Assembly (NCBI RefSeq): GCF_013031355.1
Contig: NZ_WPZO01000004.1
Coordinates: 248,001-312,000, forward strand
From: Ruegeria arenilitoris
GTDB taxonomy: Bacteria > Pseudomonadota > Alphaproteobacteria > Rhodobacterales > Rhodobacteraceae
Length of the DNA: 64,000 nucleotides
Reading direction: 5' to 3'
The notes under the pieces were generated by a model. The model was not told the origin of the DNA. It ran no database searches and saw only the letters and a list, made by a program, of their open reading frames with translations. The translations under genes were made by a program, and so were the position numbers. Positions 1 to 64,000 of the stretch are shown here, in pieces (positions within the stretch are counted from its first letter, which is position 1; every line of letters starts with the position of its first letter).

Positions 1-330
1 GCGGATCGGAATCTGACCCAGCGCAACGTAATCGCGCAGCAGCAACCGACCGTCCGGAAACTCCTGCTGGCTGACCACGGCGATCATGCGCGCACGTTCT
101 GATGCGGACATCTGTTTCAGGCTACGCCCGTTGATCAGGACATCACCCAGAACCATCTCAGCGGCACCGCACAGAAGGTTCAGAAGCGTTGTTTTTCCGG
201 CCCCGTTTGGCCCGGCAATGGCCAGGATTGCGCCCTTGTCCAGTTCAAATGATGCACCCTGCAGCAGGACATCGCCGTTGAGCGCAAAGTACTCTAGGTC
301 ACGTGCGACCAGAAACGCGGGGTTTGTCAT
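1..330 (-). CDS. ABC transporter ATP-binding protein (partial, iron/cobalamin uptake type)
   Basis: The N-terminal 110 residues of a nucleotide-binding subunit that powers an ABC importer; the rest runs off the window start. Walker A is GPNGAGKTT at residues 40-48 and the Q-loop glutamines are at 88-89. The 'ASERARMIAVVSQ' style between them is typical of the FecE/FhuC/BtuD/HmuV family for iron chelates, heme or B12. Its ATG overlaps the stop of the DUF1636 gene (ATGA), so the two are translated together downstream of a cobalamin riboswitch. That makes a cobalamin or cobalt-chelate substrate the best guess. Family is secure; substrate is inferred from context only. Confidence 0.85.
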   Translation of the reverse strand, partial: MTNPAFLVARDLEYFALNGDVLLQGASFELDKGAILAIAGPNGAGKTTLLNLLCGAAEMVLGDVLINGRSLKQMSASERARMIAVVSQQEFPDGRLLLRDYVALGQIPIR

Positions 331-683
331 GGGTGCTCCTCCACGTTCAGGCAGGGCATACGGGCCAAGGTTTTGGTGAACAATGCGCGCGGACGGTCGG
401 TGGCATTGGTCCAGCCGTCGGCTCTGTCGTGGAATTGCCGTGCAAACTCGGTCACTGCGTTGATGTCGCGTTCTGATTGAATATCACCGAACAGGTACTG
501 CGCTTTGCCAACGGCCTGAAATCCAACAGTTGTCGGCCTTTCGCATCCCGCCATGCAATCGACAGTCCTCACCGCAAAGCCCGCAGGCAGATTGCCCTCC
601 AACGCGGTGCGCAAGGCATCAGCATTCTCTGGCCCCTTGCAGGTCTCGCAGATCAGTAGGAAATGATCAGGTGTTTCCGGCAT
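327..683 (-). CDS. DUF1636 family metal-binding protein
   Basis: A 118-residue cytosolic protein of the DUF1636 family. Two cysteine pairs, C12-x2-C15 and C43-x3-C47 (DCMAGCERP), have the layout of thioredoxin-like [2Fe-2S] ferredoxins, so an iron-sulfur cluster or metal is probably bound. Its biochemical role is not known to me. It lies behind a cobalamin riboswitch and overlaps the ABC ATPase by 4 nt, which ties it to cobalamin or cobalt acquisition. The start codon has a weak GGAG-like site and is overlapped by a tiny upstream ORF, suggesting coupled translation. Confidence 0.85.
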   Translation of the reverse strand: MPETPDHFLLICETCKGPENADALRTALEGNLPAGFAVRTVDCMAGCERPTTVGFQAVGKAQYLFGDIQSERDINAVTEFARQFHDRADGWTNATDRPRALFTKTLARMPCLNVEEHP

Positions 684-756
684 TGCCCGCTCCGCTCGTT
701 TTCAAACGCGCAGAGAAGGTGCCAATCATAGGAACACGTGTCAGACGTGTCATCAT
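667..756 (-). CDS. Small ORF between the cobalamin riboswitch and DUF1636
   Basis: A 29-codon frame starting with two consecutive ATGs (756 and 753). A perfect AAGGAGG (rc of 759-765) sits 2 or 5 nt ahead of them. It ends with TGA inside the first codons of the DUF1636 gene, so a ribosome finishing here would be placed to restart on DUF1636. The peptide is basic and Thr/Gly-rich with no recognisable domain. It is either a leader peptide for translational coupling or a chance frame behind a strong ribosome-binding site; the Shine-Dalgarno quality is the main argument for it. Confidence 0.45.
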   Translation of the reverse strand: MMTRLTRVPMIGTFSARLKTSGAGNAGNT

Positions 757-797
757 AGCCTCCTTCCAGGACGCCCCGCCCCGGGTTGGTTGAACAT

Positions 798-978
798 ATG
801 ATGGCAGGTCTCCTGACTTGCGGGTCGATGCTAGGCCATCCTTCCCGGCCCAAAAGGCCAGTGGGTGTATGGCGTCACTCACCGCTTACAGTTGCGGGGG
901 CAGTCACGGAGTTGGCCAATTGACAGGGCCGCACCGTATTCCCTTTTCATCCCCTTTTTGGGGGAACCATCACCAGAT
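798..978 (-). promoter_or_regulatory. Cobalamin (AdoCbl) riboswitch
   Basis: Read on the minus strand, this region has the conserved cobalamin aptamer parts in order: a 5' GGTG element and GGGAA/CGGTG segment near 935-975, the B12 box GCCCCCGCAACTGTAAGCGG (rc of 882-901), the CACTGG...GGGAAGG segment (rc of about 841-866) and the 3' element CAGGAGACCTGCC (rc of 803-815). It should repress the downstream tiny ORF / DUF1636 / ABC ATPase unit when cobalamin is plentiful. The rest of the 684-1129 interval holds only this leader, its promoter and the short leader of the divergent DUF3299 gene. Confidence 0.95.
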
Positions 979-1129
979 TGACTGCCCGAGATGGTCCGAT
1001 GCGTCAATCATAAATTTGATTCTTGGAGGTTTGTTTTCCGGCGCAGCCCTACAGCGACCGAGCGCCTTGCAAAGACGACATCTGCAGAAACCCACTGGAA
1101 TGATCCGGGCAGGGCGATAAAGTCCGATC

Positions 1130-1894
1130 ATGCGATATTGGTTTCCTCTTATGACGATTCTGGCGTTGGCTCTGTGCGGCCCGTCTGCAGCTGTAGCCCA
1201 GGGGGTTGCGCTGGACTGGTCCGATCTGCCGGATCCGTCCGTCCAGGTCTTCGACGACCCGTATCGCGATCTCAGCCCCGAACAGTTCGACGACGTGCTT
1301 TTCGCCGTACGCCTGCGCGGCAGGCTGCATCAGGATGTGGGCAGCCCCGAAGAACGGCTGAAATGGCAGGAGCTTCTGATTGAGACTGAGGACGCCCTGG
1401 CGTCGGATGGAATCGATATCGACTGGCTGCTGGACCAGCGGAATGTCGTGGCCCAGAACCGAGAGCGGGCCGGGACTGCAGGAAACCCCGAATTCGATGG
1501 TCAGACTGTGACGCTGGCAGGGTTTGCCATTCCGGCACCACCGGATGCGGACGGCAATGCCATAGCTTATCTGGTGCCTCAGCGTGGGATGTGCAGCCAC
1601 ATGCCGCCTCCGCCGCCCAATCAGATGATCCGGGTGCGGCTGAATGAGGACTGGACGCCCAGCTATGTCCACGAGCCCGTTCGACTGACCGGAAAGCTGA
1701 CCATCGATCCGTCCGAACAGAACATGATGGTGGTGGACGGGTTTTTGCCCATGCGCGCGACGTTCCTATTGGACACCGACAGCGTCGAAACCCTGGAAAC
1801 TCAGGGCGAACGGCTGGAGTGGACGCAAGGCATTGCCGATCGTATTCGTGCCGCAGGCAACCGCAAAACCGGCGGGAGCAAGGCGTCAGAGTGA
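1130..1894 (+). CDS. DUF3299 domain secreted protein
   Basis: A 254-residue exported protein: signal peptide at residues 1-23 ending AVAQ, then an alpha-helical stretch ('DLSPEQFDDVLF', about residues 45-100) and a C-terminal DUF3299 domain (about 125-215). The diagnostic signature CSHMPPPPPNQMI at about residues 154-166 is typical of this family, which sits in the periplasm or is membrane-linked in proteobacteria. Function is unknown. The gene is divergent from the cobalamin-riboswitch unit and stands alone, followed by about 150 nt without a gene and then decayed sequence. Confidence 0.85.
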   Translation: MRYWFPLMTILALALCGPSAAVAQGVALDWSDLPDPSVQVFDDPYRDLSPEQFDDVLFAVRLRGRLHQDVGSPEERLKWQELLIETEDALASDGIDIDWLLDQRNVVAQNRERAGTAGNPEFDGQTVTLAGFAIPAPPDADGNAIAYLVPQRGMCSHMPPPPPNQMIRVRLNEDWTPSYVHEPVRLTGKLTIDPSEQNMMVVDGFLPMRATFLLDTDSVETLETQGERLEWTQGIADRIRAAGNRKTGGSKASE

Positions 1895-2048
1895 GGTTGC
1901 CGCTGGATCAGCAATACCCCCGGACAACCTTGCCGTTTGGAGCAGGTCGTCTTTGGCGATTTGACAAACTGCTGTTTCGGGGTGCGCTGAGGTATCTTAT
2001 TTGAGTGTATCAGTGTTGTCTGTTTGAGCCGCTTCTGAGGCCAAGGGT

Positions 2049-2700
2049 GAATATTTGGAACGCATTGACCTTGCAGAGGCAGCCGCCCGTTAATGGGACG
2101 TGGTGCTTGTCGGCAGCAGCTTCGCATCTATGTTCTTTGCGCACGCCCTGCCGCAGGATTTGGATATTCTCATCGTTGAAAAGGGCGGAATCCACCCGCA
2201 TGAGGCGCAGCTTCGCGATGGCTGGCGGGCCGGACGGGCAAGAGATCACGGTCGGAGGCACCGTGTTTGCGCCGGGCGCCAACGCGCTTTTCAAAGCGGC
2301 GATCCAGCTGCGGTCGGGCGTTACCTCATCCGCGCTGGGGCGGTACCTGCACGCAGAGCCCTCATAATCCGTCCCAGTCGACACGGCCACGCTAAGAACT
2401 ATTTTGGCGGTACGTCAGAAATCGGCCACGGTTACCATTTCTATCACGACATAGACTGGTCCGAGGTGGCAGCGGTGCTGATCGAAAGCTCGAACGCGCC
2501 CCCCAATATCCGCGAGGATCCAGGCAAGTGGACCAACCGCCATGTTCTGACCCTTGTGGCTGAGGATTTGCCCATCGCCGAAAACCGGGTGCTGCTTGAG
2601 GAGGACGCCTCAGTGATCGAATGGACCGGGCACCACCCCCCTGCCTGTCGCGGCTTGCAGCGCGCGCTGGACGGATTGCCGGGTATAGTTCCGGATGAGA
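2049..2700 (+). pseudogene. Decayed GMC-type oxidoreductase gene
   Basis: Fragments of one flavoprotein are spread over frames. The reading frame from 2049 gives EYLERIDLAEAAAR, an in-frame TAA at 2091, then the FAD-binding start VVLVGSSFASMFFAHALP. The frame then shifts, with GGTVFAPGANALF-like sequence in another frame (2215-2365). It returns to the first frame at about 2395 with KNYFGGTSEIGHGYHFYHDIDW and an 'AENRVLLEE' segment resembling the C-terminal region of glucose-methanol-choline oxidoreductases. The middle of the protein is missing. One stop and at least two frame breaks, plus the short length (GMC enzymes are about 500-550 residues), argue for a dead gene. The GMC assignment is moderate. 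Confidence 0.6.
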
Positions 2701-2719
2701 TGGATAGCCTGACCGCAGG

Positions 2720-3086
2720 CGGGATCGCAGCCCATGCCCGGCGGTCATCGCGCTGGTCTATGGCTCTGACATTGCCGCGCAACCGGCAGCGCAGGCGTTC
2801 TGCGATGGCCATGAGACCTTTCTGATCGAGAAAGGCCTTTCGGGGCACGTGGCGAATGCAATCTTCAACCTCAAAACCGGAAACCTTCCCCTGGGATCAG
2901 GTTGACCATATGCCGGTGCGCGGGTCGTCACGGTCATCCGCGTCGAACGAAGCGCGCTGGCAGCCGCAGGCCAAGCCCTCCAATTTCAACCCGGTCAAGC
3001 GTTGGGCCGCGTGGTCGGATGCGCAAAAGGCGCGGTTCGACAAGCTGGCCGGACGCGCACTGGACCTTGCCGGGTATGAGCGGTGA
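2720..3086 (+). pseudogene. Gene remnant, possible sulfotransferase C-terminus
   Basis: Two short coding-like pieces in different frames. One (about 2730-2900) reads VIALVYGSDIAAQPAAQ and continues to a stop. The other (2856-3086) ends NPVKRWAAWSDAQKARFDK...ALDLAGYER, resembling the C-terminal tail of bacterial sulfotransferases (a W...D...F....G..L...GY pattern). Nothing here is long enough to be a working enzyme. Its ATGA-like junction at 3076-3086 with the next frame suggests these were once consecutive genes of a polysaccharide or glycan locus. The sulfotransferase identification is weak. Confidence 0.35.
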
Positions 3087-3093
3087 TCGTGCC

Positions 3094-4026
3094 ATGAGTT
3101 CCGGGCCGCGTATTGCCATCTGCGTTGCCACATATCTGCGCCCCCAAGGGCTGTGGTCTTTGATCGAAAGCCTCAACGCTCAGACGCTGGGGCCGGATCA
3201 GGTGCACGTGACACTGGTGATTGCCGATAACGCGCCCGATGCCTCTGCTGCGGCCAGTCTGGGCGACATCCAACAACTGTCCCGCTGGCCGTTGATCTAC
3301 GTGACCGAATCCGAACGCGGCATCGTGGCGGCCCGCGACGTGTTTGAAGGCCACAACGCTTTTGTGCCGCGATCCGACACGCTGGCGCAGGGGATCAAAA
3401 AGGGGCACTACCCGCACGCTTCTGCCGAATACGTGCTGGCCGCGCGGGATGGCAGGCTGACAGACCCCGAGATTGTCGCGGCCATCGAAGGCTGGATTGG
3501 CTACCGCGCCAAGCGCGATCGGATGGGGGCCGATTACGGCCTGCACAGCACCGACACCTACCCCTGGGGGCGCGGATGGCTGCGGTTTGGGCCCGGGTCG
3601 AACTGGCGGGCCGGCAACTTCGCGCTGTATCGGGCAGTAAACGGCGAGTTGCCTCCACAGATGGTGGATGCCGTAAACGAAGGGATGTGGTTCGGGCTGG
3701 GCTGCAACCCGTCCAATACCAGTTTCGTTCAGGGATTGGGGCACCGGGATTTCTCGGACCCGCTGTTGCAGGATCGGGTCGAGGACATTCCGATCCCGGG
3801 GCAGATCAGCTTTGGCGTGGCGGGCGGCAAGATGCACCAATGGGAGCAGCGCAAAACAGCCGACGCAATGTTCCCGGCCGAGCAGGATCACTGGCCTATC
3901 TATGCGCAGATATTCGAAAGCCGAAGCATCGCGATCTGCGCCGAACATGGGATCAAGTCCAACGCTTTGGAGTGGCTGGTGGCCTGTGCGTTGGTCAATC
4001 AGCCCAGCCCTGAGCCCTCGCAGTAG
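3094..4026 (+). CDS. Chimeric ORF: GT2 glycosyltransferase N-terminus joined to GH9-like C-terminus
   Basis: A 310-residue open frame of two unrelated halves. Residues 1-82 are the start of a family 2 glycosyltransferase (RIAICVATYLRP, LVIADNAPDA, ESERGIVAARD). The expected DxD-containing sequence is absent. From about residue 88 the protein resembles the C-terminal part of family 9 endoglucanases: a YPWG...FGPGSN segment, FGLGCNPSNTSFVQGLGHRD near residue 200, IPGQISFGVAGG, and a final SIAICAEHG where GH9 enzymes have their catalytic Glu. That Glu appears to be Ser here, and the GH9 catalytic Asp region is missing. Start is 3094 (alternative 3076). Most likely an in-frame deletion product and probably not an active enzyme. 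Confidence 0.5.
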   Translation: MSSGPRIAICVATYLRPQGLWSLIESLNAQTLGPDQVHVTLVIADNAPDASAAASLGDIQQLSRWPLIYVTESERGIVAARDVFEGHNAFVPRSDTLAQGIKKGHYPHASAEYVLAARDGRLTDPEIVAAIEGWIGYRAKRDRMGADYGLHSTDTYPWGRGWLRFGPGSNWRAGNFALYRAVNGELPPQMVDAVNEGMWFGLGCNPSNTSFVQGLGHRDFSDPLLQDRVEDIPIPGQISFGVAGGKMHQWEQRKTADAMFPAEQDHWPIYAQIFESRSIAICAEHGIKSNALEWLVACALVNQPSPEPSQ

Positions 4027-4189
4027 CGCGTACCCACGATGGAGCTCACGCGGCGGCAGGGTTGAACAGGCCGCAAATCGCCCTTTATCACAATGGTGTC
4101 GGCAAGCCTTTCGCGCCCCAACGGTCTTGGATATGACGGGAGTGGTACCGCCAAAACCCTGCCTGCGTTGAACAATCGGGAGCGCATCT

Positions 4190-4618
4190 ATGAAGTTTCG
4201 CCGTCCGGCCCTTGCCGCCATCCTCTGCGCGCTGCCTTTTGCTGCTTTGGCCGAAACCCCGCAAGATGCGCCGGGCCTGATGGTCGAACTGAATGCGGTG
4301 GAAGAGGTCGAAGGGGCCTGCCGCCTGACCTTTCTGGTTGAAAATCAAACCTCAACCTCGATCGACAGTGCCAGTTATCAGGTGGTGATTTTCGATGCCG
4401 CAGGTGTATTCGAACGGATCACGCTTTTCGGATTTCGGGACCTGCCGGCAGAGCGCCCTCGGGTGCGTCAGTTTGATATCCGGGGCACCACCTGCGAAAA
4501 CATCGGGCGTGTTCTGATCAATGGTGTCAGCAGCTGCACCGTCGGCGGCGCTGAAAGCGATATCTGCGACCAGACACCAACCTTGAACAGCCGAACAGAA
4601 GTGGAGCTTTTGGGATGA
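4190..4618 (+). CDS. Secreted protein of the TonB-system operon
   Basis: A 142-residue exported protein with a signal peptide (residues 1-21, ending ALA). The mature part has an extended beta-rich look, with four cysteines (ACR, TTCEN, SSCTV, DICDQ) that could form two disulfides. No family name comes to mind. Its last codons overlap the exbB start (ATGA at 4615), placing it as first gene of the ExbB-ExbD-ExbD-TonB unit. A periplasmic accessory of that energy-transducing complex is therefore likely. Function is inferred from position only. Confidence 0.8.
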   Translation: MKFRRPALAAILCALPFAALAETPQDAPGLMVELNAVEEVEGACRLTFLVENQTSTSIDSASYQVVIFDAAGVFERITLFGFRDLPAERPRVRQFDIRGTTCENIGRVLINGVSSCTVGGAESDICDQTPTLNSRTEVELLG

Positions 4619-5280
4619 GTATTCTTGACGCCCTGCGCGAAATCCTGGCCCTTGGCGGGCCGGTGGTCGCCATCCTGATCGCCATGTCCGTGGTGACGCT
4701 GGCGGTGACGCTGTACAAGCTCTGGCAATTCGCCGCTTCGGGTGTCGGGCGGCACCGGGTGTTGTCGCAAGCATTGGAGGCCTGGGACGCGGGCGACGAA
4801 CAGACCGCCCGCGCGCGTCTGGCCAAAAGCCACAGTTACCTAGCGCCGCTAGTCGGGGTCGCGATGGACGCACCGGATGCACCGGGTTTGGACAAGAGAC
4901 TGGATGCCGAGGCCGGGCTGGCGCTGGCCGGTCTGGAACGCGGTTTCCGCCTGCTGGACACGGTGGCGCAGCTCGCGCCTCTTTTGGGTCTGTTCGGCAC
5001 CGTTTTGGGCATGATCGAGGCGTTTCGCAGCCTGCAATCCGCTGGCTCTTCGGTTGATCCGTCGCTGCTGGCGGGCGGTATCTGGGTGGCCCTGGTGACC
5101 ACGGCTGTGGGTTTGGCGGTGGCGATGCCGACCTCGATGGTATTGTCGTGGTTCGAGAGCCGCACCGCGCGCGAACGGGTGTTTGCCGACAAGGCCCTGC
5201 GCACGGTACTGGTGCCGGGACAAGCCGTTCCGCTGGCCGAGGATGCGCAACCCATGGCGGCCACGCCCGGACATGCGTAA
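4615..5280 (+). CDS. exbB: ExbB/TolQ-family proton channel protein
   Basis: A 221-residue inner-membrane protein of the MotA/TolQ/ExbB family, which with ExbD turns proton-motive force into motion of TonB. Three membrane spans are visible: residues 10-35 (GGPVVAILIAMSVVTL), about 115-140 (TVAQLAPLLGLFGTVLGMI) and about 155-180 (GGIWVALVTTAVGLAVAMP). The conserved LLGLFGTVLGMI segment is typical. It overlaps the upstream secreted protein by 4 nt and the following exbD by 8 nt, consistent with one polycistronic message. Confidence 0.93.
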   Translation: MSILDALREILALGGPVVAILIAMSVVTLAVTLYKLWQFAASGVGRHRVLSQALEAWDAGDEQTARARLAKSHSYLAPLVGVAMDAPDAPGLDKRLDAEAGLALAGLERGFRLLDTVAQLAPLLGLFGTVLGMIEAFRSLQSAGSSVDPSLLAGGIWVALVTTAVGLAVAMPTSMVLSWFESRTARERVFADKALRTVLVPGQAVPLAEDAQPMAATPGHA

Positions 5281-5638
5281 CCCTGCCCCCTTTGTCAGGC
5301 GGCCCATGGCGATGACGCCGCTCATCGACGTGATTTTCCTGCTGTTGCTGTTCTTCATGCTGACCTCGACCTTTTCGAAGTACGGCGAGATTGAGCTGAG
5401 CAACGCCACGACGGGGGGCGCATCGACGGAGGCGCCACAAGACCGCGCCTTTGTCCAGTTGAGCGAAGATGGGCTGGTGTTGAACGGTACGCCTGTCACG
5501 TTGGACGAATTGACGACACAAGTGACCACCGGGCAGGTACTGGTCAGCCTTGATCCGAACACAACGGCGCAGCGACTGGTGGATTTGCTGGTCCTGCTGC
5601 GCGGGCGTGAGGGCTTGAGCGTGCTGGTGCTGGAATGA
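5273..5638 (+). CDS. exbD: ExbD/TolR-family biopolymer transport protein (first copy)
   Basis: A 121-residue single-span membrane protein. The start MRNPAPFVRRPMAMTPLIDV fits the ExbD/TolR family: the Asp of PLIDVIFLLLLFFM at the head of the transmembrane helix is the proton-carrying residue. A periplasmic domain follows (residues 40-121). I chose the ATG at 5273, which overlaps the exbB stop, because longer frames only add exbB antiphase sequence. It pairs with a second, different ExbD immediately downstream, so the complex may contain ExbD heterodimers. Confidence 0.92.
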   Translation: MRNPAPFVRRPMAMTPLIDVIFLLLLFFMLTSTFSKYGEIELSNATTGGASTEAPQDRAFVQLSEDGLVLNGTPVTLDELTTQVTTGQVLVSLDPNTTAQRLVDLLVLLRGREGLSVLVLE

Positions 5639-6012
5639 TCCGCCATAGCCACCCCCGCCGCAAACGCGATTCGACCATCGCGCTGATCAACGTCGTGTTC
5701 CTGATGCTGATCTTCTTTCTGATCGCGGGCACGGTGGCCACGCCGCTGGACCCTGATCTGAATCTGGTCGACACCTCCGAACTAGAGGGGCGCGAGCCGC
5801 CGGACGCGCTGGTGCTGCACCGGGACGGCACGCTCAGCTTTCGCGGTGCGCTTATAGAACCGGAAGCCTATATGGCTGGGCGCGAATCCGGGCCGGTGCG
5901 GATTGTGCCGGATCGCGAAGCCTCGGGCGTGCGGCTGATCGAGGTCACTGGCGAATTGCGCCGCCTGGGGGCGGATTCCGTCTTTGTCGTGACCGAAAAG
6001 GCGCTGGAATGA
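5635..6012 (+). CDS. exbD: ExbD/TolR-family biopolymer transport protein (second copy)
   Basis: A 125-residue ExbD-like protein: basic N-terminus (RHSHPRRKRDSTIALINVVF), one transmembrane helix (residues 14-36) and a periplasmic domain. The usual Asp of the ExbD helix (TPLIDV) aligns with Asn here (IALINVVF). If the alignment is right, this copy cannot relay protons the usual way and may be structural, leaving the first ExbD to do the work. It overlaps its neighbours on both sides by 4 nt. Confidence 0.9.
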   Translation: MIRHSHPRRKRDSTIALINVVFLMLIFFLIAGTVATPLDPDLNLVDTSELEGREPPDALVLHRDGTLSFRGALIEPEAYMAGRESGPVRIVPDREASGVRLIEVTGELRRLGADSVFVVTEKALE

Positions 6013-7169
6013 TCCGGGGCTCGATCGTTATCGCGGCCCTTGCCGCGCTGCTGTCTCTGTTGCTGCACCTGATGGGGCTGGGCCTGACCGCACCCAGACT
6101 GGTACAGCAGCCGGATGCCGCAGGCCGGAGTGACTCGGTTGAGCTGAGCAACAGTTTCGAGGATCTTGTGGACACGGTCGCCGAACCGGTGGAACCCGAA
6201 CCGCCCGAGGCACCGGAACCCCCGGTGGAAGAGCCCCCGGATCCCGCTCCGGAACCGGCCGAGATTCCGACCAGCGAGGTGCATGTGGCCTCGGACGATC
6301 CGCAGAAAACCTTTTCCCCTGACACTGGCACGTCCGAAATCCTGCAACCGGTCGCGCCCGATCCGGTCGAGGCCGAGGCCCCCGAAACGCGGGACACCAC
6401 GGATGGCGACAAATCCGCCAGCGATGAGGTCGAGGAGACTCCGCCGGCCGAGGCAGCCGAGGTTGCCGAAGCACCAGAAGGCAGTCCCGAAGCCACGGAA
6501 CCGGTAGAAGAAACCCCGACGGCACCCGAGCCCACCGAGGCCGAGCAGATTGCGGCTCTGCCCGAGCCAGCGGAAAACCCAGTGCCGTCGGTGGCGCCGG
6601 TCGTGCCCTCTGAAAGTGAGACGATCGAGGCCGATATCCCTGCCACTCCGGTTGAGCCTGTGCCTGACGCTGATGTAAACAGTGAGGAACCGGAACAGCC
6701 GCTGACGTCGTCGATCAGGCCACGCCTGCCGGACCGGCGTGCGCAGCCAGAGCCTCCGGCCACTTTGCGCGGGGCACGGGATTTCAGTGACCTGCAATAT
6801 CCGACGCAAGAGGTCGAGTCGCCCCTGACCACCTATCGGCGTCAGGGCAGGGATCTGTTCACATCAGGGAACAGCGGAACGCGTTCGGGCGGGCGGGGTC
6901 CCGGAAACTCGGACAAAACGAACTATGCCGGGAAGGTACTGGTGCATCTGAATCGTGCGCCGATCGTTTACACGTCGGCGCGGGGCTTCGCAGTGGTGTT
7001 TTTCGTGATCAACTCGGATGGAACCCTGGCCTATGTCGAAGTCGTGGACACCAACGGCTCACGGGATTTGGAACGGGCGGCCAAGGCGCAGGTCCAGGCG
7101 GCCTCCCCATTCCCGAAACCTCCTGGAGGTGTCAGTAGGTCGCTGTCGTTTGTCTATTCCAGCAACTGA
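6009..7169 (+). CDS. tonB: TonB-family energy transducer
   Basis: A 386-residue TonB-like protein: cytoplasmic start and one membrane helix (residues 5-28, ALLSLLLHLMGLGL), a long linker of about 200 residues very rich in Pro, Glu and Ala (about 50-250) that would span the periplasm, and a TonB C-terminal domain (about 305-386; YAGKVLVHLNRAP, VVFFVINSDGTL, ASPFPKPPGG) that touches outer-membrane receptors. It is the last gene of the ExbB-ExbD-ExbD-TonB unit. The linker is strongly acidic rather than the Pro-Lys type of E. coli TonB. No receptor gene lies in the window. Confidence 0.92.
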   Translation: MIRGSIVIAALAALLSLLLHLMGLGLTAPRLVQQPDAAGRSDSVELSNSFEDLVDTVAEPVEPEPPEAPEPPVEEPPDPAPEPAEIPTSEVHVASDDPQKTFSPDTGTSEILQPVAPDPVEAEAPETRDTTDGDKSASDEVEETPPAEAAEVAEAPEGSPEATEPVEETPTAPEPTEAEQIAALPEPAENPVPSVAPVVPSESETIEADIPATPVEPVPDADVNSEEPEQPLTSSIRPRLPDRRAQPEPPATLRGARDFSDLQYPTQEVESPLTTYRRQGRDLFTSGNSGTRSGGRGPGNSDKTNYAGKVLVHLNRAPIVYTSARGFAVVFFVINSDGTLAYVEVVDTNGSRDLERAAKAQVQAASPFPKPPGGVSRSLSFVYSSN

Positions 7170-7181
7170 ACCGCCGGCGAT

Positions 7182-7724
7182 TTACAGTTTTTCGAAATAC
7201 AAGATGACCTCGCCCAGCCGCACGCCATAGCGTGAGACATAGGCGCGGTTCAGCAGTCGATCATCGCTTAGCAGCCACATCCAGTCGTCGAAGTTCACCC
7301 GCATGGTGCCGTCTTTCACGGGCAGGTCGATCTTGTATTTCCAGTTGAACGTATCCCCGCGCTCGATCCCGCTGGCGGTGCCCAACACACCCGGCGCGGT
7401 GCCGGTCCAGCTATCTTCGCCGGTTTTGGTCAGGGTCCAGATGCGTTGTTCGGTGGCACCGTCGTCATAGACGAAATCCTCGATCAGCGTCAGGGTTTTC
7501 CCATCCCATGTGCCGTCGATCTCGACGGTAAAGCGGCGGGGTACATTGCCCAGCACATCCTGAAACTGACCATAGGCGACGGTTTTGCCCTCAAAGAACT
7601 CCTCAAGGTTCAGTTGACGGTCGGACAGAAAGGTCTTGGGCACGCGCGGCTTGGCCGAACAGGCTGCCAGCGCGGCAAGCCCGATAAGGGCGAGTACTGC
7701 GATCAGATAGCGGCGCGCGGTCAT
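7182..7724 (-). CDS. DUF3833 lipoprotein (copy 2)
   Basis: A 180-residue lipoprotein: signal peptide with a lipobox (LAALAAC, Cys at residue 22), then a DUF3833 domain of beta-strands (LNLEEFFEGKT, IDGTWDGKTLTLIEDFVYDDG, DDWMWLLSDDRLLNRAYVSRYG). Biochemical function is unknown. It overlaps the upstream DUF3833 gene by 4 nt and ends a minus-strand operon that begins with the FAD amine-oxidase-like gene. The operon content suggests a part in lipid modification or outer-membrane lipid handling. Confidence 0.85.
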   Translation of the reverse strand: MTARRYLIAVLALIGLAALAACSAKPRVPKTFLSDRQLNLEEFFEGKTVAYGQFQDVLGNVPRRFTVEIDGTWDGKTLTLIEDFVYDDGATEQRIWTLTKTGEDSWTGTAPGVLGTASGIERGDTFNWKYKIDLPVKDGTMRVNFDDWMWLLSDDRLLNRAYVSRYGVRLGEVILYFEKL

Positions 7725-8338
7725 TGCAACGTCCTTGTCTCAGCGGTGGCGTCATAGCCGTTTGAGCCGCTGACATGGGCGGGCTTCGCCTCGGGCGCCG
7801 GGCGCATGGTGGCGACCAGTTCGGCGACCTTGAGGCCGAATTTGCGCATTTCGGATCGGTTCATGATCACGCCGTTTTCGGTCAGGTACATCCAGTCGGT
7901 GACATCCAGAGTGTGCCCGCCCGCGTCCTTGGGCAGGATGATCCGGTAGGTCAGCTTGACGGTCGAGCCGGAAATGGTGCCGTGACCTTCGCCCACGATA
8001 TCATCCGCCGTGGCTGTGAAGGTGTTGCCGGTGCCCAGCGTCAGGTACCACTTGCGGGTCATCTGCTTGCCATTGGAATAGGTGAAATACTCGGCCAGCG
8101 TGCCGGTATTGCCGTCCCATTCGCCGACCATGCGGGCGACAAAGCTGTTCGACATCTTGCCATTGGGCCCATAGATCAGGCCTTCGGACAGGATCTCTCC
8201 GTTCAGGTTCTCTTTCATTTTGAAGGCAGGTCCGGTGTCTGTGTAGTCCGTTGGCGCCTGCGACCGGAAACTCAGGAACCGGCCCTGGGCGATGATCAGG
8301 ACAAGGATGGCGAGCAGAAGGATGGCGATGGCTGTCAT
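7721..8338 (-). CDS. DUF3833 membrane-anchored protein (copy 1)
   Basis: A 205-residue paralogue of the next gene with an uncleaved-looking N-terminal helix (residues 2-18) instead of a lipobox. The same fold marks appear (MKENLNGEILSEGLIY, GEWDGNTGTLAEYFTYSNG, TDWMYLTENGVIMNRSEMRKFG), so the pair arose by tandem duplication with one copy becoming a lipoprotein. It overlaps the MFS gene by 4 nt. Function is unknown; genes of this family recur in clusters with FAD amine-oxidase-like and chalcone-isomerase-like proteins. Confidence 0.83.
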   Translation of the reverse strand: MTAIAILLLAILVLIIAQGRFLSFRSQAPTDYTDTGPAFKMKENLNGEILSEGLIYGPNGKMSNSFVARMVGEWDGNTGTLAEYFTYSNGKQMTRKWYLTLGTGNTFTATADDIVGEGHGTISGSTVKLTYRIILPKDAGGHTLDVTDWMYLTENGVIMNRSEMRKFGLKVAELVATMRPAPEAKPAHVSGSNGYDATAETRTLQ

Positions 8339-9561
8339 TTGGCTGAGACCTCGGTAGGCAGCGTCAGGACCAGCCCGAACGCGCCGAGTTTCAGGATGCA
8401 GGGCAGTACGGCATAGGCGAGGTTGAGTGTGCGCAACGCCTCGGCCGAGTTAGCTTGCCCCGGAGTGAATCCGCTGCGTTCCAACAGCGGCAGAGTGAAG
8501 AAGGCCGCGAGCGCAAGGCCCAGCTTGCCCGCAAAGGACCAGATGCCGAAGGCGGCTGAGGCATTCAGCCCGGCACGTGTCAGCACGACCGAGAACATGG
8601 CGGGCAGCACCACCATGTCCGCCCCCAGCGCCGCACCGGATGTCAGGCAGATCACCGCGAATCCAGTCAGGTTGCCAGCCGACAAAGTGGCCGCGCCGAT
8701 AAACCCTGCAATCGACAGCGGCATGGCGATCATCAGGGTCTGTTTCGGGCCAATTCGGTTGCTGAGCTTGGCCCAGAGCGGTACGCTGGCCCCGGCACTG
8801 AGGAAGAACAGGATCAACAGCGGTCCGGCTTTTCCGGGCAATTGCAGGCGGTCCTCGACAAAGAAAAGAAACAGGGTTGAGGTGATCGCCACCGGCAGGC
8901 TGTTGACCAGCGCCAGAAACAGCAGGCGCAACGCTCCTGCCTGACCCAGCCCGGCGAAAGACAACCCCTGGCCGGTGATCGGGGTGCGACGCCACATCGG
9001 AATCGTCAGGATCAGGGTCAGAACGGCGAGCAGGCTCAGAAACACCCCAAAGGCCGGGTAGCCTTGTGCATTGGCCCCAAAAGCCACGAACAGGGCGGGG
9101 GCGCTGGCGGCAAGGATCACACCGGTTAGCTGCCCGCCCTCGCGCCAGGCCGCCAGCGTCATCAGCTCTTTCGCGTCAGCTTGTTTGGCAAGCGTCGCGC
9201 TACGGCCATAGAGCAGGATGGTGCCAAGGCTGTAGGCCGAGAACAATAGTACCAAAACAGACACTAATACGGTGGTACTTGCCCCTTCAGGTAGGCCAAA
9301 CAGCAAGGGAAACCCGCTGGCCAAACCGATTGCAGCCGCAGCGGCAAACAGCATCTGCGCCCCCGGCCAGCGGTCAATGGCCCATCCGATCAGCGGGTCC
9401 TGCACCAGATCGACGATGCGGATCACAAGCAGAACGGTGCCAATCACCCCCAACCCGATGCCCAGATTGACGGCGGCAAAGCGCGGCAGGTGGATATACA
9501 GCGGGATACCCGCCGCAGCCAGCATCAACGCATAGAGACTGACTCTCGGATACAGCATCAC
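8335..9561 (-). CDS. MFS transporter, GPH (sugar:cation symporter-like) family
   Basis: A 408-residue integral membrane protein with about 12 spans. The segment VDLVQDPLIGWAIDRWPG at residues 50-67 is the DPLxG motif of the glycoside-pentoside-hexuronide (MelB-like, MFS_2) family. It lies inside an operon whose other genes look lipid-related, so a substrate such as a lipid precursor or head group is as likely as a sugar. It overlaps both neighbours by 4 nt. A similarly placed sugar/cation symporter gene belongs to the Rhodobacter sphaeroides RpoE regulon (from memory; RSP_1089 region). Confidence 0.85.
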   Translation of the reverse strand: MMLYPRVSLYALMLAAAGIPLYIHLPRFAAVNLGIGLGVIGTVLLVIRIVDLVQDPLIGWAIDRWPGAQMLFAAAAAIGLASGFPLLFGLPEGASTTVLVSVLVLLFSAYSLGTILLYGRSATLAKQADAKELMTLAAWREGGQLTGVILAASAPALFVAFGANAQGYPAFGVFLSLLAVLTLILTIPMWRRTPITGQGLSFAGLGQAGALRLLFLALVNSLPVAITSTLFLFFVEDRLQLPGKAGPLLILFFLSAGASVPLWAKLSNRIGPKQTLMIAMPLSIAGFIGAATLSAGNLTGFAVICLTSGAALGADMVVLPAMFSVVLTRAGLNASAAFGIWSFAGKLGLALAAFFTLPLLERSGFTPGQANSAEALRTLNLAYAVLPCILKLGAFGLVLTLPTEVSAK

Positions 9562-10103
9562 TGCCCGCGCAATCTCTGCGTGAAGGCGGCAGAGCGGGTG
9601 TTTTCACCCAGGAATACGGACATGAAGCTGCGTTTGATGCCGGGATACGACATCGTGCAGGTCTTGCGTCCGTTCAGCCAGAAGGAAACCTTGTTCGGCC
9701 CCTCGGACACCGCCAGATAGCGATCCCCCTTGTTGACCGCCTTGAAGCAGGTCTGAAGCTGATCGCGTACAGGCGCGGCGCGGCCAATGCGCTGCATTTC
9801 ATCCAGCGTTGAATTCACTAGCGCCTTCTGGCTCACGTTGCGGCGATATTGCAGTTGCAGCCCGAAATCCTGTTTCCAGCTGAAAGCCGCGCCACCCGGA
9901 GTAAACAGCTGCGCGTCATACAGAGGCAGCCCGAGATAGCGAAAGGTTGCGGTGCCGCGCAGTTGCGGGTCGTCTAGTTCCGTCAGGCCGGACGACGCTG
10001 CCAGCCCGCCGGGGACCAGCAGGCAGAGGGACAGCAGCGCGGGGCGCAGGATGTTAAAACTCGGCCGGGGCAGGGAGGACCGGCTGTTTTGCAGGAATGC
10101 CAT
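9558..10103 (-). CDS. Chalcone-isomerase-fold exported protein
   Basis: A 181-residue protein with a signal peptide (about residues 1-36, 'LLSLCLLVPGGLAAS') and a bacterial chalcone-isomerase-like domain (RGTATFRYLGLPLYDAQLFTPGG, FGLQLQYRRNVS, WLNGRKTCTMSYPGIKRSFMSVFLG). Bacterial members keep the fatty-acid-binding fold of the plant enzyme and act in the periplasm, probably on lipids. The ATG at 10103 lies 50 nt inside the end of the FAD gene but has a good ACGGAG site 7 nt ahead, so the overlap is accepted. Confidence 0.82.
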   Translation of the reverse strand: MAFLQNSRSSLPRPSFNILRPALLSLCLLVPGGLAASSGLTELDDPQLRGTATFRYLGLPLYDAQLFTPGGAAFSWKQDFGLQLQYRRNVSQKALVNSTLDEMQRIGRAAPVRDQLQTCFKAVNKGDRYLAVSEGPNKVSFWLNGRKTCTMSYPGIKRSFMSVFLGENTRSAAFTQRLRGQ

Positions 10104-11388
10104 TGTCAGCTCCGTTCGTGTGCGGGGTGCCGTTCATGCGCTCGACAACATGCATCGCGCTGGCAATCCCGTCTTCATGAAAACCATGCCGGTTATACGC
10201 ACCGGCAAACCAGGTTCGGTTCTGTCCCTGCATCTCGCGGATTTGCCCTTGTGCTTTCAGGGCCGCTTTGTCGAACACCGGATGGGCAAACTCGACCTGA
10301 TCATAGATTTTGTCCGCGGGAATTTCCGACGACGCGTTCAGCGTCACGAACAGCGGATCGCTGTCCGGAATGTTCTGCAACCGGTTCATCCAATAGGTGA
10401 CACCCACATTCCCGGCTTGAGAGCGATAGGTCCAACTGGACCAGCAGGCACGCCTGCGCGGCATCTGGCGCGGATCACAATGCAGGATGGCAGTGTTGGG
10501 TTGATATCGAATAGACCCTAATGCAGCTTTTTCTGCGTTCGTTGCGGCCTCACCCAGTATGGCCAGCGACTGATCGGAATGGGTGGCAAGGATGATCTCA
10601 TCAAACAGATCGGCCTGCCCCTGGCTGTGAACAGTCACGCCGGTTTCATCGCGCTGGATGTGGTCTACAGGCGAGGCCAGCCGGATTTCACTGCCGCGTG
10701 CGCGCAGGGCAGCGTCGATGCGGCGGACATATTCGATGCTGCCGCCTTTGACCGTATACCACTGATGTTGTTTGGCGCGGCCGCTGGCCAGCAGGGCATG
10801 GTTTTTGAAGAACTGCACCAGCGAACGCGCCGGGAACTGATCCACGAACTCAACAGGGGTGGACCAGATCGCACCACACATCGGCATCAGGTAGTTGTGG
10901 CGGAACCAATAGCCCAAGCGCAGTTGGTCGACCAACTCGCCGATTGTGGTGTCATCATCCCGCGCGGCTTCGGGGGCCTCTTTGCTGAACCGCAGTATGT
11001 CGGCGATCATTTTGTAATAGGCCGGGCGGGCGAGGTTGCGTTTCTGCGCCGTCAGCGTGCGCAGGCTGCTTAGCCCGTATTCGATGCGGCCATTGTCGAT
11101 GGTTGCGCCAAAGCTCATCTCGGATTCGATGACCGGCACGTTCAACTCATCAAACAGCTGCGTCAGATATGGGTAGGTGGCATAGTTGAACACGATGAAC
11201 CCGGTGTCGACGGGCTGATCCCCGTTCTTGCCCGCCATCACTGTGCGGGCGTGACCACCCAAGCGGGGTTCGGCCTCGAACACGGTCACATCGTGGTTTT
11301 CGGAAAGATAGTAAGCGGCGGATAGACCAGCGATACCTGCCCCTACCACTGCGATTTTCTTGCGTGCGCCCCGAGTTTCGTCGAACAT
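10054..11388 (-). CDS. FAD-dependent amine-oxidase-like protein (COG2907 type)
   Basis: A 444-residue flavoprotein: N-terminal dinucleotide fold KKIAVVGAGIAGLSAAYYLS, 'FEAEPRLGGHARTV' with the FAD-contact GG, and a C-terminal FAD-closing segment NRTWFAGAYNRHGFHEDGI. It is of the type found beside cyclopropane/furan fatty-acid genes; relatives act on unsaturated or methylated acyl chains. I chose the ATG at 11388 because it has AGAGGA 5-6 nt upstream and because longer starts would lie within the promoter -10/-35 found at 11419-11447. First gene of a five-gene operon (FAD protein, chalcone-isomerase-like, MFS, two DUF3833). Confidence 0.85.
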   Translation of the reverse strand: MFDETRGARKKIAVVGAGIAGLSAAYYLSENHDVTVFEAEPRLGGHARTVMAGKNGDQPVDTGFIVFNYATYPYLTQLFDELNVPVIESEMSFGATIDNGRIEYGLSSLRTLTAQKRNLARPAYYKMIADILRFSKEAPEAARDDDTTIGELVDQLRLGYWFRHNYLMPMCGAIWSTPVEFVDQFPARSLVQFFKNHALLASGRAKQHQWYTVKGGSIEYVRRIDAALRARGSEIRLASPVDHIQRDETGVTVHSQGQADLFDEIILATHSDQSLAILGEAATNAEKAALGSIRYQPNTAILHCDPRQMPRRRACWSSWTYRSQAGNVGVTYWMNRLQNIPDSDPLFVTLNASSEIPADKIYDQVEFAHPVFDKAALKAQGQIREMQGQNRTWFAGAYNRHGFHEDGIASAMHVVERMNGTPHTNGADNGIPAKQPVLPAPAEF

Positions 11389-11418
11389 GTCATCCTCTTT
11401 GTGCGACATTTTACAATA

Positions 11419-11447
11419 GGATACGCAGGATGGGCGAAGGTGGATCA
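11419..11447 (-). promoter_or_regulatory. Sigma-E (RpoE/ChrR-type) promoter for the FAD-protein operon
   Basis: On the minus strand TGATCC (rc of 11442-11447) is followed after exactly 18 nt by TATCC (rc of 11419-11423). The Rhodobacter sphaeroides RpoE promoter form is TGATCC-N18-TAnnA-like, so the -35 is a perfect match and the -10 is close. A start near 11412 leaves a leader of about 24 nt before the ATG at 11388. Confidence 0.72.
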
Positions 11448-11498
11448 ATCGGGTTAGAAAATTTTCTCGAACGCACTATGTCGTGAAGTCTGGTGAAG

Positions 11499-11527
11499 TG
11501 ATCCAGCCCCTTGCCCCGCCCGTATCA
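11499..11527 (+). promoter_or_regulatory. Sigma-E (RpoE/ChrR-type) promoter for the SDR gene
   Basis: TGATCC at 11499-11504, 18 nt, then TATCA at 11523-11527. It mirrors the minus-strand promoter 52 nt away in -35 sequence, spacing and -10 sequence. It places transcription start near 11533 and excludes GTG/ATG starts further upstream for the SDR gene. Confidence 0.72.
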
Positions 11528-11552
11528 GATCAAACGCAACTGGAATGGGCGC

Positions 11553-12278
11553 ATGAGCAGTTTGGACGGAAAAACATATTGGATCATCGGCGCCAGCGAA
11601 GGGCTGGGTCGGGCACTGGCTGAGGCGCTGAGCCGTCAGGGTGCGCATCTGGTTCTGTCTGCCCGCAATGCCGACCGTCTGGCCGAGATTTGCGCCGCTT
11701 TGCCCAATGCGCAGGCCGTTCCCTGCGACGTGACCGATCTGGACTCTGTGCGCCGCGCCGCGGTCGAGGCCGGAAAGGTCGATGGACTGGTCTACAACGC
11801 CGGAGCCTATGAGCCGATGCGCTCAAGTGATTGGGAGACTGAGGCCGTCTTGGCGATGACCGATGTGAACTACACCGGCGCGCTGCGGGTTCTGGGAGAG
11901 TCGGTGCCGCGGTTCGTGCGCGCGGGCCGGGGGGATATCACGCTGATCGGGTCCCTATCCGGCTATCGCGGGTTGCCGGCTGCGGTGGGCTATGCGTCCA
12001 GCAAGGCGGCGCTGATTTCTCTGGCGGAAACCATGCGGTTTGATCTGAAGGACACCGGGGTGACGGTGCGGATCGTCAATCCGGGTTTTATCAAGACCCG
12101 CCTGACCGAGAAGAACAACTTTAAAATGCCGATGCTGATGAGCCCCGAGGACGCGGCGGAACGGGTGGTCAAAGCAATGTCGCGCCGCCGCTTCCGCACC
12201 GATTTCCCGGCCCCGTTCTCGTGGTTTATCCGGTTGATTGACTATCTGCCAGATTGGCTGATCTATCGTGGAAAATAG
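11553..12278 (+). CDS. Short-chain dehydrogenase/reductase of the sigma-E cluster
   Basis: A 241-residue classical SDR: cofactor loop IIGASEGLGRALAEAL at residues 9-24 with 'SARNADRL' after strand 2 (NADP-preferring Arg), NAG at about 87-89 ('VYNAGAYEPM'), catalytic Ser in LIGSLSGYRG and YASSK at about 150. The start at 11553 lies about 20 nt beyond the predicted transcription start. It is divergent from the FAD-protein operon and shares its promoter type, so it probably acts on the same lipid substrate under oxidative (singlet oxygen) stress. Substrate is unknown. Confidence 0.88.
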   Translation: MSSLDGKTYWIIGASEGLGRALAEALSRQGAHLVLSARNADRLAEICAALPNAQAVPCDVTDLDSVRRAAVEAGKVDGLVYNAGAYEPMRSSDWETEAVLAMTDVNYTGALRVLGESVPRFVRAGRGDITLIGSLSGYRGLPAAVGYASSKAALISLAETMRFDLKDTGVTVRIVNPGFIKTRLTEKNNFKMPMLMSPEDAAERVVKAMSRRRFRTDFPAPFSWFIRLIDYLPDWLIYRGK

Positions 12279-12295
12279 ATCCTAATCAAGGCAGT

Positions 12296-13948
12296 TTACC
12301 CAAATTGTCCCTGACAGAACCAGCCCGCCGACAGTGTTCCGCCATGGCCGTAGAACAGCCACAACCGCTCCCCCTGTTCGGTCACCACCACCCAGTAATC
12401 ACGCACGCCGCTGCGCCAGTTGGGGTCGTCCAGCCACCATTCCGGGGCGATGCGTTCGGGGCCGGTGGCCTGCGCCAGTTGCCAGTCGCGACCCCGCCAG
12501 CGAAAGGCGGTTGGAACGTCTGGGGTTTCCGGGGCCATCACCGGCTCAGGCTGCCACATCTGCAAGGGGCGCGGACGCGGAGGCGCAGGCCAGTCGCGCG
12601 CCGGTTCGGACCACGCCGCCGCCAGCGTTTGTGCGGTTTTTTCGGGAATATGTGAGGCCGCCGGATGGCGCCGAGTGATCGCCTCCAACCCCACCCGCGC
12701 GCCCAGCTTGCCGATCAGATCATCGACGGCGGTGTTGCCCTCCAGCCGCTCACGGGCCACGCGGCGGGCCTCGGCATGGCCTGCCACCGTGCGGGCGTGG
12801 ATGGGCTCGGTCTGGATCGCCTCGAGCCGCAGCATGTCGATGCCATAGCCTGCGTCGATCTTGTCGATCTTCATCTCTAACAAGGGGCGAATGCGATGCT
12901 TGTCATGGGTCGGACGGGCTAGCCCGACCTCGATGATCTCGGCCGCCTGATCGGCGCGATGGGCCTCAAGCCGCAGGGTACGCACCCCGCGGCCTTTCTC
13001 TTCCAGCTTGGCGCAGAGCGTCGGCAGCACCCGGTCGATGGCGGCCATCACGTCCTCGGTCAGACCGATGGGGTTGGGCAGGGTCATCCGCACCGCAAAG
13101 TGATGCGGCGGGCGGGCGGGCGAGACCGGCTCGGGCGCGCTGCCCATCGCCTGATCCAGCCGCAGCACCAGCCCACGCCCGAACCGCCGCGCCAATGACG
13201 CACGCGGCTGACCCAGCAGATCGCCGATCCGGCGCAGGCCCAGGCGGTTCAACTGCGCGACCACCTGATCCTCCAACCGCAGCGCTGCGATCGGCAGCGG
13301 GCTGAGCGCGCCATAGGATTGCCCCGGTGCTGCAATCCGCGCGCCGCCGCCCAAGGCCATCACCTGTGGCGCGGCCCCGCCCTTGATCCAGTGCCGACGC
13401 TTGGTGGCCCGGGCGCGGGTGGCGCGGGCCTCTTGGCTGATGGCGTCGCCGTTGCGATCCGATGTAGCCTCTTGCCCCGCATACCGCGCCAATGCCCAGG
13501 CCGCGCCCAGCGTGTCGGCAATACCCATCTGCACGCTCAGCCCCATATCGGCGCAGTCGGTCTCAAGCACGTTCAGCAACGCCTCTTCGCCGCCGAACAG
13601 ATGGGCACAGCCGGACAGATCGACGATCAGCCCGTCCGGAGCTTCTTCGGCCACCCATGGGCTGAACTTGCCCGCCCAACGGCGCAAAGCGGTCAGAAAC
13701 GTGGCCTCTGCCGGGGCGTTGCGGGGGCGCGTCACCAGCGCCGCACACATGGCATGGGCGTCACGCACCGGTTGACCGACGCGCAGACCGGCGGCGTGGG
13801 CCTCGGTATTCAGAGAGGTGATGACCTGCATGTTCGACTGTTCGACCACCACGGCCAAAGGCCCATCCTGCAGGCCCCGCGCGGCGCGGACCAGCCGTTC
13901 AGCCCCCAGACGGGGGAACCACAGTGAGAGTATTCGGCGTTTGGGCAT
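12296..13948 (-). CDS. imuB: ImuB, Y-family polymerase-like mutagenesis protein
   Basis: A 550-residue protein of the DinB/UmuC (Y-family) superfamily, ImuB branch. It begins ILSLWFPRLGAERLVR, has 'LIVDLSGCAHLFGGEEALL' at about 115-135 and 'LGLRRIGDLLGQPRASLARRFG' (helix-hairpin-helix) near 235-255. ImuB proteins lack polymerase catalysis and link DnaE2 (ImuC) to the sliding clamp during damage-induced mutagenesis. A LexA box lies 17 nt upstream of the ATG. Unusually, imuA is absent and dnaE2 sits 3 kb away rather than directly downstream. Full family length. Confidence 0.92.
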   Translation of the reverse strand: MPKRRILSLWFPRLGAERLVRAARGLQDGPLAVVVEQSNMQVITSLNTEAHAAGLRVGQPVRDAHAMCAALVTRPRNAPAEATFLTALRRWAGKFSPWVAEEAPDGLIVDLSGCAHLFGGEEALLNVLETDCADMGLSVQMGIADTLGAAWALARYAGQEATSDRNGDAISQEARATRARATKRRHWIKGGAAPQVMALGGGARIAAPGQSYGALSPLPIAALRLEDQVVAQLNRLGLRRIGDLLGQPRASLARRFGRGLVLRLDQAMGSAPEPVSPARPPHHFAVRMTLPNPIGLTEDVMAAIDRVLPTLCAKLEEKGRGVRTLRLEAHRADQAAEIIEVGLARPTHDKHRIRPLLEMKIDKIDAGYGIDMLRLEAIQTEPIHARTVAGHAEARRVARERLEGNTAVDDLIGKLGARVGLEAITRRHPAASHIPEKTAQTLAAAWSEPARDWPAPPRPRPLQMWQPEPVMAPETPDVPTAFRWRGRDWQLAQATGPERIAPEWWLDDPNWRSGVRDYWVVVTEQGERLWLFYGHGGTLSAGWFCQGQFG

Positions 13949-13964
13949 CGGCAGACATCAAAAT

Positions 13965-13979
13965 GTTCCCATTTTGTTC
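13965..13979 (-). promoter_or_regulatory. LexA box upstream of imuB
   Basis: GTTC-CCATTTT-GTTC (plus-strand reading) is an exact copy of the alphaproteobacterial LexA operator GTTC-N7-GTTC. It lies 17 nt before the imuB ATG, where repressor would cover the promoter. imuB should therefore be induced by DNA damage. Confidence 0.88.
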
Positions 13980-14009
13980 TTACCGTAGAATCGCCTGCAG
14001 AGTCCACGC

Positions 14010-14300
14010 TTACCCGCAGGTCAGGCGCTGAATGATCCCACCCTCATCGACGAACACGTTCAGCCGGTCGATGCGGTAATCCTGCGTGGCCAAGCCATCG
14101 GGCCCCAGCACCCGCGAGCGTTCGGGCAGCGCGGCCTGAATGGTCGAAACGGGCTGACCAACGGAACTTGCAAAGGCGTCGCCCTCACAAAACGCCAGAT
14201 CGACCGGTGCCGCTTCGGGGGCAAGACGGGCGTCCTCGGGGGCGGTCGGGGTCTGGGCGCAGGCGGCCAGCAGGATCAGGATCGGGATAAAACGGCGCAT
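14010..14300 (-). CDS. I78-family peptidase-inhibitor-like lipoprotein
   Basis: A 96-residue lipoprotein starting MRRFIPILILLAACAQ (lipobox Cys at residue 14). The C-terminal half has the I78 inhibitor pattern: VGQPVSTIQAALPE, a 'RVLGPDGLATQDYRIDRLNVFVDEGG' region and a final TCG. Fungal members inhibit serine proteases; bacterial copies are common and mostly uncharacterised. A start 7 codons upstream (14321) is possible but would place charged residues ahead of the signal. The gene lies between imuB and the divergent formaldehyde dehydrogenase. Confidence 0.82.
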   Translation of the reverse strand: MRRFIPILILLAACAQTPTAPEDARLAPEAAPVDLAFCEGDAFASSVGQPVSTIQAALPERSRVLGPDGLATQDYRIDRLNVFVDEGGIIQRLTCG

Positions 14301-14430
14301 TGGCGTTCCTCTTTCCGGCAATGTCGTTTCTGCAATATCAAGTCATTAGCCAATCTGTCACGAAACGGCAGTTGAAAACACCCTGCAATTGACGCAGGGT
14401 CGGGGCAAATTTGACTGGGAGACAAGCACC

Positions 14431-15543
14431 ATGCGTACCCGTGCCGCCGTCGCCGTTCAGGCCGGCAAACCTTTGGAAGTGATGGATGTGAACCTTGAAG
14501 GCCCCAAGGCGGGCGAGGTTCTGGTGGAAATCAAGGCCACCGGCATCTGCCACACCGATGAATTCACCCTGTCGGGTGCCGACCCCGAAGGCCTGTTCCC
14601 GGCCATTCTGGGGCACGAAGGCGCAGGCGTCGTGGTCGAGGTCGGCCCGGGCGTCACCAGCCTGAAACCGGGCGACCACGTGATCCCGCTCTACACCCCC
14701 GAATGCCGTGAATGCGAATACTGTCTGAACCCGAAAACCAACCTGTGTCAGGCGATCCGTGAGACGCAGGGCAAGGGTCTGATGCCCGACGGCACCTCGC
14801 GCTTTTCGATGTTGGATGGCACGCCAATCCTGCACTACATGGGCTGCTCGACCTTCGCCAACCACACGGTTCTGCCGGAAATCGCGCTGGCCAAGGTGCG
14901 TGAGGACGCGCCGTTCGACAAGATCTGCTATATCGGTTGCGGCGTGACCACTGGGATCGGCGCAGTCATCAACACCGCCAAGGTGGAAATCGGCAGCCGT
15001 GCCATCGTGTTCGGTCTGGGCGGTATTGGCCTGAACGTGATCCAGGGCCTGCGCCTTGCCGGCGCTGACCAGATCGTTGGCGTTGATCTGAACCCCGCCA
15101 AAGTGGAAATGGCCACGAAATTCGGCATGACAGACTTCGTGAACCCGACCGAGGTTGAGGGCGATCTGGTGCCGTATCTGGTCAACCTGACCAAAGGTGG
15201 CGCGGACTATACATTCGACGCCACCGGCAATGTTGGCGTTATGCGCACGGCTCTGGAAGCGGCGCATAAAGGTTGGGGTGAGTCCATCATCATCGGTGTG
15301 GCACCTGCTGGAGCCGAAATTTCGACCCGCCCGTTCCAACTGGTCACCGGACGTTCGTGGCGCGGCACAGCCTTTGGTGGCGCCCGTGGCCGGACCGACG
15401 TGCCCAAGATCGTCGACTGGTACATGGAAGGAAAGATCGAGATCGACCCGATGATCACGCACACCATGGGGCTGGACGACATCAACCACGGCTTCGACCT
15501 GATGCACAAGGGTGAGAGCATCCGCTCGGTTGTGGTCTACTAA
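14431..15543 (+). CDS. frmA: S-(hydroxymethyl)glutathione dehydrogenase / class III alcohol dehydrogenase
   Basis: A 370-residue zinc-dependent dehydrogenase that oxidises S-hydroxymethylglutathione (formaldehyde plus glutathione) with NAD. Catalytic-zinc ligands appear in [12 protein letters not shown] and LGHEGAG. The structural-zinc cysteines are in [17 protein letters not shown]. The NAD fold is [27 protein letters not shown] lies 8 nt before the ATG at 14431; the in-frame ATG at 14389 would add 14 codons lacking family similarity. A strong terminator follows. In Roseobacters this enzyme clears formaldehyde from methylated compounds. Sure. Confidence 0.96.
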
Positions 15544-15568
15544 GGCTCTAAACCAAGGGTAAACCTGA

Positions 15569-15600
15569 ACGGCGCGCTGTTTGGCGCGCCGTTTCTTATT
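15569..15600 (+). terminator. Rho-independent terminator of frmA
   Basis: A 9-bp perfect stem ACGGCGCGC / GCGCGCCGT with a 6-nt loop, followed by TTCTTATTT. It begins 26 nt after the frmA stop. Its T-rich tail overlaps the end of the convergent DMT gene. Confidence 0.85.
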
Positions 15601-16534
15601 TCCCGGGGGTCGATGCCCCGGTGTCAGACCGCGGTGACCGTACCCGCAGAACCGGGGTGTTGGTCGAGGTGGTGTTTGACCGGCTTTCGCGCCAGACGAC
15701 GAACACGCCCGATGCGATGATGATGCTGGCCCCGACGGCGACCCAGCCGTCCGGGCGCTCACCAAAGAAGATCATGCCGAACAGCGTGGCCCAGATGATC
15801 TGGCTGTACTGGCTGGGGGCCACGACCCCCGCAGGCGCAGCGCGGTAGGCGAGGATGATCAGGTGTTGCGCGATCACCGAGAACACGCCGACCAGCGCCA
15901 TCATTGCCAGATGCAGCAGCGAGGGCGGTTGATAGACCGCGGGCTGCAAAAGGCTCATCACAACGATGGCCAGAAGCATCGGATAGAGGATCAGAACAGC
16001 CGAGCGTTCTTCATTCCCGATCTTGCGCACCAATACAGAGCCTAGTGCGCTGCAAAACGCCGCTGTCAGGGCGGCGAGGTGGCCCAGAGTGATGTCCGTG
16101 GCTCCGGGGCGCAGAACGATCAGAACACCGATCAGGCCAACGCCAACAGCGGCCCAGCGTTGGGCGCGCACGATCTCTCCCAAGATCGGGATCGACAGGA
16201 CGGTGACGAACAGGGGGAAGGCAAACAACAGCGAATAGACCTCGGCCAGCGGCAGCACCGAGAAGGCATAGAAGGCGCAGACCATGGACGTGACCATCAG
16301 GGCCGAGCGCAGCAGCACTAGCCACGGGTGATGTGGCAGGAAATTTCCGGTTGTCCGGTCGGTCAGGATCGTGACCGCCATCGGCACAAAGGAAAACAGC
16401 GTGGCGAAAAAGATGATCTGCATCACCGAATAGGTGCCGCCCAGCACTTTGATCAGCGCGTCATGGCTGGCAAAGACGGCAAAACCCGCAAACGCATAGC
16501 CAAGGCCCCGGAGGGTGGTGTTCTGAGTGCTCAT
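15596..16534 (-). CDS. DMT-superfamily (EamA) permease
   Basis: A 312-residue inner-membrane protein with ten predicted spans in two EamA repeats (about residues 10-145 and 155-285), e.g. LGYAFAGFAVFASHDALIKVL and GVVAPSQYSQIIWATLFGMIFFGERPDGW. The last segment, with E in FFGERP, is a hallmark of the second repeat. Family members export metabolites or amino acids; no substrate can be read from sequence. The C-terminus is Ser/Thr/Arg-rich and cytoplasmic. Convergent to frmA. Confidence 0.88.
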   Translation of the reverse strand: MSTQNTTLRGLGYAFAGFAVFASHDALIKVLGGTYSVMQIIFFATLFSFVPMAVTILTDRTTGNFLPHHPWLVLLRSALMVTSMVCAFYAFSVLPLAEVYSLLFAFPLFVTVLSIPILGEIVRAQRWAAVGVGLIGVLIVLRPGATDITLGHLAALTAAFCSALGSVLVRKIGNEERSAVLILYPMLLAIVVMSLLQPAVYQPPSLLHLAMMALVGVFSVIAQHLIILAYRAAPAGVVAPSQYSQIIWATLFGMIFFGERPDGWVAVGASIIIASGVFVVWRESRSNTTSTNTPVLRVRSPRSDTGASTPGK

Positions 16535-16676
16535 GGATCGGCCTCGGGTGATGTCGGTGTGGTGGCGCTATGCCGTCGCAGCGCAAAGGGCTGTCTTGCC
16601 CTTGAGTAAACCTATTTGGCCGGTCCGCATAGCCCCTATTTTACCGCTAACATCGCAAGGCCGCCATGTCGTGGGA

Positions 16677-17090
16677 TCAACGCAGGATCGGCGGGGCGTC
16701 TTTGGGTTGGCGAGCGGACTGAACGCCGGCCCTCATACCCACGCCGATGCGCCGGGCTAAAGTAACCCACGGGATGGCAGTTTCCGGAGGCAGGGTCTGG
16801 GTGGCGACCTCTTCGAACAGATCCAGCCAGTGGGCGAAGAACTCGGGTTTCACGTCGTGTCGTTCGATATGGACCCGCTGCGGGTTGCCGTTATAGCTGC
16901 GCTCGAACAGGATAGCGTTGCGCCAGAAAGCGGCGATCTTTTCCTCATGCGCGGGCCAGTCGTGGACATGTTTGTTGAAGACCGGTCCCAGGACTTTGTC
17001 CTCACGCACGCGGGCGTAAAAGGCGCGGACCTGTGCGTTGATCTGGTCTGGTGTGGCCGGAAAGCGCGGCGGCAGGATTGGTCTGGTCAT
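16677..17090 (-). CDS. Group III truncated hemoglobin
   Basis: A 137-residue single-domain globin of the trHb III group: PDQINAQVRAFYARVREDKVLGPVFNKHV is the A-B-C/E start and EEKIAAFWRNAILFERSYNGNPQRVH the E-F region with the group's Phe/Trp distal pattern, followed by FFAHWLDLFEEV. Such globins bind O2/NO and may protect against nitrosative stress or support microaerobic respiration. The gene starts 49 nt after the stop of dnaE2 on the same strand, where the missing C-terminus of DnaE2 would be expected. Confidence 0.9.
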   Translation of the reverse strand: MTRPILPPRFPATPDQINAQVRAFYARVREDKVLGPVFNKHVHDWPAHEEKIAAFWRNAILFERSYNGNPQRVHIERHDVKPEFFAHWLDLFEEVATQTLPPETAIPWVTLARRIGVGMRAGVQSARQPKDAPPILR

Positions 17091-17139
17091 GAAGGTTCCG
17101 GGTTTCGACTCTGTTTTGGGGCAATACTCGGTTTGATCG

Positions 17140-20058
17140 TCACCCGACAGGGGTGGTTTTGTCGCGCGGCTCCGGCGTCAGCAGGTGCCGTATCAAGGCC
17201 ACCGGATGCGCCTTCAGGCTAAGACGGGTGGCCACGTAATCCTCGACCACCTGCTCACCCAAGGTCATCTGCGGCAGATAGGCTTCGGGTTCATCCAGTG
17301 CCTCGCCCTCCAGATCCTGCGAGAACAGCGGCAGCGGTTTCGCGGTCGCAATCGCCTTGGCCTGCCACAGCGCCTCGCGCCGGGTCAGGTCGCAGGCGGC
17401 GAAAGCATCGGCCTCGGCCAGCCGTTCGATCACCGACGGTCCCAGCCCCGCCCGGCGCCAGACATCGTCGACCTGATGGTAGCCGTTGCCGCGCGCGGCA
17501 GTGAGCCAGCTGGCATCTTCTTCGCTGAGCCCCTTGATCTGGCGGAAGCCCAGCCGCAGGGCCAGCCCACCATGGCCGTCGGGTTCCATCACGTTGTCCC
17601 AGAAGCTGGCATTGATACAGACCGGGCGCACTTGCACGCCGTGTTCGCGGGCATCGCGCACGATCTGGGCCGGTGCATAGAACCCCATCGGCTGAGAGTT
17701 CAGCAGCGCGCAGGCGAAAATCCCCGGGTGGTGGCATTTGATCCAGGCGCTGGCATAGACCAGCAGCGCAAAGCTGGCCGCGTGGCTTTCGGGGAAGCCG
17801 TAAGAACCGAACCCTTCGATCTGCGAGAAACAGCGTTCGGCGAAGTCGTCCTCATACCCGTTGCGTTTCATGCCGCGCAGGAACAATGCGCGGAACTCGC
17901 TGACATTGCCGTGTTTCTTGAAGGTCGCCAGTGACCGGCGCAGCCGGTCGGCCTGTTCCGGGGTGAAGCCCGCGCCGACAATGGCGATCTGCATTGCCTG
18001 TTCCTGAAACAGCGGCACGCCCAGCGTTTTGCCCAGCACCTCACCCAATTCGTCCGAGGGGAAGCTGACCTCCTCCTCTCCGTTGCGGCGGCGGATATAG
18101 GGGTGGACCATGTCACCCTGAATGGGGCCGGGGCGGATGATGGCGACCTCAATCACCAGATCATAGAAGTTGCGGGGCCGCATCCGGGGCAGGAAGTTCA
18201 TCTGTGCACGTGATTCCACCTGAAACACGCCGATACTGTCGGCCTTGCACAGCATGTCATAAACCGCCGGGTCCTCGGGTGGCAGGGTGGCCAGCGTATA
18301 GCTAGTCTGGTGGTGCTGGCTGATCAGATCGAACGCCTTGCGAATGCAGGTGAGCATCCCAAGGCTGAGCACATCGACCTTCAGAATGCCCAGACTGTCG
18401 ATATCGTCCTTGTCCCAGCAGATGACCGTGCGATCCTCCATCGTGGCGTTTTCGATGGGGACAAGCTCGTCCAGGCGCCCCTCGGTGATGATGAAGCCGC
18501 CGACATGCTGGGACAGGTGGCGGGGGAAGCCGTCAATCTCATAAACCAGCATTAGAGTCTGTTTCAGGCGCCGATCCTCGGGGTCGAGGCCAATCTCGCG
18601 CATCCGTTGGGCTTCGAGCCCGGCAGCTGAGAAAAAGCCCCACAGCTGCGAAGACAGGGCCGAGATGGTGTCCTCAGTCAGTCCCATGGCGCGGCCAACC
18701 TCACGAATGGCGCGCTTGCCGCGATAGTGGATGACGGTGGCGCACAGCCCCGCGCGGTGGCGGCCATAGCGGTCATAGATATGCTGGATGACCTCTTCAC
18801 GCCGTTCATGTTCGAAGTCGACGTCGATATCGGGCGGCTCATCGCGGGCCTCGGAAACGAAGCGTTCGAAGACCATTGTGCCCATCTCGGGGCTGACCTC
18901 GGTGATGCCGAGGCAGAAGCAGACCACCGAATTGGCCGCCGAGCCGCGCCCTTGGCAGAGGATGCCGCGCGAGCGGGCGAAGCTGACGATGTCGCGGACG
19001 GTCAGGAAATAGGGTTCGTATTTGAGCTTGCCGATCAGGGTCAACTCATGGGCCAGCATCTTCTTGGCCTTCTCCGACGCGCCCGCCGGATAGCGCCATT
19101 TCAACCCCTCATGCGCCAGACGGTGCAGGCGTTCGGTCGGGGTTTCCTGCTCGCTGCCCTCGCTAGGGTATTCATAACGCAGCTCATCAAGTGAAAAGGT
19201 GAGCTGTTCGCTGAGCTCATGCGCGCGGGCAACGGCACCCTCATGACCTTTGAAGATACGCAGCATCTCAGATTCGGACCGCAGGCGCTGTTCGCCATTG
19301 GCCAATGCGTCTCGGCCCAGATCATCCACCTTGCGGCGCAGGCGGATGGCGGTCACCACATCGGCCAGTTTACGACGGGCCCCGTGGTGCATCATCGGCG
19401 TGGCGCTGGCGAGGGTGGGGATGCCAAGTTGCCGTGATTCAGCCTCTAACACAGAGAAATATACGCTGTCCGCACCATCATACCGGGGGTGCATCAACAG
19501 ATGCATCCGCCCGGCAAAGCGGCGCGTCAGCTGTTGCGCCTGTGTCCGCCATCCGTCCGCGCCGCCCAGAGAGTGGGTCGCCTGTGGCCAGAGCAGCAGG
19601 TGGAGACCGTCTGAGAACTCCAACAGGTCGGACAGGTGCAGGATACAGTCGCCTTTCTCGGCGCGCAGGCGGCCCGCCGACAGGATACGGCACAGATTGG
19701 CCCAGCCCTGCCGGTTCAGGGGTAGGGCGGTGACGGTGGGTGCATCGGTGAAAATCAGCCGTGCGGCCGGGATCAGGCGTGGCACGGTGTGGATGGGGTA
19801 AGAGGGCGGTTTCGGGATGTGATCGGGGCAGGGTGGGCCGATGGAGGTGTTCTGCGCCTCCCACTCCAGCCGCTCACGAACTTTGCGGGCGATCTCGCGC
19901 GCCTGAGTATGGGCGCGCACGATCCCGGCGACCGAGTTGTCATCAGCAATCGCAATGGCGGGCAGGCCCAGGGTGACGGCACGTTCCATATACTCCTCGG
20001 GGTGTGAGGCCCCGGTGAGGAAGGTGAAATTCGATGTGATCGATAGCTCGGCATACAT
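17140..20058 (-). CDS. dnaE2: Error-prone DNA polymerase DnaE2 (ImuC), C-terminally short
   Basis: A 972-residue C-family polymerase of the damage-inducible DnaE2 branch: N-terminal PHP domain (FTFLTGASHPEEY), catalytic aspartates in PPDIDVDFEHERREE (about residue 405), and a fingers/tandem HhH region through 'GLSEEDASWL'. DnaE2 is usually about 1,050-1,100 residues and ends in an OB-fold. Here the frame stops shortly after LSLKAHPVALIRHLL, where that domain should begin. The 49 nt before the globin cannot encode it. Translesion synthesis with ImuB is the expected role; a LexA box precedes it. Confidence 0.9.
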   Translation of the reverse strand: MYAELSITSNFTFLTGASHPEEYMERAVTLGLPAIAIADDNSVAGIVRAHTQAREIARKVRERLEWEAQNTSIGPPCPDHIPKPPSYPIHTVPRLIPAARLIFTDAPTVTALPLNRQGWANLCRILSAGRLRAEKGDCILHLSDLLEFSDGLHLLLWPQATHSLGGADGWRTQAQQLTRRFAGRMHLLMHPRYDGADSVYFSVLEAESRQLGIPTLASATPMMHHGARRKLADVVTAIRLRRKVDDLGRDALANGEQRLRSESEMLRIFKGHEGAVARAHELSEQLTFSLDELRYEYPSEGSEQETPTERLHRLAHEGLKWRYPAGASEKAKKMLAHELTLIGKLKYEPYFLTVRDIVSFARSRGILCQGRGSAANSVVCFCLGITEVSPEMGTMVFERFVSEARDEPPDIDVDFEHERREEVIQHIYDRYGRHRAGLCATVIHYRGKRAIREVGRAMGLTEDTISALSSQLWGFFSAAGLEAQRMREIGLDPEDRRLKQTLMLVYEIDGFPRHLSQHVGGFIITEGRLDELVPIENATMEDRTVICWDKDDIDSLGILKVDVLSLGMLTCIRKAFDLISQHHQTSYTLATLPPEDPAVYDMLCKADSIGVFQVESRAQMNFLPRMRPRNFYDLVIEVAIIRPGPIQGDMVHPYIRRRNGEEEVSFPSDELGEVLGKTLGVPLFQEQAMQIAIVGAGFTPEQADRLRRSLATFKKHGNVSEFRALFLRGMKRNGYEDDFAERCFSQIEGFGSYGFPESHAASFALLVYASAWIKCHHPGIFACALLNSQPMGFYAPAQIVRDAREHGVQVRPVCINASFWDNVMEPDGHGGLALRLGFRQIKGLSEEDASWLTAARGNGYHQVDDVWRRAGLGPSVIERLAEADAFAACDLTRREALWQAKAIATAKPLPLFSQDLEGEALDEPEAYLPQMTLGEQVVEDYVATRLSLKAHPVALIRHLLTPEPRDKTTPVG

Positions 20059-20074
20059 GGCGATTCCATATTAT

Positions 20075-20089
20075 ATTCACGTTTTGTTC
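20075..20089 (-). promoter_or_regulatory. Near-consensus LexA box upstream of dnaE2
   Basis: ATTC-ACGTTTT-GTTC (plus-strand reading) differs by one base from GTTC-N7-GTTC. It lies 17 nt from the dnaE2 ATG, the same distance as the exact box is from imuB, supporting co-regulation in the SOS response. It also lies 81 nt ahead of the divergent DUF1203 gene. Confidence 0.75.
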
Positions 20090-20169
20090 TTTTTCCGAGT
20101 CCTTTGCGCAGGAAACGGGTCGCTTGGGGTTTGCCGGATGGGCATAGTCGGCGAAAAAGGAGGCCCGAT

Positions 20170-20634
20170 ATGTTCAAGATCACCGCATTGCCAACCGACG
20201 AGGTGCGCGCCCTTCAGGGTGGTCACCCGGATGCTTATGGCGCCGCGCCAGAGCGTGCCGTTTCCACGGGGGGCGGCAATCCCTGCCGCCATTGCTTGCA
20301 GAATATCCCCGAAGGCGAAGAGATGCTGATTTTGGCACATCGCCCCTTTTTAGAGACACATCCCTACGCCGAAACCGGCCCGATATTCCTGTGCGCTGCA
20401 CCATGTGAGCGGTATCACGGCGCTGAGATGCCCGAGATTTTGACCACGTCCCCGGACTATCTGATCAAGGGCTATGGGCAGGATGACCGGATCGTTTACG
20501 GCACCGGAGCTATCACACCAACGGATCAGATCGACGCAAAGGTCAGCGATATTTTTGCACGGCCGGATGTGGCCTATATCCATATCCGCTCGGCCCGGAA
20601 CAATTGCTATCAGGTGCGGATCGACCGGGCCTAA
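20170..20634 (+). CDS. DUF1203 family protein
   Basis: A 154-residue cytosolic protein of the DUF1203 family with a cysteine/histidine-rich centre (NPCRHCLQNIPEGEEMLILAHRP, then FLCAAPCERY) and the family ending HIRSARNNCYQVRI. The cysteine pairs suggest a metal site, but no activity is known to me. The start at 20170 has a perfect AAGGAGG 6 nt upstream, which rejects the longer frame. It is convergent with the next gene and their stop codons overlap. Confidence 0.9.
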   Translation: MFKITALPTDEVRALQGGHPDAYGAAPERAVSTGGGNPCRHCLQNIPEGEEMLILAHRPFLETHPYAETGPIFLCAAPCERYHGAEMPEILTTSPDYLIKGYGQDDRIVYGTGAITPTDQIDAKVSDIFARPDVAYIHIRSARNNCYQVRIDRA

Positions 20635-21653
20635 AGCTTGATCCGATGCATGCCCCGGCGCGGTTGGTCCTGATCCTCGGCAGGTTCATCCGCACGAGAG
20701 GACGTGAGCGCGAGAAACACATCCTCCAGGTCAGCCTCTTCGGTGCGAACGTCGCGGATGCGGATGTTGGCGGCGCGGACGGATTCCAGCACCTGCTCGG
20801 CGCTGGTCTGGGCGCTGCGGTATTGCAGAACAAGGCTGCCATCATCGCGCAGGGTGGCCTCGACGCCTTCGGTCACGGGCAGATCGCTGACCGGGCTGTC
20901 CGGGGCGATCACCATGGTGCGGCTGTCCATGCGGCCCAGCAGATTGGCGGTGCTGTCCTGTGCGATCTTTTCGCCGTGATTGATGATGGCGATCTCGTCA
21001 CACATCTCCTGCGCTTCTTCCAGGTAATGGGTGGTCAGGATGATGGTCATGCCCTGTTCATTCAGCTTGCGCACATTGGTCCAGAGCATCTGGCGCAGCT
21101 CGATATCCACGCCCGCGGTGGGTTCGTCCAGAACCAGAATCTTGGGGTGATGTACCAGCGCCTTGGCTAGCAGCAGACGCCGCCGCATGCCGCCGGACAG
21201 GGTGCGGGCATAGGCCTCGGCCTTGTCGCTGAGACCGACCAGTTCCAGAATCTCATCGCTGCGGCGCTGAGCCTTGGGCACGCCATAAAGGCCGGCCTGA
21301 ACCTCCAACGCGCCACGCGGGGTGAAGAATGGATCCAGGTTCAGCTCCTGCGGCATGACGCCGATGGCGGCGCGGGACTGGCGAGGGTTCTGGTCCTGAT
21401 CGAAGCCCCAGATCGACACCTTGCCCGCAGATTTTACCACCAGCCCGGCCAGAATATTGATCAACGTCGATTTTCCGGCCCCGTTCGGCCCCAGCAGGCC
21501 AAAGACCGAGCCACGCGGCACCGTCAGGTCGATGCCTTTCAGCGCGTGTTTCTCAGGCTGACCCTTGCTGCCCCGATAGGTCTTGCGCAGCCCCTCGATC
21601 CTGATTGCCGCATCACGCATGTGACCCTTGCCCCCGGTTTGCTCATCGCTCAT
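20631..21653 (-). CDS. ABC transporter ATP-binding protein (DrrA/ABC-2 exporter type)
   Basis: A 340-residue ATPase for an ABC-2-type exporter: Walker [10 protein letters not shown] (about residues 51-59), Q-loop [10 protein letters not shown], signature [15 protein letters not shown], Walker [14 protein letters not shown]-loop [15 protein letters not shown], and a C-terminal DrrA-like extension with an acidic tail. I start at the ATG 21653 ([10 protein letters not shown]), since upstream frame is antisense to the zinc-finger gene. No partner permease lies alongside, so the membrane subunit must be elsewhere. Confidence 0.88.
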
Positions 21654-21707
21654 AAACGCACCTATTACATGCCCGCGAGGCCGACAACCGAAGAAGGATC
21701 GCAAGCC

Positions 21708-21884
21708 GTGACAATCGAAGCGCCGGAAACCAAGATCGTGGAAACCGCCCGAGTTGCCTGTGACGGCGGCGAAGGCGCATTGGGCCATCCGCGCGTCTGG
21801 CTGCAAATCCCCGAGGATACCGGCTGGGTCGAGTGCCCCTATTGCGATTGCAAATACGCCCTGAAAGGTGCCGAACAGGGCTGA
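21708..21884 (+). CDS. Zinc-finger domain protein (zf-CHCC, NDUFS6-like)
   Basis: A small protein of 58 residues with [21 protein letters not shown] followed by a CPYCDCKY knuckle. Cys, His and the CxxC pair form the zf-CHCC zinc site related to the mitochondrial complex I accessory subunit NDUFS6. In alphaproteobacteria such proteins are thought to help complex I. GTG at 21708 is preferred because AGAAGGA lies 9 nt upstream and homologues begin (M)TIEAPE; an in-frame ATG at 21669 would give 71 residues. Confidence 0.85.
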
Positions 21885-21891
21885 TTGTTCG

Positions 21892-22383
21892 TCAGGTGCC
21901 GGGTTTGGCAAAGGTCCGGCACAGCGCACCCGCGTCGACATCGCCATATCTGGTGATCAGAAACTGATCCACATTGGCGCCGGACCACACGTGAAATGTG
22001 TCACCATTGCTGAGCCGCCCCAGGCCGCTGGCTGTGCCTGTCTCTGGGTGCTGATAGGTGAAGAACGCGCTTCCCGTCAGCCCGTTGTCACATTCAAGCG
22101 TGGCTTCTCCGAACCCGAGACGGCCCTGGGCGCGCCACTCTCCGTGGCAACTGAACTCTGCGCTTGTGCGCCCGGCGTAAGTGCCCTTGCTCCAACCGAT
22201 CGCGCGGCCTGTGAAGTAAATCCCGCTGTCGCCCAAACAGGCCAGAATCGGTACGCAATTGGCAGATGTGCCCTGATGCGCCAAGCAGTCTGCGGGCAAT
22301 TTCGGGCCAGCTTGTGCAGTGGTGGCGACAAGAGCGATTGCGGTTACAGGCGCGATGGCCGATAAAACGTGCAGACTGAACAT
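21892..22383 (-). CDS. Secreted hypothetical protein
   Basis: A 163-residue exported protein: signal peptide at residues 1-25 (ALVATTAQA), then a glycine-rich beta-type domain with seven cysteines (DCLAHQ, NCVPILACLGD, EFSCHGEW, LECDNG and ALCRTF). 'GRLGFGEATLECDNGLTGSAFFTYQHPETGTASGLGRLSNGDTF' looks like a repeated-strand surface domain, but I do not recognise a family. Its start is 27 nt from the polA start on the other strand. Confidence 0.75.
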   Translation of the reverse strand: MFSLHVLSAIAPVTAIALVATTAQAGPKLPADCLAHQGTSANCVPILACLGDSGIYFTGRAIGWSKGTYAGRTSAEFSCHGEWRAQGRLGFGEATLECDNGLTGSAFFTYQHPETGTASGLGRLSNGDTFHVWSGANVDQFLITRYGDVDAGALCRTFAKPGT

Positions 22384-22410
22384 GACCACGATCTTATGAG
22401 GCGCGCCACC

Positions 22411-25215
22411 ATGAGCAAGAGCGAATTCGGAAAAGGGTGCCACCTGCATCTGATCGACGGATCGGCCTTTATTTTCAGGGCCTATCACGCACTGCCTCCG
22501 CTGACGCGCAAGTCGGACGGGCTGCCGATCGGTGCAGTGTCGGGGTTCTGTAACATGCTGCAGAAATATGTCGAGGGAAACGCCGGACCGGATGCGCCGA
22601 CCCATGTGGCGGTGATTTTCGACAAGGGCTCGCACACGTTCCGCAACGATCTCTATGATCTCTACAAGGCCAACCGCGAGGCGATGCCCGAGGATCTGCG
22701 CCCGCAGATGCCGCTGACCCGCGAAGCGACGCGCGCTTTCAACATCGCCTGCAAAGAGCTTGAGGGTTACGAGGCCGACGACATCATCGCCACGCTGGCC
22801 GTTCAGGCGCGTGAGGCCGGGGGGCGCGTGACCATCGTAAGCTCCGATAAGGACCTGATGCAGCTGGTCGGCGGCGGTGTTGAGATGCTGGACGCGATGA
22901 AGAACAAGCGCATTGATCGCGATGGTGTGTTCGAGAAATTCGGCGTTGGCCCCGAACGGGTGGTCGACGTGCAGGCCTTGGCCGGAGATTCGGTGGACAA
23001 CGTGCCGGGGGCTCCGGGGATCGGGATCAAGACCGCCGCCCTGCTGATCAACGAATATGGCGATCTGGAAACGCTGCTGGACCGCGCGGAAGAGATCAAA
23101 CAGCCCAAGCGCCGCCAGACCCTGATCGAAAAGCGCGAGCAGATCGAGCTGTCGAAGAAGCTGGTGCAATTGGATGAGCAGACACCGCTGGATTTCACCC
23201 TGGACGATCTGGAGGTGAAGGATCCCGATCCCGACACCCTCTTGGGTTTTCTGGCGGATATGGAGTTTCGCACCCTCACCAAGCGCATCGCGGACAAGCT
23301 GGGGGCCGAAGCTCCGGTGATTGCTGACGCGCCCGCGCCGGTTGCCGAGGTCGAAGAAGCTGAGGCGCTGCCCTTCGATGCGTCGAAGTACGAATGCGTC
23401 CGCGATGCTGGTGCGCTGCAGAAATGGATCGATCAGGCCTATGAGCGCGGCTGGGTCGCGGTGGACACAGAAACCACCGGCCTGAACGAAATGATCGCCG
23501 ATCTGGTGGGTGTCTCGCTGTGTGTAGAGGCTGGTGAGGCCTGTTACATCCCGCTGACACACCGCGATGGCGCAGCAGATGACCTGTTCGGCTCGGATGC
23601 TTTGGCCGAAGGACAGATGCCGCTGGATGAGGCTCTAACCCTGTTGAAACCGATGCTTGAGGACCCGTCGATCCTCAAAATCGGGCAGAACATGAAATAC
23701 GATGCCAAGATCTTTAAGCGATACGGCGTCGACGTGGCCCCGATCGACGACACGATGCTGATGTCTTACGCGATGCATGGCGGTGAGCACGGGCATGGCA
23801 TGGACACGCTGTCCGAACGCTATCTGAGCCACACGCCGATCCCGATCAAACCACTGCTGGGCTCGGGCAAGTCGGCGATCACCTTCGACAAGGTGCCGAT
23901 TGATGAAGCCGCGGCCTATGCCGCCGAGGATGCGGATATCACCCTGCGCCTGTGGAAGCTGTTCAAGCCGCAACTGCATCAGGTGCAGGTGACGACGGTT
24001 TATGAAACGCTGGAACGCCCGCTGGTCCCGGTTCTGGCCGAGATGGAGATGCACGGCATCAAGGTCGACCGCGATGTGCTGAGCCGCATGTCGAACGCGT
24101 TTGCCCAGAAAATGGCCGGGTTAGAGGCTGAAATCCACGAACTGGCCGGAGAAAACTTCAACGTCGGATCGCCCGCGCAACTGGGTGAAATCTTGTTCGA
24201 CAAGATGGGGCTTGAGGGCGGCAAGAAGGGCAAGACCGGGAAATACTCGACTGGCGCTGATATTCTGGAAGACCTCGCGACCGAGCACGAATTGCCCCGC
24301 CGGGTGTTGGATTGGCGGCAGCTTTCCAAACTGAAATCGACCTACACCGACGCGCTGCAGACCCATATCAACCCGGATACGGGGCGGGTGCATACGTCTT
24401 ACTCGATCACCGGGGCGAACACGGGGCGTCTGGCCTCGACCGATCCGAACCTGCAGAATATCCCGGTGCGGACCGAAGAAGGGCGACGTATTCGTGAGGC
24501 GTTCATTGCCGAGCCGGGCAATGTGATGGTCAGCCTCGACTATAGCCAGATCGAGTTGCGTATTTTGGCACATATCGCCGATATCCCCGCCCTGAAACAG
24601 GCCTTTGCGGATGGGTTGGACATTCACGCAATGACCGCGTCCGAGATGTTCGATGTGCCGCTGGACGAGATGACGCCCGATATCCGCCGTCAGGCCAAGG
24701 CGATCAACTTTGGTGTAATCTACGGCATCTCGGGCTTTGGTCTGGCGCGCAATCTGCGCATCCCACGGGCCGAGGCGCAGGGCTTCATCGACCGCTATTT
24801 CGAACGGTTCCCGGGTATTCGCCGCTATATGGACGACACGGTCGCCTTCGCCAAAGAGTATGGCTATGTACAGACGCTGTTCGGTCGCAAAATCCACACG
24901 CCCGAGATCAATGCCAAGGGGCCGCATGCGGGCTTCTCGCGCCGGGCGGCGATCAACGCGCCGATTCAGGGCACGGCGGCGGATGTGATCCGGCGCGCGA
25001 TGGTACGGATGCCGGATGCCATCAACGGGTTGCCCGCCAAGATGCTGCTTCAGGTGCATGACGAACTGCTGTTCGAAGTGGCCGAAGACGCGGTGGATCA
25101 GGTGATCGACGTGGCGCGAGACGTCATGGAAGGCGCCTCTGATCCTGCCGTGAAGCTGGATGTAAAGCTGAGCGTGGATGCCGGGCAGGGGGCAAACTGG
25201 GCCGAGGCGCACTAA
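22411..25215 (+). CDS. polA: DNA polymerase I
   Basis: A 934-residue repair and Okazaki-fragment-processing polymerase. The 5'-3' exonuclease domain (residues 10-290; HLIDGSAFIFRAYHALPP, YEADDIIATLA, SSDKDLMQLV) is followed by an intact 3'-5' proofreading domain (about 330-520; VDTETTGLNEM with the DxE metal pair) and the polymerase domain (about 560-934; SLDYSQIELRILAHI, RQAKAINFGVIYG, LQVHDELLFEV). Start at 22411 (MSKSEFGKG) is chosen because the 14 extra codons of the longer frame overlap the divergent gene. The promoter must lie inside that neighbour. Confidence 0.97.
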   Translation: MSKSEFGKGCHLHLIDGSAFIFRAYHALPPLTRKSDGLPIGAVSGFCNMLQKYVEGNAGPDAPTHVAVIFDKGSHTFRNDLYDLYKANREAMPEDLRPQMPLTREATRAFNIACKELEGYEADDIIATLAVQAREAGGRVTIVSSDKDLMQLVGGGVEMLDAMKNKRIDRDGVFEKFGVGPERVVDVQALAGDSVDNVPGAPGIGIKTAALLINEYGDLETLLDRAEEIKQPKRRQTLIEKREQIELSKKLVQLDEQTPLDFTLDDLEVKDPDPDTLLGFLADMEFRTLTKRIADKLGAEAPVIADAPAPVAEVEEAEALPFDASKYECVRDAGALQKWIDQAYERGWVAVDTETTGLNEMIADLVGVSLCVEAGEACYIPLTHRDGAADDLFGSDALAEGQMPLDEALTLLKPMLEDPSILKIGQNMKYDAKIFKRYGVDVAPIDDTMLMSYAMHGGEHGHGMDTLSERYLSHTPIPIKPLLGSGKSAITFDKVPIDEAAAYAAEDADITLRLWKLFKPQLHQVQVTTVYETLERPLVPVLAEMEMHGIKVDRDVLSRMSNAFAQKMAGLEAEIHELAGENFNVGSPAQLGEILFDKMGLEGGKKGKTGKYSTGADILEDLATEHELPRRVLDWRQLSKLKSTYTDALQTHINPDTGRVHTSYSITGANTGRLASTDPNLQNIPVRTEEGRRIREAFIAEPGNVMVSLDYSQIELRILAHIADIPALKQAFADGLDIHAMTASEMFDVPLDEMTPDIRRQAKAINFGVIYGISGFGLARNLRIPRAEAQGFIDRYFERFPGIRRYMDDTVAFAKEYGYVQTLFGRKIHTPEINAKGPHAGFSRRAAINAPIQGTAADVIRRAMVRMPDAINGLPAKMLLQVHDELLFEVAEDAVDQVIDVARDVMEGASDPAVKLDVKLSVDAGQGANWAEAH

Positions 25216-25258
25216 GGCGCGCTGCTCATCAAGCCCGGCGGGCCCTCTTCGCAGCGGG

Positions 25259-25498
25259 TCAGTCCTGCGGTCTGACCAAGCGGTTGATCAGCCGTTGCAC
25301 TGATGGGCCAAACAGCAGGATGACGGTGAAGGCGATGGGCCAGCTGAAGGCCCAGGACGCCATCCAGTCACCGAAGGTGTTGGGGCCAAATCCAATGGCT
25401 TTCACGGTCGCGATGCCGGTCACGATGCAGGACATCAGGCCGGACATGATCAGGCTGAACACGGCGCGGGCATAGCGGGCAGAAATCATTTTGGGCAT
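25259..25498 (-). CDS. DUF2798 small membrane protein
   Basis: A 79-residue protein with two transmembrane helices (about residues 9-32, AVFSLIMSGLMSCIVTGIATV, and 42-62, WAFSWPIAFTVILLFGPSVQ), the standard make-up of DUF2798. The start at 25498 (MPKMISARYARAVF) is preferred over an upstream ATG that adds 13 non-conserved residues. Role unknown. Lies between polA and the isomerase-like gene. Confidence 0.85.
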   Translation of the reverse strand: MPKMISARYARAVFSLIMSGLMSCIVTGIATVKAIGFGPNTFGDWMASWAFSWPIAFTVILLFGPSVQRLINRLVRPQD

Positions 25499-25551
25499 CC
25501 TGATGGTCGAGATGTTTCTGATGTGCTGTATTTTCAATCAAAAGGCCAGAG

Positions 25552-26307
25552 CTAGACCCGCATCCAGCCAAGACTGTCGGGCGTTCGGGGTGTTGAGGGC
25601 GTGTATTCGGCGCTGACCCAACCGGCATAGCCTGCGGCATCCATCGCGGTGAACAGGCGAGCGAAATCCGTCGGACCGCGTCCCGGTTCGCTGCGATCCG
25701 GGGCTGCACCGATCTGGGCGTGGGCGACCCGAGGGTGAAAACGATCCCAGATCGCCTGCGCATTGCCGTGGATCATATGGGCGTGGAAACTGTCAAATTG
25801 CAGGCCGACATTCGGGCGGTCCACCCGGTCCAATACCTGCGCCGCCAATTCATAGTCGTTCAGGAAGTAGCCGGGCTGCGACACCGGGTTAAGCGGCTCG
25901 ATCGTGAACTGCTGCTGCGGGGCGAAATCAGCGGCCCATTGTAGGTTGCGCACGAAGCTCTCCAACGCATCCGGCCCGGAGGCATAGCCGGACATGATGT
26001 GGATCAGCCCCGGCCTCAGGATATCGGCATAGCGCAGCACGCGGCGGATATCGGATTGGAACCGCGCCTCGCCGCCCGGAATGGCGGCATAGCCGGGCTC
26101 ACCCCCGGTGTAATTGGGCGGCGGGGCGTTGATCAGGACCAATTCCAAGCCGTTGGACAGCAGCGCACGGCGGGTTTCCTTGGCGGCCAGCTCATAGGGA
26201 AACAGAATCTCGACCGCTTTGAACCCGGCCTCGGCTGCTGCTTGAAAACGCTCAAGATAGGGAAGCTCGGTAAAGAGCAGGGAAATATTGGCGGCAAATC
26301 TGGGCAT
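25552..26307 (-). CDS. hyi: Hydroxypyruvate isomerase family protein
   Basis: A 251-residue TIM-barrel protein of the xylose-isomerase-like superfamily, Hyi/OtnI branch: RFAANISLLFTELPYLERF at the start, IHIMSGYA, FTIEPLNP (metal Glu), QFDSFHAHMI (metal Asp/His), HAQIGAAPDRSEPG and VSAEYTPS (second Glu). Members interconvert hydroxypyruvate and tartronate semialdehyde or the oxo-tetronate equivalents. It stands alone on the minus strand without other glyoxylate genes, so the exact substrate is open. Confidence 0.88.
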   Translation of the reverse strand: MPRFAANISLLFTELPYLERFQAAAEAGFKAVEILFPYELAAKETRRALLSNGLELVLINAPPPNYTGGEPGYAAIPGGEARFQSDIRRVLRYADILRPGLIHIMSGYASGPDALESFVRNLQWAADFAPQQQFTIEPLNPVSQPGYFLNDYELAAQVLDRVDRPNVGLQFDSFHAHMIHGNAQAIWDRFHPRVAHAQIGAAPDRSEPGRGPTDFARLFTAMDAAGYAGWVSAEYTPSTPRTPDSLGWMRV

Positions 26308-26474
26308 GGGCGGTCTCGGTCAGTTTCTGCGCGGAGATTAGCGGCGAGGCGTTTTCAGCGAAAGAGGATCAAAAACGACAGATTGTCGAAAATCGGCCAG
26401 AACGCCCCGCGCAAATCAGGGACGTTCCGAATAATACGGCGAATCATTTCAACGGCGCCGTGCCAACAGAAGGT

Positions 26475-27425
26475 ATGAACCCCATGGCAATGAGCCCTGA
26501 CCCCGCGCGCGGGAACACTCTCTCTGTGTCTGGTGGCGGCAATTCCGCCTTGTCCGGCAACGGCTTGGCGGTTGCCTCGATGCTGACATGGGCGGCCGGG
26601 TTTCCGGCGGCTGAGGTGTTGCTGCAGAGCTGGCCCCCGGTCGCGTTGTTTGCCGCGCGGCTGGCGGTGGCGGTGGTGGTCATGCTGCCGATCTGGTTCC
26701 TGATCGACGGGTCGGACCGCGTGTTGCGGGCGCGCTGGGGATATGCGCTGTTTGTTGGTGCAACGCTGGGTGCGGGCATGTTCCTGCTCATATTAGCGCA
26801 AAAGATGACCGATCCGGTGACTGTGGCGATCATCGCCTCATGCGCGCCGTTGTTCGCGACGCTGATTGAGCTGGCGACAGGAACACGGCGGTTGCGGTGG
26901 AACTTTGCCTTGGGCGTGATCGTTTCGATCATTGGCGGCGTGATCGCCACCAGCGCTGTGGCGCCGGCACAACTGGGGCTGGGGGCGGCTTGCGCCATCG
27001 TGTCTACCGGCTTGTTCTGCTGGGCGTGCATGGCGACCGCACGCGATTTTCCCGAGCTCAGTCAGACCGGGCGCAGCACTATTACCTTTACGGGCGCGCT
27101 GGTTTCGGCGCTATTTCTGTTCTTTATTGCCGGCCAAATGGGGATGGAGGTCATGCCAACCGCGCCGATCGACGTTCAGCAGATCGGAATGCTGGGGATC
27201 TACGCGCTGGTGGCGATGGGCGTGAGCCAGGTTCTGTTCATCTCATCCGTCGGACGGCTGGGTGTGGCGCTGGCCTCGTTCCACATCAACATCGCGCCGT
27301 TTTACGTGATGCTGATCATGCTGGTGCTGGGGGAGGAATGGAACTGGACCCGCGCGCTGGGCGCGGGCATCGTGGCGATGGCGGTTGTGCTGGCGCAGGA
27401 CCGGAAGGTTGCGCAGTCTGCTTAA
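26475..27425 (+). CDS. DMT-superfamily (EamA) permease
   Basis: About 316 residues with ten membrane spans in two EamA repeats. The first helix is GNGLAVASMLTWAAGFPAAEVLL, and the last repeat ends VMLIMLVLGEEWNWTRALGAGIVAMAVVLAQDR, whose LGEEW is the repeat-2 signature. It is a presumed metabolite exporter or importer. The start is uncertain: ATG at 26475, 26484 or 26490, with AGAAGG at 26468-26473 fitting 26484 best. Convergent with the DUF1285 gene, whose stop overlaps. Confidence 0.86.
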   Translation: MNPMAMSPDPARGNTLSVSGGGNSALSGNGLAVASMLTWAAGFPAAEVLLQSWPPVALFAARLAVAVVVMLPIWFLIDGSDRVLRARWGYALFVGATLGAGMFLLILAQKMTDPVTVAIIASCAPLFATLIELATGTRRLRWNFALGVIVSIIGGVIATSAVAPAQLGLGAACAIVSTGLFCWACMATARDFPELSQTGRSTITFTGALVSALFLFFIAGQMGMEVMPTAPIDVQQIGMLGIYALVAMGVSQVLFISSVGRLGVALASFHINIAPFYVMLIMLVLGEEWNWTRALGAGIVAMAVVLAQDRKVAQSA

Positions 27426-28012
27426 TCGGGCAGGTCGTCTGACTTGATCAGGGGGAAAAACTGCCCCCCGGACCAGACACCGAACCAGTCGCCACTGTGT
27501 TCGGCGATGTCCACGAGGCGATAGAAGCTCTTGCGGTCGATCCGTGCCTCAAGGTTCGCGCGAACCAATATGTAGGGTGATGGCTCACCTGTTTCGGGAT
27601 CGATGACAATGCGGATCGGATGGTCCGGCCCGGCCACCGCTGTGTCGCCGACATGGGTGGTGAAGCTCAGGTTTTGCGCCTCACCTTCGCCCTCGATCTC
27701 GAAATCGACGGCCACAAAGGGGGCATCCTCGACCGTGATTCCCACCTTTTCGACCGGAGTCACCAGATAGTATTTCCCGTCTTCTTTCTTAAGAATTGAG
27801 GAAAAAAGCTTCACAAGCTCGAACCGGTTGATGGGCGAGCCTAAATAACTCCAAGTACCATCTTTTGCGATCCGGATGTCCAGATCGCCGCAAAACGGAG
27901 GATTCCACAGGTGAACGGGGGGCAATCCCTTGGTTTTGGTCGCTTTGACTGATGCAGCCAGGCCATCAGGTGAAGGTGTCACAGGTTTTTGTCCGCTCAT
28001 TGCTTTTGCCAT
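27422..28012 (-). CDS. DUF1285 family protein
   Basis: A 196-residue cytosolic DUF1285 protein: LWNPPFCGDLDIRIAKDGTWSYLGSPINR is the family hallmark, followed by LVKLFSSILKKEDGKYYLVTPVEKVGITVEDAPFVAV. Two small PH-like/beta domains are expected from known structures; activity unknown. It diverges from the MoxR operon with 52 nt between starts, so the two could share a control region, as is frequent for this gene pair. Confidence 0.9.
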   Translation of the reverse strand: MAKAMSGQKPVTPSPDGLAASVKATKTKGLPPVHLWNPPFCGDLDIRIAKDGTWSYLGSPINRFELVKLFSSILKKEDGKYYLVTPVEKVGITVEDAPFVAVDFEIEGEGEAQNLSFTTHVGDTAVAGPDHPIRIVIDPETGEPSPYILVRANLEARIDRKSFYRLVDIAEHSGDWFGVWSGGQFFPLIKSDDLPD

Positions 28013-28064
28013 TTCCTCTCAGCGCGATACACTCAACTTATAATAGTCCACGGAAGGGAAAGTC

Positions 28065-29072
28065 ATGACCGAACCTGCCGACCTCGTGTCCGAGATCGAA
28101 GCGCTGGAAAATAAGCTGCAAGAGGCCAAGTCCTCGATCACCCGCCGCTTTATCGGGCAGGAAAGGGTCGTGGATTTGACCCTGACCGCGTTATTGTGCG
28201 GTGGTCACGCGTTGTTGATCGGTCTGCCAGGTCTGGGTAAGACGCGACTGGTCGAGACGTTGTCGACCGTGATGGGCCTGCACGGCAACCGTATCCAGTT
28301 CACGCCGGATCTGATGCCCGCGGATATTCTGGGGTCCGAGGTTCTGGACACCGCCGATGACGGCAGCCGCCATTTTCGGTTCATTTCCGGCCCGATATTC
28401 TGTCAGCTGCTGATGGCGGATGAGATCAACCGCGCCAGCCCGCGAACGCAATCGGCGCTGCTGCAGGCGATGCAGGAACGAACCGTGACCGTGGCGGGCG
28501 AGGATCGGTCGTTGGGTGAACCCTTCCATGTTCTCGCCACGCAGAACCCGATTGAGCAAGAGGGCACGTATCCGCTGCCCGAGGCGCAGCTGGACCGTTT
28601 TCTGGTGCAGATCGACGTGGACTACCCGGATCGTCAGACCGAGCGCGATATCCTGTTGGCGACCACAGGCGTCGAAGAAGATGACGCGCATGAGATTTTC
28701 ACCAAAGAGGAACTGTTGGCCGCACAGGTCTTGCTGCGACGGATGCCGGTAGGAGATTCGGTTGTTGAACTGATCCTCGATCTGGTCCGCGCTTTCCGTC
28801 CCGAAGAGGCGGGCGTGTCCGAACGCGTGGCCGAAACCGTGGCCTGGGGCCCCGGTCCCCGCGCGGCGCAGGCGCTGATGATGACGGTGCGGGCACGGGC
28901 GATGCTGCAAGGACGGCTGGCGCCCAATGCCGAGGACGTGCTGGACATGGCCCGTCCGGTGCTCAGCCACCGGATGGCGCTGAACTTCGCGGCACGGGCG
29001 CGTGGTGACAGCTTGGCCGATCTGATCGACTCGACCGCGGCCGGTCTGATCCGAACCGAGGCTGCGGCGTGA
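28065..29072 (+). CDS. MoxR-family AAA+ ATPase
   Basis: A 335-residue AAA+ chaperone-like ATPase. Walker A GLPGLGKTRLVET (about residues 52-64), Walker B/sensor LLMADEINRASPRTQSALLQAMQER, 'LATQNPIEQEGTYPLPEAQLDRFL' (sensor 1 and Arg finger), and the C-terminal lid. MoxR ATPases act with vWA/DUF58 proteins to mature or insert metal cofactors or respond to envelope stress. It heads a four-gene unit and overlaps DUF58 by 4 nt. Confidence 0.93.
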   Translation: MTEPADLVSEIEALENKLQEAKSSITRRFIGQERVVDLTLTALLCGGHALLIGLPGLGKTRLVETLSTVMGLHGNRIQFTPDLMPADILGSEVLDTADDGSRHFRFISGPIFCQLLMADEINRASPRTQSALLQAMQERTVTVAGEDRSLGEPFHVLATQNPIEQEGTYPLPEAQLDRFLVQIDVDYPDRQTERDILLATTGVEEDDAHEIFTKEELLAAQVLLRRMPVGDSVVELILDLVRAFRPEEAGVSERVAETVAWGPGPRAAQALMMTVRARAMLQGRLAPNAEDVLDMARPVLSHRMALNFAARARGDSLADLIDSTAAGLIRTEAAA

Positions 29073-29944
29073 ATGCCGCGCTGACCCTTCGCGAAAGATC
29101 CGAGGCCGAGGCGTCCCGGCTACCGCCCCTTTTGGCGCGGGCCGAACATCTGGCCGGAACCGTGCTGCTGGGCGATCATGGGCGCAGACGCTCGGGGCTT
29201 GGTGACGATTTCTGGCAATACCGCCCGGCGCAGATCGGTGACAGCCGCCGGATGATCGACCACAGGCGCTCGGCGCGCGGGGATCAGCAGTTTGTACGCG
29301 AACGCGAATGGCAGATTGCGCAGTCGGTGATGCTTTGGGTGGATCAGGGGGCGTCGATGCGGTTTGCGTCCGACAAGTCTCTGCCCACCAAAGCCGACCG
29401 CGCGCGGCTGCTGGGCCTGTCCACGGCGATCCTTCTGGTGCGCGGCGGCGAGCGGGTCGGCCTGACCGGAACCACCTTGCCACCACGGCGCGGCAATGCG
29501 CAGGTCATCCGTCTGGCACAAGCTTGGTCCGAGGATTCCGCCTCAGATTATACCCCGCCAGAACACCGCGCGATGATCCCACATGCCCGCGCCGTGTTCA
29601 TATCCGATTTCCTTGGCCCCTTGGACGAGGTCGAGCTGGCTCTGACCAAAGCCGCCGACCGCGGGGTGCGGGGCGTTTTGCTGCAGGTCCTTGATCCGGG
29701 CGAAGAGACCTTCCCCTATCGCGGTCGGACGATCTTTGAAAGCGTCGGCGGCTCGGTCCGGCATGAAACGCTCAAGGCTGGGGACCTGCGCGACCGCTAT
29801 CTGGAGCGCCTTGCGAAACGCAAAGATGCGCTGACACAACTGTGTCGTGCGACGGGCTGGCAGCTGGGCCTGCACCATACCGGTGACAGCGCGCAAGCAG
29901 CTTTGTTGTGGCTCTACCGGGCCTTGGATGGGGGAACGCGATGA
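29069..29944 (+). CDS. DUF58 domain protein (MoxR partner)
   Basis: A 291-residue DUF58 protein. The family segment is GRRRSGLGDDFWQYRPAQIGDSRRMIDHRRSARGDQQFVRERE, where 'DxRxIDW' usually reads DSRRMIDHRRSA, followed by a vWA-like core (MLWVDQGASM with a reduced metal site, FISDFLGPLDEVE). Such proteins bind MoxR and a vWA membrane partner. It overlaps the MoxR gene and the next gene by 4 nt each, so all three should be made in fixed ratio. Confidence 0.9.
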   Translation: MNAALTLRERSEAEASRLPPLLARAEHLAGTVLLGDHGRRRSGLGDDFWQYRPAQIGDSRRMIDHRRSARGDQQFVREREWQIAQSVMLWVDQGASMRFASDKSLPTKADRARLLGLSTAILLVRGGERVGLTGTTLPPRRGNAQVIRLAQAWSEDSASDYTPPEHRAMIPHARAVFISDFLGPLDEVELALTKAADRGVRGVLLQVLDPGEETFPYRGRTIFESVGGSVRHETLKAGDLRDRYLERLAKRKDALTQLCRATGWQLGLHHTGDSAQAALLWLYRALDGGTR

Positions 29945-32703
29945 CGGTTCTGGCGGGCATCGGCTTTACCGCCCCATGGGTGCTGCTGGGTCTGCTGACC
30001 TTGCCGATCCTGTGGCTGATCCTGCGCGCGGTGCCGCCCGCACCGATGCGCCGTCTGTTCCCGGCGGTGACGCTGCTGTTGGGGCTGAAGGATGACGAAA
30101 GCGTCTCGGACCGTACCCCATGGTGGTTGATGCTGCTGCGGATGCTGGCTGCGGCGGCGATCATCATCGGGCTGGCCGGTCCGGTTCTGAACCCTTCGAG
30201 GGATGAGACCGGGACGGGGCCGCTCTTGCTGGTGCTGGATGCCAGTTGGGCGGGGGCAACGCGGTGGTCTTCGACGCTGGATCAGATCGACGTGCAACTG
30301 TCCGAGGCCGGGCGGGCGGGGCGCACCGTGGCCATCCTGCGCCTGACCGAACCCGAAGTGCCGGTGTTTCAGGCGGCCGAGGCATGGCGCGGACGCCTGC
30401 CGGGCCTGACGCCAACCCCGTGGCAACCGACAGAAACTCAGATCGATCAGGCGCTGGCCGCGCTGGGTCAACTGGACGGAGGGTTTGATACCCATTGGTT
30501 CAGCGACCGTCTGGCCTATGACGGCCATGACCGGGTTCTGGCGGCGCTGCAGGCGCGGGGCGCGGTGACGGTGTATCAATCCGCGGCACCCGTGGTTGCG
30601 ATTTTGCCTGCTGCCTATCAGGATGGTGTGATTCAGCTGACCGCCCAACGCGCGGCGCCGGGGCCCGCCGACCGCATTACCGTGCTGGCGCAAGGCCGCG
30701 ATCCGGCGGGTGCGATGCGTATTCTGCAATCCGCCGAGATGGAATTCCCCAGCGGAGAAACCCTGGCGCAGGTGGATCTGGCCCTGCCATCCGAGCTGCG
30801 CGCCCGGATCACTCGGTTCGAAATTCAAGGCCAGCGCTCTGCCGGAGCGGTGACGCTGACCGATGACAGCCTGCGTCGGCGCGAGGTCGCTCTGATCGCT
30901 GGAACCCTGAACCGCGAAGGGCTGGAGCTGCTCTCGCCCCTGCATTACCTGACGCAGGTTCTGAAACCTACGGCGGATTTCGTCGAAGGCGGGTTGCTTG
31001 AGGTTCTGCCCGCCAACCCGGATGTGATCGTTTTGGCCGATGTGGCGAAACTGTCCGACGGTGAACAGGCCGCGCTGGTCGAATGGGTGGAACAGGGCGG
31101 GTTGCTGCTGCGTTTTGCCGGGCCGCGCATGGCCGCCAGTGATATGGGCCGAGACGCTGAGGATACGCTACTGCCCGTTCGCCTGCGCAGCGGTGGCCGA
31201 TCGGTCGGCGGCGCGATGAGCTGGGGTGAGGCCAAGGGGCTGGCACCTTTCCCGGAAAACTCGCCTTTCTACGGTTTGCAGGTGCCGGGTGATGTCACGG
31301 TCACCACGCAGGTTATGGCACAACCAGACCCTAATCTGGCGGATCGTGTGATCGCCTCACTGTCGGACGGCACGCCTCTTGTCACGCGCAAAGCGCTGGG
31401 GCTGGGGCAGGTGGTGCTGTTCCACGTGACTGCGGATGCGGAATGGTCCAGCCTGCCGCTGTCTGGCCTGTTTGTTGAGATGTTGGATCGTCTGGCCGTG
31501 GCTTCAGCGGCCAAATCCCGGCAGGAGGCTCAGTTGCAGGGCACTACGTGGGAGCCGATCCAGGTCATGGATGGCTTTGGAACCTTGTCGGATGCAGGTA
31601 ACCTTGCCGGGGTGGAAGGCACCGAGTTGGTTTCGGGCACTATCGGTCCGGACTTGCAGCCTGGCCTCTATGAAAGCGGCAAGCAGAAGCTGGCGTTGAA
31701 TGTCCTGTCGGAGGACGCGGTGCTGTCACCGGTGACCTGGCCCTCGGATGTGCCGATCAAGGGGCAGGAAGTGACCAATGAGACGCCGATCGGAGGCATC
31801 CTGCTCAGCCTTGCGCTGCTGCTGCTGACCGTGGACGTGATCGCCTCGCTGGCCTTGTCGGGCCGCCTGGGTCTGGCCAAAGCGGCAGCGGTTGCGCTGG
31901 GTGCGGTGCTACTGGTGCCCGAGGCGCAGGCGCAGACGCCCGAAGAGACCGAGTTCGCCCTGAACGCCACACAGGAACTGGTGCTGGCCCATGTGCTGAC
32001 CGGCAACGCGCAGGTCGACGATGTGGCGGGCGCGGGGATGCGCGGCCTGTCGCAAACGCTGTTTTACCGTACTTCGGTGGAGCCGATCGAACCCATTGGT
32101 GTGGATCTGGAGCGTGATGAGCTGGCCTTTTTCCCGCTGCTCTACTGGCCGATCACACCGGATCAGCCGCAGCCCTCGGTTGAGGCCTATGCCAAGCTCA
32201 ACGCCTATCTGCGCTCGGGCGGCATGATCTTGTTCGACACGCGGGATGCGGATGTGGCGCGGTTCGGCGCTGCCAGCCCAAATGGCCGCAAGCTGCAACA
32301 ACTGGCCGGGCCGCTGAATATTCCTTCGTTAGAGCCTGTTCCCCGCGACCACGTGCTGACCCGCGCGTTCTATCTGCTGCAGGATTTCCCGGGCCGTTAC
32401 GCGGGCACTGAGGTCTGGGTCGAAGCCGCTCCGTTGGATGCGGAACAGATCGAAGGGATGCCCTTCCGCAATCTCAATGACAATGTGACCCCGGTGGTGA
32501 TCGGCGGCAACGACTGGGCTTCGGCCTGGGCGGTGGACCGCAACGGGCAGGCGCTGTTGCCGGTGGGGCGTGGTTACGCGGGTGAACGTCAGCGCGAGCT
32601 GGCCAATCGCTTTGGCGTCAATCTGGTGATGCATGTGCTGACCGGGAATTACAAATCCGATCAGGTGCACGTGCCTGCGCTTTTGGACAGGTTGGGACAA
32701 TGA
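29941..32703 (+). CDS. BatA/DUF4159 membrane protein
   Basis: A 920-residue inner-membrane protein. Residues 1-80 form the two-helix BatA (aerotolerance) N-terminal domain (FTAPWVLLGLLTLPILWLILRAVPPAPMRRLFPA). Residues 85-600 hold a vWA-like and a GATase-like region ('VIVLADVAKLSDGEQAALVEWVEQGG'). Another helix pair lies at 615-665. The C-terminal DUF4159 domain (about 695-915) contains DELAFFPLLYWPI and GGMILFDTRDAD. The ATG at 29941 overlaps the DUF58 stop. It is the membrane platform of the MoxR/DUF58 system; cargo unknown. Confidence 0.9.
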   Translation: MTVLAGIGFTAPWVLLGLLTLPILWLILRAVPPAPMRRLFPAVTLLLGLKDDESVSDRTPWWLMLLRMLAAAAIIIGLAGPVLNPSRDETGTGPLLLVLDASWAGATRWSSTLDQIDVQLSEAGRAGRTVAILRLTEPEVPVFQAAEAWRGRLPGLTPTPWQPTETQIDQALAALGQLDGGFDTHWFSDRLAYDGHDRVLAALQARGAVTVYQSAAPVVAILPAAYQDGVIQLTAQRAAPGPADRITVLAQGRDPAGAMRILQSAEMEFPSGETLAQVDLALPSELRARITRFEIQGQRSAGAVTLTDDSLRRREVALIAGTLNREGLELLSPLHYLTQVLKPTADFVEGGLLEVLPANPDVIVLADVAKLSDGEQAALVEWVEQGGLLLRFAGPRMAASDMGRDAEDTLLPVRLRSGGRSVGGAMSWGEAKGLAPFPENSPFYGLQVPGDVTVTTQVMAQPDPNLADRVIASLSDGTPLVTRKALGLGQVVLFHVTADAEWSSLPLSGLFVEMLDRLAVASAAKSRQEAQLQGTTWEPIQVMDGFGTLSDAGNLAGVEGTELVSGTIGPDLQPGLYESGKQKLALNVLSEDAVLSPVTWPSDVPIKGQEVTNETPIGGILLSLALLLLTVDVIASLALSGRLGLAKAAAVALGAVLLVPEAQAQTPEETEFALNATQELVLAHVLTGNAQVDDVAGAGMRGLSQTLFYRTSVEPIEPIGVDLERDELAFFPLLYWPITPDQPQPSVEAYAKLNAYLRSGGMILFDTRDADVARFGAASPNGRKLQQLAGPLNIPSLEPVPRDHVLTRAFYLLQDFPGRYAGTEVWVEAAPLDAEQIEGMPFRNLNDNVTPVVIGGNDWASAWAVDRNGQALLPVGRGYAGERQRELANRFGVNLVMHVLTGNYKSDQVHVPALLDRLGQ

Positions 32704-34742
32704 CCGGAACCGTCATATTCGATCCGCTGATCCCGTGGCCGGTTCTGGCTATCGTTGCCGTAATTGCGGTTACGGGTGTCATTCTGGCCCTGTGGCGCGG
32801 CCTGTCCGGCTGGGCCTTGCGCGGGTTGGCGGCCTTGGTGGTGATCGCTGCGCTGGCGGGGCCGGTCTATCAGGTCGAAGACCGCGCGCCGCTGACCGAC
32901 ATCGTGCTGATGATCGAGGATGAAAGCGCCAGCCAGACCCTTTCGGACCGGGCCGAGCAGACCGCGCTAGCGGCTGAAGAACTGGCCGTCGAGATCGAAT
33001 CCCGCGACAATACCGAACTGCGCCGGATCAGGGTGGGTGATGGTAACGGTGACGAAGGCACGCAAGTGATGGCCGCGCTGAACGAGGCGCTGGCCGAGGA
33101 ACCGCGCGCCCGGATCGCCGGTATCCTGGTGGTGTCGGACGGCATCGTGCATGACGTCGATCAGGCCCCGGACCTCCCCGCGCCGTTGCACTTGCTGCAG
33201 ACCGGGCGCGACAGCGACTGGGATCGCCGCCTGATCGTTCGCAACGCCCCCGCCTTTGCCATCATTGGTGAGCCCGTGACCCTGACCCTGCGGATCGAGG
33301 ACAGCGGGGCCGTGCCTGCTGGGGCCGTGACCGCGCCGCTGGAGCTCTCGGTCGACGGAGCCGAGCCCGAGCAGTTGAATATCCCCATCGGCATTGATGT
33401 CGAACTGCCGATCACGCTGCTCCATGGCGGCCGCAACGTCATCCAGTTCACGGTGCCGCAGGCCGAGGGCGAACTGACCGACCGCAACAACACCGCGCTG
33501 ATCCAGATGAACGGCGTGCGCGACCGGCTGCGGGTGCTGCTGGTCTCGGGCGAGCCGCATCCAGGCGGGCGAACATGGCGCAACCTGTTGAAATCCGACA
33601 GTTCAGTCGATCTGGTGCATTTCACCATCTTGCGCCCGCCCGAGAAACAGGATGGCGTGCCGGTGGACGAACTTTCGCTGATCGCCTTCCCGACGCGCGA
33701 GCTGTTTCTGGAAAAGATCAACGATTTCGATCTGATCATCTTCGACCGCTACAAGCGCCGCGGCATCCTGCCTGCGATCTATCTGGACAACGTCACCAAC
33801 TATATCAACGAAGGTGGCGCGGTGCTGATTGCCGCTGGGCCGGATTTCGCCAGCGCCGACAGTATCTTCCGCTCACCGCTGGCGCCGATTCTGCCAGCGC
33901 AGCCGACCGCGCGGGTAATTGAGGAACGCTTTGTGCCCATGGTTACCGATCTCGGCCATCGTCACCCGGTGACCACCAATCTGGGTGATTCCGAGGATTG
34001 GGGCGCGTGGCTGCGCCAGATCGACGTGAACCACCGCACCGGTGAGCTGTTGATGACCGGTGTGGATGAACGCCCGCTGCTGGTGTTGGACCGTGTGGGC
34101 GAAGGGCGCGTGGCGCTGCTGGCCTCGGACCACGCCTGGCTATGGAGCCGGGGGTTCGAAGGTGGCGGCCCGCAGCTGGAACTGCTGCGTCGCCTGGCCC
34201 ATTGGATGATGAAAGAGCCAGAGCTGGAGGAAGAAGCCCTCTGGGCCGAGGCCAACGGGCAGGTCATGCGCATCATCCGCCAGACTTTGGAGGATGAGGT
34301 CGGACCTGTGACCATCACCCGCCCCAACGGTGAAACGCTTGAGATCACGCTGGACGAAGTGTCTCCGGGCCGGTTCGAGGCGCTGTATTATGGCCCCGAG
34401 ATCGGCCTCTATCGCCTGCAAGAAGGTGAGCAGATGGCGGTGATCGGTCTCGGTCCTGCCGCGCCGAAGGAATTCGAGCGCACCATTGCCACCAGCGAGT
34501 TTCTGGACCCCGTGCTGGACGAGTTACGCGGCGGCGCGATGCGGTTGGAGGACGGATTGCCTTCGATCCGCAATGTGCGTGCCGGGCGTCCGGCCTCGGG
34601 GCGCGGTTGGATTGGCCTGACCCCGCGCAATGCCTATGAGACACGCGACGTCACACAGGCCGGCCTGCTGCCGCCGTGGCTGGTCCTGGTCCTGGCCGGA
34701 GGGTTCCTGCTTGCTGGCTGGTTGCGCGAAGGGCGGCGCTGA
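32700..34742 (+). CDS. Membrane protein with glutamine-amidotransferase-like domain (MoxR operon)
   Basis: A 680-residue protein with two N-terminal membrane helices (about residues 12-60), a vWA-like periplasmic segment ('RIAGILVVSDGIVHDVDQAP'), a class I glutamine-amidotransferase-like domain (about 270-410; RLRVLLVSGEPHPGGRTWRNLL, GGAVLIAAGPDF) without an evident catalytic Cys, and a C-terminal helix (LLPPWLVLVLAGGFLLAGWL). It overlaps the BatA/DUF4159 gene by 4 nt. With those partners it probably forms a stress-related membrane complex. Function is inferred from association. Confidence 0.88.
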   Translation: MTGTVIFDPLIPWPVLAIVAVIAVTGVILALWRGLSGWALRGLAALVVIAALAGPVYQVEDRAPLTDIVLMIEDESASQTLSDRAEQTALAAEELAVEIESRDNTELRRIRVGDGNGDEGTQVMAALNEALAEEPRARIAGILVVSDGIVHDVDQAPDLPAPLHLLQTGRDSDWDRRLIVRNAPAFAIIGEPVTLTLRIEDSGAVPAGAVTAPLELSVDGAEPEQLNIPIGIDVELPITLLHGGRNVIQFTVPQAEGELTDRNNTALIQMNGVRDRLRVLLVSGEPHPGGRTWRNLLKSDSSVDLVHFTILRPPEKQDGVPVDELSLIAFPTRELFLEKINDFDLIIFDRYKRRGILPAIYLDNVTNYINEGGAVLIAAGPDFASADSIFRSPLAPILPAQPTARVIEERFVPMVTDLGHRHPVTTNLGDSEDWGAWLRQIDVNHRTGELLMTGVDERPLLVLDRVGEGRVALLASDHAWLWSRGFEGGGPQLELLRRLAHWMMKEPELEEEALWAEANGQVMRIIRQTLEDEVGPVTITRPNGETLEITLDEVSPGRFEALYYGPEIGLYRLQEGEQMAVIGLGPAAPKEFERTIATSEFLDPVLDELRGGAMRLEDGLPSIRNVRAGRPASGRGWIGLTPRNAYETRDVTQAGLLPPWLVLVLAGGFLLAGWLREGRR

Positions 34743-35588
34743 TTATTCGAACACCACGCTGACCGTCGGGTCTCCGGGCAACCCGGAATAGGTGGCCGTT
34801 GCCCCGCCCTTGCCCTTTGTCGGCGGCACAAGCGGCCCGAAGGACCCGACCGAGATCAGGTTGCCGGGCTGGAATTCGACCCCCTTGGACATCAGCCACA
34901 GGGCTGCATTTGCCGGGTGCCCGAGAACAGCCGCGCCGGGGGCCTGTGCCAAAACCTCTCCATCCGCGGCATTCAGCGTGACGGTCATGTCTGCCAGCGC
35001 CTGCGTCATCGCCGCAGGATCGAAAACCGGAATTTCAGACCCTAACACGCCTAGTTTTGGCGCAACCGCAATTGCGGTCAGGGTTACCGGGGTGATCGGT
35101 TCGCCCTCGGCCAGGGTCAAGTCGGGCAGTTCGATAAAGGGGCGGACGGCCGAGATGTGAGCCATGACCTCTGCGGGTGTCGTGGCCTGATTGATGCCCG
35201 CGTCCCCGACGACCAGAACCAGATCAGCCTCGAATACGGGGCGGGCGCCCCATGTGATCGGCACTGTCGCTCCGTCCTCCAGCATCATGTCGCGGAACAG
35301 GACGCCCTTAACCGGTTCGGACGCGCCGAAACGCTCCTGCGCCGGGGCGCTGGTCAGGCCTGCCTTGTAGCCTATGACCGGACCCATATGCGGCTCTAAT
35401 GCAGCGATAATCTTGGCTTGGGTGCACAACGCGTCCTCCATACTGCCCCCCGCAGACAGGGCGGGCGTGGGCGTGTTGGCCAGATAGTCCTGCACGTATT
35501 GATCCACCTGCGCATCCGTGGCGCAATCGGTCGCCGATGCGATTGAGGCAAGAAAACAAAGCGTTGAGGCTGAGAGAATAATTCGCAT
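34743..35588 (-). CDS. Exported 2-keto-4-pentenoate hydratase/FAH-like protein
   Basis: A 281-residue protein whose body matches the MhpD hydratase/decarboxylase family (IGYKAGLTSAPAQERFG, GVLFRDMMLEDG, FEADLVLVVGDAG, RPFIELPDL, AAVLGHPANAALWL, GNLISVGSFG). It carries a clear signal peptide at residues 1-19 (LCFLASIASA). The metal triad appears as E-A-D plus E, so one ligand is Asp rather than Glu. Cytosolic relatives hydrate 2-hydroxypentadienoate in aromatic meta-cleavage; an exported copy is unusual. Ends exactly next to the convergent MoxR operon. Confidence 0.82.
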   Translation of the reverse strand: MRIILSASTLCFLASIASATDCATDAQVDQYVQDYLANTPTPALSAGGSMEDALCTQAKIIAALEPHMGPVIGYKAGLTSAPAQERFGASEPVKGVLFRDMMLEDGATVPITWGARPVFEADLVLVVGDAGINQATTPAEVMAHISAVRPFIELPDLTLAEGEPITPVTLTAIAVAPKLGVLGSEIPVFDPAAMTQALADMTVTLNAADGEVLAQAPGAAVLGHPANAALWLMSKGVEFQPGNLISVGSFGPLVPPTKGKGGATATYSGLPGDPTVSVVFE

Positions 35589-35705
35589 GGTGGACCTCTG
35601 GTTTTCGAAACTCTGACACGGGGCGCGCGGGTCCGGCAACGGCCTTAAACACTTTTTCACGCTCTGCCCGGATGCTGGTCGCGGAACGGTCCGGGATCTC
35701 CAAAG

Positions 35706-37907
35706 ATGAGTCTTGCAAACAAACTGGCACAGGAACGGCGCGCGCGGCTGGCGGCCGAGCGTCTGCTGGCGATGAAACAGGCCGAACTTTCGGCGGCCAA
35801 TCGCAAACTGGGCCTGCACGCGATGGCCCTGACCAAACGTATCGGCGAAACCCAGGCCGAGGTTGAAACCGTCCGTGATGAGAATGAAAAGGTCAAATCC
35901 GACCTGACCGAAGCCAATGCCAAGATCGAAGTGGCCGAGCGCCGCCTGTGGCATTCGATGCAGACCATACAGGACGCATTTGCTTTCTTTGACCATCAAA
36001 ACCGCCTGATCGGGGCTAACGCGACTTACCTCAGCCTGTTCGACGGGCTGGATGAAGTAGAGCCCGGCATCACATACGCGCGTATCCTTGAGATTCTGAC
36101 CGATGAGGGGCTGATCGACACCGGGGCGGAAAAGGCGGCAGTCTGGCAGGCCAGAATGTTAGAGCGCTGGGTGCAACCGCACCCCGAGCCGGTGGTGGTC
36201 AAGCTGTGGAATGGCGAGTATTTCAAGATGATCGACCAGAGGGGCAATGGCGGTGACGTGGTCAGTCTGGGCCTGAATATCACCGCTTCGGTCCGGCATG
36301 AGGGTGAACTGAATGCCGCCCGTGAACGGGCCGAGGCCGCGAACCGGGCCAAGTCCGCCTTTCTCGCCAATATGAGCCATGAAATCAGGACGCCGATGAA
36401 TGGCATTGTCGGGATGACAGAGTTGATGTCGGAAACTCCGCTGGACGAGGAACAGCGGCTGTATCTCAATACTATCCGCAACTCGGGCGAGGCGTTGCTG
36501 GTGATCATCAACGACGTGCTGGATTACTCGAAGATCGAAGCCGACAAGCTGATCCTGCATCCCGAACAGTTCGATTTCGAACGCTGCATCCTTGAGGTTG
36601 CGATGCTGTTGCAGCCTGGCGTGCGCGACAAGGGACTGTCCTTGCTGGTCGACTATGACCTGTTCCTGCCGACCCTGTTTGTGGGCGATCCCGGACGCGT
36701 ACGGCAGGTGCTGACTAATCTGGTGGGCAATGCGGTCAAGTTCACCGCTGAGGGACACGTGTTGATCCGCGTGACCGGGGTGCCAAACTCAGAGACTAAC
36801 ACTTGCGATATCCATGTGGCGATCGAGGATACCGGCATCGGGATCGAGGCCGACAAGATCGGGCATATCTTTGGTGAGTTCAATCAGGTCGAAGACGAGA
36901 AAAACCGCGAGTTTGAGGGCACCGGGCTGGGGCTGGCCATCACCAAACGGCTTGTGACGTTGATGGGCGGGACGGTCTGGGTCGAAAGTGAACCGGGGCA
37001 GGGGTCGTGTTTCGGATTCCGGGTCTCGCTGCCCACAGTCGAAGGGCCGCAACCCTTGCCGCCCGATCTGGCGGATCGTCTGCGCCATGTGATTGTGGTC
37101 GAGGATCTGGCCGTGAACCGCGCCATTCTTTCGAAACAGCTGGGGCGGCTGGGGTCCCGCGTCACCGTCTGCGCCTCGGGGGGGGAGGCGTTGGCCGCCG
37201 TCGATGACAGCGTCGATCTGCTGCTGTGCGATCATGACCTGCCGGATATGGACGGGCTGGAACTGGCGACCACGCTCAAGGACAGGGGCTGGGGTGATCT
37301 GCCGGTGGTGGTGATGTCGGCCAATCCGGGCGTCATCCACGCCAACCCAGCCTGTCACCTGATCGAGGGGGTGTTGCAGAGACCCATCCCCCGGGCCGAG
37401 CTGTATGCGCGCTTGACCACGCTGGGGCGGGCCTCTGCCGCGTCGGAACCGGAGGTGCCGGAACCCCCGCCTGTGCAGCCCAGCGAACGCCAGCGGCAGA
37501 TGCGCGTGCTGGCGGCCGAGGACAACCGGACCAATCAGTTGATCCTGCAAAAGATGGTCAAGGACCTGAATATCGACCTGCAATTCGCGGGCAACGGGGT
37601 CGAGGCGGTGGACAAGCATCGGGACTTCGATCCGGATCTGATTTTTATGGATATCTCGATGCCCAAAATGGATGGCAAACAGGCCACGGCAGAAATCCGG
37701 CGGCGTGAGATCGAAACAGGGCGGCATGTGCCGATTGTCGCTCTGACCGCGCATGCGATGGCCGGGGATGATCAGGGTATCCTGTCGGCGGGGTTGGACC
37801 ACTATCTGACCAAGCCGCTGCAAAAACGGAAAATCCATCAGATGATTCTGGATCACCGGCCCGAGGAAGCCTTGCCCGTCATTGCCGAAGACGCCACCGC
37901 CAGCTAG
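35706..37907 (+). CDS. Hybrid sensor histidine kinase with two receiver domains
   Basis: A 733-residue soluble kinase with no membrane helix. Residues 1-80 form a coiled coil, then a PAS-like domain (about 85-190; IQDAFAFFDHQNRLIGAN), HisKA with phospho-His225 in NMSHEIRTPMNGIVG, HATPase (about 325-450; NLVGNAVKF, EDTGIGIE, GTGLGLAITKRL), REC1 (about 460-575) and REC2 (about 598-720). REC1 has the Asp (LLLCDHDLPDMDG), but the conserved Lys is replaced (LQRPIP). REC2 is canonical (FMDISMPKMDG, YLTKPL). No response-regulator gene lies alongside; the stimulus is unknown and cytosolic. Confidence 0.92.
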   Translation: MSLANKLAQERRARLAAERLLAMKQAELSAANRKLGLHAMALTKRIGETQAEVETVRDENEKVKSDLTEANAKIEVAERRLWHSMQTIQDAFAFFDHQNRLIGANATYLSLFDGLDEVEPGITYARILEILTDEGLIDTGAEKAAVWQARMLERWVQPHPEPVVVKLWNGEYFKMIDQRGNGGDVVSLGLNITASVRHEGELNAARERAEAANRAKSAFLANMSHEIRTPMNGIVGMTELMSETPLDEEQRLYLNTIRNSGEALLVIINDVLDYSKIEADKLILHPEQFDFERCILEVAMLLQPGVRDKGLSLLVDYDLFLPTLFVGDPGRVRQVLTNLVGNAVKFTAEGHVLIRVTGVPNSETNTCDIHVAIEDTGIGIEADKIGHIFGEFNQVEDEKNREFEGTGLGLAITKRLVTLMGGTVWVESEPGQGSCFGFRVSLPTVEGPQPLPPDLADRLRHVIVVEDLAVNRAILSKQLGRLGSRVTVCASGGEALAAVDDSVDLLLCDHDLPDMDGLELATTLKDRGWGDLPVVVMSANPGVIHANPACHLIEGVLQRPIPRAELYARLTTLGRASAASEPEVPEPPPVQPSERQRQMRVLAAEDNRTNQLILQKMVKDLNIDLQFAGNGVEAVDKHRDFDPDLIFMDISMPKMDGKQATAEIRRREIETGRHVPIVALTAHAMAGDDQGILSAGLDHYLTKPLQKRKIHQMILDHRPEEALPVIAEDATAS

Positions 37908-37916
37908 CTTGATCCC

Positions 37917-38375
37917 ATGTCAGATCGTGGATTTCAGCCCCGCGGATTGGGAGAGATTGCCATTCGCTGCGCCGATATGGGCGCGATGGTCGCGTTCTAT
38001 GAGGACGTGATCGGGCTGGAACGCCTGACCGGAGATCACAACAGCGCCATCACATTCTTTCGCATCGCCGAAGGGTTCGGTGGCCACACGCAGGTGCTGG
38101 CCCTGTTTCACCATACGGCCGCGCCGCGGCCCGGGCTGCATCCCAGCGGTGCCGACAGACCCGCAACCGGGGCCGGATCGTCGCTGCACCACATCGCGCT
38201 TTCCCTGCCTTTCGACGAACAAGAGGCCGTGATGCGATGGTACGACGAAATCGACCAGCCCTACCGCGTCGAACAGTTCGGCTGGATCGGATGGCGTGGT
38301 ATTTTCACCGAAGACCCCGAGGGCAATACGGTCGAACTGGTCGCCTTTGACCCGTCGATGCTGGATCAGGCCTGA
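37917..38375 (+). CDS. VOC (glyoxalase/bleomycin-resistance) family protein
   Basis: A 152-residue protein of the vicinal-oxygen-chelate superfamily: GLGEIAIRCADMGAMVAFYEDVIGLERL (first beta-alpha-beta module), SLHHIALSLPFDEQEAVMRWYDEI and FTEDPEGNTVELVAFDP (second module with metal-binding Glu). It is likely a metal-dependent lyase or dioxygenase-like enzyme, but the substrate is not evident. It starts 10 nt after the histidine kinase stop and could be cotranscribed. Convergent to yaaA, overlapping at the 3' ends by 10 nt. Confidence 0.88.
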   Translation: MSDRGFQPRGLGEIAIRCADMGAMVAFYEDVIGLERLTGDHNSAITFFRIAEGFGGHTQVLALFHHTAAPRPGLHPSGADRPATGAGSSLHHIALSLPFDEQEAVMRWYDEIDQPYRVEQFGWIGWRGIFTEDPEGNTVELVAFDPSMLDQA

Positions 38376-39136
38376 TAGGGGCGTACAAAGACGGGTTTGG
38401 CTTCCTCTGACAGGTCGGGGCGGTATTCATAGCCACCGGTGTCGAAATCCTGCAGGCCTTTAGGGTCGGTCAAGCGGTGCTGGATGATGTATCGCGCCAT
38501 TGCACCACGGGCCTTTTTAGCAAAGAAACTGACGATCTTGGGAGTACCCGCTTTATCTTCCATGAAGACCGGCGTGATGACCCGCAGTTTCAGCGCCTTG
38601 GGGTCGACCGCGCCGAAATATTCCTGACTGGCGCAGTTCACCAGCACGTCCGAGCCGATCTGATCCCCCTGCGTGTTCAGAGCCTTGCTCAGCTGATCGC
38701 GCCAGTATTCATACAGGTTCCTGCCGCGGCGGGTTTTCAGCTTGCTGCCCATCTCGAGCCGATAGGCTTGAATCGCGTCCAGAGGGCGCAGCACACCATA
38801 GAGGCCGGACAGAATGCGCAGATGATCCTGCGCCCAGGCCATTTCCTCGGCGTCCAGCGAAGCTGCTTCCAAACCCTGATAAGTGTCGCCTGCAAAGGCC
38901 AGCGCGGCGGGGCGGGTTATGTCTGCTTCCGGTGCATCGGAAAAGGCGCGATACCGATCGCGGTTCAGCCGCGCCAGATCATCACTCAGGTCCATCAGTT
39001 TCTTGAGGTCGCCCAGAGTCAGGTTGCGGGCGGTTTTCGACAGCCGGATCGCGTCATCCTGAAAGTCGGGCTGCGTGACCTCAATATCCCGCTCTGCCCA
39101 GTCCAGCCGCTTGGCCGGGGAAATCACTACCAGCAT
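38366..39136 (-). CDS. yaaA: YaaA family peroxide-stress protein
   Basis: A 256-residue protein starting MLVVISPAKRLDWAE and ending ..DFDTGGYEYRPDLS, the two ends that define YaaA (DUF328/UPF0246). Lysines and LYGVLRPLDAIQAYRLEMG are typical too. In E. coli YaaA lowers free iron during hydrogen-peroxide stress and binds DNA. It is the likely second gene after recQ on the minus strand (33 nt apart). Confidence 0.93.
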   Translation of the reverse strand: MLVVISPAKRLDWAERDIEVTQPDFQDDAIRLSKTARNLTLGDLKKLMDLSDDLARLNRDRYRAFSDAPEADITRPAALAFAGDTYQGLEAASLDAEEMAWAQDHLRILSGLYGVLRPLDAIQAYRLEMGSKLKTRRGRNLYEYWRDQLSKALNTQGDQIGSDVLVNCASQEYFGAVDPKALKLRVITPVFMEDKAGTPKIVSFFAKKARGAMARYIIQHRLTDPKGLQDFDTGGYEYRPDLSEEAKPVFVRPYQA

Positions 39137-39169
39137 ATCTGCCCTCGTTCCTTGCCTGTCCTGCGGTAT

Positions 39170-41209
39170 CTAGCCCGCCTGCTGCAACACGTCCAGAAAC
39201 GCGGCGCCAAACCTTTCGTGACGGCGGTCGCCCAGAACCTGTTCCAAACCGCGTGGATCGTCGGGCCGCAACTGCGCAACCTTGGCCAGTTGCGAGGCCG
39301 AGCAGGTCAGCGGCTTGTCGATCCCGTCGGGGCCGCGCGAAAGTTGCGATTGCACCTCAAGCAGCCGGTCGTAAATTTCGCCCTGATCGCGCCCGGCCAG
39401 TTTGCGGCGGGCGGGGTGGACGGCTTCGACCGCACCGGCGATCACCTCAAGGAAGGTGTCGCCATAGCGTTCCAGCTTTTTCGCGCCAACGCCGCCAATG
39501 CGGGCCATGTCGTCCAGAGTTACGGGGCGGTTTTCGGCCATCTCGATCAGGGTGCGGTCGGGGAAGATGACATAGGCCGGAACGCGCGCGCTTTCTGCCA
39601 ACGCGCGGCGTTTGGCCTTGAGGGCGCTCAGCAGTGGAGCGTCTTCTTCGGACACCATCATTTTGACAGCTGGGCGGCGGGTGGCCTTGCGGATCGTATC
39701 CTTGCGCAGGTTGATCTGTGCTTCGCCTTTCAGGATCGGCTTGGCAGCCTCGGTCATGCGCAGAGCGCCGTGGCGTTCGGGGTCCGGGCGCACCAGATCG
39801 TGACCCATCATCTGCCGGAAGATCGCCTGCCATTGCGGGCGCGACCAGTCCTTGCCGATGCCCCAGGTGGACAGGCTGTCATGCCGCCGCGCACGGATTT
39901 TGTCGGTTTCGTTGCCCAGCAGAATGTCGATCAGATGACCCGCGCCGAACCATTCCTCGGTGCGCAGGATCGCGGACAGGGCCATACGAACTGGGGTGGT
40001 GCCGTCGAACACCTCGGGCGGGGTGTCGCACAGATCGCATTTGCCGCAGGGCTCTGCCTGTTCTCCGAAATAGCCCAGCAAAGTCTGGCGGCGGCACACC
40101 AGCGCTTCGGCCAGCCCCAGCAGAGCGTTTAGGCGGGCGTGGTCGGCCATGCGCCGTTCGGGCGGGGCCAGCCCTTCGTCGACTTGAGAGCGGCGCAGAC
40201 GAATGTCATCGGGGCCGAACAGGGTTAGCGTCTCGGCCGGCCCACCGTCACGGCCTGCGCGGCCGATCTCCTGATAATAGGCCTCGATGGATTTGGGCAG
40301 GTCCGCATGGGCGACCCAGCGGATATCGGGTTTGTCGATGCCCATGCCAAAAGCGACGGTGGCGACAACGATCAACCCGTCCTCGCGGGCAAAGCGGGTC
40401 TCGACGATGCGGCGATCTTCGGCCTCCATCCCGCCGTGATAGTGGCAGGCGGTATGACCTTCATCGCGCAGGGCCTGGGCCAGCACCTCGGTCTTGTTGC
40501 GGGTGCCGCAATAGACGATGCCGGATTGCCCTTTGCGGGCGGCGGCAAAATCCAGGATCTGTTTGCGCGGCCCATCCTTGGCGGCAAAGGCCAGATGGAT
40601 ATTGGGCCGGTCAAAGCCACGCAGGAATTTGCGCGGCGTGGTGCCGTCGAACAGCTTTTCGACGATCTCATCCTGCGTTTCTGCGTCCGCCGTAGCGGTG
40701 AAGGCCGCCAGCGGTACATTCAGTGCGCGCCTCAGCTCTCCGATTCGCAGGTAGTCGGGGCGGAAATCGTGGCCCCACTGGCTGACGCAGTGGGCCTCGT
40801 CCACGGCGATCAGGCTGACATTGATCCGGCGCAGCATCCCCAGCGCCGACCCGGCAGCCAACCGTTCGGGGGCCATATAGAGCAGTTTCAGCCGCCCGGC
40901 CTCCAATGCCTCCCACACGGCGTCGGTTTCTTCGGGGGTATTGCCGGAGGTCAGAGCGCCTGCTTCGACACCGGCCTCCTGCAGCCCTCGCACCTGATCG
41001 CGCATCAGGGCGATCAGGGGCGAGATTACTACGGTCACCCCGTCCCGCATCAAGGCAGGCAGTTGATAACACAGGGATTTACCGCCGCCGGTCGGCATGA
41101 TCGCCAGCACGTTTTCGCCTGCGGTCACGGCATCGACGATCTCTTCCTGACCGGGGCGGAAGTCGTCGAATCCAAAGACATCTCGCAGCATAGGCGCGGC
41201 GTCGAACAT
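39170..41209 (-). CDS. recQ: ATP-dependent DNA helicase RecQ
   Basis: A 679-residue SF2 helicase: motif I IMPTGGGKSLCYQLPAL, motif II VDEAHCVSQWGHDFRPDY, motif III AFTATAD, motif VI GRAGRDG, the RQC zinc site (CRRQTLLGYFG...CGKCDLC, about residues 370-395), and a C-terminal HRDC-like domain (FPDRTLIEMAENRPVTLDDMARIGGVGAKK, about 525-600). It unwinds recombination and fork intermediates. The final 70 residues are an unconserved tail. An imperfect dyad lies in its leader. Confidence 0.95.
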   Translation of the reverse strand: MFDAAPMLRDVFGFDDFRPGQEEIVDAVTAGENVLAIMPTGGGKSLCYQLPALMRDGVTVVISPLIALMRDQVRGLQEAGVEAGALTSGNTPEETDAVWEALEAGRLKLLYMAPERLAAGSALGMLRRINVSLIAVDEAHCVSQWGHDFRPDYLRIGELRRALNVPLAAFTATADAETQDEIVEKLFDGTTPRKFLRGFDRPNIHLAFAAKDGPRKQILDFAAARKGQSGIVYCGTRNKTEVLAQALRDEGHTACHYHGGMEAEDRRIVETRFAREDGLIVVATVAFGMGIDKPDIRWVAHADLPKSIEAYYQEIGRAGRDGGPAETLTLFGPDDIRLRRSQVDEGLAPPERRMADHARLNALLGLAEALVCRRQTLLGYFGEQAEPCGKCDLCDTPPEVFDGTTPVRMALSAILRTEEWFGAGHLIDILLGNETDKIRARRHDSLSTWGIGKDWSRPQWQAIFRQMMGHDLVRPDPERHGALRMTEAAKPILKGEAQINLRKDTIRKATRRPAVKMMVSEEDAPLLSALKAKRRALAESARVPAYVIFPDRTLIEMAENRPVTLDDMARIGGVGAKKLERYGDTFLEVIAGAVEAVHPARRKLAGRDQGEIYDRLLEVQSQLSRGPDGIDKPLTCSASQLAKVAQLRPDDPRGLEQVLGDRRHERFGAAFLDVLQQAG

Positions 41210-41220
41210 GCGGGGATTGC

Positions 41221-41253
41221 CCTGTTTTAAGGTTTATCTGCTCTTAAGACAGG
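41221..41253. repeat. Imperfect inverted repeat in the recQ leader
   Basis: CCTGTTTTAAG and CTTAAGACAGG are 11-nt arms with one mismatch and an 11-nt spacer, 12-44 nt upstream of the recQ ATG. The spacing of the arm centres (about 22 nt) would suit a dimeric repressor on one DNA face, or a hairpin in the recQ mRNA leader. It does not match the GTTC-N7-GTTC LexA box. Confidence 0.4.
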
Positions 41254-41293
41254 ACAATCACACACTAAGATTCGGTGAACAAGAGGGTTCGCG

Positions 41294-41584
41294 TCAGCTC
41301 AGCGCCATAAACAGTTCCGGTAGGACGTAGCTGCGAAGCGAAATGATGATGACCAGAACGACCAAAGGTGTCAGGTCGATGCCGCCGAGATCGGGCAAGA
41401 CTCGGCGAATTGGGCGATAGATAGGCTCAAGGATGCGGTTCAAACCATACCAGATCTGAGCAACAAACTGCTGGTGCAGATTCAGCACTTGGAAATTGAT
41501 CAGCCAGCTCATAATCACCTGAATTAAGACGAACCAATAGGCGATGCTCAATATCAAGTCGATTGGGCCGAAAATAGCCATCAT
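41294..41584 (-). CDS. YggT family membrane protein
   Basis: A 96-residue inner-membrane protein with two helices (residues 8-28, ILSIAYWFVLIQVIMSWLI, and about 65-88, GGIDLTPLVVLVIIISLRS) around the family segment GLNRILEPIYRPIRRVLPDLGGIDLTPL. YggT proteins are linked to osmotic stress and cell division/FtsZ-ring placement in other bacteria. Upstream region 41585-41715 shows nothing I can name. Confidence 0.9.
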   Translation of the reverse strand: MMAIFGPIDLILSIAYWFVLIQVIMSWLINFQVLNLHQQFVAQIWYGLNRILEPIYRPIRRVLPDLGGIDLTPLVVLVIIISLRSYVLPELFMALS

Positions 41585-41715
41585 GTTCGAATACTCCAGT
41601 TACGTCTGACGAGACCTAAGCGCCCCTGCCTCAAAGAGCAAGCCCGCGCCAACAGAACGCTTGCGAAACGGGACAAAGGCCCGTCTTATGATGGCAACGA
41701 TAAACAGGGGCGGTC

Positions 41716-43083
41716 ATGGCAGAGATTTCCAAGCGCAAGCGCATTTGGGGCTGGTGGTTTTTTGACTGGGCAAGTCAGCCCTATCACACTCTTCTGGTCA
41801 CATTTGTCTTTGGTCCCTATTTCGCGGGCGTTGCGGCGGGGTATTTCTCGGGCACCGGGCTGGACGCCGAGGCTGCAGCGGCGCGGGCGCAGACGGTTTG
41901 GGCCAATTGCCTGACCATCACAGGGCTGATCATCGCATTTGGCGCGCCATTGCTGGGCGCAATGGCTGACGTGTCGGGGCGGCGCATTCCCTGGATATTC
42001 GCATTTTCGGTGATGTATGCGGTGGGTTCGGCGGCGCTGTGGTTCACGATGCCCGATGGTTCGAACATGTGGCTGATGCTGTCGGCCTTTGGTCTGGGCT
42101 TTGTGGGCGCAGAATACGCGCTGATCTTCATCAACTCGCAACTGCCCGATCTGGGCGATGACAACGAGGTCGGAGAGATTTCGGGCTCGGGCTTTGCCTT
42201 CGGTTATTTCGGCGGGCTAATCTCACTGGCGATCATGCTGTTGCTGTTTGTCGAACAACCCAACGGCAAGACGTTGATCGGGATGGACCCGATGTTCGGG
42301 CTGGACCCAACCATGCAAGAGGGCACGCGGTTCGTCGGCCCCTTCACCGCAGGGTGGTTCGTCCTGTTCATGGTGCCCTATTTCCTGTGGGTGCGCGACG
42401 ACCCGGACACCAACAAAACGGGCAGCTTGGGTGAGGCGCTGCGCCTGCTGGGCAAATCCATCTCGGACCTGCGCCACCGGGTCAGTCTGGCGACCTATCT
42501 GGGCTCGTCCATGTTCTATCGCGACGCACTGAACGGGCTTTACAGTTTTGGCGGCGTCTATGCGCGGCTGGTGCTGGAATGGGGGCTGATCAAGATCGGC
42601 ATCTTCGGGATCGTCAGCGTTCTGGCCTCGGCCATTTTCGCCTGGATCGGCGGCAAGATGGACAAGAAATACGGCCCCAAACCGGTCATTCTGGTGGCGA
42701 TCTGGGTTCTGATCTTCGTCTGCATCACTGTGGTGTCGATGGACCGGACGCAGATTTACGGCATCCCGCTGGCTGAGGGGTCGGGCCTGCCGGATATGGT
42801 GTTCTTCGGCTGCGGTGTGCTGATCGGCGGTATGGGCGGCATTCTGCAATCGGCCAGCCGGTCACTAATGGTGCGTCACACCGATCCCAAGGCTCCGGTG
42901 GAAAGCTTTGGCCTTTATGGTCTGTCCGGCCGCGCCACCGCCTTTGCCGCGCCTTTGCTGATCGGGATTGCCACAACTGCCACCGGCAGTGCGCGTCTGG
43001 GGGTGTCACCGATCATTCTGTTGTTTATTCTGGGTCTGTTCCTAATGCGCTGGGTGAAACCGGAAGGGGATCAGAGCAGATGA
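41716..43083 (+). CDS. UMF1-family MFS transporter (Atg22-like)
   Basis: A 455-residue transporter with 12 spans. KRIWGWWFFDWASQPYHTLLVTFVFGPYFA at the start is the UMF1/Atg22 hallmark; 'GFVGAEYALIFINSQLPDLGDDNEVGEISGSGFAFGYFGGL' is the central loop. Yeast Atg22 releases amino acids from the vacuole; bacterial substrates are unknown. The stop overlaps the ATG of the murein endopeptidase (ATGA at 43080), so the two are translationally coupled. That hints at handling of cell-wall peptides or amino acids. Confidence 0.9.
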   Translation: MAEISKRKRIWGWWFFDWASQPYHTLLVTFVFGPYFAGVAAGYFSGTGLDAEAAAARAQTVWANCLTITGLIIAFGAPLLGAMADVSGRRIPWIFAFSVMYAVGSAALWFTMPDGSNMWLMLSAFGLGFVGAEYALIFINSQLPDLGDDNEVGEISGSGFAFGYFGGLISLAIMLLLFVEQPNGKTLIGMDPMFGLDPTMQEGTRFVGPFTAGWFVLFMVPYFLWVRDDPDTNKTGSLGEALRLLGKSISDLRHRVSLATYLGSSMFYRDALNGLYSFGGVYARLVLEWGLIKIGIFGIVSVLASAIFAWIGGKMDKKYGPKPVILVAIWVLIFVCITVVSMDRTQIYGIPLAEGSGLPDMVFFGCGVLIGGMGGILQSASRSLMVRHTDPKAPVESFGLYGLSGRATAFAAPLLIGIATTATGSARLGVSPIILLFILGLFLMRWVKPEGDQSR

Positions 43084-43943
43084 TTTTACTACGTTTTTTG
43101 GCAATAATCGCCGCGATGACATTAGCTGGAACGGCCGGGGCGCAACCCTTGGCCAAGCAATTGTTCGGGGCGCAAAAGCAAAGTTCACAGCAAAAACCGG
43201 CCGCGTTCGGCAGTTATTCGCGCGGATGCGCAGCCGGGTCGGTGCAATTGCCCGAGACCGGGCCGACATGGCAGGCCATGCGTCTGTCGCGCAACCGCAA
43301 CTGGGGGCACCCTGAGGCGGTCGACTATGTACAGGACCTCAGCCGGTTCGCGGCCAAGCAACCCGGGTGGAATGGTCTCTATATCGGGGATATCAGCCAG
43401 CCGCGGGGCGGGCCGATGACATCCGGTCACCGCTCGCATCAATTGGGTCTGGATATCGATATCTGGATGCTGCCGGGCGACAACATGCGTCTGTCGCGCA
43501 AGGCGCGCGAGAATATCTCGTCGATTTCCCTGCGCCGGGCCAACGGGGCTTATGTGAACGGCAACTGGACGAAACAGCACCACGCCGTGCTGCGCGAGGC
43601 CGCCAAAGACAAGCGCGTGGCCCGGATTTTCGTCTTCCCCGGTGCCAAGGCTCAGATGTGCAAGGATGAGAAGGGCAACCGTGCTTACCTGCGCAAAATC
43701 CGCCCGTGGTGGGGGCATCACTATCACTTCCATGTACGTCTGAAATGCCCCAAAGGCTCGCGCGGCTGCGTCAATCAGGACCCGCCGCCCAAGGGGGATG
43801 GCTGTGCCGAGGCGCAGCAATGGGTGCGCAATATCCTCAACCCGCCGCCGCCCGATCCAAACGCCCCGCCGCCGAAGAAACGCCGGGAATATGTTCTGAC
43901 CGATTTGCCTCAGCAATGCGCAGCCGTCTTGCAATCCAACTGA
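43080..43943 (+). CDS. mepA: Penicillin-insensitive murein endopeptidase
   Basis: A 287-residue LAS-family zinc peptidase, exported by a signal peptide (residues 1-21, ending AGA), that cuts D-Ala-meso-DAP cross-links in peptidoglycan. Zinc ligands lie in SGHRSHQLGLDIDIW (about residues 116-130) and in the HHYHFHVRLKC motif (about 216-226), with six cysteines placed for disulfides (SRGCAAGS, AQMCKDEK, LKCPKGSRGC, DGCAEAQQ). Proline-rich C-terminus (NPPPPDPNAPPPKKR). The last 28 nt overlap the next gene. Confidence 0.95.
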   Translation: MILLRFLAIIAAMTLAGTAGAQPLAKQLFGAQKQSSQQKPAAFGSYSRGCAAGSVQLPETGPTWQAMRLSRNRNWGHPEAVDYVQDLSRFAAKQPGWNGLYIGDISQPRGGPMTSGHRSHQLGLDIDIWMLPGDNMRLSRKARENISSISLRRANGAYVNGNWTKQHHAVLREAAKDKRVARIFVFPGAKAQMCKDEKGNRAYLRKIRPWWGHHYHFHVRLKCPKGSRGCVNQDPPPKGDGCAEAQQWVRNILNPPPPDPNAPPPKKRREYVLTDLPQQCAAVLQSN

Positions 43944-44797
43944 TCGCTGTTCTGCTGGCCGGATCGGTTTGGGCGGTCGAGGTCAAGACGGCCACCCAGC
44001 TGAACAGCTTTGCCTGGCGTCACAAGGCCGACTGGTTCGGAGGGTTTTCGGCGCTGCATATCCTGGACAATGGCCGCCAGATGATCGCGCTCAGCGACCG
44101 GGCGGTTCTTGTCCGTGCAACCATCGCGCGGGATGGGGATCAGATCACCGGGCTCCGGATCACCGGGAACTGGCCGGTCCTGTCCAGCACGGGGCAACTT
44201 CTGTCAGGCAGCACAGGGGATTCCGAAGGCATCGCGGTCGCGCCGGATGGCAGCTATTACATCTCATTTGAATGGCTGCACCGCGTGGCACACTACGCAG
44301 CCCCCGATGCCAATGCGCGGGTGTTGCCGCGCCCCAAGGCGTTTGAAGATCTGGACCTGAACGGATCCTTCGAGGCGCTGGCCATAGACAGCCGCGGGTG
44401 GCTTTACACCCTGCCCGAAAAAAGCCGCACCCGGCAGGGCGACATTCCCGTCTATCGCTGGGACGGGCAGGGCTGGTCGACGCCCTTTGTGCTGCCACAG
44501 CGGGGCAAGTTCCTTCCCGTCTCGGCCGATTTCGGCCCCGACGGACGGTTTTACCTGTTGGAGCGCCGCCTGTCTCTGACCGGGTTCCGTACACGGCTGC
44601 GCCGCTGGCAGATCACGGGCGACGGGCCAGAGGCCGAAGAAACCCTGTTCACCAGCGGCACCGGCGCGCATGACAACCTTGAAGGGCTTTCGGTCTGGCG
44701 TGACGATCTGGGGCGTCTGCGGGCCACGATGATCTCGGACGACAACTTTCTGGCCCTGCAACGCACCGAATTGGTGGAATATTTACTGCCGGATTGA
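43916..44797 (+). CDS. Esterase-like activity of phytase family protein
   Basis: A 293-residue exported protein: signal peptide to about residue 20 (LLAGSVWAVE), then a beta-propeller-type domain (PF13449-like) with FSALHILDNGRQMIALSDRAV, GDSEGIAVAPDGSYYISFE, SFEALAIDSRGWLYTLPE and NLEGLSVWRDDLGRLRATMISDDNF. The 'E-x-x-A/S' and 'DDNF' elements are family marks. Start ATG 43916 lies 28 nt inside mepA; the alternative would need a far longer antiphase extension. Probably a periplasmic hydrolase; substrate unknown. Confidence 0.85.
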   Translation: MRSRLAIQLIAVLLAGSVWAVEVKTATQLNSFAWRHKADWFGGFSALHILDNGRQMIALSDRAVLVRATIARDGDQITGLRITGNWPVLSSTGQLLSGSTGDSEGIAVAPDGSYYISFEWLHRVAHYAAPDANARVLPRPKAFEDLDLNGSFEALAIDSRGWLYTLPEKSRTRQGDIPVYRWDGQGWSTPFVLPQRGKFLPVSADFGPDGRFYLLERRLSLTGFRTRLRRWQITGDGPEAEETLFTSGTGAHDNLEGLSVWRDDLGRLRATMISDDNFLALQRTELVEYLLPD

Positions 44798-44888
44798 CTC
44801 GGGCCCCCCAAAGGTCTAAACGCACGGCTTGCCTTGGGACGGTCCCTTGGCCAAGTCGCCGCTACCTTGTCAAAACGGGCATCTGAAA

Positions 44889-45533
44889 ATGCAACGCGCT
44901 TACATCCCCGGCATTCTTGCCATGGCCGCCATTGTTGTGGCCTCGAACATCCTGGTTCAGTTCCTGATCTTTGACGGGTTGCTGACATGGGGTGCCTTCA
45001 CCTATCCGCTGGCCTTTCTGGTCACCGACATCATGAACCGTGTCTATGGTGTGGGTCCGGCCCGCAAGGTCGTGTTCGCCGGTTTTGTCACCGGTATCAT
45101 CTGCTCGTTGATCGGCAGTCAGATCATGCTACAGGGCGATGGCTTTACATATGCCGCTGTGCCGCTGCGGATTGCCGTGGCCTCGGGCACCGCTTTCCTG
45201 ATCGCGCAGCTGACCGACGTCACCGTGTTCAATTCACTGCGGGGTGGCCGCTGGTGGCGCGCGCCGCTGGTCTCGACCCTGATCGGCTCGGCGCTGGATA
45301 CCGCGCTGTTCTTCACTATCGCGTTTTCGGCCTCGGTCACCTTCTTCGGTGCCAATGCGGATGCCGCGATCAACTGGGCGTGGGAGCCCGTGCCCTTCAT
45401 GCTGTCCGGTCCGATGGCGCCGCTTTGGGTGACGTTGGCATTCGCTGACTGGCTGGTGAAACTGTCGCTGGCGCTGATCGCGTTGATCCCGTTCAAAGTG
45501 ATCGTTGCGCGCCTGACCGCACAGCCTGCGTAA
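44889..45533 (+). CDS. yhhQ: Queuosine precursor transporter (YhhQ/VUT family)
   Basis: A 214-residue inner-membrane protein with six helices. ASNILVQFLIFDGLLTWGAFTYPLAFLVTDIMNRVYG is the VUT signature, and 'LTDVTVFNSLRGGRWWRAP' follows. Members import preQ0/preQ1 for queuosine modification of tRNA. Start at 44889 is chosen because the upstream 20 codons lack family similarity and a signal. I looked for a preQ1 riboswitch in the leader (44798-44888) and found none. Confidence 0.9.
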   Translation: MQRAYIPGILAMAAIVVASNILVQFLIFDGLLTWGAFTYPLAFLVTDIMNRVYGVGPARKVVFAGFVTGIICSLIGSQIMLQGDGFTYAAVPLRIAVASGTAFLIAQLTDVTVFNSLRGGRWWRAPLVSTLIGSALDTALFFTIAFSASVTFFGANADAAINWAWEPVPFMLSGPMAPLWVTLAFADWLVKLSLALIALIPFKVIVARLTAQPA

Positions 45534-45608
45534 AAAAGTGCTTTGAGAATGGCGCATCTTGTGTCAGGCTTAAAGTTAACCGCAACAGATAGAAAAGGAG
45601 GTGATCCA

Positions 45609-45665
45609 GTGTCGAGAAAGAGATTGGAGAGAGGTGTCGGAACAACCGGGGGGATCGCCTGTTAA
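45609..45665 (+). CDS. 18-residue peptide behind the extended Shine-Dalgarno
   Basis: GTG start at 45609 to TAA at 45663, encoding MSRKRLERGVGTTGGIAC (basic, no domain). The spacing from GGAGG to GTG is 7 nt, ideal. Given the extreme ribosome-binding site it is probably translated, either as a small protein or as a leader peptide. Alternatively the SD region serves only to bind 30S subunits. I found no longer frame in any phase here. Confidence 0.5.
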   Translation: MSRKRLERGVGTTGGIAC

Positions 45666-45738
45666 GGCAGCCCTTGGCGGAGCGTTCGCTCCGGCTGGTC
45701 GATTGATCTAACCGACCCGACCTCCTTATACTTTCGAA

Positions 45739-45766
45739 GGGCCGTCCCGCCGGGGCGGCCCTTTTT
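45739..45766 (+). terminator. Rho-independent terminator upstream of arfB
   Basis: GGGCCG-T-CCC pairs with GGG-CGGCCC (one bulged T, 4-nt loop), followed by five T residues at 45762-45766. It ends the anti-16S RNA element and lies 32 nt before the arfB ATG, so arfB transcription must either read through it or start within or after it. Confidence 0.9.
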
Positions 45767-45797
45767 GTTTCTGCCCGTGCCGGATAAGGTCCACCCC

Positions 45798-46217
45798 ATG
45801 TTGCGCATTACCGACGATATCGCCCTGCAAGATTGGGAAATGACCGAGAGCTTTGTTCGCTCGTCCGGTCCCGGCGGGCAGAATGTGAACAAGGTCTCGA
45901 CCGCGGTTGAACTGCGGTTTGAGGCGGCGCGCTCACCGTCTTTGCCGGACCCGGTCAAGAACCGCCTGAAACGGCTGGCCGGGCGGCGCTGGACCAAGGA
46001 TGGCGCGATCATCATCCAGTGTGAAGAGACCCGCAGCCAGGCCCGCAACCGCGAGATTGCCCGTGCCCGTCTGGCCGAACTGATCGCCCGCGCGCTGGTC
46101 AAACCCAAGCGGCGGATTGCGACAAAACCCACCTATGGCTCGGTCAAGCGGCGGCTGGCGTCGAAAAAGGCGCGCTCGGACGTGAAGGCGCTGCGCGGTA
46201 AGGTCTCGGAAGATTGA
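45798..46217 (+). CDS. arfB: Alternative ribosome-rescue factor ArfB (YaeJ), peptidyl-tRNA hydrolase
   Basis: A 139-residue class I release-factor-like hydrolase that frees ribosomes stalled at mRNA ends. It carries the GGQ catalytic motif in RSSGPGGQNVNKVSTAVELRF (about residues 24-28) and a basic C-terminal tail (KPKRRIATKPTYGSVKRRLASKKARSDVKALRG) that enters the empty mRNA channel. It lacks stop-codon recognition domains, as expected. Directly downstream of a terminator-ending RNA with a full anti-16S sequence. SmpB, of the parallel tmRNA rescue route, is 3 kb downstream. Confidence 0.94.
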   Translation: MLRITDDIALQDWEMTESFVRSSGPGGQNVNKVSTAVELRFEAARSPSLPDPVKNRLKRLAGRRWTKDGAIIIQCEETRSQARNREIARARLAELIARALVKPKRRIATKPTYGSVKRRLASKKARSDVKALRGKVSED

Positions 46218-46271
46218 TGTGGCAGTTTCCCCGCACCTTGTTACTCTGGTCTCGTAAGGGAGAGCAAGATC

Positions 46272-47018
46272 ATGAGGTTAGAGGGAAAAACCGCAATCGT
46301 TACCGGTGGCGCGTCGGGCTTTGGAGCCGGGATCGCGCAGAAATTCCTTTCCGAAGGCGCGCGTGTGATGATTGCCGATGTCAATGGTGACGCGGCTGAG
46401 GTTCAGGCAAACCAGCTCGGCCCCAACGCGATTGCTCAACTGGTAGACGTGGCGGATGCGGCCTCGGTGCAGGCGATGGCGGACATCGTTCAGGATCGGT
46501 TCGGGCATCTGGACATTCTGGTGAACAATGCCGGTGTCACTCATGTGCCGACACCGCTTGAGGATGTCACCGAGGATGACTTCGACCGCGTCTTCAACGT
46601 GAACATGAAATCCGTCTACCTGACTGCGCGCGCATTCGTGCCTGCGATGAAGGCGCGGGGAAAGGGTGCAATCCTGAACGTGGCCTCGACCGCTGGCTTG
46701 TCGCCGCGCCCCAACCTGAACTGGTACAACGCCTCAAAGGGCTGGATGATTACCGCAACCAAGACCATGGCGGTTGAGCTGGCGCCGTCCGGTGTGCGGG
46801 TGAACGCGATCTGCCCGGTGGCCGGGGAAACGCCGCTGTTGAAATCCTTCATGGGCGAAGACACCCCCGAAATGCGTGCCAAGTTCCTGTCGACCATCCC
46901 TCTGGGCCGGTTTTCCACACCCGAAGACATGGCCAACGCGGCCTGTTTCCTATGTTCGGACGAGGCCAGCATGATCACCGGTGCAGCCTTGGAGGTCGAC
47001 GGTGGCCGCTGTATCTGA
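46272..47018 (+). CDS. Short-chain dehydrogenase/reductase
   Basis: A 248-residue classical SDR: TAIVTGGASGFGAGIAQKF cofactor loop, VNNAGVTHVPTPLEDV, catalytic Ser-Tyr-Lys within NVASTAGLSPRPNLNWYNASKGW, and the terminal GAALEVDGGRCI. Asp of 'IADVNGD' after strand 2 suggests NAD. The conserved start of 3-oxoacyl-ACP-reductase-like and sugar dehydrogenases fits, but the substrate is unclear. The next gene begins 10 nt later. Confidence 0.9.
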   Translation: MRLEGKTAIVTGGASGFGAGIAQKFLSEGARVMIADVNGDAAEVQANQLGPNAIAQLVDVADAASVQAMADIVQDRFGHLDILVNNAGVTHVPTPLEDVTEDDFDRVFNVNMKSVYLTARAFVPAMKARGKGAILNVASTAGLSPRPNLNWYNASKGWMITATKTMAVELAPSGVRVNAICPVAGETPLLKSFMGEDTPEMRAKFLSTIPLGRFSTPEDMANAACFLCSDEASMITGAALEVDGGRCI

Positions 47019-47027
47019 GGTGCGTCC

Positions 47028-48044
47028 ATGACCCCCGGTCCCCGGAACCTGATTACCGATGTCCCCGGCTTGCGGGTTGGCAATGCGCAGGACGTTGCGC
47101 TGAAATCCGGCACTACCGTTCTGACTGCGGATCAGTCTTTTGCCGCCTCGGTTCATGTGATGGGCGGAGCACCGGGCACGCGGGAAACCGATCTGCTTGC
47201 CCCGGACAAATCCGTCTCGAAAGTGGACGCGATAACCTTGTCCGGCGGATCTGCCTTTGGGTTGGATGCCTGCTCCGGGGTGTCGGATGCGTTGCGCGCG
47301 CAAGGCCGGGGTTATCCGGTCGGCGACACCGTGGTGCCAATTGTGCCCGGAGCAATCCTGTTCGATCTGCTGAATGGCGGCGACAAGGGATGGGACGAAA
47401 ACCCATATCGCGCCCTGGGTCGGGCCGCGTTTGACGGCGCAGGTGAAGATTTCGCGCTGGGCACCGCAGGGGCGGGCACCGGGGCGCTGACCGCCAGACA
47501 CAAGGGCGGGCTGGGCTCTGCGTCGCTGGTGCTGGACACCGGGATCACCGTTGGCGCTCTGGTCGCGGCCAACCCATTGGGCAGCGTCACCACGCCCGGA
47601 GATCGTCATTTCTGGGCCGCACCTTTCGAATGTGACGGTGAATTCGGCGGATTAGGGCCTGATTCCCGCGCAGAATTGGGTTCGCCTGCGCCCAGCCTCA
47701 AGGCTCAGGCCATGGGGCTGGCAAAGCCGGACAAGGGCAACACCACCATTGCCATCGTTGCCACCGATGCTGCGCTGTCGAAGTCGCAATGCCAGCGGCT
47801 GGCGGTGGCGGCGCATGATGGCATTGCCCGGGCGATCCTACCTGCCCACACGCCGGGTGACGGCGATCTGGTGTTCGGGGTCAGCACCGGCGCGCGCCCG
47901 GTTGCGGCTGAAACGGAATTGGGGCTGATCGGCCATGCGGCCTCGGTCTGCCTTGCACGGGCGATCGCGCGTGCGGTTTTTCTGGCGACACCGGCCAAAG
48001 GCGATCTTTTGCCCTGTTGGTCGGCGCCACATGACTTAAGTTAA
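47028..48044 (+). CDS. P1-family peptidase (DmpA/NylC-like Ntn hydrolase)
   Basis: A 338-residue member of peptidase family S58/P1, which self-cleaves into two chains. NLITDVPGLRVGNAQD is the family start, followed by TLSGGSAFGLDACSGV and, at about residues 237-247, GNTTIAIVATDA, where cleavage before a Thr would expose the nucleophile as in nylon-oligomer hydrolase (Ser in DmpA). It likely hydrolyses small amides or aminopeptide-type substrates. Its start lies 10 nt after the SDR stop, consistent with a two-gene unit. Confidence 0.88.
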   Translation: MTPGPRNLITDVPGLRVGNAQDVALKSGTTVLTADQSFAASVHVMGGAPGTRETDLLAPDKSVSKVDAITLSGGSAFGLDACSGVSDALRAQGRGYPVGDTVVPIVPGAILFDLLNGGDKGWDENPYRALGRAAFDGAGEDFALGTAGAGTGALTARHKGGLGSASLVLDTGITVGALVAANPLGSVTTPGDRHFWAAPFECDGEFGGLGPDSRAELGSPAPSLKAQAMGLAKPDKGNTTIAIVATDAALSKSQCQRLAVAAHDGIARAILPAHTPGDGDLVFGVSTGARPVAAETELGLIGHAASVCLARAIARAVFLATPAKGDLLPCWSAPHDLS

Positions 48045-48157
48045 GGACGACCAATATGCCGCAGTGGCACAGTGCCGGCGCGCGGCAATCTGCGCGTTGA
48101 CTCTTTTTTGCGCTGACGGTCCATTCGGCGCAGCCAATTTGTATCGGAGCACAAGCT

Positions 48158-48571
48158 ATGAATCGCATCCTCGCTACCGCAATTATCGGCCTTCTGGCCG
48201 CACCCGTTTATGCCGAAGGCGACGCCGAGGCCGGGAAGAAAACCTTCAACAAATGCAAGTCCTGTCACCAAATCGCCACCCCTGATGGCGAGGCAATCGT
48301 CAAAGGCGGCAAGACCGGTCCGAACCTGTATGGCATCGCGGGCCGCACCGCAGGCACCGTCGAAGGCTTCAAATACGGTGACAGCATCGTCGCAGCCGGT
48401 GAAAACGGTCTGGTCTGGGATGAGGCCACCTTTGTCGAATATGCCCAAGACCCCAAGACGTTCCTGAAAACCTATCTGGATGACACCGCAGCCAAGTCCA
48501 AGATGACTTTCAAGCTGAAGAAGGGCGGCGAAGACGTCTATGCCTATATCGTCAGCGTTTCGGGCGAATAA
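48158..48571 (+). CDS. Periplasmic c-type cytochrome (c2/c550-like)
   Basis: A 137-residue class I cytochrome c: signal peptide (residues 1-19, ending AYA-type 'LLAAPVYAEG'), heme motif CKSCH at about residues 32-36, TGPNLYGIAGRTAG, and the Met ligand within KSKMTFKLKK. It should shuttle electrons between the bc1 complex and oxidases or dehydrogenases. A strong terminator follows. No other respiratory gene lies next to it. Confidence 0.94.
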   Translation: MNRILATAIIGLLAAPVYAEGDAEAGKKTFNKCKSCHQIATPDGEAIVKGGKTGPNLYGIAGRTAGTVEGFKYGDSIVAAGENGLVWDEATFVEYAQDPKTFLKTYLDDTAAKSKMTFKLKKGGEDVYAYIVSVSGE

Positions 48572-48602
48572 CGCCTGACGCACCACATCGTTAAAAGTTA
48601 CA

Positions 48603-48627
48603 AAAGGCCGCAGCCCCTGCGGCCTTT
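48603..48627 (+). terminator. Rho-independent terminator after cytochrome c
   Basis: An 11-bp perfect stem AAAGGCCGCAG/CTGCGGCCTTT with a 3-nt loop, ending in TTT, 31 nt after the cytochrome stop. The A/T-flanked symmetry would also work from the other strand. Confidence 0.85.
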
Positions 48628-48779
48628 CGTGCGCTTGATCACAGGATAGATCAGCGCCACCTTGGGTTTGCGCGAACCGTCATGCCTTGCCCGCATGATT
48701 GCGCAAAGCCAAGCCGATCCGGCCTTAGTCACTTTCGAACGTTTGGCCCTTTAGACAGATCGGCAGCAGGAGACGACAG

Positions 48780-49322
48780 ATGGGAATCATGATCCCGGCC
48801 TGGGTTGATGGCGAGTTGACCCCCGTGGACAAGCTTGAGGCGCATGAAAAGGGCCTCAGACACAAGGCTGTGTCCGTCTTCGTTGTCCGCGGCACCGAGA
48901 TTCTGTTGCAGCGCCGGGCGATGGGCAAGTACCACACACCGGGCCTGTGGGCGAATACCTGCTGCACCCATCCCGATTGGGGTGAGACGCCCTCGGAATG
49001 CGCCGTGCGCCGTCTGCGCGAGGAACTTGGAATCACGGGCCTGTATCCCGAATACCGTCACCGGCTGGAATACCACGCCGATGTCGGCAACAACATGGTC
49101 GAGCATGAGGTGGTCGATGTCTTCCTTGCCCATGTGCGCGGTCCGTTGAATATCGAGCCTAACCCGGACGAAGTGATGGATATCCGCTGGATCGACTATC
49201 ACGATCTGCTGGCCGAAGTGCAGCGCCATCCGACGCGGTTCACGCCGTGGCTGAAAATCTATCTGCATAACCATGCCGACACGATTTTTGGTCCCGATCT
49301 GATCATCTCGGCCAAGACCTGA
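48780..49322 (+). CDS. idi: Isopentenyl-diphosphate delta-isomerase, type I
   Basis: A 180-residue Nudix-fold enzyme that interconverts IPP and DMAPP for isoprenoids such as carotenoids and ubiquinone. Catalytic Cys in [11 protein letters not shown], the metal-binding [16 protein letters not shown] Nudix-like helix, and the catalytic Glu in the 'EHEVVDVF' segment are visible. Full length. In phototrophic and carotenoid-bearing Rhodobacteraceae idi often sits by pigment genes; here it is isolated, with 208 nt upstream holding only the cytochrome terminator. Confidence 0.95.
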
Positions 49323-49369
49323 CGGCTACGGCTTGCAAGGGCCGCCCAAGCCGCCTAAATCAACGCGTC

Positions 49370-49852
49370 ATGGCCAAGCAAAAGCAGAACTCAGACCCGA
49401 ACTACAAAGTCATCGCCGAAAACCGGCGTGCGCGCTTCGATTATGCGATCGAGGACGATATCGAGTGCGGCATCGTGCTGGAGGGGTCCGAGGTCAAATC
49501 CCTGCGTGCGGGCGGGTCGAACATCGCCGAAAGCTATGCCTCGGTCGACGACGGAGAGCTGTGGCTGATCAACAGCTATATCGCCCCCTATGAGCAGGCG
49601 AAGGTGTTCAAGCATGAAGAACGCCGCCGCCGCAAGCTGCTGGTGTCGCGCAAAGAGCTGGCGAATCTGTGGAACGCGACCCAGCGCAAAGGCATGACGC
49701 TGGTGCCGCTGGTTCTGTATTTCAACCACAAGGGCCGGGCGAAGCTGAAGATCGGCATCGCCAAGGGTAAAAAGCTGCACGACAAGCGTGAGACCCAGGC
49801 CAAACGCGACTGGTCACGTCAGAAACAGCGGCTGATGAAGGATCACAGCTGA
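49370..49852 (+). CDS. smpB: SsrA-binding protein SmpB
   Basis: A 160-residue tmRNA-binding protein of trans-translation: [54 protein letters not shown] and the basic C-terminal tail [20 protein letters not shown] are standard. It works with tmRNA (not in this window) to rescue stalled ribosomes. The stop codon lies inside a perfect palindrome shared with the convergent glpK end. Confidence 0.97.
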
Positions 49853-49858
49853 TCCTTC
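49837..49858. terminator. Palindrome between smpB and glpK (possible bidirectional terminator)
   Basis: GAAGGATCA-CAGC-TGATCCTTC is a perfect 9-bp stem with a 4-nt loop at the meeting point of two convergent genes. It includes the smpB stop. No T-run follows on either strand, so it may be a processing or Rho-dependent end rather than a classical terminator. Confidence 0.4.
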
Positions 49859-49865
49859 ACCGGTT

Positions 49866-51344
49866 TCAGAACGCCATGGCCGCCGAAACGGCGCGTTTCC
49901 AGCGGTCATAGGCGGCGTCGCGGTCCTCGGCGGAGAGTTCCGGTTTGAAACGGCGATCCAGTGCCCAGGTTTCCGCAAATCCCTGCTGATCCGGATAAAC
50001 ACCCGCCCGCATCCCGGCCAACCAGGCTGCGCCAAGGGCGGTGGTTTCCTGCATGACCGGACGATCGACCTCGGCCCCAAGATAGTCTGACAGCCCCTGC
50101 ATTGCCCAGTCCGAGGCGCTGGCGCCGCCATCCACCCGCAGGGTCACGTCAGTATCCGCACCCCAGTCGCCCTGCATCGCGTGCCACAGATCGCGTGTCT
50201 GGTAGGCGATGCTCTCAAGCGTGGCCTTGGCGAATTCCGCCCGGCCCGAGTTGCGGGTCAGGCCAAACACCGCACCGCGGCAGTCTGGCTTCCAATAGGG
50301 CGCGCCGAGGCCGGTGAATGCGGGAACCAGCACCACATGCTGGTTCGGATCGGCCTGTTGCGCCAGCTCACCGCTTTCGGGGGCGGTCTCGATGATCTGC
50401 AACGCGTCGCGCAACCATTGCACGGCAGCCCCGGCAACAAAGATCGAGCCTTCCAGCGCATAGGTGCGCTTGCCGTCCAGCTGATAAGCAATTGTGGTCA
50501 GCAGGCGGTTTTTCGATTCAACCGGCTCGTCTCCGGTGTTCAGCAGGGCAAAACAGCCTGTGCCATAGGTGGATTTCATCATGCCAGGCTGGAAACAGGC
50601 CTGCCCGATGGTGGCGGCCTGTTGGTCGCCAGCCACGCCCAGAATCGGGATATTTCCCCCAATTAGGGTCGTACTCCCAAAATCCGAGGCGCAATCGTGC
50701 ACCTCGGGCAACATGGTCATCGGCACGTCCAGCAGGTCGCAGATCTCGGCACTCCATTCGCCCTTGTGGATGTCGAACAGCAGGGTGCGGGCGGCGTTGG
50801 TTGCGTCGGTGGCGTGGCTGCGCCCCTCGGTCAGGCGCCAGATCAGGAAACAGTCGATGGTGCCGAACATCAACTCCCCGGCCTCGGCGCGGTCGCGGGC
50901 GCCGGGCACGTTGTCCAGTAGCCATTTCACCTTGGTGCCCGAGAAATAAGGGTCGAGCAGCAGACCGGTCTGGGCGGTCACATCATCCTCGCATCCGGCT
51001 TGTTTGTAGCGGGCGCAGATTTCGGCGGTGCGGCGGTCCTGCCAGACTATGGCATTGTGGATCGGCTTGCCGGTGGCGCGGTCCCAGACAACGGTGGTTT
51101 CGCGCTGGTTGGTAATGCCAATGCCCGCGATCTGGTCTGGGGTAACGCCGGTGCTCTCCATCACCTCGCGGCAGACGCGCAACACGCTTTCCCAGATTTC
51201 TTCGGCATCGTGTTCAACCCAGCCTTCCTGCGGGAAATGCTGGGTGAATTCGTGCTGCGCAGTGCCTGCGCGCTGCATTTCCGCGTCGAACAAAATGGCC
51301 CGCGATGATGTGGTGCCCTGATCAATGGCGAGAATATAGGTCAT
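49866..51344 (-). CDS. glpK: Glycerol kinase
   Basis: A 492-residue FGGY-family kinase phosphorylating glycerol to glycerol 3-phosphate. The N-terminal phosphate-binding motif is [18 protein letters not shown], followed by [27 protein letters not shown], the FAGY-family signature region '[11 protein letters not shown]' and [10 protein letters not shown] (adenosine site). Full length. No glpF, glpD or glpR lies alongside, so it is a lone salvage gene here. Confidence 0.97.
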
Positions 51345-51411
51345 TCCCCGCGCCCCTCCCGTTTGGTTTTGCGGGACTTTAGCGCAAACAATGACAATCG
51401 TACCAGAGCGT

Positions 51412-52254
51412 TCAGACGGGAATATTGTCGATCAGCCGAACCCCGTCCGCCCAGGCCGCCGCAAACAGCCGCGCAGGGCGGTTGGCGTGGGTCAGAGGCT
51501 CCAGCGTTTCGGCGCAGCGCAGGTGGATATACTCGACCTGAGTGAAGCCCGCGGCCAGCAGATCGGTCTCGGCCTGCGCGGCCAGTCCACCAAACGCGGC
51601 CCCGGCGTTCAGCGACTGGGCTACGCCTTGCATGATCCGGTGCTTGTTGGCGGCAATCGCCAGCCCGTCGGGCGAAAGGCGCAGATTGCGCGACGACATC
51701 GCCAGGCCCGAGGGTTCGCGCACCGTGGGGCAGCCGATCACCTCGATGGGAATGTCCAAATCGCGCGCCATGCGGCGAACGACCATCAGTTGCTGGTAGT
51801 CCTTTTCGCCGAAATAGGCCCGATCTGCTTGCGTCTGCAGGAACAGTTTCGCGACAACGGTGGCGACGCCGTCGAAATGGCCGGGGCGGAATTCGCCCTC
51901 CATCACATCGGTCAGGCCTGCGACGGAGACGTTGGTGGCAAAGCCCTGCGGATAGATCTCTTCGGGCTCGGGGACATAGATCACATCGACGCCGTAGGGG
52001 GCCAGTTTTTGCGCATCCTCGTGTTCGGTGCGCGGGTATTTGGCCAGATCTTCGGGGTTGTTGAACTGTTTGGGGTTCACAAAGATGGTCACGATCACCC
52101 GGTCAGTGCCGGCCTTTGCGGCCTCGACCAGCGACAGGTGCCCCTGATGCAGCGCGCCCATGGTCGGGACGACGCCAATGGTTTCACCATTGTGGTGCCA
52201 TTCGGTGGTCAGCGCGCGCAGGTCGGCCAAGCGGCGCAGGATGGGGGCGGTCAT
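51412..52254 (-). CDS. panC: Pantothenate synthetase (pantoate-beta-alanine ligase)
   Basis: A 280-residue ligase making pantothenate from pantoate, beta-alanine and ATP. Motifs: [19 protein letters not shown] (HxGH ATP site), [37 protein letters not shown] and [16 protein letters not shown] (KMSKS-like). It overlaps panB by 4 nt as the second gene of a panBC unit and ends with the usual 'VRLIDN' strand. Confidence 0.97.
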
Positions 52255-53090
52255 GTCTTGGATCCTTTGGAGGGCGCCTGATCCGCGAACACATGTTCGT
52301 CGGCCGGAAAGGCACGGGCGCGCACGTCGGCGGCGTATTCGGCGATCGCAGCTTCGGCCTGCGGGCCCAGTTCGGCATAGCGTTTGACGAATTTCGGTTT
52401 GAAGGCGGTGAAAAAGCCCACCATGTCGTCGACGACCAGAATCTGCCCGTCACAGCCCGCAGAGGCGCCGATGCCGATGGTCGGGATCGCGACCTCGGAC
52501 GTGATCCGGTCAGCCAGCCCCTGCGGTACCTTCTCAAGCACCACCGAAAACGCGCCTGCATCGGCCACGGCGCGGGCGTCGGCCAGCACGGCCTCGGCCT
52601 GCTCATCCCGGCCCTGCACCTTGTAGCCGCCCAGCGTATTGATCGACTGCGGCGTCAGGCCGATATGCGCCATCACCGGAATGCCACGCTTGACCAGAAA
52701 GCGGATGGTTTCGGCCATTTCAACGCCACCCTCGAGCTTGACCGCGCCAGCGCCGGTTTCCGCCATCAGGCGGGCGGCATTGCGGAACGCCTCGGCCTTG
52801 TCATGTTCATAGCTGGCAAAGGGCATGTCGATGACCATCATCGCCTTGTCCAGCCCGCGGGAAACGGCCTGACCGTGCAGGATCATCATCTCCATCGTCA
52901 CGCCCAGCGTCGATTCCAGCCCGTGCAGAACCATGCCGACGCTGTCGCCCACCAGAACAAAGTCGCAATGGGCATCCATAAGCCGCGCCATCGGGGTCGT
53001 GTAAGCGGTCAGAGAGACCAGCGGCGTGCCCCCTTTGCGGGCGCGGATGTCCTCGGCATTAGGGGCTTTTTTATGGGCGGTGGCGCTCAT
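52251..53090 (-). CDS. panB: 3-methyl-2-oxobutanoate hydroxymethyltransferase
   Basis: A 279-residue TIM-barrel enzyme adding a hydroxymethyl group from methylene-THF to alpha-ketoisovalerate, the first pantothenate step. [46 protein letters not shown] and [19 protein letters not shown] are conserved. The start at 53090 has GGAGGAG about 5 nt ahead, which rejects the in-frame ATGs at 53111 and 53126. The 170 nt between this start and the divergent ABC operon must hold both promoters; I see no clear repeat there. Confidence 0.96.
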
Positions 53091-53260
53091 GATCGCTCCT
53101 CCGGTGTTCATGTTGCAGCGCGGCATAGCAGATTGAACAAGGTTATAGAAACCCCGGTTGCGCGAACATTTCCTTGATTGACCTGAGGTTTAAAGGGACA
53201 TTACTCGCAGAAAGGTCCGTAAAACAGCGGGTTCAGCCATTAGAACGGTGGGAGATTTTT

Positions 53261-54748
53261 ATGACAAATCAGATGTTGAAATCCTTAGCATCGGCTCTGG
53301 CGCTGGGGGCCAGCGTCTTTGCCACCGGGGCTTTGGCCAAATCCGATATCACAATCGCGATGCAGCTTGAGCCACCGCATCTGGACCCCACTAGCGCTGC
53401 GGCACAGGCGATTGACTCGGTTGTCTACACCAACATTTTTGAAGGGCTGACCCGGTTCATGGGCGATGGCTCGGTGGTGCCCGGGCTGGCCGAAAGCTGG
53501 GAGATTTCCGAGGACGGCACCGTCTATACTTTCAAGTTGCACGATGGTGTAACCTTCCATGATGGCACCACGATGGATGCCGAGGACGTCAAGTTCAGCC
53601 TCGACCGCGCCAGCGCCGAAGACAGCGCCAACGCACAAAAGGCGTTGTTTGAAGGGATCGAAAGTGTTGAGGTCGTCGACCCGCTGACCGTCAAGGTCAC
53701 CCTGTCCGAGCCGAACGGCAATTTCCTGTTCAACTTGGCTTGGGGCGATGCAGTGATCGTCTCTTCCGACAGCATCGAGAACATCAAGACCAACCCCGTG
53801 GGAACAGGAGCCTTCACCTTTGGCAACTGGGTGCAGGGCGACAGCATCACGTTGATCCGAAACCCGGATTATTGGGGGGATCAGCCTGCGTTAGAGGCTG
53901 CGACGTTCAAATTCATCTCGGACCCGACCGCTGCTTTCGCGGCCATGATGGCCGAGGATGTGGATGTGTTCGACAATTTCCCCGCGCCGGAAAACCTGGC
54001 TCAATTCGAGGCCGATCCGCGCTTTCAGGTGCTGGTCGGCTCGACCGAGGGTGAAACGATCCTGTCCACCAACAACAAGAAGCCTCCGTTCGATGATATC
54101 CGTGTGCGGCAGGCGTTGGCCCATGCCATCGACCGGCAAGCGATCATTGACGGGGCGATGTTTGGATATGGCACGCCCATCGGCACCCATTTCGCGCCGC
54201 ACAACCCGGCTTATGTCGATCTGACCGGAACTTCGGCCCATGACCCGGAAAAGGCGGCCAAGCTGCTGGCCGACGCGGGCTATGAAGAAGGCTTTGAAAC
54301 CACGCTGCACCTGCCGCCGCCTTCTTATGCAAGGCGCGGGGGCGAGATCATCGCCGCGCAATTGGCCGAGGTCGGCATCACCGCCGAGATCATCAACGTG
54401 GAATGGGCGCAATGGCTGGAATCGGTGTTCAAGGGCAAGGATTACGACCTGACCGTCATCAGCCATACCGAGCCGATGGACATCGGTATCTATGCGCGCC
54501 CGGATTACTATTTCCAATATGACAGCCTGGACGCCCAGACGTTGATGGAGACGCTGAACGCCACCACCGACCCGGAGGAACGCAAGAAACTGCTGGGCGA
54601 CATGCAGCGGTTGATTTCGAATGATTTCGTCAACGGCTATCTGTTCCAGCTGCCCAAGCTGGGGATCGCCAAGGCCGGAGTTCAAGGTCTTTGGCAGAAC
54701 GCGCCGACCGCCGCGGTCGACCTGACCCAGATCAGCTGGTCCGAATAA
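53261..54748 (+). CDS. Peptide-type ABC transporter periplasmic binding protein (SBP family 5)
   Basis: A 495-residue solute-binding protein, first gene of the importer operon. Signal peptide at residues 1-26 (GASVFATGALAKS), no lipobox. The family 5 features are ITIAMQLEPPHLDPTSAAAQAID, GLAESWEISEDGTVYTFKL, HDGTTMDAEDVKFSLDRA and IRVRQALAHAIDRQ-type 'VRQALAHAIDRQAII'. The start at 53261 has GGGAG 8 nt ahead. Family members bind di-/oligopeptides, but also opines, nickel, glutathione or amines. The next gene is a ligand-gated channel, so the bound ligand might also be the channel's agonist. Confidence 0.92.
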   Translation: MTNQMLKSLASALALGASVFATGALAKSDITIAMQLEPPHLDPTSAAAQAIDSVVYTNIFEGLTRFMGDGSVVPGLAESWEISEDGTVYTFKLHDGVTFHDGTTMDAEDVKFSLDRASAEDSANAQKALFEGIESVEVVDPLTVKVTLSEPNGNFLFNLAWGDAVIVSSDSIENIKTNPVGTGAFTFGNWVQGDSITLIRNPDYWGDQPALEAATFKFISDPTAAFAAMMAEDVDVFDNFPAPENLAQFEADPRFQVLVGSTEGETILSTNNKKPPFDDIRVRQALAHAIDRQAIIDGAMFGYGTPIGTHFAPHNPAYVDLTGTSAHDPEKAAKLLADAGYEEGFETTLHLPPPSYARRGGEIIAAQLAEVGITAEIINVEWAQWLESVFKGKDYDLTVISHTEPMDIGIYARPDYYFQYDSLDAQTLMETLNATTDPEERKKLLGDMQRLISNDFVNGYLFQLPKLGIAKAGVQGLWQNAPTAAVDLTQISWSE

Positions 54749-54755
54749 ATCCTGC

Positions 54756-54779
54756 TCCGGGGCTGTAACCGGCCCCGGA
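54756..54779 (+). terminator. Hairpin between binding protein and channel gene
   Basis: An 8-bp stem TCCGGGGC/GCCCCGGA with an 8-nt loop starts 8 nt after the binding-protein stop, 26 nt before the channel ATG. With only a short T-run (CTGTTT) it is probably an mRNA-stabilising or partial-termination hairpin that gives more binding protein than membrane parts, as is usual in ABC operons. Confidence 0.6.
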
Positions 54780-54804
54780 CCCCTGTTTCCGAGTAAGCCT
54801 GATA

Positions 54805-55869
54805 ATGACCCTGTTTCGCATCCTGTGTTTTGTATTTGTCGCCTGCTTCTTTGCCGCGGGGGGCGGGGCGCAGGCGCAAAACGGATTGGCAGGCGGGGTG
54901 GGACCGCTGGTTGGTACGCCTGAAAACCCGCTGAAGGTGGGGATCGGTATCCGCATCGATCAAGTCACCAGCGTTGATCAGAAGGCCGAGAATTATGGCG
55001 CCGTCGTTGTTCTGAGGGCCGAATGGACCGACCCTGCGTTGGCCTTTGACCGCGATAAGGTCGGGCGTGAAATTCAGGTCTTCAACCCGCCGGCTCTGGC
55101 CGATCACGCGCGGGGTCTCGGGGCGATTGTGCCCGCTTTCGTCATCCACAACCAGCAATCCAACAAGTGGATTCACGAATCCGCGGCCTCGCTGCGTGAC
55201 GACGGGCATGTGATCTATGTCGAGAAATCCTCGCTGACCTTGCAGGCCCCGCATTTCGATTTCCGCAAATACCCGTTCGACACGCAGGAGTTCTTTTTCG
55301 AGGTCGTCTCGGTCTTTCCGTCCGAATTCGTGACCTATTACCCGCTCGAGGAATACTCGGGCCTTGGCGATCTGCTGGGCGAGGAAGAGTGGATTCTGGA
55401 CAACCCCCGAGTCGAGCGCTCGACGGTGATCGGCCTGTCCGGCCGGGACAGCGATCAGGTTGCGCTGGCCTTCGAGGGCAAGCGGCATCTGACCTATTAT
55501 GTGATCCGGGTGTTCCTGCCGATGCTGGTTCTGATCACTGTTGGCTGGGCGCTGTTCTTCCTTGACGAATACCGCCGCCGGATCGAGATCGCCGGGGGCA
55601 ATCTGCTGGTTTTCGTGGCTTTCAACTGGGCGATCTCTGCCGATCTGCCCAAGCTTGGCTATCTGACCTTTCTGGATTTCATCCTGCAATGCATGTTCCT
55701 GATGACCGGGGCGCTGATCGTGTTCAACGTGGCTTTGCGCAAAATGAAAGTGATTGGGCGCGAAGACGGGGCCAGAAAGCTGGACAACTACGCGATCAAG
55801 TGGATTTACCCTTTGGGATATGGCGCCATCGTCGCCTACGCGATTTTCATCTATCTGCTGGTGCCCTAG
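54805..55869 (+). CDS. Prokaryotic pentameric ligand-gated ion channel (Cys-loop-receptor family)
   Basis: A 354-residue channel subunit of the GLIC/ELIC family. Signal peptide to about residue 25; extracellular beta-sandwich domain about 40-228 with YPFDTQ (156-161), the family's equivalent of the FPFD loop; TM1 (about 230-253, VFLPMLVLITVGWALFFL, with the conserved Pro), TM2 (about 260-280, including FNWAISADLPK like GLIC's FNILVETNLPK), TM3 (286-309), a short loop and TM4 (332-353). No cysteine pair lies in the loop, as in bacterial members. It would form a homopentamer in the inner membrane with its ligand site in the periplasm. Flanked within 60 nt by the importer's binding protein and permease. 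Confidence 0.9.
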   Translation: MTLFRILCFVFVACFFAAGGGAQAQNGLAGGVGPLVGTPENPLKVGIGIRIDQVTSVDQKAENYGAVVVLRAEWTDPALAFDRDKVGREIQVFNPPALADHARGLGAIVPAFVIHNQQSNKWIHESAASLRDDGHVIYVEKSSLTLQAPHFDFRKYPFDTQEFFFEVVSVFPSEFVTYYPLEEYSGLGDLLGEEEWILDNPRVERSTVIGLSGRDSDQVALAFEGKRHLTYYVIRVFLPMLVLITVGWALFFLDEYRRRIEIAGGNLLVFVAFNWAISADLPKLGYLTFLDFILQCMFLMTGALIVFNVALRKMKVIGREDGARKLDNYAIKWIYPLGYGAIVAYAIFIYLLVP

Positions 55870-55909
55870 GTGCTGGACCCGCGCGGGTTGTGTGCCTAAC
55901 GTGGCCTCG

Positions 55910-56857
55910 ATGCTGCGCTATGCTCTCAAACGTCTGATTTCACTGTTGATCAGCCTGGCCGTCGCCTCGGTGGTCATCTTCGCGGTGATCGAGGTCGCGC
56001 CGGGTGATCCGGCCTCGTTCATGCTGGGCGTAAACGCGCAGGAGGATACCCTAGCCGCGTTGCGGGCCGAGCTTGGTTTGGATGTTTCCAAGGCACAGCG
56101 GTATTTCAACTGGGTCGGCGGGATGCTGATGGGGGATTTTGGCACCTCCTACACCTATCGCACGCCCGTGTCGCAGATGATCGCGGACCGGTTGTGGGTG
56201 TCGCTGCCGCTGGCGCTCTATGCGCTGACGTTGTCTACGCTGATCGCCTTTCCCGCCGGGATTTACGCCGCCGCGCGTCGCGGCAAACCCGGGGATCTGA
56301 CGGTCATGGGCGCAACACAGCTGGGCATCGCGGTGCCGAATTTCTGGTTCGCCATGATGCTGGTGTTGATCTTCGCCATCAACCTGCGCTGGTTCAACGC
56401 CGGCGGGTTTGCGGGCTGGGATCAGGGGCTCTGGATCGGCCTGCATTCCCTGACACTGCCCTCCATCGCGCTCGCCCTGCCGCAAGCGGCCATTCTGGCG
56501 CGGGTGATGCGGTCGTCTCTGCTGGACATTCTGGGCGAGGATTTCATGCGCACAGCGCGAGCCAAAGGCCTGTCCCGCCGTCAGGCGCTGTGGCGGCACG
56601 GGGTGCGGAACGCCCTGATCCCGGTGCTGACTATCATCGGGCTGCAGTTTTCCTTCCTGCTGGCGGGGTCGATCATCATCGAGCAGGTGTTCTACCTGCC
56701 GGGCCTCGGGCGGCTGGTGTTTCAGGCCATTTCCGCCCGTGACCTGATTGTGGTGGAATCGGTCGTCATGCTGCTGGTCTTCGCCGTCATCACCGTGAAC
56801 TTTCTGGTCGATCTGGCCTATGCCGCCGTCGACCCCCGCCTAAGGAGCCGGACATGA
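55910..56857 (+). CDS. Peptide-type ABC transporter permease (DppB-like)
   Basis: A 315-residue permease with six spans: MLRYALKRLISLLISLAVASVVIFAVIEVAPGDPA at the start is typical of DppB/OppB, and the ATPase-contact loop is EDFMRTARAKGLSRRQALWRHGVRNALIPV. Start at ATG 55910; GTG 55901 is an alternative. It follows the channel gene by 40 nt and overlaps the second permease by 4 nt. The substrate is set by the binding protein. Confidence 0.94.
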   Translation: MLRYALKRLISLLISLAVASVVIFAVIEVAPGDPASFMLGVNAQEDTLAALRAELGLDVSKAQRYFNWVGGMLMGDFGTSYTYRTPVSQMIADRLWVSLPLALYALTLSTLIAFPAGIYAAARRGKPGDLTVMGATQLGIAVPNFWFAMMLVLIFAINLRWFNAGGFAGWDQGLWIGLHSLTLPSIALALPQAAILARVMRSSLLDILGEDFMRTARAKGLSRRQALWRHGVRNALIPVLTIIGLQFSFLLAGSIIIEQVFYLPGLGRLVFQAISARDLIVVESVVMLLVFAVITVNFLVDLAYAAVDPRLRSRT

Positions 56858-57669
56858 GCCGTAACCTGATCCTTGGCGCGGTGCTGTCTTCGCTTATTCT
56901 GCTGGCGGCTTTGGTCTCATTTGTTTGGACGCCCTACGACTATGCGGCGCTGGATATCCCCAACAAACTGCAGCCCCCCAACGCGCAGCATTGGTTCGGC
57001 ACGGATCACTTCGGCCGCGACATGTTCTCGATGATCATGGTCGGCGCGCGCACGTCGATTGCGGTGGCGCTGGTGGCGGTGGGTATCGGCATGGCGCTGG
57101 GCGTGCCCTTGGGGCTGACCGCAGCTGCGCGCAAGGGGTCGTGGCTGGACGAGGTCATCATGCGCGGCAATGATCTGGTCTTTGCCTTCCCCTCGCTGGT
57201 CATTGCCATCCTGATCACCGCCGTTTTCGGGGCCGGAGCGATCAATGCCATAATCGCCATCGGCATCTTCAACATCCCCGTCTTTGCCCGCATCACCCGA
57301 GGGGCCGCGTTGTCACTGTGGGAGCGGGAGTTCATCCTCGCCGCCCGCGTGTCAGGCAAGGGCGCGGCGCGGATTTCGGCGGAACATATCCTGCCCAACG
57401 TGGCGAATCTGCTGATCGTGCAGGGGACCATTCAGTTTTCGCTGGGCATTCTCGCTGAAGCGGGCCTCTCCTATGTCGGCCTTGGTGCGCAACCGCCCAC
57501 GCCCAGCTGGGGCCGGATGCTGGCCGATGCGCAGACAATGGTCAGTTTTGCGCCGCATTTGGCTCTGATTCCGGGGCTGGCGATTATTGTCACCGTCTTG
57601 GGTTTGAACCTGTTGGGGGATGGGCTGCGCGACTGGCTGGATCCACGCATACGGGTGGCGCGCGCATGA
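56854..57669 (+). CDS. Peptide-type ABC transporter permease (DppC-like)
   Basis: A 271-residue partner permease: NAQHWFGTDHFGRDMFSMIMVGARTSI (the DppC/OppC LGTDxLGRD signature), then REFILAARVSGKGAARISAEHILPNV (EAA loop) and a last helix GLNLLGDGLRDWLDPR. Overlaps both neighbouring genes by 4 nt. Confidence 0.95.
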   Translation: MSRNLILGAVLSSLILLAALVSFVWTPYDYAALDIPNKLQPPNAQHWFGTDHFGRDMFSMIMVGARTSIAVALVAVGIGMALGVPLGLTAAARKGSWLDEVIMRGNDLVFAFPSLVIAILITAVFGAGAINAIIAIGIFNIPVFARITRGAALSLWEREFILAARVSGKGAARISAEHILPNVANLLIVQGTIQFSLGILAEAGLSYVGLGAQPPTPSWGRMLADAQTMVSFAPHLALIPGLAIIVTVLGLNLLGDGLRDWLDPRIRVARA

Positions 57670-59264
57670 GTTTGTTGCAGATCGAAAACCTGTCGCTGTC
57701 GATCCACGGCGCCGAAATTCTGAAACAGGTCAGCCTGTCCATCGACCCCGGGCAGATTGTGGCCGTGACCGGAGAAAGCGGGTCGGGCAAGTCGATGACG
57801 GCCCTGGCCGTGATGCAATTGCTGCCGAACGGGGCGCAGGCGCAGGGCGCGATCCGACTGGAGGGGCAGGATCTGCTAAACCGCCCCGAGGGCGAGATGT
57901 GCGCCCTGCGTGGGGCCGCCGTCGGAATGGTGTTTCAGGAACCGATGACCGCCCTGAACCCGGTCAAGACCATCGGCGATCAGGTGATGGAGACGATCCT
58001 GATTCACAATGCGATGCCGCGCCCGCAGGCGTTGGCGCGCACGCAGGAGGTTCTGACTCGCGTTGGCCTGCCGCCCGACCGCTTTCCTCTGTCTCGCTAC
58101 CCTCATGAGCTGTCCGGAGGTCAGCGTCAGCGTGTGGTGATCGCCATGGCCATAGCCCTGCGTCCCAAACTGCTGATCGCGGATGAACCGACAACCGCGC
58201 TGGACGTGACTACTCAGGCGCAGATCCTCGACCTGCTCAAAGGGCTGGTGCGCGAATACAGTATGGGTTTGCTGATGATCACGCATGATCTGGCGGTGGT
58301 GGCGGATATGGCCGACCAAATCGTGGTGATGCGCCGCGGAGAGGTGGTTGAAAGCGGGGCAACGACCCACCTGCTGCGCAATATGCAGCACCCCTATACA
58401 CGGATGTTGTTCGAAGCCTCGGGCCATCAGGTGTCGCTGCCCCGGGCCGCTGATCCTCGGCCCCTGCTTGAGGTGACAGAGGTCACCCGCGATTACCGTC
58501 TGCCCCGCAAAGGCCTGTTCGGCACGCCGGGGCATCACCGCGCGGTGGATGGGGTCAGCTTTGCCCTCAACAAAGGGGAACGTCTGGGGCTGGTGGGCGA
58601 GTCCGGTTGTGGGAAATCGACCCTAACAAGGGCCATTTTGGGGTTAGAGGAAGTCCAAAGCGGTGATATCCGCCTGGACGGACAACCGGTATTCGCAGGC
58701 CACAGGCCAAACCTCGCTGTGCGTCGCAAGATGCAGGTGGTGTTTCAGGATCCTTATGGCAGCTTCAACCCGCGTCACCGAGTTGCCCGTCTGATCACCG
58801 AACCGTTTCACCTGCTGGAGACGCCACCCGCGGGGTCTGAACGTCAGGACCGCATCGCCGAGATGCTGACAGCCGTAGGCCTCAGCCCCGACGATGCGGG
58901 CAAATACATCCATGAGTTCTCGGGCGGACAGCGGCAGCGCATCGCCATCGCCCGCGCGTTGATCATCCGCCCCGAGCTGATCCTGTTCGATGAGGCGGTC
59001 TCGGCGCTGGACGTTTCGGTCCGCGCGCAAATCCTGGACCTACTGGCCGAGCTTTGCGCCACATACGACCTGACCTATCTGTTCATCAGCCATGACCTAA
59101 GGGTGGTGCGAACGATCACTGATCGGGTGATGGTGATGCAGGCGGGCCGGATCGTTGAACAGGGCGAAACCGAACAGGTATTTGCCAACCCGCAACACCC
59201 CTATACCCAAACCCTGATCGAAGCCGCGCCTGTCTTGCCGGACATCGGTGTGAACGTCGCTTAA
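57666..59264 (+). CDS. Fused dual-domain ABC ATPase (DppD-DppF type)
   Basis: A 532-residue protein with both ATPases of the importer joined. The N-terminal half has Walker A GESGSGKSMT, signature LSGGQRQRV and Walker B LLIADEPTTALD. The C-terminal half has GESGCGKSTLTRAIL, FSGGQRQRIAIARAL and LILFDEAVSALD. In the second Walker B the usual Glu-Pro is E-A, still with the catalytic Glu. A linker of about 30 residues lies near residue 265. Fused forms are common in GsiA/YejF-like importers. It overlaps dppC-like by 4 nt. Confidence 0.94.
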   Translation: MSLLQIENLSLSIHGAEILKQVSLSIDPGQIVAVTGESGSGKSMTALAVMQLLPNGAQAQGAIRLEGQDLLNRPEGEMCALRGAAVGMVFQEPMTALNPVKTIGDQVMETILIHNAMPRPQALARTQEVLTRVGLPPDRFPLSRYPHELSGGQRQRVVIAMAIALRPKLLIADEPTTALDVTTQAQILDLLKGLVREYSMGLLMITHDLAVVADMADQIVVMRRGEVVESGATTHLLRNMQHPYTRMLFEASGHQVSLPRAADPRPLLEVTEVTRDYRLPRKGLFGTPGHHRAVDGVSFALNKGERLGLVGESGCGKSTLTRAILGLEEVQSGDIRLDGQPVFAGHRPNLAVRRKMQVVFQDPYGSFNPRHRVARLITEPFHLLETPPAGSERQDRIAEMLTAVGLSPDDAGKYIHEFSGGQRQRIAIARALIIRPELILFDEAVSALDVSVRAQILDLLAELCATYDLTYLFISHDLRVVRTITDRVMVMQAGRIVEQGETEQVFANPQHPYTQTLIEAAPVLPDIGVNVA

Positions 59265-59296
59265 AGCCCTTTGTTAGAGCCTGAAAGGAGGCCCAA

Positions 59297-60748
59297 ATGC
59301 CCAATCCCCTCTGGTTCAATCCCGGCCTGTGTCTGATCGGTGGCAAATGGGTCAGCCCCGCGTCACAGGCGGAGATTCCATTGATCAACCCGTCGGACGG
59401 GTCCGAGATTTGCCGGATCGCACGTGGAGGCGCGACGGATATCGATGCTTCCGTGCAAGCTGCGCAGGCCGCGCTGCAGGGCGACTGGGGACGCAAGACC
59501 GCGCTGGAACGGGGCCGTATTCTGACCCGACTGGGCCAGTTGGTGCTGGAAAGGGTGGACGAACTGGCGCGGATCGAGGCGATGGATGTGGGCAAGCCGC
59601 TGACTCAAGCACGCGCGGATGCGGTGGCCCTGGCGCGGTATTGCGAGTTCTATGGGGGCGCTGCCGACAAGGTGATGGGCGAGACCATCCCCTATCTGGA
59701 CGGTTATACCGTCTATACCCTGCGCGAGCCGCATGGGGTGACCGGCCATATCGTGCCGTGGAATTACCCGATGCAGATTATTGGCCGATCAGTCGGGGCG
59801 GCGCTGGCGATGGGCAACGCCTGTGTCTTGAAGCCGGCGGAAGAGGCCTGTCTGACCGCATTGGCCTTTGCCCATCTTGCGCAAGAGGCCGGTCTGCCTG
59901 CGGGGGCGTTGAATGTGGTGCCAGGTCTGGGAGCTGAGGCCGGGGCTGCGCTGTCGGGCCATCCGGGCGTTGACCATATCTCGTTCACCGGTTCGGTCGC
60001 CACCGGTGCGCTGGTGCAGCAGGCGGCGGGGCGCAATGTGGTGCCGGTGACACTGGAACTGGGCGGGAAATCCCCGCAACTGGTGTTTGACGATGCCGAT
60101 CTGGACGCCGCGCTGCCATTTCTGGTGAATGCGGGCATTCAGAACGCGGGGCAGACCTGTTCCGCCTCGTCGCGCATTCTGGTGCAGCGCGGCGTGTATG
60201 AGCAGGTCAAAACCAGCATGGCGGCGGCGTATGCCGATCTGACCGTCGGCCCGGCGCAGGATGATCTACGGGTCGGCCCCCTGATCTCGGCCCGGCAGAA
60301 AGAGATCGTGACCGGGTTTCTTGCCAAGGGCTCTGATCTGAATATCGCGGGGCAGGGGCGGATCGTTGACCATGCCCCGATTGCGGGCGCCTATGTCCGG
60401 CCCACTTTGTTTGCTGATGTTCCCCCGGATCACGTTCTGGCGCGCGACGAGATTTTCGGCCCGGTTCAGGTTCTGATCCCCTTCGACACCGAAGAAGAGG
60501 CCATCCAGATCGCAAACGGCACCGATTACGGGCTGGTCGCCAGCATCTGGACCCGTGATGGCGCGCGGCAGATGCGGTTGGCGAAACGGCTGCGCTCGGG
60601 GCAGGTGTTTATAAACAACTACGGTGCTGGCGGAGGTGTAGAGCTGCCTTTTGGTGGCGTTGGCAAATCCGGCCATGGCCGCGAAAAGGGGTTCGAGGCC
60701 CTCTATGGGTTCTCACAATTGAAAACCGTGGCGGCACATCATGGTTAG
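59297..60748 (+). CDS. NAD(P)-dependent aldehyde dehydrogenase (betaine-aldehyde-dehydrogenase-like)
   Basis: A 483-residue ALDH. Catalytic Glu in VTLELGGKSPQLVF, catalytic Cys in NAGQTCSASSRILVQ, cofactor segments VPWNYPMQI and FTGSVATGALV. It resembles the BetB/gamma-aminobutyraldehyde group of ALDHs. It starts 32 nt after the ATPase stop, with GGAGG ahead, and so probably belongs to the importer operon. An aldehyde formed from an imported amine is a reasonable substrate, as inference. Confidence 0.92.
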   Translation: MPNPLWFNPGLCLIGGKWVSPASQAEIPLINPSDGSEICRIARGGATDIDASVQAAQAALQGDWGRKTALERGRILTRLGQLVLERVDELARIEAMDVGKPLTQARADAVALARYCEFYGGAADKVMGETIPYLDGYTVYTLREPHGVTGHIVPWNYPMQIIGRSVGAALAMGNACVLKPAEEACLTALAFAHLAQEAGLPAGALNVVPGLGAEAGAALSGHPGVDHISFTGSVATGALVQQAAGRNVVPVTLELGGKSPQLVFDDADLDAALPFLVNAGIQNAGQTCSASSRILVQRGVYEQVKTSMAAAYADLTVGPAQDDLRVGPLISARQKEIVTGFLAKGSDLNIAGQGRIVDHAPIAGAYVRPTLFADVPPDHVLARDEIFGPVQVLIPFDTEEEAIQIANGTDYGLVASIWTRDGARQMRLAKRLRSGQVFINNYGAGGGVELPFGGVGKSGHGREKGFEALYGFSQLKTVAAHHG

Positions 60749-60751
60749 GGT

Positions 60752-62044
60752 CTAAACGATCACCTCGATTGATTCCTGAGCACCGACCCCGAACACCCGT
60801 TTATAGCGTTCGATCTCGTCCTGCGGCCCCATCGCCTTTTCCGGGTTGTCCGACAGTTTGACTGTTGGGCGACCGTTGGCGGATACGGCCTTGCAGACCA
60901 GAGAGAACGGTGCCAGCGCATCGTCCGGCACCAACCCGCGGAAATCATTGGTCAACAGGGTGCCCCAACCGAATGAGACTTTGGTGCGTCCTGCAAATTG
61001 GCTGTGAAGCTCGCGTATTTTGTCCACGTCCAATCCGTCCGAAAAGATCACCCGCTTTTGCATTGGATCTTCGCCGCGCGATTTCCACCATTTGATTGCG
61101 CGTTCTGCGCCCGCCGCCGGATCGCCGCTGTCGACGCGAATGCCGGTCCAGCCCGCCAGCCAATCGGGCGCGCGGTCCAGAAACCCCTGCGTGCCATAGG
61201 TGTCGGGCAGGATGATGCGCAGGTTGCCGTCATGTTCGTCATGCCAGTCGCTGAGAACGTCATAAGGGGCCTGCGCCAATGCCGCGTCGGTTTCGGCCAG
61301 CGCGGAATAGACCATGGGCAGTTCGTGGGCGTTGGTGCCGATCGCTTCGACCTCGCGCCGCATGGCGATCAGACAGTTCGAGGTGCCGGAAAACGCCGGT
61401 CCCAGCCCTTCGATCATCGCCTGTACGCACCAGTCCTGCCACAAGAAGGAATGCCGCCGGCGGGTGCCGAAATCGGCGATGCCCAAGCCGTCGACTTCCC
61501 GCAGTTGTTCGATCTTTTCCCAAACACGGGTCATGGCGCGGGCGTAAAGCACCTGCAGCTCGAACCGGCGCATGTCGTTCAGTACCGCACGGGATCGTAG
61601 CTCCATCAGCACCGCCAAGGCCGGGATTTCCCACAGCATGACCTCGTGCCACTTGCCTTCGAAGGTCAGTTCGTACTGATCGCCTTTGCGTTCCAGGTGA
61701 TAGGGCGGCAGGCGCATGTTCTCGAACCACTCCATGAAGTCCGAGCGGAACATCTGCCGTTTGCCGTAGAATGTATTGCCCCGCAGCCATGTGCTTTCGC
61801 CCCGGCTGAGGCTGAGCGACCGGATATGATCCAGCTGTTCGCGCAACTCGCCTTCGTCGATCAATTCAGCCAAAGGAATGTGATTCGACCGGTTGATCAG
61901 CGAAAACACCACATCCGTTTGGGGCTTATTTCGAAACACTGACTGGCACATCAGCAGTTTGTAGAAGTCTGTGTCGATTAAAGACCGGACAATCGGGTCA
62001 ATCTTCCATTTATGATTGTACACGCGTGTCGCAATATCGACCAT
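60752..62044 (-). CDS. pncB: Nicotinate phosphoribosyltransferase
   Basis: A 430-residue enzyme converting nicotinate plus PRPP to NaMN, NAD salvage. Conserved stretches: IDTDFYKLLMCQSVF, FGTRRRHSFLWQ (catalytic His region), 'GTSNCLIAMRREVEAIGTNAHELPM', RVDSGDPAAGAERA and GVLTN-like 'FGWGTLLTND'. Full length. pncA, which supplies nicotinate, lies 700 nt upstream on the same strand, separated by a plus-strand gene. The upstream region carries a triplet of ACAATGA sites. Confidence 0.96.
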   Translation of the reverse strand: MVDIATRVYNHKWKIDPIVRSLIDTDFYKLLMCQSVFRNKPQTDVVFSLINRSNHIPLAELIDEGELREQLDHIRSLSLSRGESTWLRGNTFYGKRQMFRSDFMEWFENMRLPPYHLERKGDQYELTFEGKWHEVMLWEIPALAVLMELRSRAVLNDMRRFELQVLYARAMTRVWEKIEQLREVDGLGIADFGTRRRHSFLWQDWCVQAMIEGLGPAFSGTSNCLIAMRREVEAIGTNAHELPMVYSALAETDAALAQAPYDVLSDWHDEHDGNLRIILPDTYGTQGFLDRAPDWLAGWTGIRVDSGDPAAGAERAIKWWKSRGEDPMQKRVIFSDGLDVDKIRELHSQFAGRTKVSFGWGTLLTNDFRGLVPDDALAPFSLVCKAVSANGRPTVKLSDNPEKAMGPQDEIERYKRVFGVGAQESIEVIV

Positions 62045-62114
62045 GGGGGAACTCCTGCGATTTCCGTTGTTAGATCAATAGGTGCGCGGATTGGCAAGAG
62101 TCGCTGGATCGAAG

Positions 62115-62167
62115 ACAATGACAAGGTCACGACACAATGAGAGCATATTGTATGATACTTTCATTGT
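62115..62167. repeat. ACAATGA repeat array upstream of pncB
   Basis: ACAATGA occurs directly at 62115-62121 and 62134-62140 and inverted as TCATTGT at 62161-62167, all in the 166-nt gap between pncB and the divergent small membrane protein gene. The inverted pair encloses ATATTGTATGATA. Repeated half-sites in a divergent control region look like an operator; the regulator is not identified. Confidence 0.45.
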
Positions 62168-62210
62168 TTAGTGAGACGAAGGGGAAGGAAGTACAAGGTT
62201 TAGTCGGTGA

Positions 62211-62735
62211 ATGGGTTTCGAGTACGACTTTGATATTGTAACGATTGATGCTGACAAAACGAAGTCAGGGTCTGCAACGCCCGGAGACAGGACGGTGCGT
62301 GCTTTGTTTCGTGATGCCAATGCCGCCGAGGCCTTGCGCGCAACATCTCCTAAAATACGCCTGATATTCGAAGAAGCCGGGTTTGGTCTGGAAACGGCCA
62401 AAAGCAATCTTGAACATGGGTATTTCCGTGCGCAGGACACGGCCGAGCGGGAACGTATCCTGCGCGCGTTGTTCGCCAATATCCGGGCGGTAGGTGTAAA
62501 GGGCGAGTATTGTGGCGCCTTCGACCTCTGGCAGTTCTTGGACGACGTGAAAACGGCACGGCCACGGGATGAAATCCGCTCGGAGGCTCGGGACAAGGCA
62601 CCGAAACAGCGGCAACCCGCAGCGCCCAAACCCAAAAGACGCTCGATTCAAGGGCGTATTGGGTTTGCACTTGGGCTGGCGGTGGTTGTGATCGTGGTGC
62701 TCAGGTATCTGGCGTCAGAAGGAACCGCGCCCTAG
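62211..62735 (+). CDS. Hypothetical protein with C-terminal membrane helix
   Basis: A 174-residue protein: N-terminal about 115 residues of helical, charged sequence (GDRTVRALFRDANAAEALRATSPKIRLIFEEAGF), then a basic Pro/Lys/Arg-rich linker (APKQRQPAAPKPKRRS) and one membrane helix at about 148-166 (IGFALGLAVVVIVVLRYL), making it a tail-anchored or type II protein. No family recognised. It is convergent with pncA (stops overlap by 4 nt) and divergent from pncB. Confidence 0.72.
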   Translation: MGFEYDFDIVTIDADKTKSGSATPGDRTVRALFRDANAAEALRATSPKIRLIFEEAGFGLETAKSNLEHGYFRAQDTAERERILRALFANIRAVGVKGEYCGAFDLWQFLDDVKTARPRDEIRSEARDKAPKQRQPAAPKPKRRSIQGRIGFALGLAVVVIVVLRYLASEGTAP

Positions 62736-63325
62736 GACAGCGTTACACCGGCGTCCCGCATTGCCGTTTCTGCCGCAGCCAGAGACCCGTCCAGATCGAT
62801 GGCCCGGCAGGCATCCATCCGGACGGTCACCTCAAACCCGAGCCTTGCTGCGTCCACGGCCGAGAAATGGACGCAGAAATCCGTAGCCAGACCGACCAGT
62901 GTCAGTTTTGTGATCCCGCGAGTTCTCAGGTACCCTTCCAGCCCGGTCGGTGTGGTTTGGTCGTTTTCGAAAAACGCCGAATAACTGTCGATACCTTCAC
63001 GAAAGCCCTTGCGGATGACCAGATCGGCATGCGTGTTCAGGTCCGGGTGGAAGTTGGCCCCCTCGGTGCCCTGAACGCAGTGATCCGGCCAAAGAACCTG
63101 TGGGCCGTAATGCATGTCTTTCATGTCAAAAGGATTCTTGTCGTCATGCCTGCTGGCGAACGAGGAATGATCCGCAGGGTGCCAGTCCTGCGTCAGGATC
63201 ACGGCGTCGAAATCTTCCATCATGGCGTTGATGGGGGCGACGATCTCATCCCCTCCGGGGACGGCCAGCGCGCCTCCGGGACAGAAATCATTCTGGACGT
63301 CGATTACAAGAAGGGCGTGGGTCAT
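62732..63325 (-). CDS. pncA: Nicotinamidase/pyrazinamidase
   Basis: A 197-residue amidase making nicotinate from nicotinamide. Catalytic triad visible as D9 in LLVIDVQNDFCPGG, Lys in DLVIRKGF, and Cys in GLATDFCVHFSAVDAARLG; metal ligands in TQDWHPADHSSFASRH. The start at 63325 is taken because the longer frame adds 30 non-conserved residues. Together with pncB it forms the first two steps of the Preiss-Handler salvage route in this window. Confidence 0.95.
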   Translation of the reverse strand: MTHALLVIDVQNDFCPGGALAVPGGDEIVAPINAMMEDFDAVILTQDWHPADHSSFASRHDDKNPFDMKDMHYGPQVLWPDHCVQGTEGANFHPDLNTHADLVIRKGFREGIDSYSAFFENDQTTPTGLEGYLRTRGITKLTLVGLATDFCVHFSAVDAARLGFEVTVRMDACRAIDLDGSLAAAETAMRDAGVTLS

Positions 63326-63441
63326 CGCGGGTTCTCCTCGGGGTTGCCTATCGGTACGGGGCGAGGGCGGGCGCGTCAATCTTGTGCCGGTCATCAATCC
63401 AACGTCTTGCGACACTGGACCCGCAGGTTTAGATCACGCGC

Positions 63442-64000
63442 ATGTACACGATCGCTGCCCTTTACCACTTCACCCGTTTCGCTGACCCCGCCGCGCTGCG
63501 CGACCCTTTGCTGGACCTGTGCCGTGCACAATCGGTCAAAGGCACACTTTTGCTGGCGCATGAGGGGATCAATGGCACCATTGCCGGCCCCCGTGCCGGG
63601 ATTGATGCGGTTCTGGCGCATATCCGCGCGTTGCCGGGTTGCGCCGATCTGGACTGGAAAGAGGCCACCGCCGACCACCCGCCTTTTGGCAAGATGAAGG
63701 TCCGGCTGAAAAAAGAGATCGTGACCATGGGCCAGCCGGATATCGATCCGCGCGCCCGCGTTGGCAACTATGTCGAGCCGGAGGACTGGAACGACCTGAT
63801 CCGCTCGGACGACGTGGTGGTGATCGACACCCGCAATGACTACGAGGTGGCGATTGGCACGTTTGAGGGCGCAATAGACCCTGAAACGGCCAGTTTCCGC
63901 GATTTCCCCGCGTGGTGGGAGGAGAACAAGGACCGTTTTCACAACAAGCGCGTGGCGATGTTCTGCACCGGTGGTATCCGCTGTGAGAAATCCACCAACT
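63442..64000 (+). CDS. trhO: tRNA uridine(34) hydroxylase TrhO (partial, rhodanese family)
   Basis: The first 186 residues, truncated by the window end. N-terminal ferredoxin-like domain (YTIAALYHFTRFADP, GTLLLAHEGINGTIAG, 'PFGKMKVRLKKEIVTMG') followed by the rhodanese domain (about 120 on; VVVIDTRNDYEVAIGTFEGA) with active-site CTGGIRCEKS. TrhO (YceA) hydroxylates U34 of tRNA with oxygen, the first step to 5-methoxy/carboxymethoxyuridine. Usual length is about 300 residues, so roughly 115 are missing. Confidence 0.95.
   Translation, partial: MYTIAALYHFTRFADPAALRDPLLDLCRAQSVKGTLLLAHEGINGTIAGPRAGIDAVLAHIRALPGCADLDWKEATADHPPFGKMKVRLKKEIVTMGQPDIDPRARVGNYVEPEDWNDLIRSDDVVVIDTRNDYEVAIGTFEGAIDPETASFRDFPAWWEENKDRFHNKRVAMFCTGGIRCEKSTN

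Follow-up and report, generated by a model that had tools for sequence, protein, structure and literature searches.

A small RNA gene with a maximal Shine-Dalgarno sequence and a probably translated 18-codon frame lies between yhhQ and arfB in Ruegeria and has relatives across the Alphaproteobacteria

Why would a bacterium place a ribosome-binding site complementary to the entire tail of its 16S rRNA in front of a frame of 18 codons, and end the transcript shortly before arfB, the gene of a ribosome-rescue hydrolase? The question is raised by a stretch of 64,000 nucleotides of Ruegeria arenilitoris DNA (here called the window), in which positions 45594-45766 hold 16 nt complementary to the 16S tail, a frame of 18 codons that starts with GTG, an anti-Shine-Dalgarno (anti-SD) sequence that can mask the Shine-Dalgarno (SD) sequence, and a strong terminator ahead of arfB. 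A sequence-only reading of the window had described these parts and proposed that they form a ribosome-titrating sRNA, an ultra-strong short-peptide gene, or an attenuator through which arfB senses ribosome availability. The SD, frame, hairpins, anti-SD and terminator are all present where that reading placed them, with the SD starting at 45594, one A later than claimed. The features and neighbours, all on the + strand, are the following.

44889..45533, + strand: neighbour yhhQ/Vut_1, queuosine-precursor transporter, outside the RNA (TIGR00697 above cut-off; Vut_1)
45543..45548, + strand: -35-like hexamer TTGAGA of the element's own promoter (window sequence; TTGAC motif in relatives)
45565..45570, + strand: -10-like hexamer CAGGCT, 16 nt 3' of the -35 hexamer (window sequence; CAnnCT motif in relatives)
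45594..45609, + strand: Shine-Dalgarno sequence AAAGGAGGTGATCCAG, complementary to the 16S 3' tail (window sequence and relatives)
45609..45665, + strand: 18-codon ORF, (M)SRKRLERGVGTTGGIAC (GTG 45609-45611, 17 further codons, TAA 45663-45665)
45636..45640, + strand: 5' strand of P1, GUCGG, pairing with CCGAC at 45712-45716 (helix 2 of the covariance alignment)
45646..45650, + strand: 5' strand of P2, CCGGG, pairing with UCCGG at 45690-45694 (helix 3 of the covariance alignment)
45664..45675, + strand: hairpin AAGG-CAGC-CCUU overlapping the stop codon (helix 5, 94.0% paired)
45712..45716, + strand: 3' strand of P1, CCGAC (covariance alignment)
45720..45727, + strand: anti-SD ACCTCCTT / ACCUCCUU, pairing with the SD of the same RNA when the full-length element is folded (MFE fold, pairing probabilities)
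45737..45766, + strand: intrinsic terminator with U-tract (stem 45737-45763, T-run 45762-45766; MFE fold)
45798..46217, + strand: neighbour arfB, ribosome-rescue hydrolase, outside the RNA (ATG at 45798; NF006718; RF-1)

The tail of the 16S rRNA, which we take to read ..GGCUGGAUCACCUCCUUU, is complementary to the whole SD block, and from the position of the promoter the 5' end of the RNA would be expected at about 45577-45579. The genome contains the 15-mer AAGGAGGTGATCCAG a single time; because the search gave no match on the strand of the 16S gene, the 16S gene itself seems to be absent from the assembly. The identity of arfB rests on NCBIfam NF006718, with 191.7 bits against a cut-off of 100. 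The region 45585-45775 has a minimum free energy (MFE) of -91.1 kcal/mol, compared with a mean of -68.3 for shuffled sequences (z -4.70; 0 of 200 shuffles as low). In the MFE fold AAGGAGGU pairs with ACCUCCUU and the terminator hairpin is separate, so that the SD helix and the terminator stand side by side.

Is the element conserved? In 34 of 37 Ruegeria genomes, its own included, DNA matches cover most of the element, with 88 to 97% identity in the others. The three exceptions (G016, G024 and G030, with only a terminator-like match in G024) also yield no element with the covariance model at E<=1. They keep yhhQ and arfB (loci L359, L360 and L361), 64, 38 and 59 nt apart; everything from the promoter through the anti-SD is gone, and a terminator-like hairpin remains in two of the three. 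Either the element is dispensable in these genomes or it has moved and diverged there. A Ruegeria profile matches 44 of 80 arfB loci from named genomes. The covariance model R1 was built from an alignment of 38 sequences, all of Rhodobacterales, with 20 consensus pairs, 11 of them with compensatory changes. At E<=0.01 it matches 222 of 248 Rhodobacteraceae genomes (247 genera), and two of these have two matches each. Three genomes that R1 missed in this large search (G424, G443 and G526) are found, at E 1.1e-4 to 6.8e-7, once fewer genomes are searched. In a further one (G337), which has no R1 match, the interval from yhhQ to arfB contains a promoter, GAAAGGAGGTG-CCT-ATG with a short frame, then CACCTCC and a terminator. 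Judged by these matches, the Rhodobacteraceae branch appears to be near-universal in its family.

The predicted structure is supported by covariation. In 100 matches, 95.2% of the cells are paired and 351 two-sided changes compare with 97.5 +/- 16.9 after shuffling (0 of 500 shuffles as high), and the score of 0.498 compares with at most 0.136 when partners are slid, although the alignment was fitted to the model and all covariation figures lean its way. P1 has 97.0% of its cells paired, with two-sided changes in 3 of 5 pairs, and P2 has 93.4%, with two-sided changes in all 5. For the analyses that follow we read 130 family loci (30 + 100), the better-scoring among the matches listed for R1; one (L237) could not be parsed, which leaves 129 readable loci, referred to below as the better-scoring family loci.

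The neighbours of these loci bear on the role of arfB. The gene follows the element on the same strand in 111 of the 129 better-scoring family loci; in 123, yhhQ lies upstream in the same orientation, and both are present in 105. At two loci the element and arfB are separated, with yhhQ still adjacent to the element: by a gene resembling drug/metabolite exporters (below curated cut-offs) in L066, and by other sequence in L050. No arfB match was found in the DNA read at 18 of the 129 loci, 17 of which have at least 1.49 kb downstream. Among 60 class-wide loci, arfB lies within the 1.5-kb flanks of two, both from Rhodobacteraceae; the flanking ORFs were chosen mechanically in this survey, and the result we use is the absence of arfB and yhhQ matches. 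In one locus a 4.5S SRP RNA gene (L119:1306-1402, - strand) seems to follow the element on the same strand, at a distance of about 100 nt.

These data weigh on the idea that arfB senses the supply of ribosomes because read-through of the terminator depends on whether the short frame is translated. The frequent presence of arfB downstream speaks for such an attenuator, as do the about 30 nt between the terminator and arfB in the window, which leave little room for a separate arfB promoter. However, no antiterminator was seen in the MFE fold or by eye, yhhQ is the more constant neighbour, arfB is missing from some family loci and from all but two of the class-wide loci, as described above, and the three Ruegeria genomes without the element have lost the cassette and kept yhhQ and arfB close together. 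We therefore disfavour the attenuator proposed by the sequence-only reading and regard it as very unlikely, the least likely of the explanations considered here.

The element has the marks of a transcription unit of its own. TTGAC, mostly 50 to 55 nt 5' of GGAGG, is found in the upstream regions of 93 of the 129 better-scoring family loci (9.0 in shuffled sequence), and CAnnCT follows TTGACA by 16 nt, with frequencies of 0.87 for the A and 0.94 for the T in 68 anchorable sequences. A terminator-like hairpin is present in 127 of the 129 better-scoring family loci, where it begins a median 139 nt after the SD, and in 38 of 39 other elements. Terminator scores of at least 8 were reached by 33 of 40 sampled family sequences and 36 of 39 others, and by 0 of 40 and 0 of 39 of their shuffled counterparts. 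In L039, L077 and L084 the DnaA-box-like 9-mer TTATCCACA upstream of the SD overlaps the promoter.

The SD block is the most conspicuous part of the RNA. The claimed 16-nt complementarity to the 16S rRNA is correct for the window; in relatives, the core alone, AAAGGAGGTG, is near-invariant (AAAGGAGGT in 127 of the 129 better-scoring family loci), and a few relatives carry other cores, such as AGAGGAGGTG. The ATCC extension is frequent but not absolute, the better-scoring family loci reading TGATCCA in 76 cases, TGGTCCA in 33 and other letters in 20. The full string from SD to start, AAAGGAGGTGATCCNRTG, occurs in 44 of 289 Alphaproteobacteria genomes, once in each, and its letter-reversed control in none. 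Among 249 Pseudomonadota genomes the same string is found in 35, made up of 35 of 67 Alphaproteobacteria and 0 of 182 others. When the pattern is relaxed so that two letters after GGTG may vary, it is present in 71 of 387 genomes, at two places in three of them. By hand count, 61 of the 74 places read ATC, 11 GTC and 2 ACC, and the prevalence of ATC therefore suggests that the 16S-complementary extension itself is favoured. G048, G1010 and G1017 each have two distinct relaxed-SD places, possibly duplicated elements.

The frame that follows this block is exactly 18 codons long in 126 of the 129 better-scoring family loci and 17, 24 and 25 codons in the remaining three, and starts with GTG in 125 and TTG in 4; two arfB loci have ATG instead of GTG, a shorter spacer and frames of 13 codons. 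The 126 frames of 18 codons end with TGA (57), TAG (44) or TAA (25), and never with TGG, of which independent purines would predict about 20 (arithmetic from the counts, with kinship ignored). We considered whether the hairpin alone explains the stop codon and rejected this, since its purines pair with UU and would allow TGG. Because start and length are kept and the stop is always one of the three stop codons, the 18-codon frame is probably translated.

The peptide itself is weakly constrained, with a pN/pS of 0.63 over codons 2-12 that rises to 1.01 over codons 13-18. Selection thus acts on start, length and stop more than on the product. Codon 7 is GAG in 125 and codon 12 ACA in 126 of the 126 frames, and the fixed third bases indicate a constraint at the level of the RNA. 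The sequence-only reading had proposed an ultra-strong short-peptide gene; the part on translation is supported by the constant length and the kept stops, and the part on a conserved peptide is not. A small mRNA for a functional micropeptide would be consistent with the kept start and stop and with codon 2, which is Ser in 123 of the 126 frames with a free third base. It fits poorly with codons 13-18, which vary as if unconstrained, with the fixed third bases of codons 7 and 12, and with the peptides of other families, which differ from one another, and we consider this explanation quite unlikely.

Three of the 18 codons at 45609-45662 of the window are AGA. Across 36 long ORFs of the window AGA accounts for 0.14% of codons; among the 18-codon frames of the family its share is 8.6%, an excess that may only reflect an unpaired purine-rich stretch. 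We dismissed a rare-codon brake as a general feature, since the f160 and Bradyrhizobium-like frames inspected (see below) contain no AGA and the trait is specific to the family.

Is the SD masked by the anti-SD throughout? In the better-scoring family loci the mean probability that the SD is paired is 0.96, compared with 0.70 for shuffled bodies; 97 of the 129 exceed 95% of their shuffles, and in 119 the main partner of the SD lies 115 to 139 nt downstream. In 39 elements from outside the family, masking is not above chance: the mean probability is 0.68, compared with 0.71 after shuffling, and 4 of the 39 exceed 95% of their shuffles. The self-masking switch, if real, is therefore a trait of the Rhodobacteraceae and not of the class. 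An anti-SD-like CTGGATCxTCGCCTC noticed by eye in the frames of the MSHCH group had suggested class-wide masking, an idea that we dropped when the comparison with shuffled sequences lent it no support. The GGAG of codons 6-7 is almost invariant and the rest of its possible pairing with ACCUCC varies; one idea is that this internal GGAG competes with the SD for ACCUCC. The sequence-only reading had named lack of conservation of the SD/anti-SD pairing or of the ORF in relatives, together with absence of a transcript, as evidence against its proposal; the check on conservation did not refute it.

A second RNA feature is the hairpin motif RRGCARNYY, present in 127 of the 129 better-scoring family loci, in 36 of 37 f160 elements, in 8 of 26 elements from elsewhere and in none of the 13 CC2171-like ones, with shuffled means of 3.4, 0.9, 0.7 and 0.3, respectively. 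For the stop-codon hairpin of the window, the motif is placed about 65 to 70 nt from the start of GGAGG. Overall it stands about 60 to 70 nt after the SD, overlapping the stop codon in Rhodobacteraceae and lying inside the frame in f160. Because its location relative to the frame differs, it is an RNA feature that joins these branches. From the class-wide masking and hairpin-motif tests we left out L141 (Rhodobacteraceae) and L159 (a 57-codon frame), and kept L148 (39 codons).

Could the element instead be a base-pairing or dual-function sRNA, which uses, for example, ACCUCC or the loop of the CARN hairpin against the leaders of mRNAs, with the frame as a second or protective function? Its own promoter motif, the terminator with a U-tract and the conserved hairpin loop agree with this, and on the comparative evidence the frame appears translated, as a dual-function sRNA requires. 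On the other hand, in Rhodobacteraceae ACCUCC is for the most part tied up in the helix with the RNA's own SD, masking does not extend to the class, and the most widely shared sequence is a ribosome-binding site and not a seed. We consider such an sRNA rather unlikely.

How far does the element reach beyond the Rhodobacteraceae? At the gathering score, Rfam has no match at the element; its only match in the window is a cobalamin riboswitch elsewhere (RF00174, 135.5 bits, 786-986, - strand). At E<=5, RF01867 (CC2171) matches with 38.0 bits against a gathering score of 75, with an E-value of 7.2e-07 and over positions 1-159 of the 159 of the model. Other matches below threshold, among them suhB (24 bits) and rli32 (20.8), were taken as chance. 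Eight of 16 arfB loci, 11 of which hold the element, also align end to end to RF01867, at 30 to 40 bits. RF01867 matches 39 of 190 Alphaproteobacteria genomes at E<=0.001, 7 of them above the cut-off, and among 14 control genomes it matches Caulobacter vibrioides only. Remote kin across the Alphaproteobacteria, CC2171 included, share the arrangement CAAC..GAAAGGAGGTGATCC-start, a short frame and a terminator. In the 41 class elements parsed, the frames have 18 to 39 codons, apart from one of 57 that is probably another gene (L159). The family f160, probably Rhizobiaceae, has the strict form in 59 of 121 genomes, and 37 of its elements have frames of 20 to 26 codons ending with TGA (21), TAA (10) or TAG (6). 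Five probable Bradyrhizobium genomes have a 14-codon frame ending with TAG (3), TAA or TGA. The peptides differ from family to family. An element variant may also exist in Hyphomonas, where GAAAGGAGGTGATTCATGTCGAGTGAG lies on the minus strand about 950 nt before arfB (L088).

CC2171, which was reportedly first described by Landt in 2008, shares with the Ruegeria element an identical AAGGAGGUGAUCCAGUGUC block, the end-to-end alignment to the model, the terminal hairpin and a similar length. However, its long-range closing helix CAUUGUC/GACAAUG, located 5' of the terminator, is not formed in Ruegeria, where the letters differ and the alignment carries a mismatch mark; the Ruegeria element closes with SD/ACCUCC and GUCGG/CCGAC instead. 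The frames of the relatives near CC2171 encode 21 to 27 amino acids, mostly starting with MSHCH, whereas that of Ruegeria encodes 18 and starts with MSR. No single model spans the branches, and we infer from the common block and layout, and for some branches also from the hairpin, that all are homologous. The Rhodobacteraceae element appears, by this comparison of sequences, to be a branch of an alphaproteobacterial RNA family of which CC2171 is the only Rfam entry that we met. What has been catalogued as a narrow sRNA of Caulobacter appears to mark the edge of a family that spans the class, and it is probably translated.

For one relative a transcript has been published: Mesorhizobium MH_s33, annotated as RF01867, is given as a 215-nt transcript, apparently from RNA-seq (PMC5596092). 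Rfam 15 places CC2171 among the families that gain one more covarying pair (PMC11701678). As a point against translation, Schrader 2014 reports most Caulobacter ncRNA regions as untranslated; two earlier ncRNAs are reported there to be translated after all (PMC4117421). The literature that we searched contained no account of the element as translated or class-wide, which may be in print elsewhere.

The safest statement is that the element is a free-standing translated small RNA. At the level of sequence, the comparisons demonstrate its conservation, its structure, the constraint on start, stop and length, the promoter and terminator motifs, a mostly single-copy state and, outside the family, independence from arfB. 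The putative ribosome-titrating sRNA of the sequence-only reading would fit an anatomy with its own promoter and terminator motifs and a maximal SD. We give an even chance to the fuller reading that this free-standing translated small RNA works through ribosome occupancy and possibly gauges free 30S subunits. Occupancy by ribosomes, rather than the peptide, would be the job of the element; we think of it as the working state because the most widely shared part is the ribosome landing site, whereas the peptide drifts. The element may thereby gauge or buffer free 30S. A perfect complement of the 16S tail joined to a frame whose peptide is free raises the question of whether occupation by ribosomes can itself be the function of a bacterial RNA.

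We hypothesize that the gene is about 190 nt long, has a sigma-70-like promoter and an intrinsic terminator of its own, and would yield a small RNA that begins with a landing pad for ribosomes. This pad could pair with the 16S tail over its entire length, and the very short frame comes after it. In the free RNA of Rhodobacteraceae, the SD would be bound by the RNA's own ACCUCC and the stop hairpin would be closed. A 30S subunit or a translating ribosome would take the SD, open P1/P2 and the stop hairpin, and free the 3' half. Ribosome-bound and ribosome-free RNA would form in proportion to free 30S. In this way the RNA could report ribosome availability or buffer it, probably because its 3' half would become accessible to putative partners. 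A more far-reaching version, which we regard as unlikely, would be a class-wide gauge of free ribosomes that is read as the ratio of occupied to free RNA, with the freed anti-SD half feeding back on translation in Rhodobacteraceae. If such a gauge existed, the conserved part of a mostly once-per-genome RNA would be a 30S-binding site of the greatest possible strength, and the mini-frame behind it would be expendable.

Small RNAs and short frames known from other Alphaproteobacteria resemble the element in part. Sinorhizobium SEP1 has 23 amino acids and a pI of 4.18, is conserved in Rhizobiaceae, and has the highest translation efficiency of 54 new sORFs (PMC10117765). Its length is that of 15 of the 37 f160 frames, whose pI values range from 4.05 to 11.71. 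SEP1 may be the Rhizobiaceae version of the element, a comparison made by description and not by sequence, and as such it counts in favour of the micropeptide. The rnTrpL RNA, an sRNA derived from the Sinorhizobium trp attenuator, is likewise a small RNA with a translated, very short frame (14 amino acids) and shows that translated sRNAs are known, a point for the base-pairing sRNA; it is leaderless and tied to trpE, whereas our element has a maximal SD (PMC10117765). Unlike rnTrpL as described there, the element has no constant downstream gene outside the Rhodobacteraceae and no run of codons for one amino acid. A further likeness is found in the sRNAs of the RSs0680a/RFMSmelA075 type, also named CcsR. 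They are alphaproteobacterial sRNAs with an anti-SD, described as CCUCCUCCC in several exposed hairpin loops (PMC3927594). Unlike these RNAs, the element has a single ACCUCC (ACCUCCUU), which is paired to its own SD in the MFE fold.
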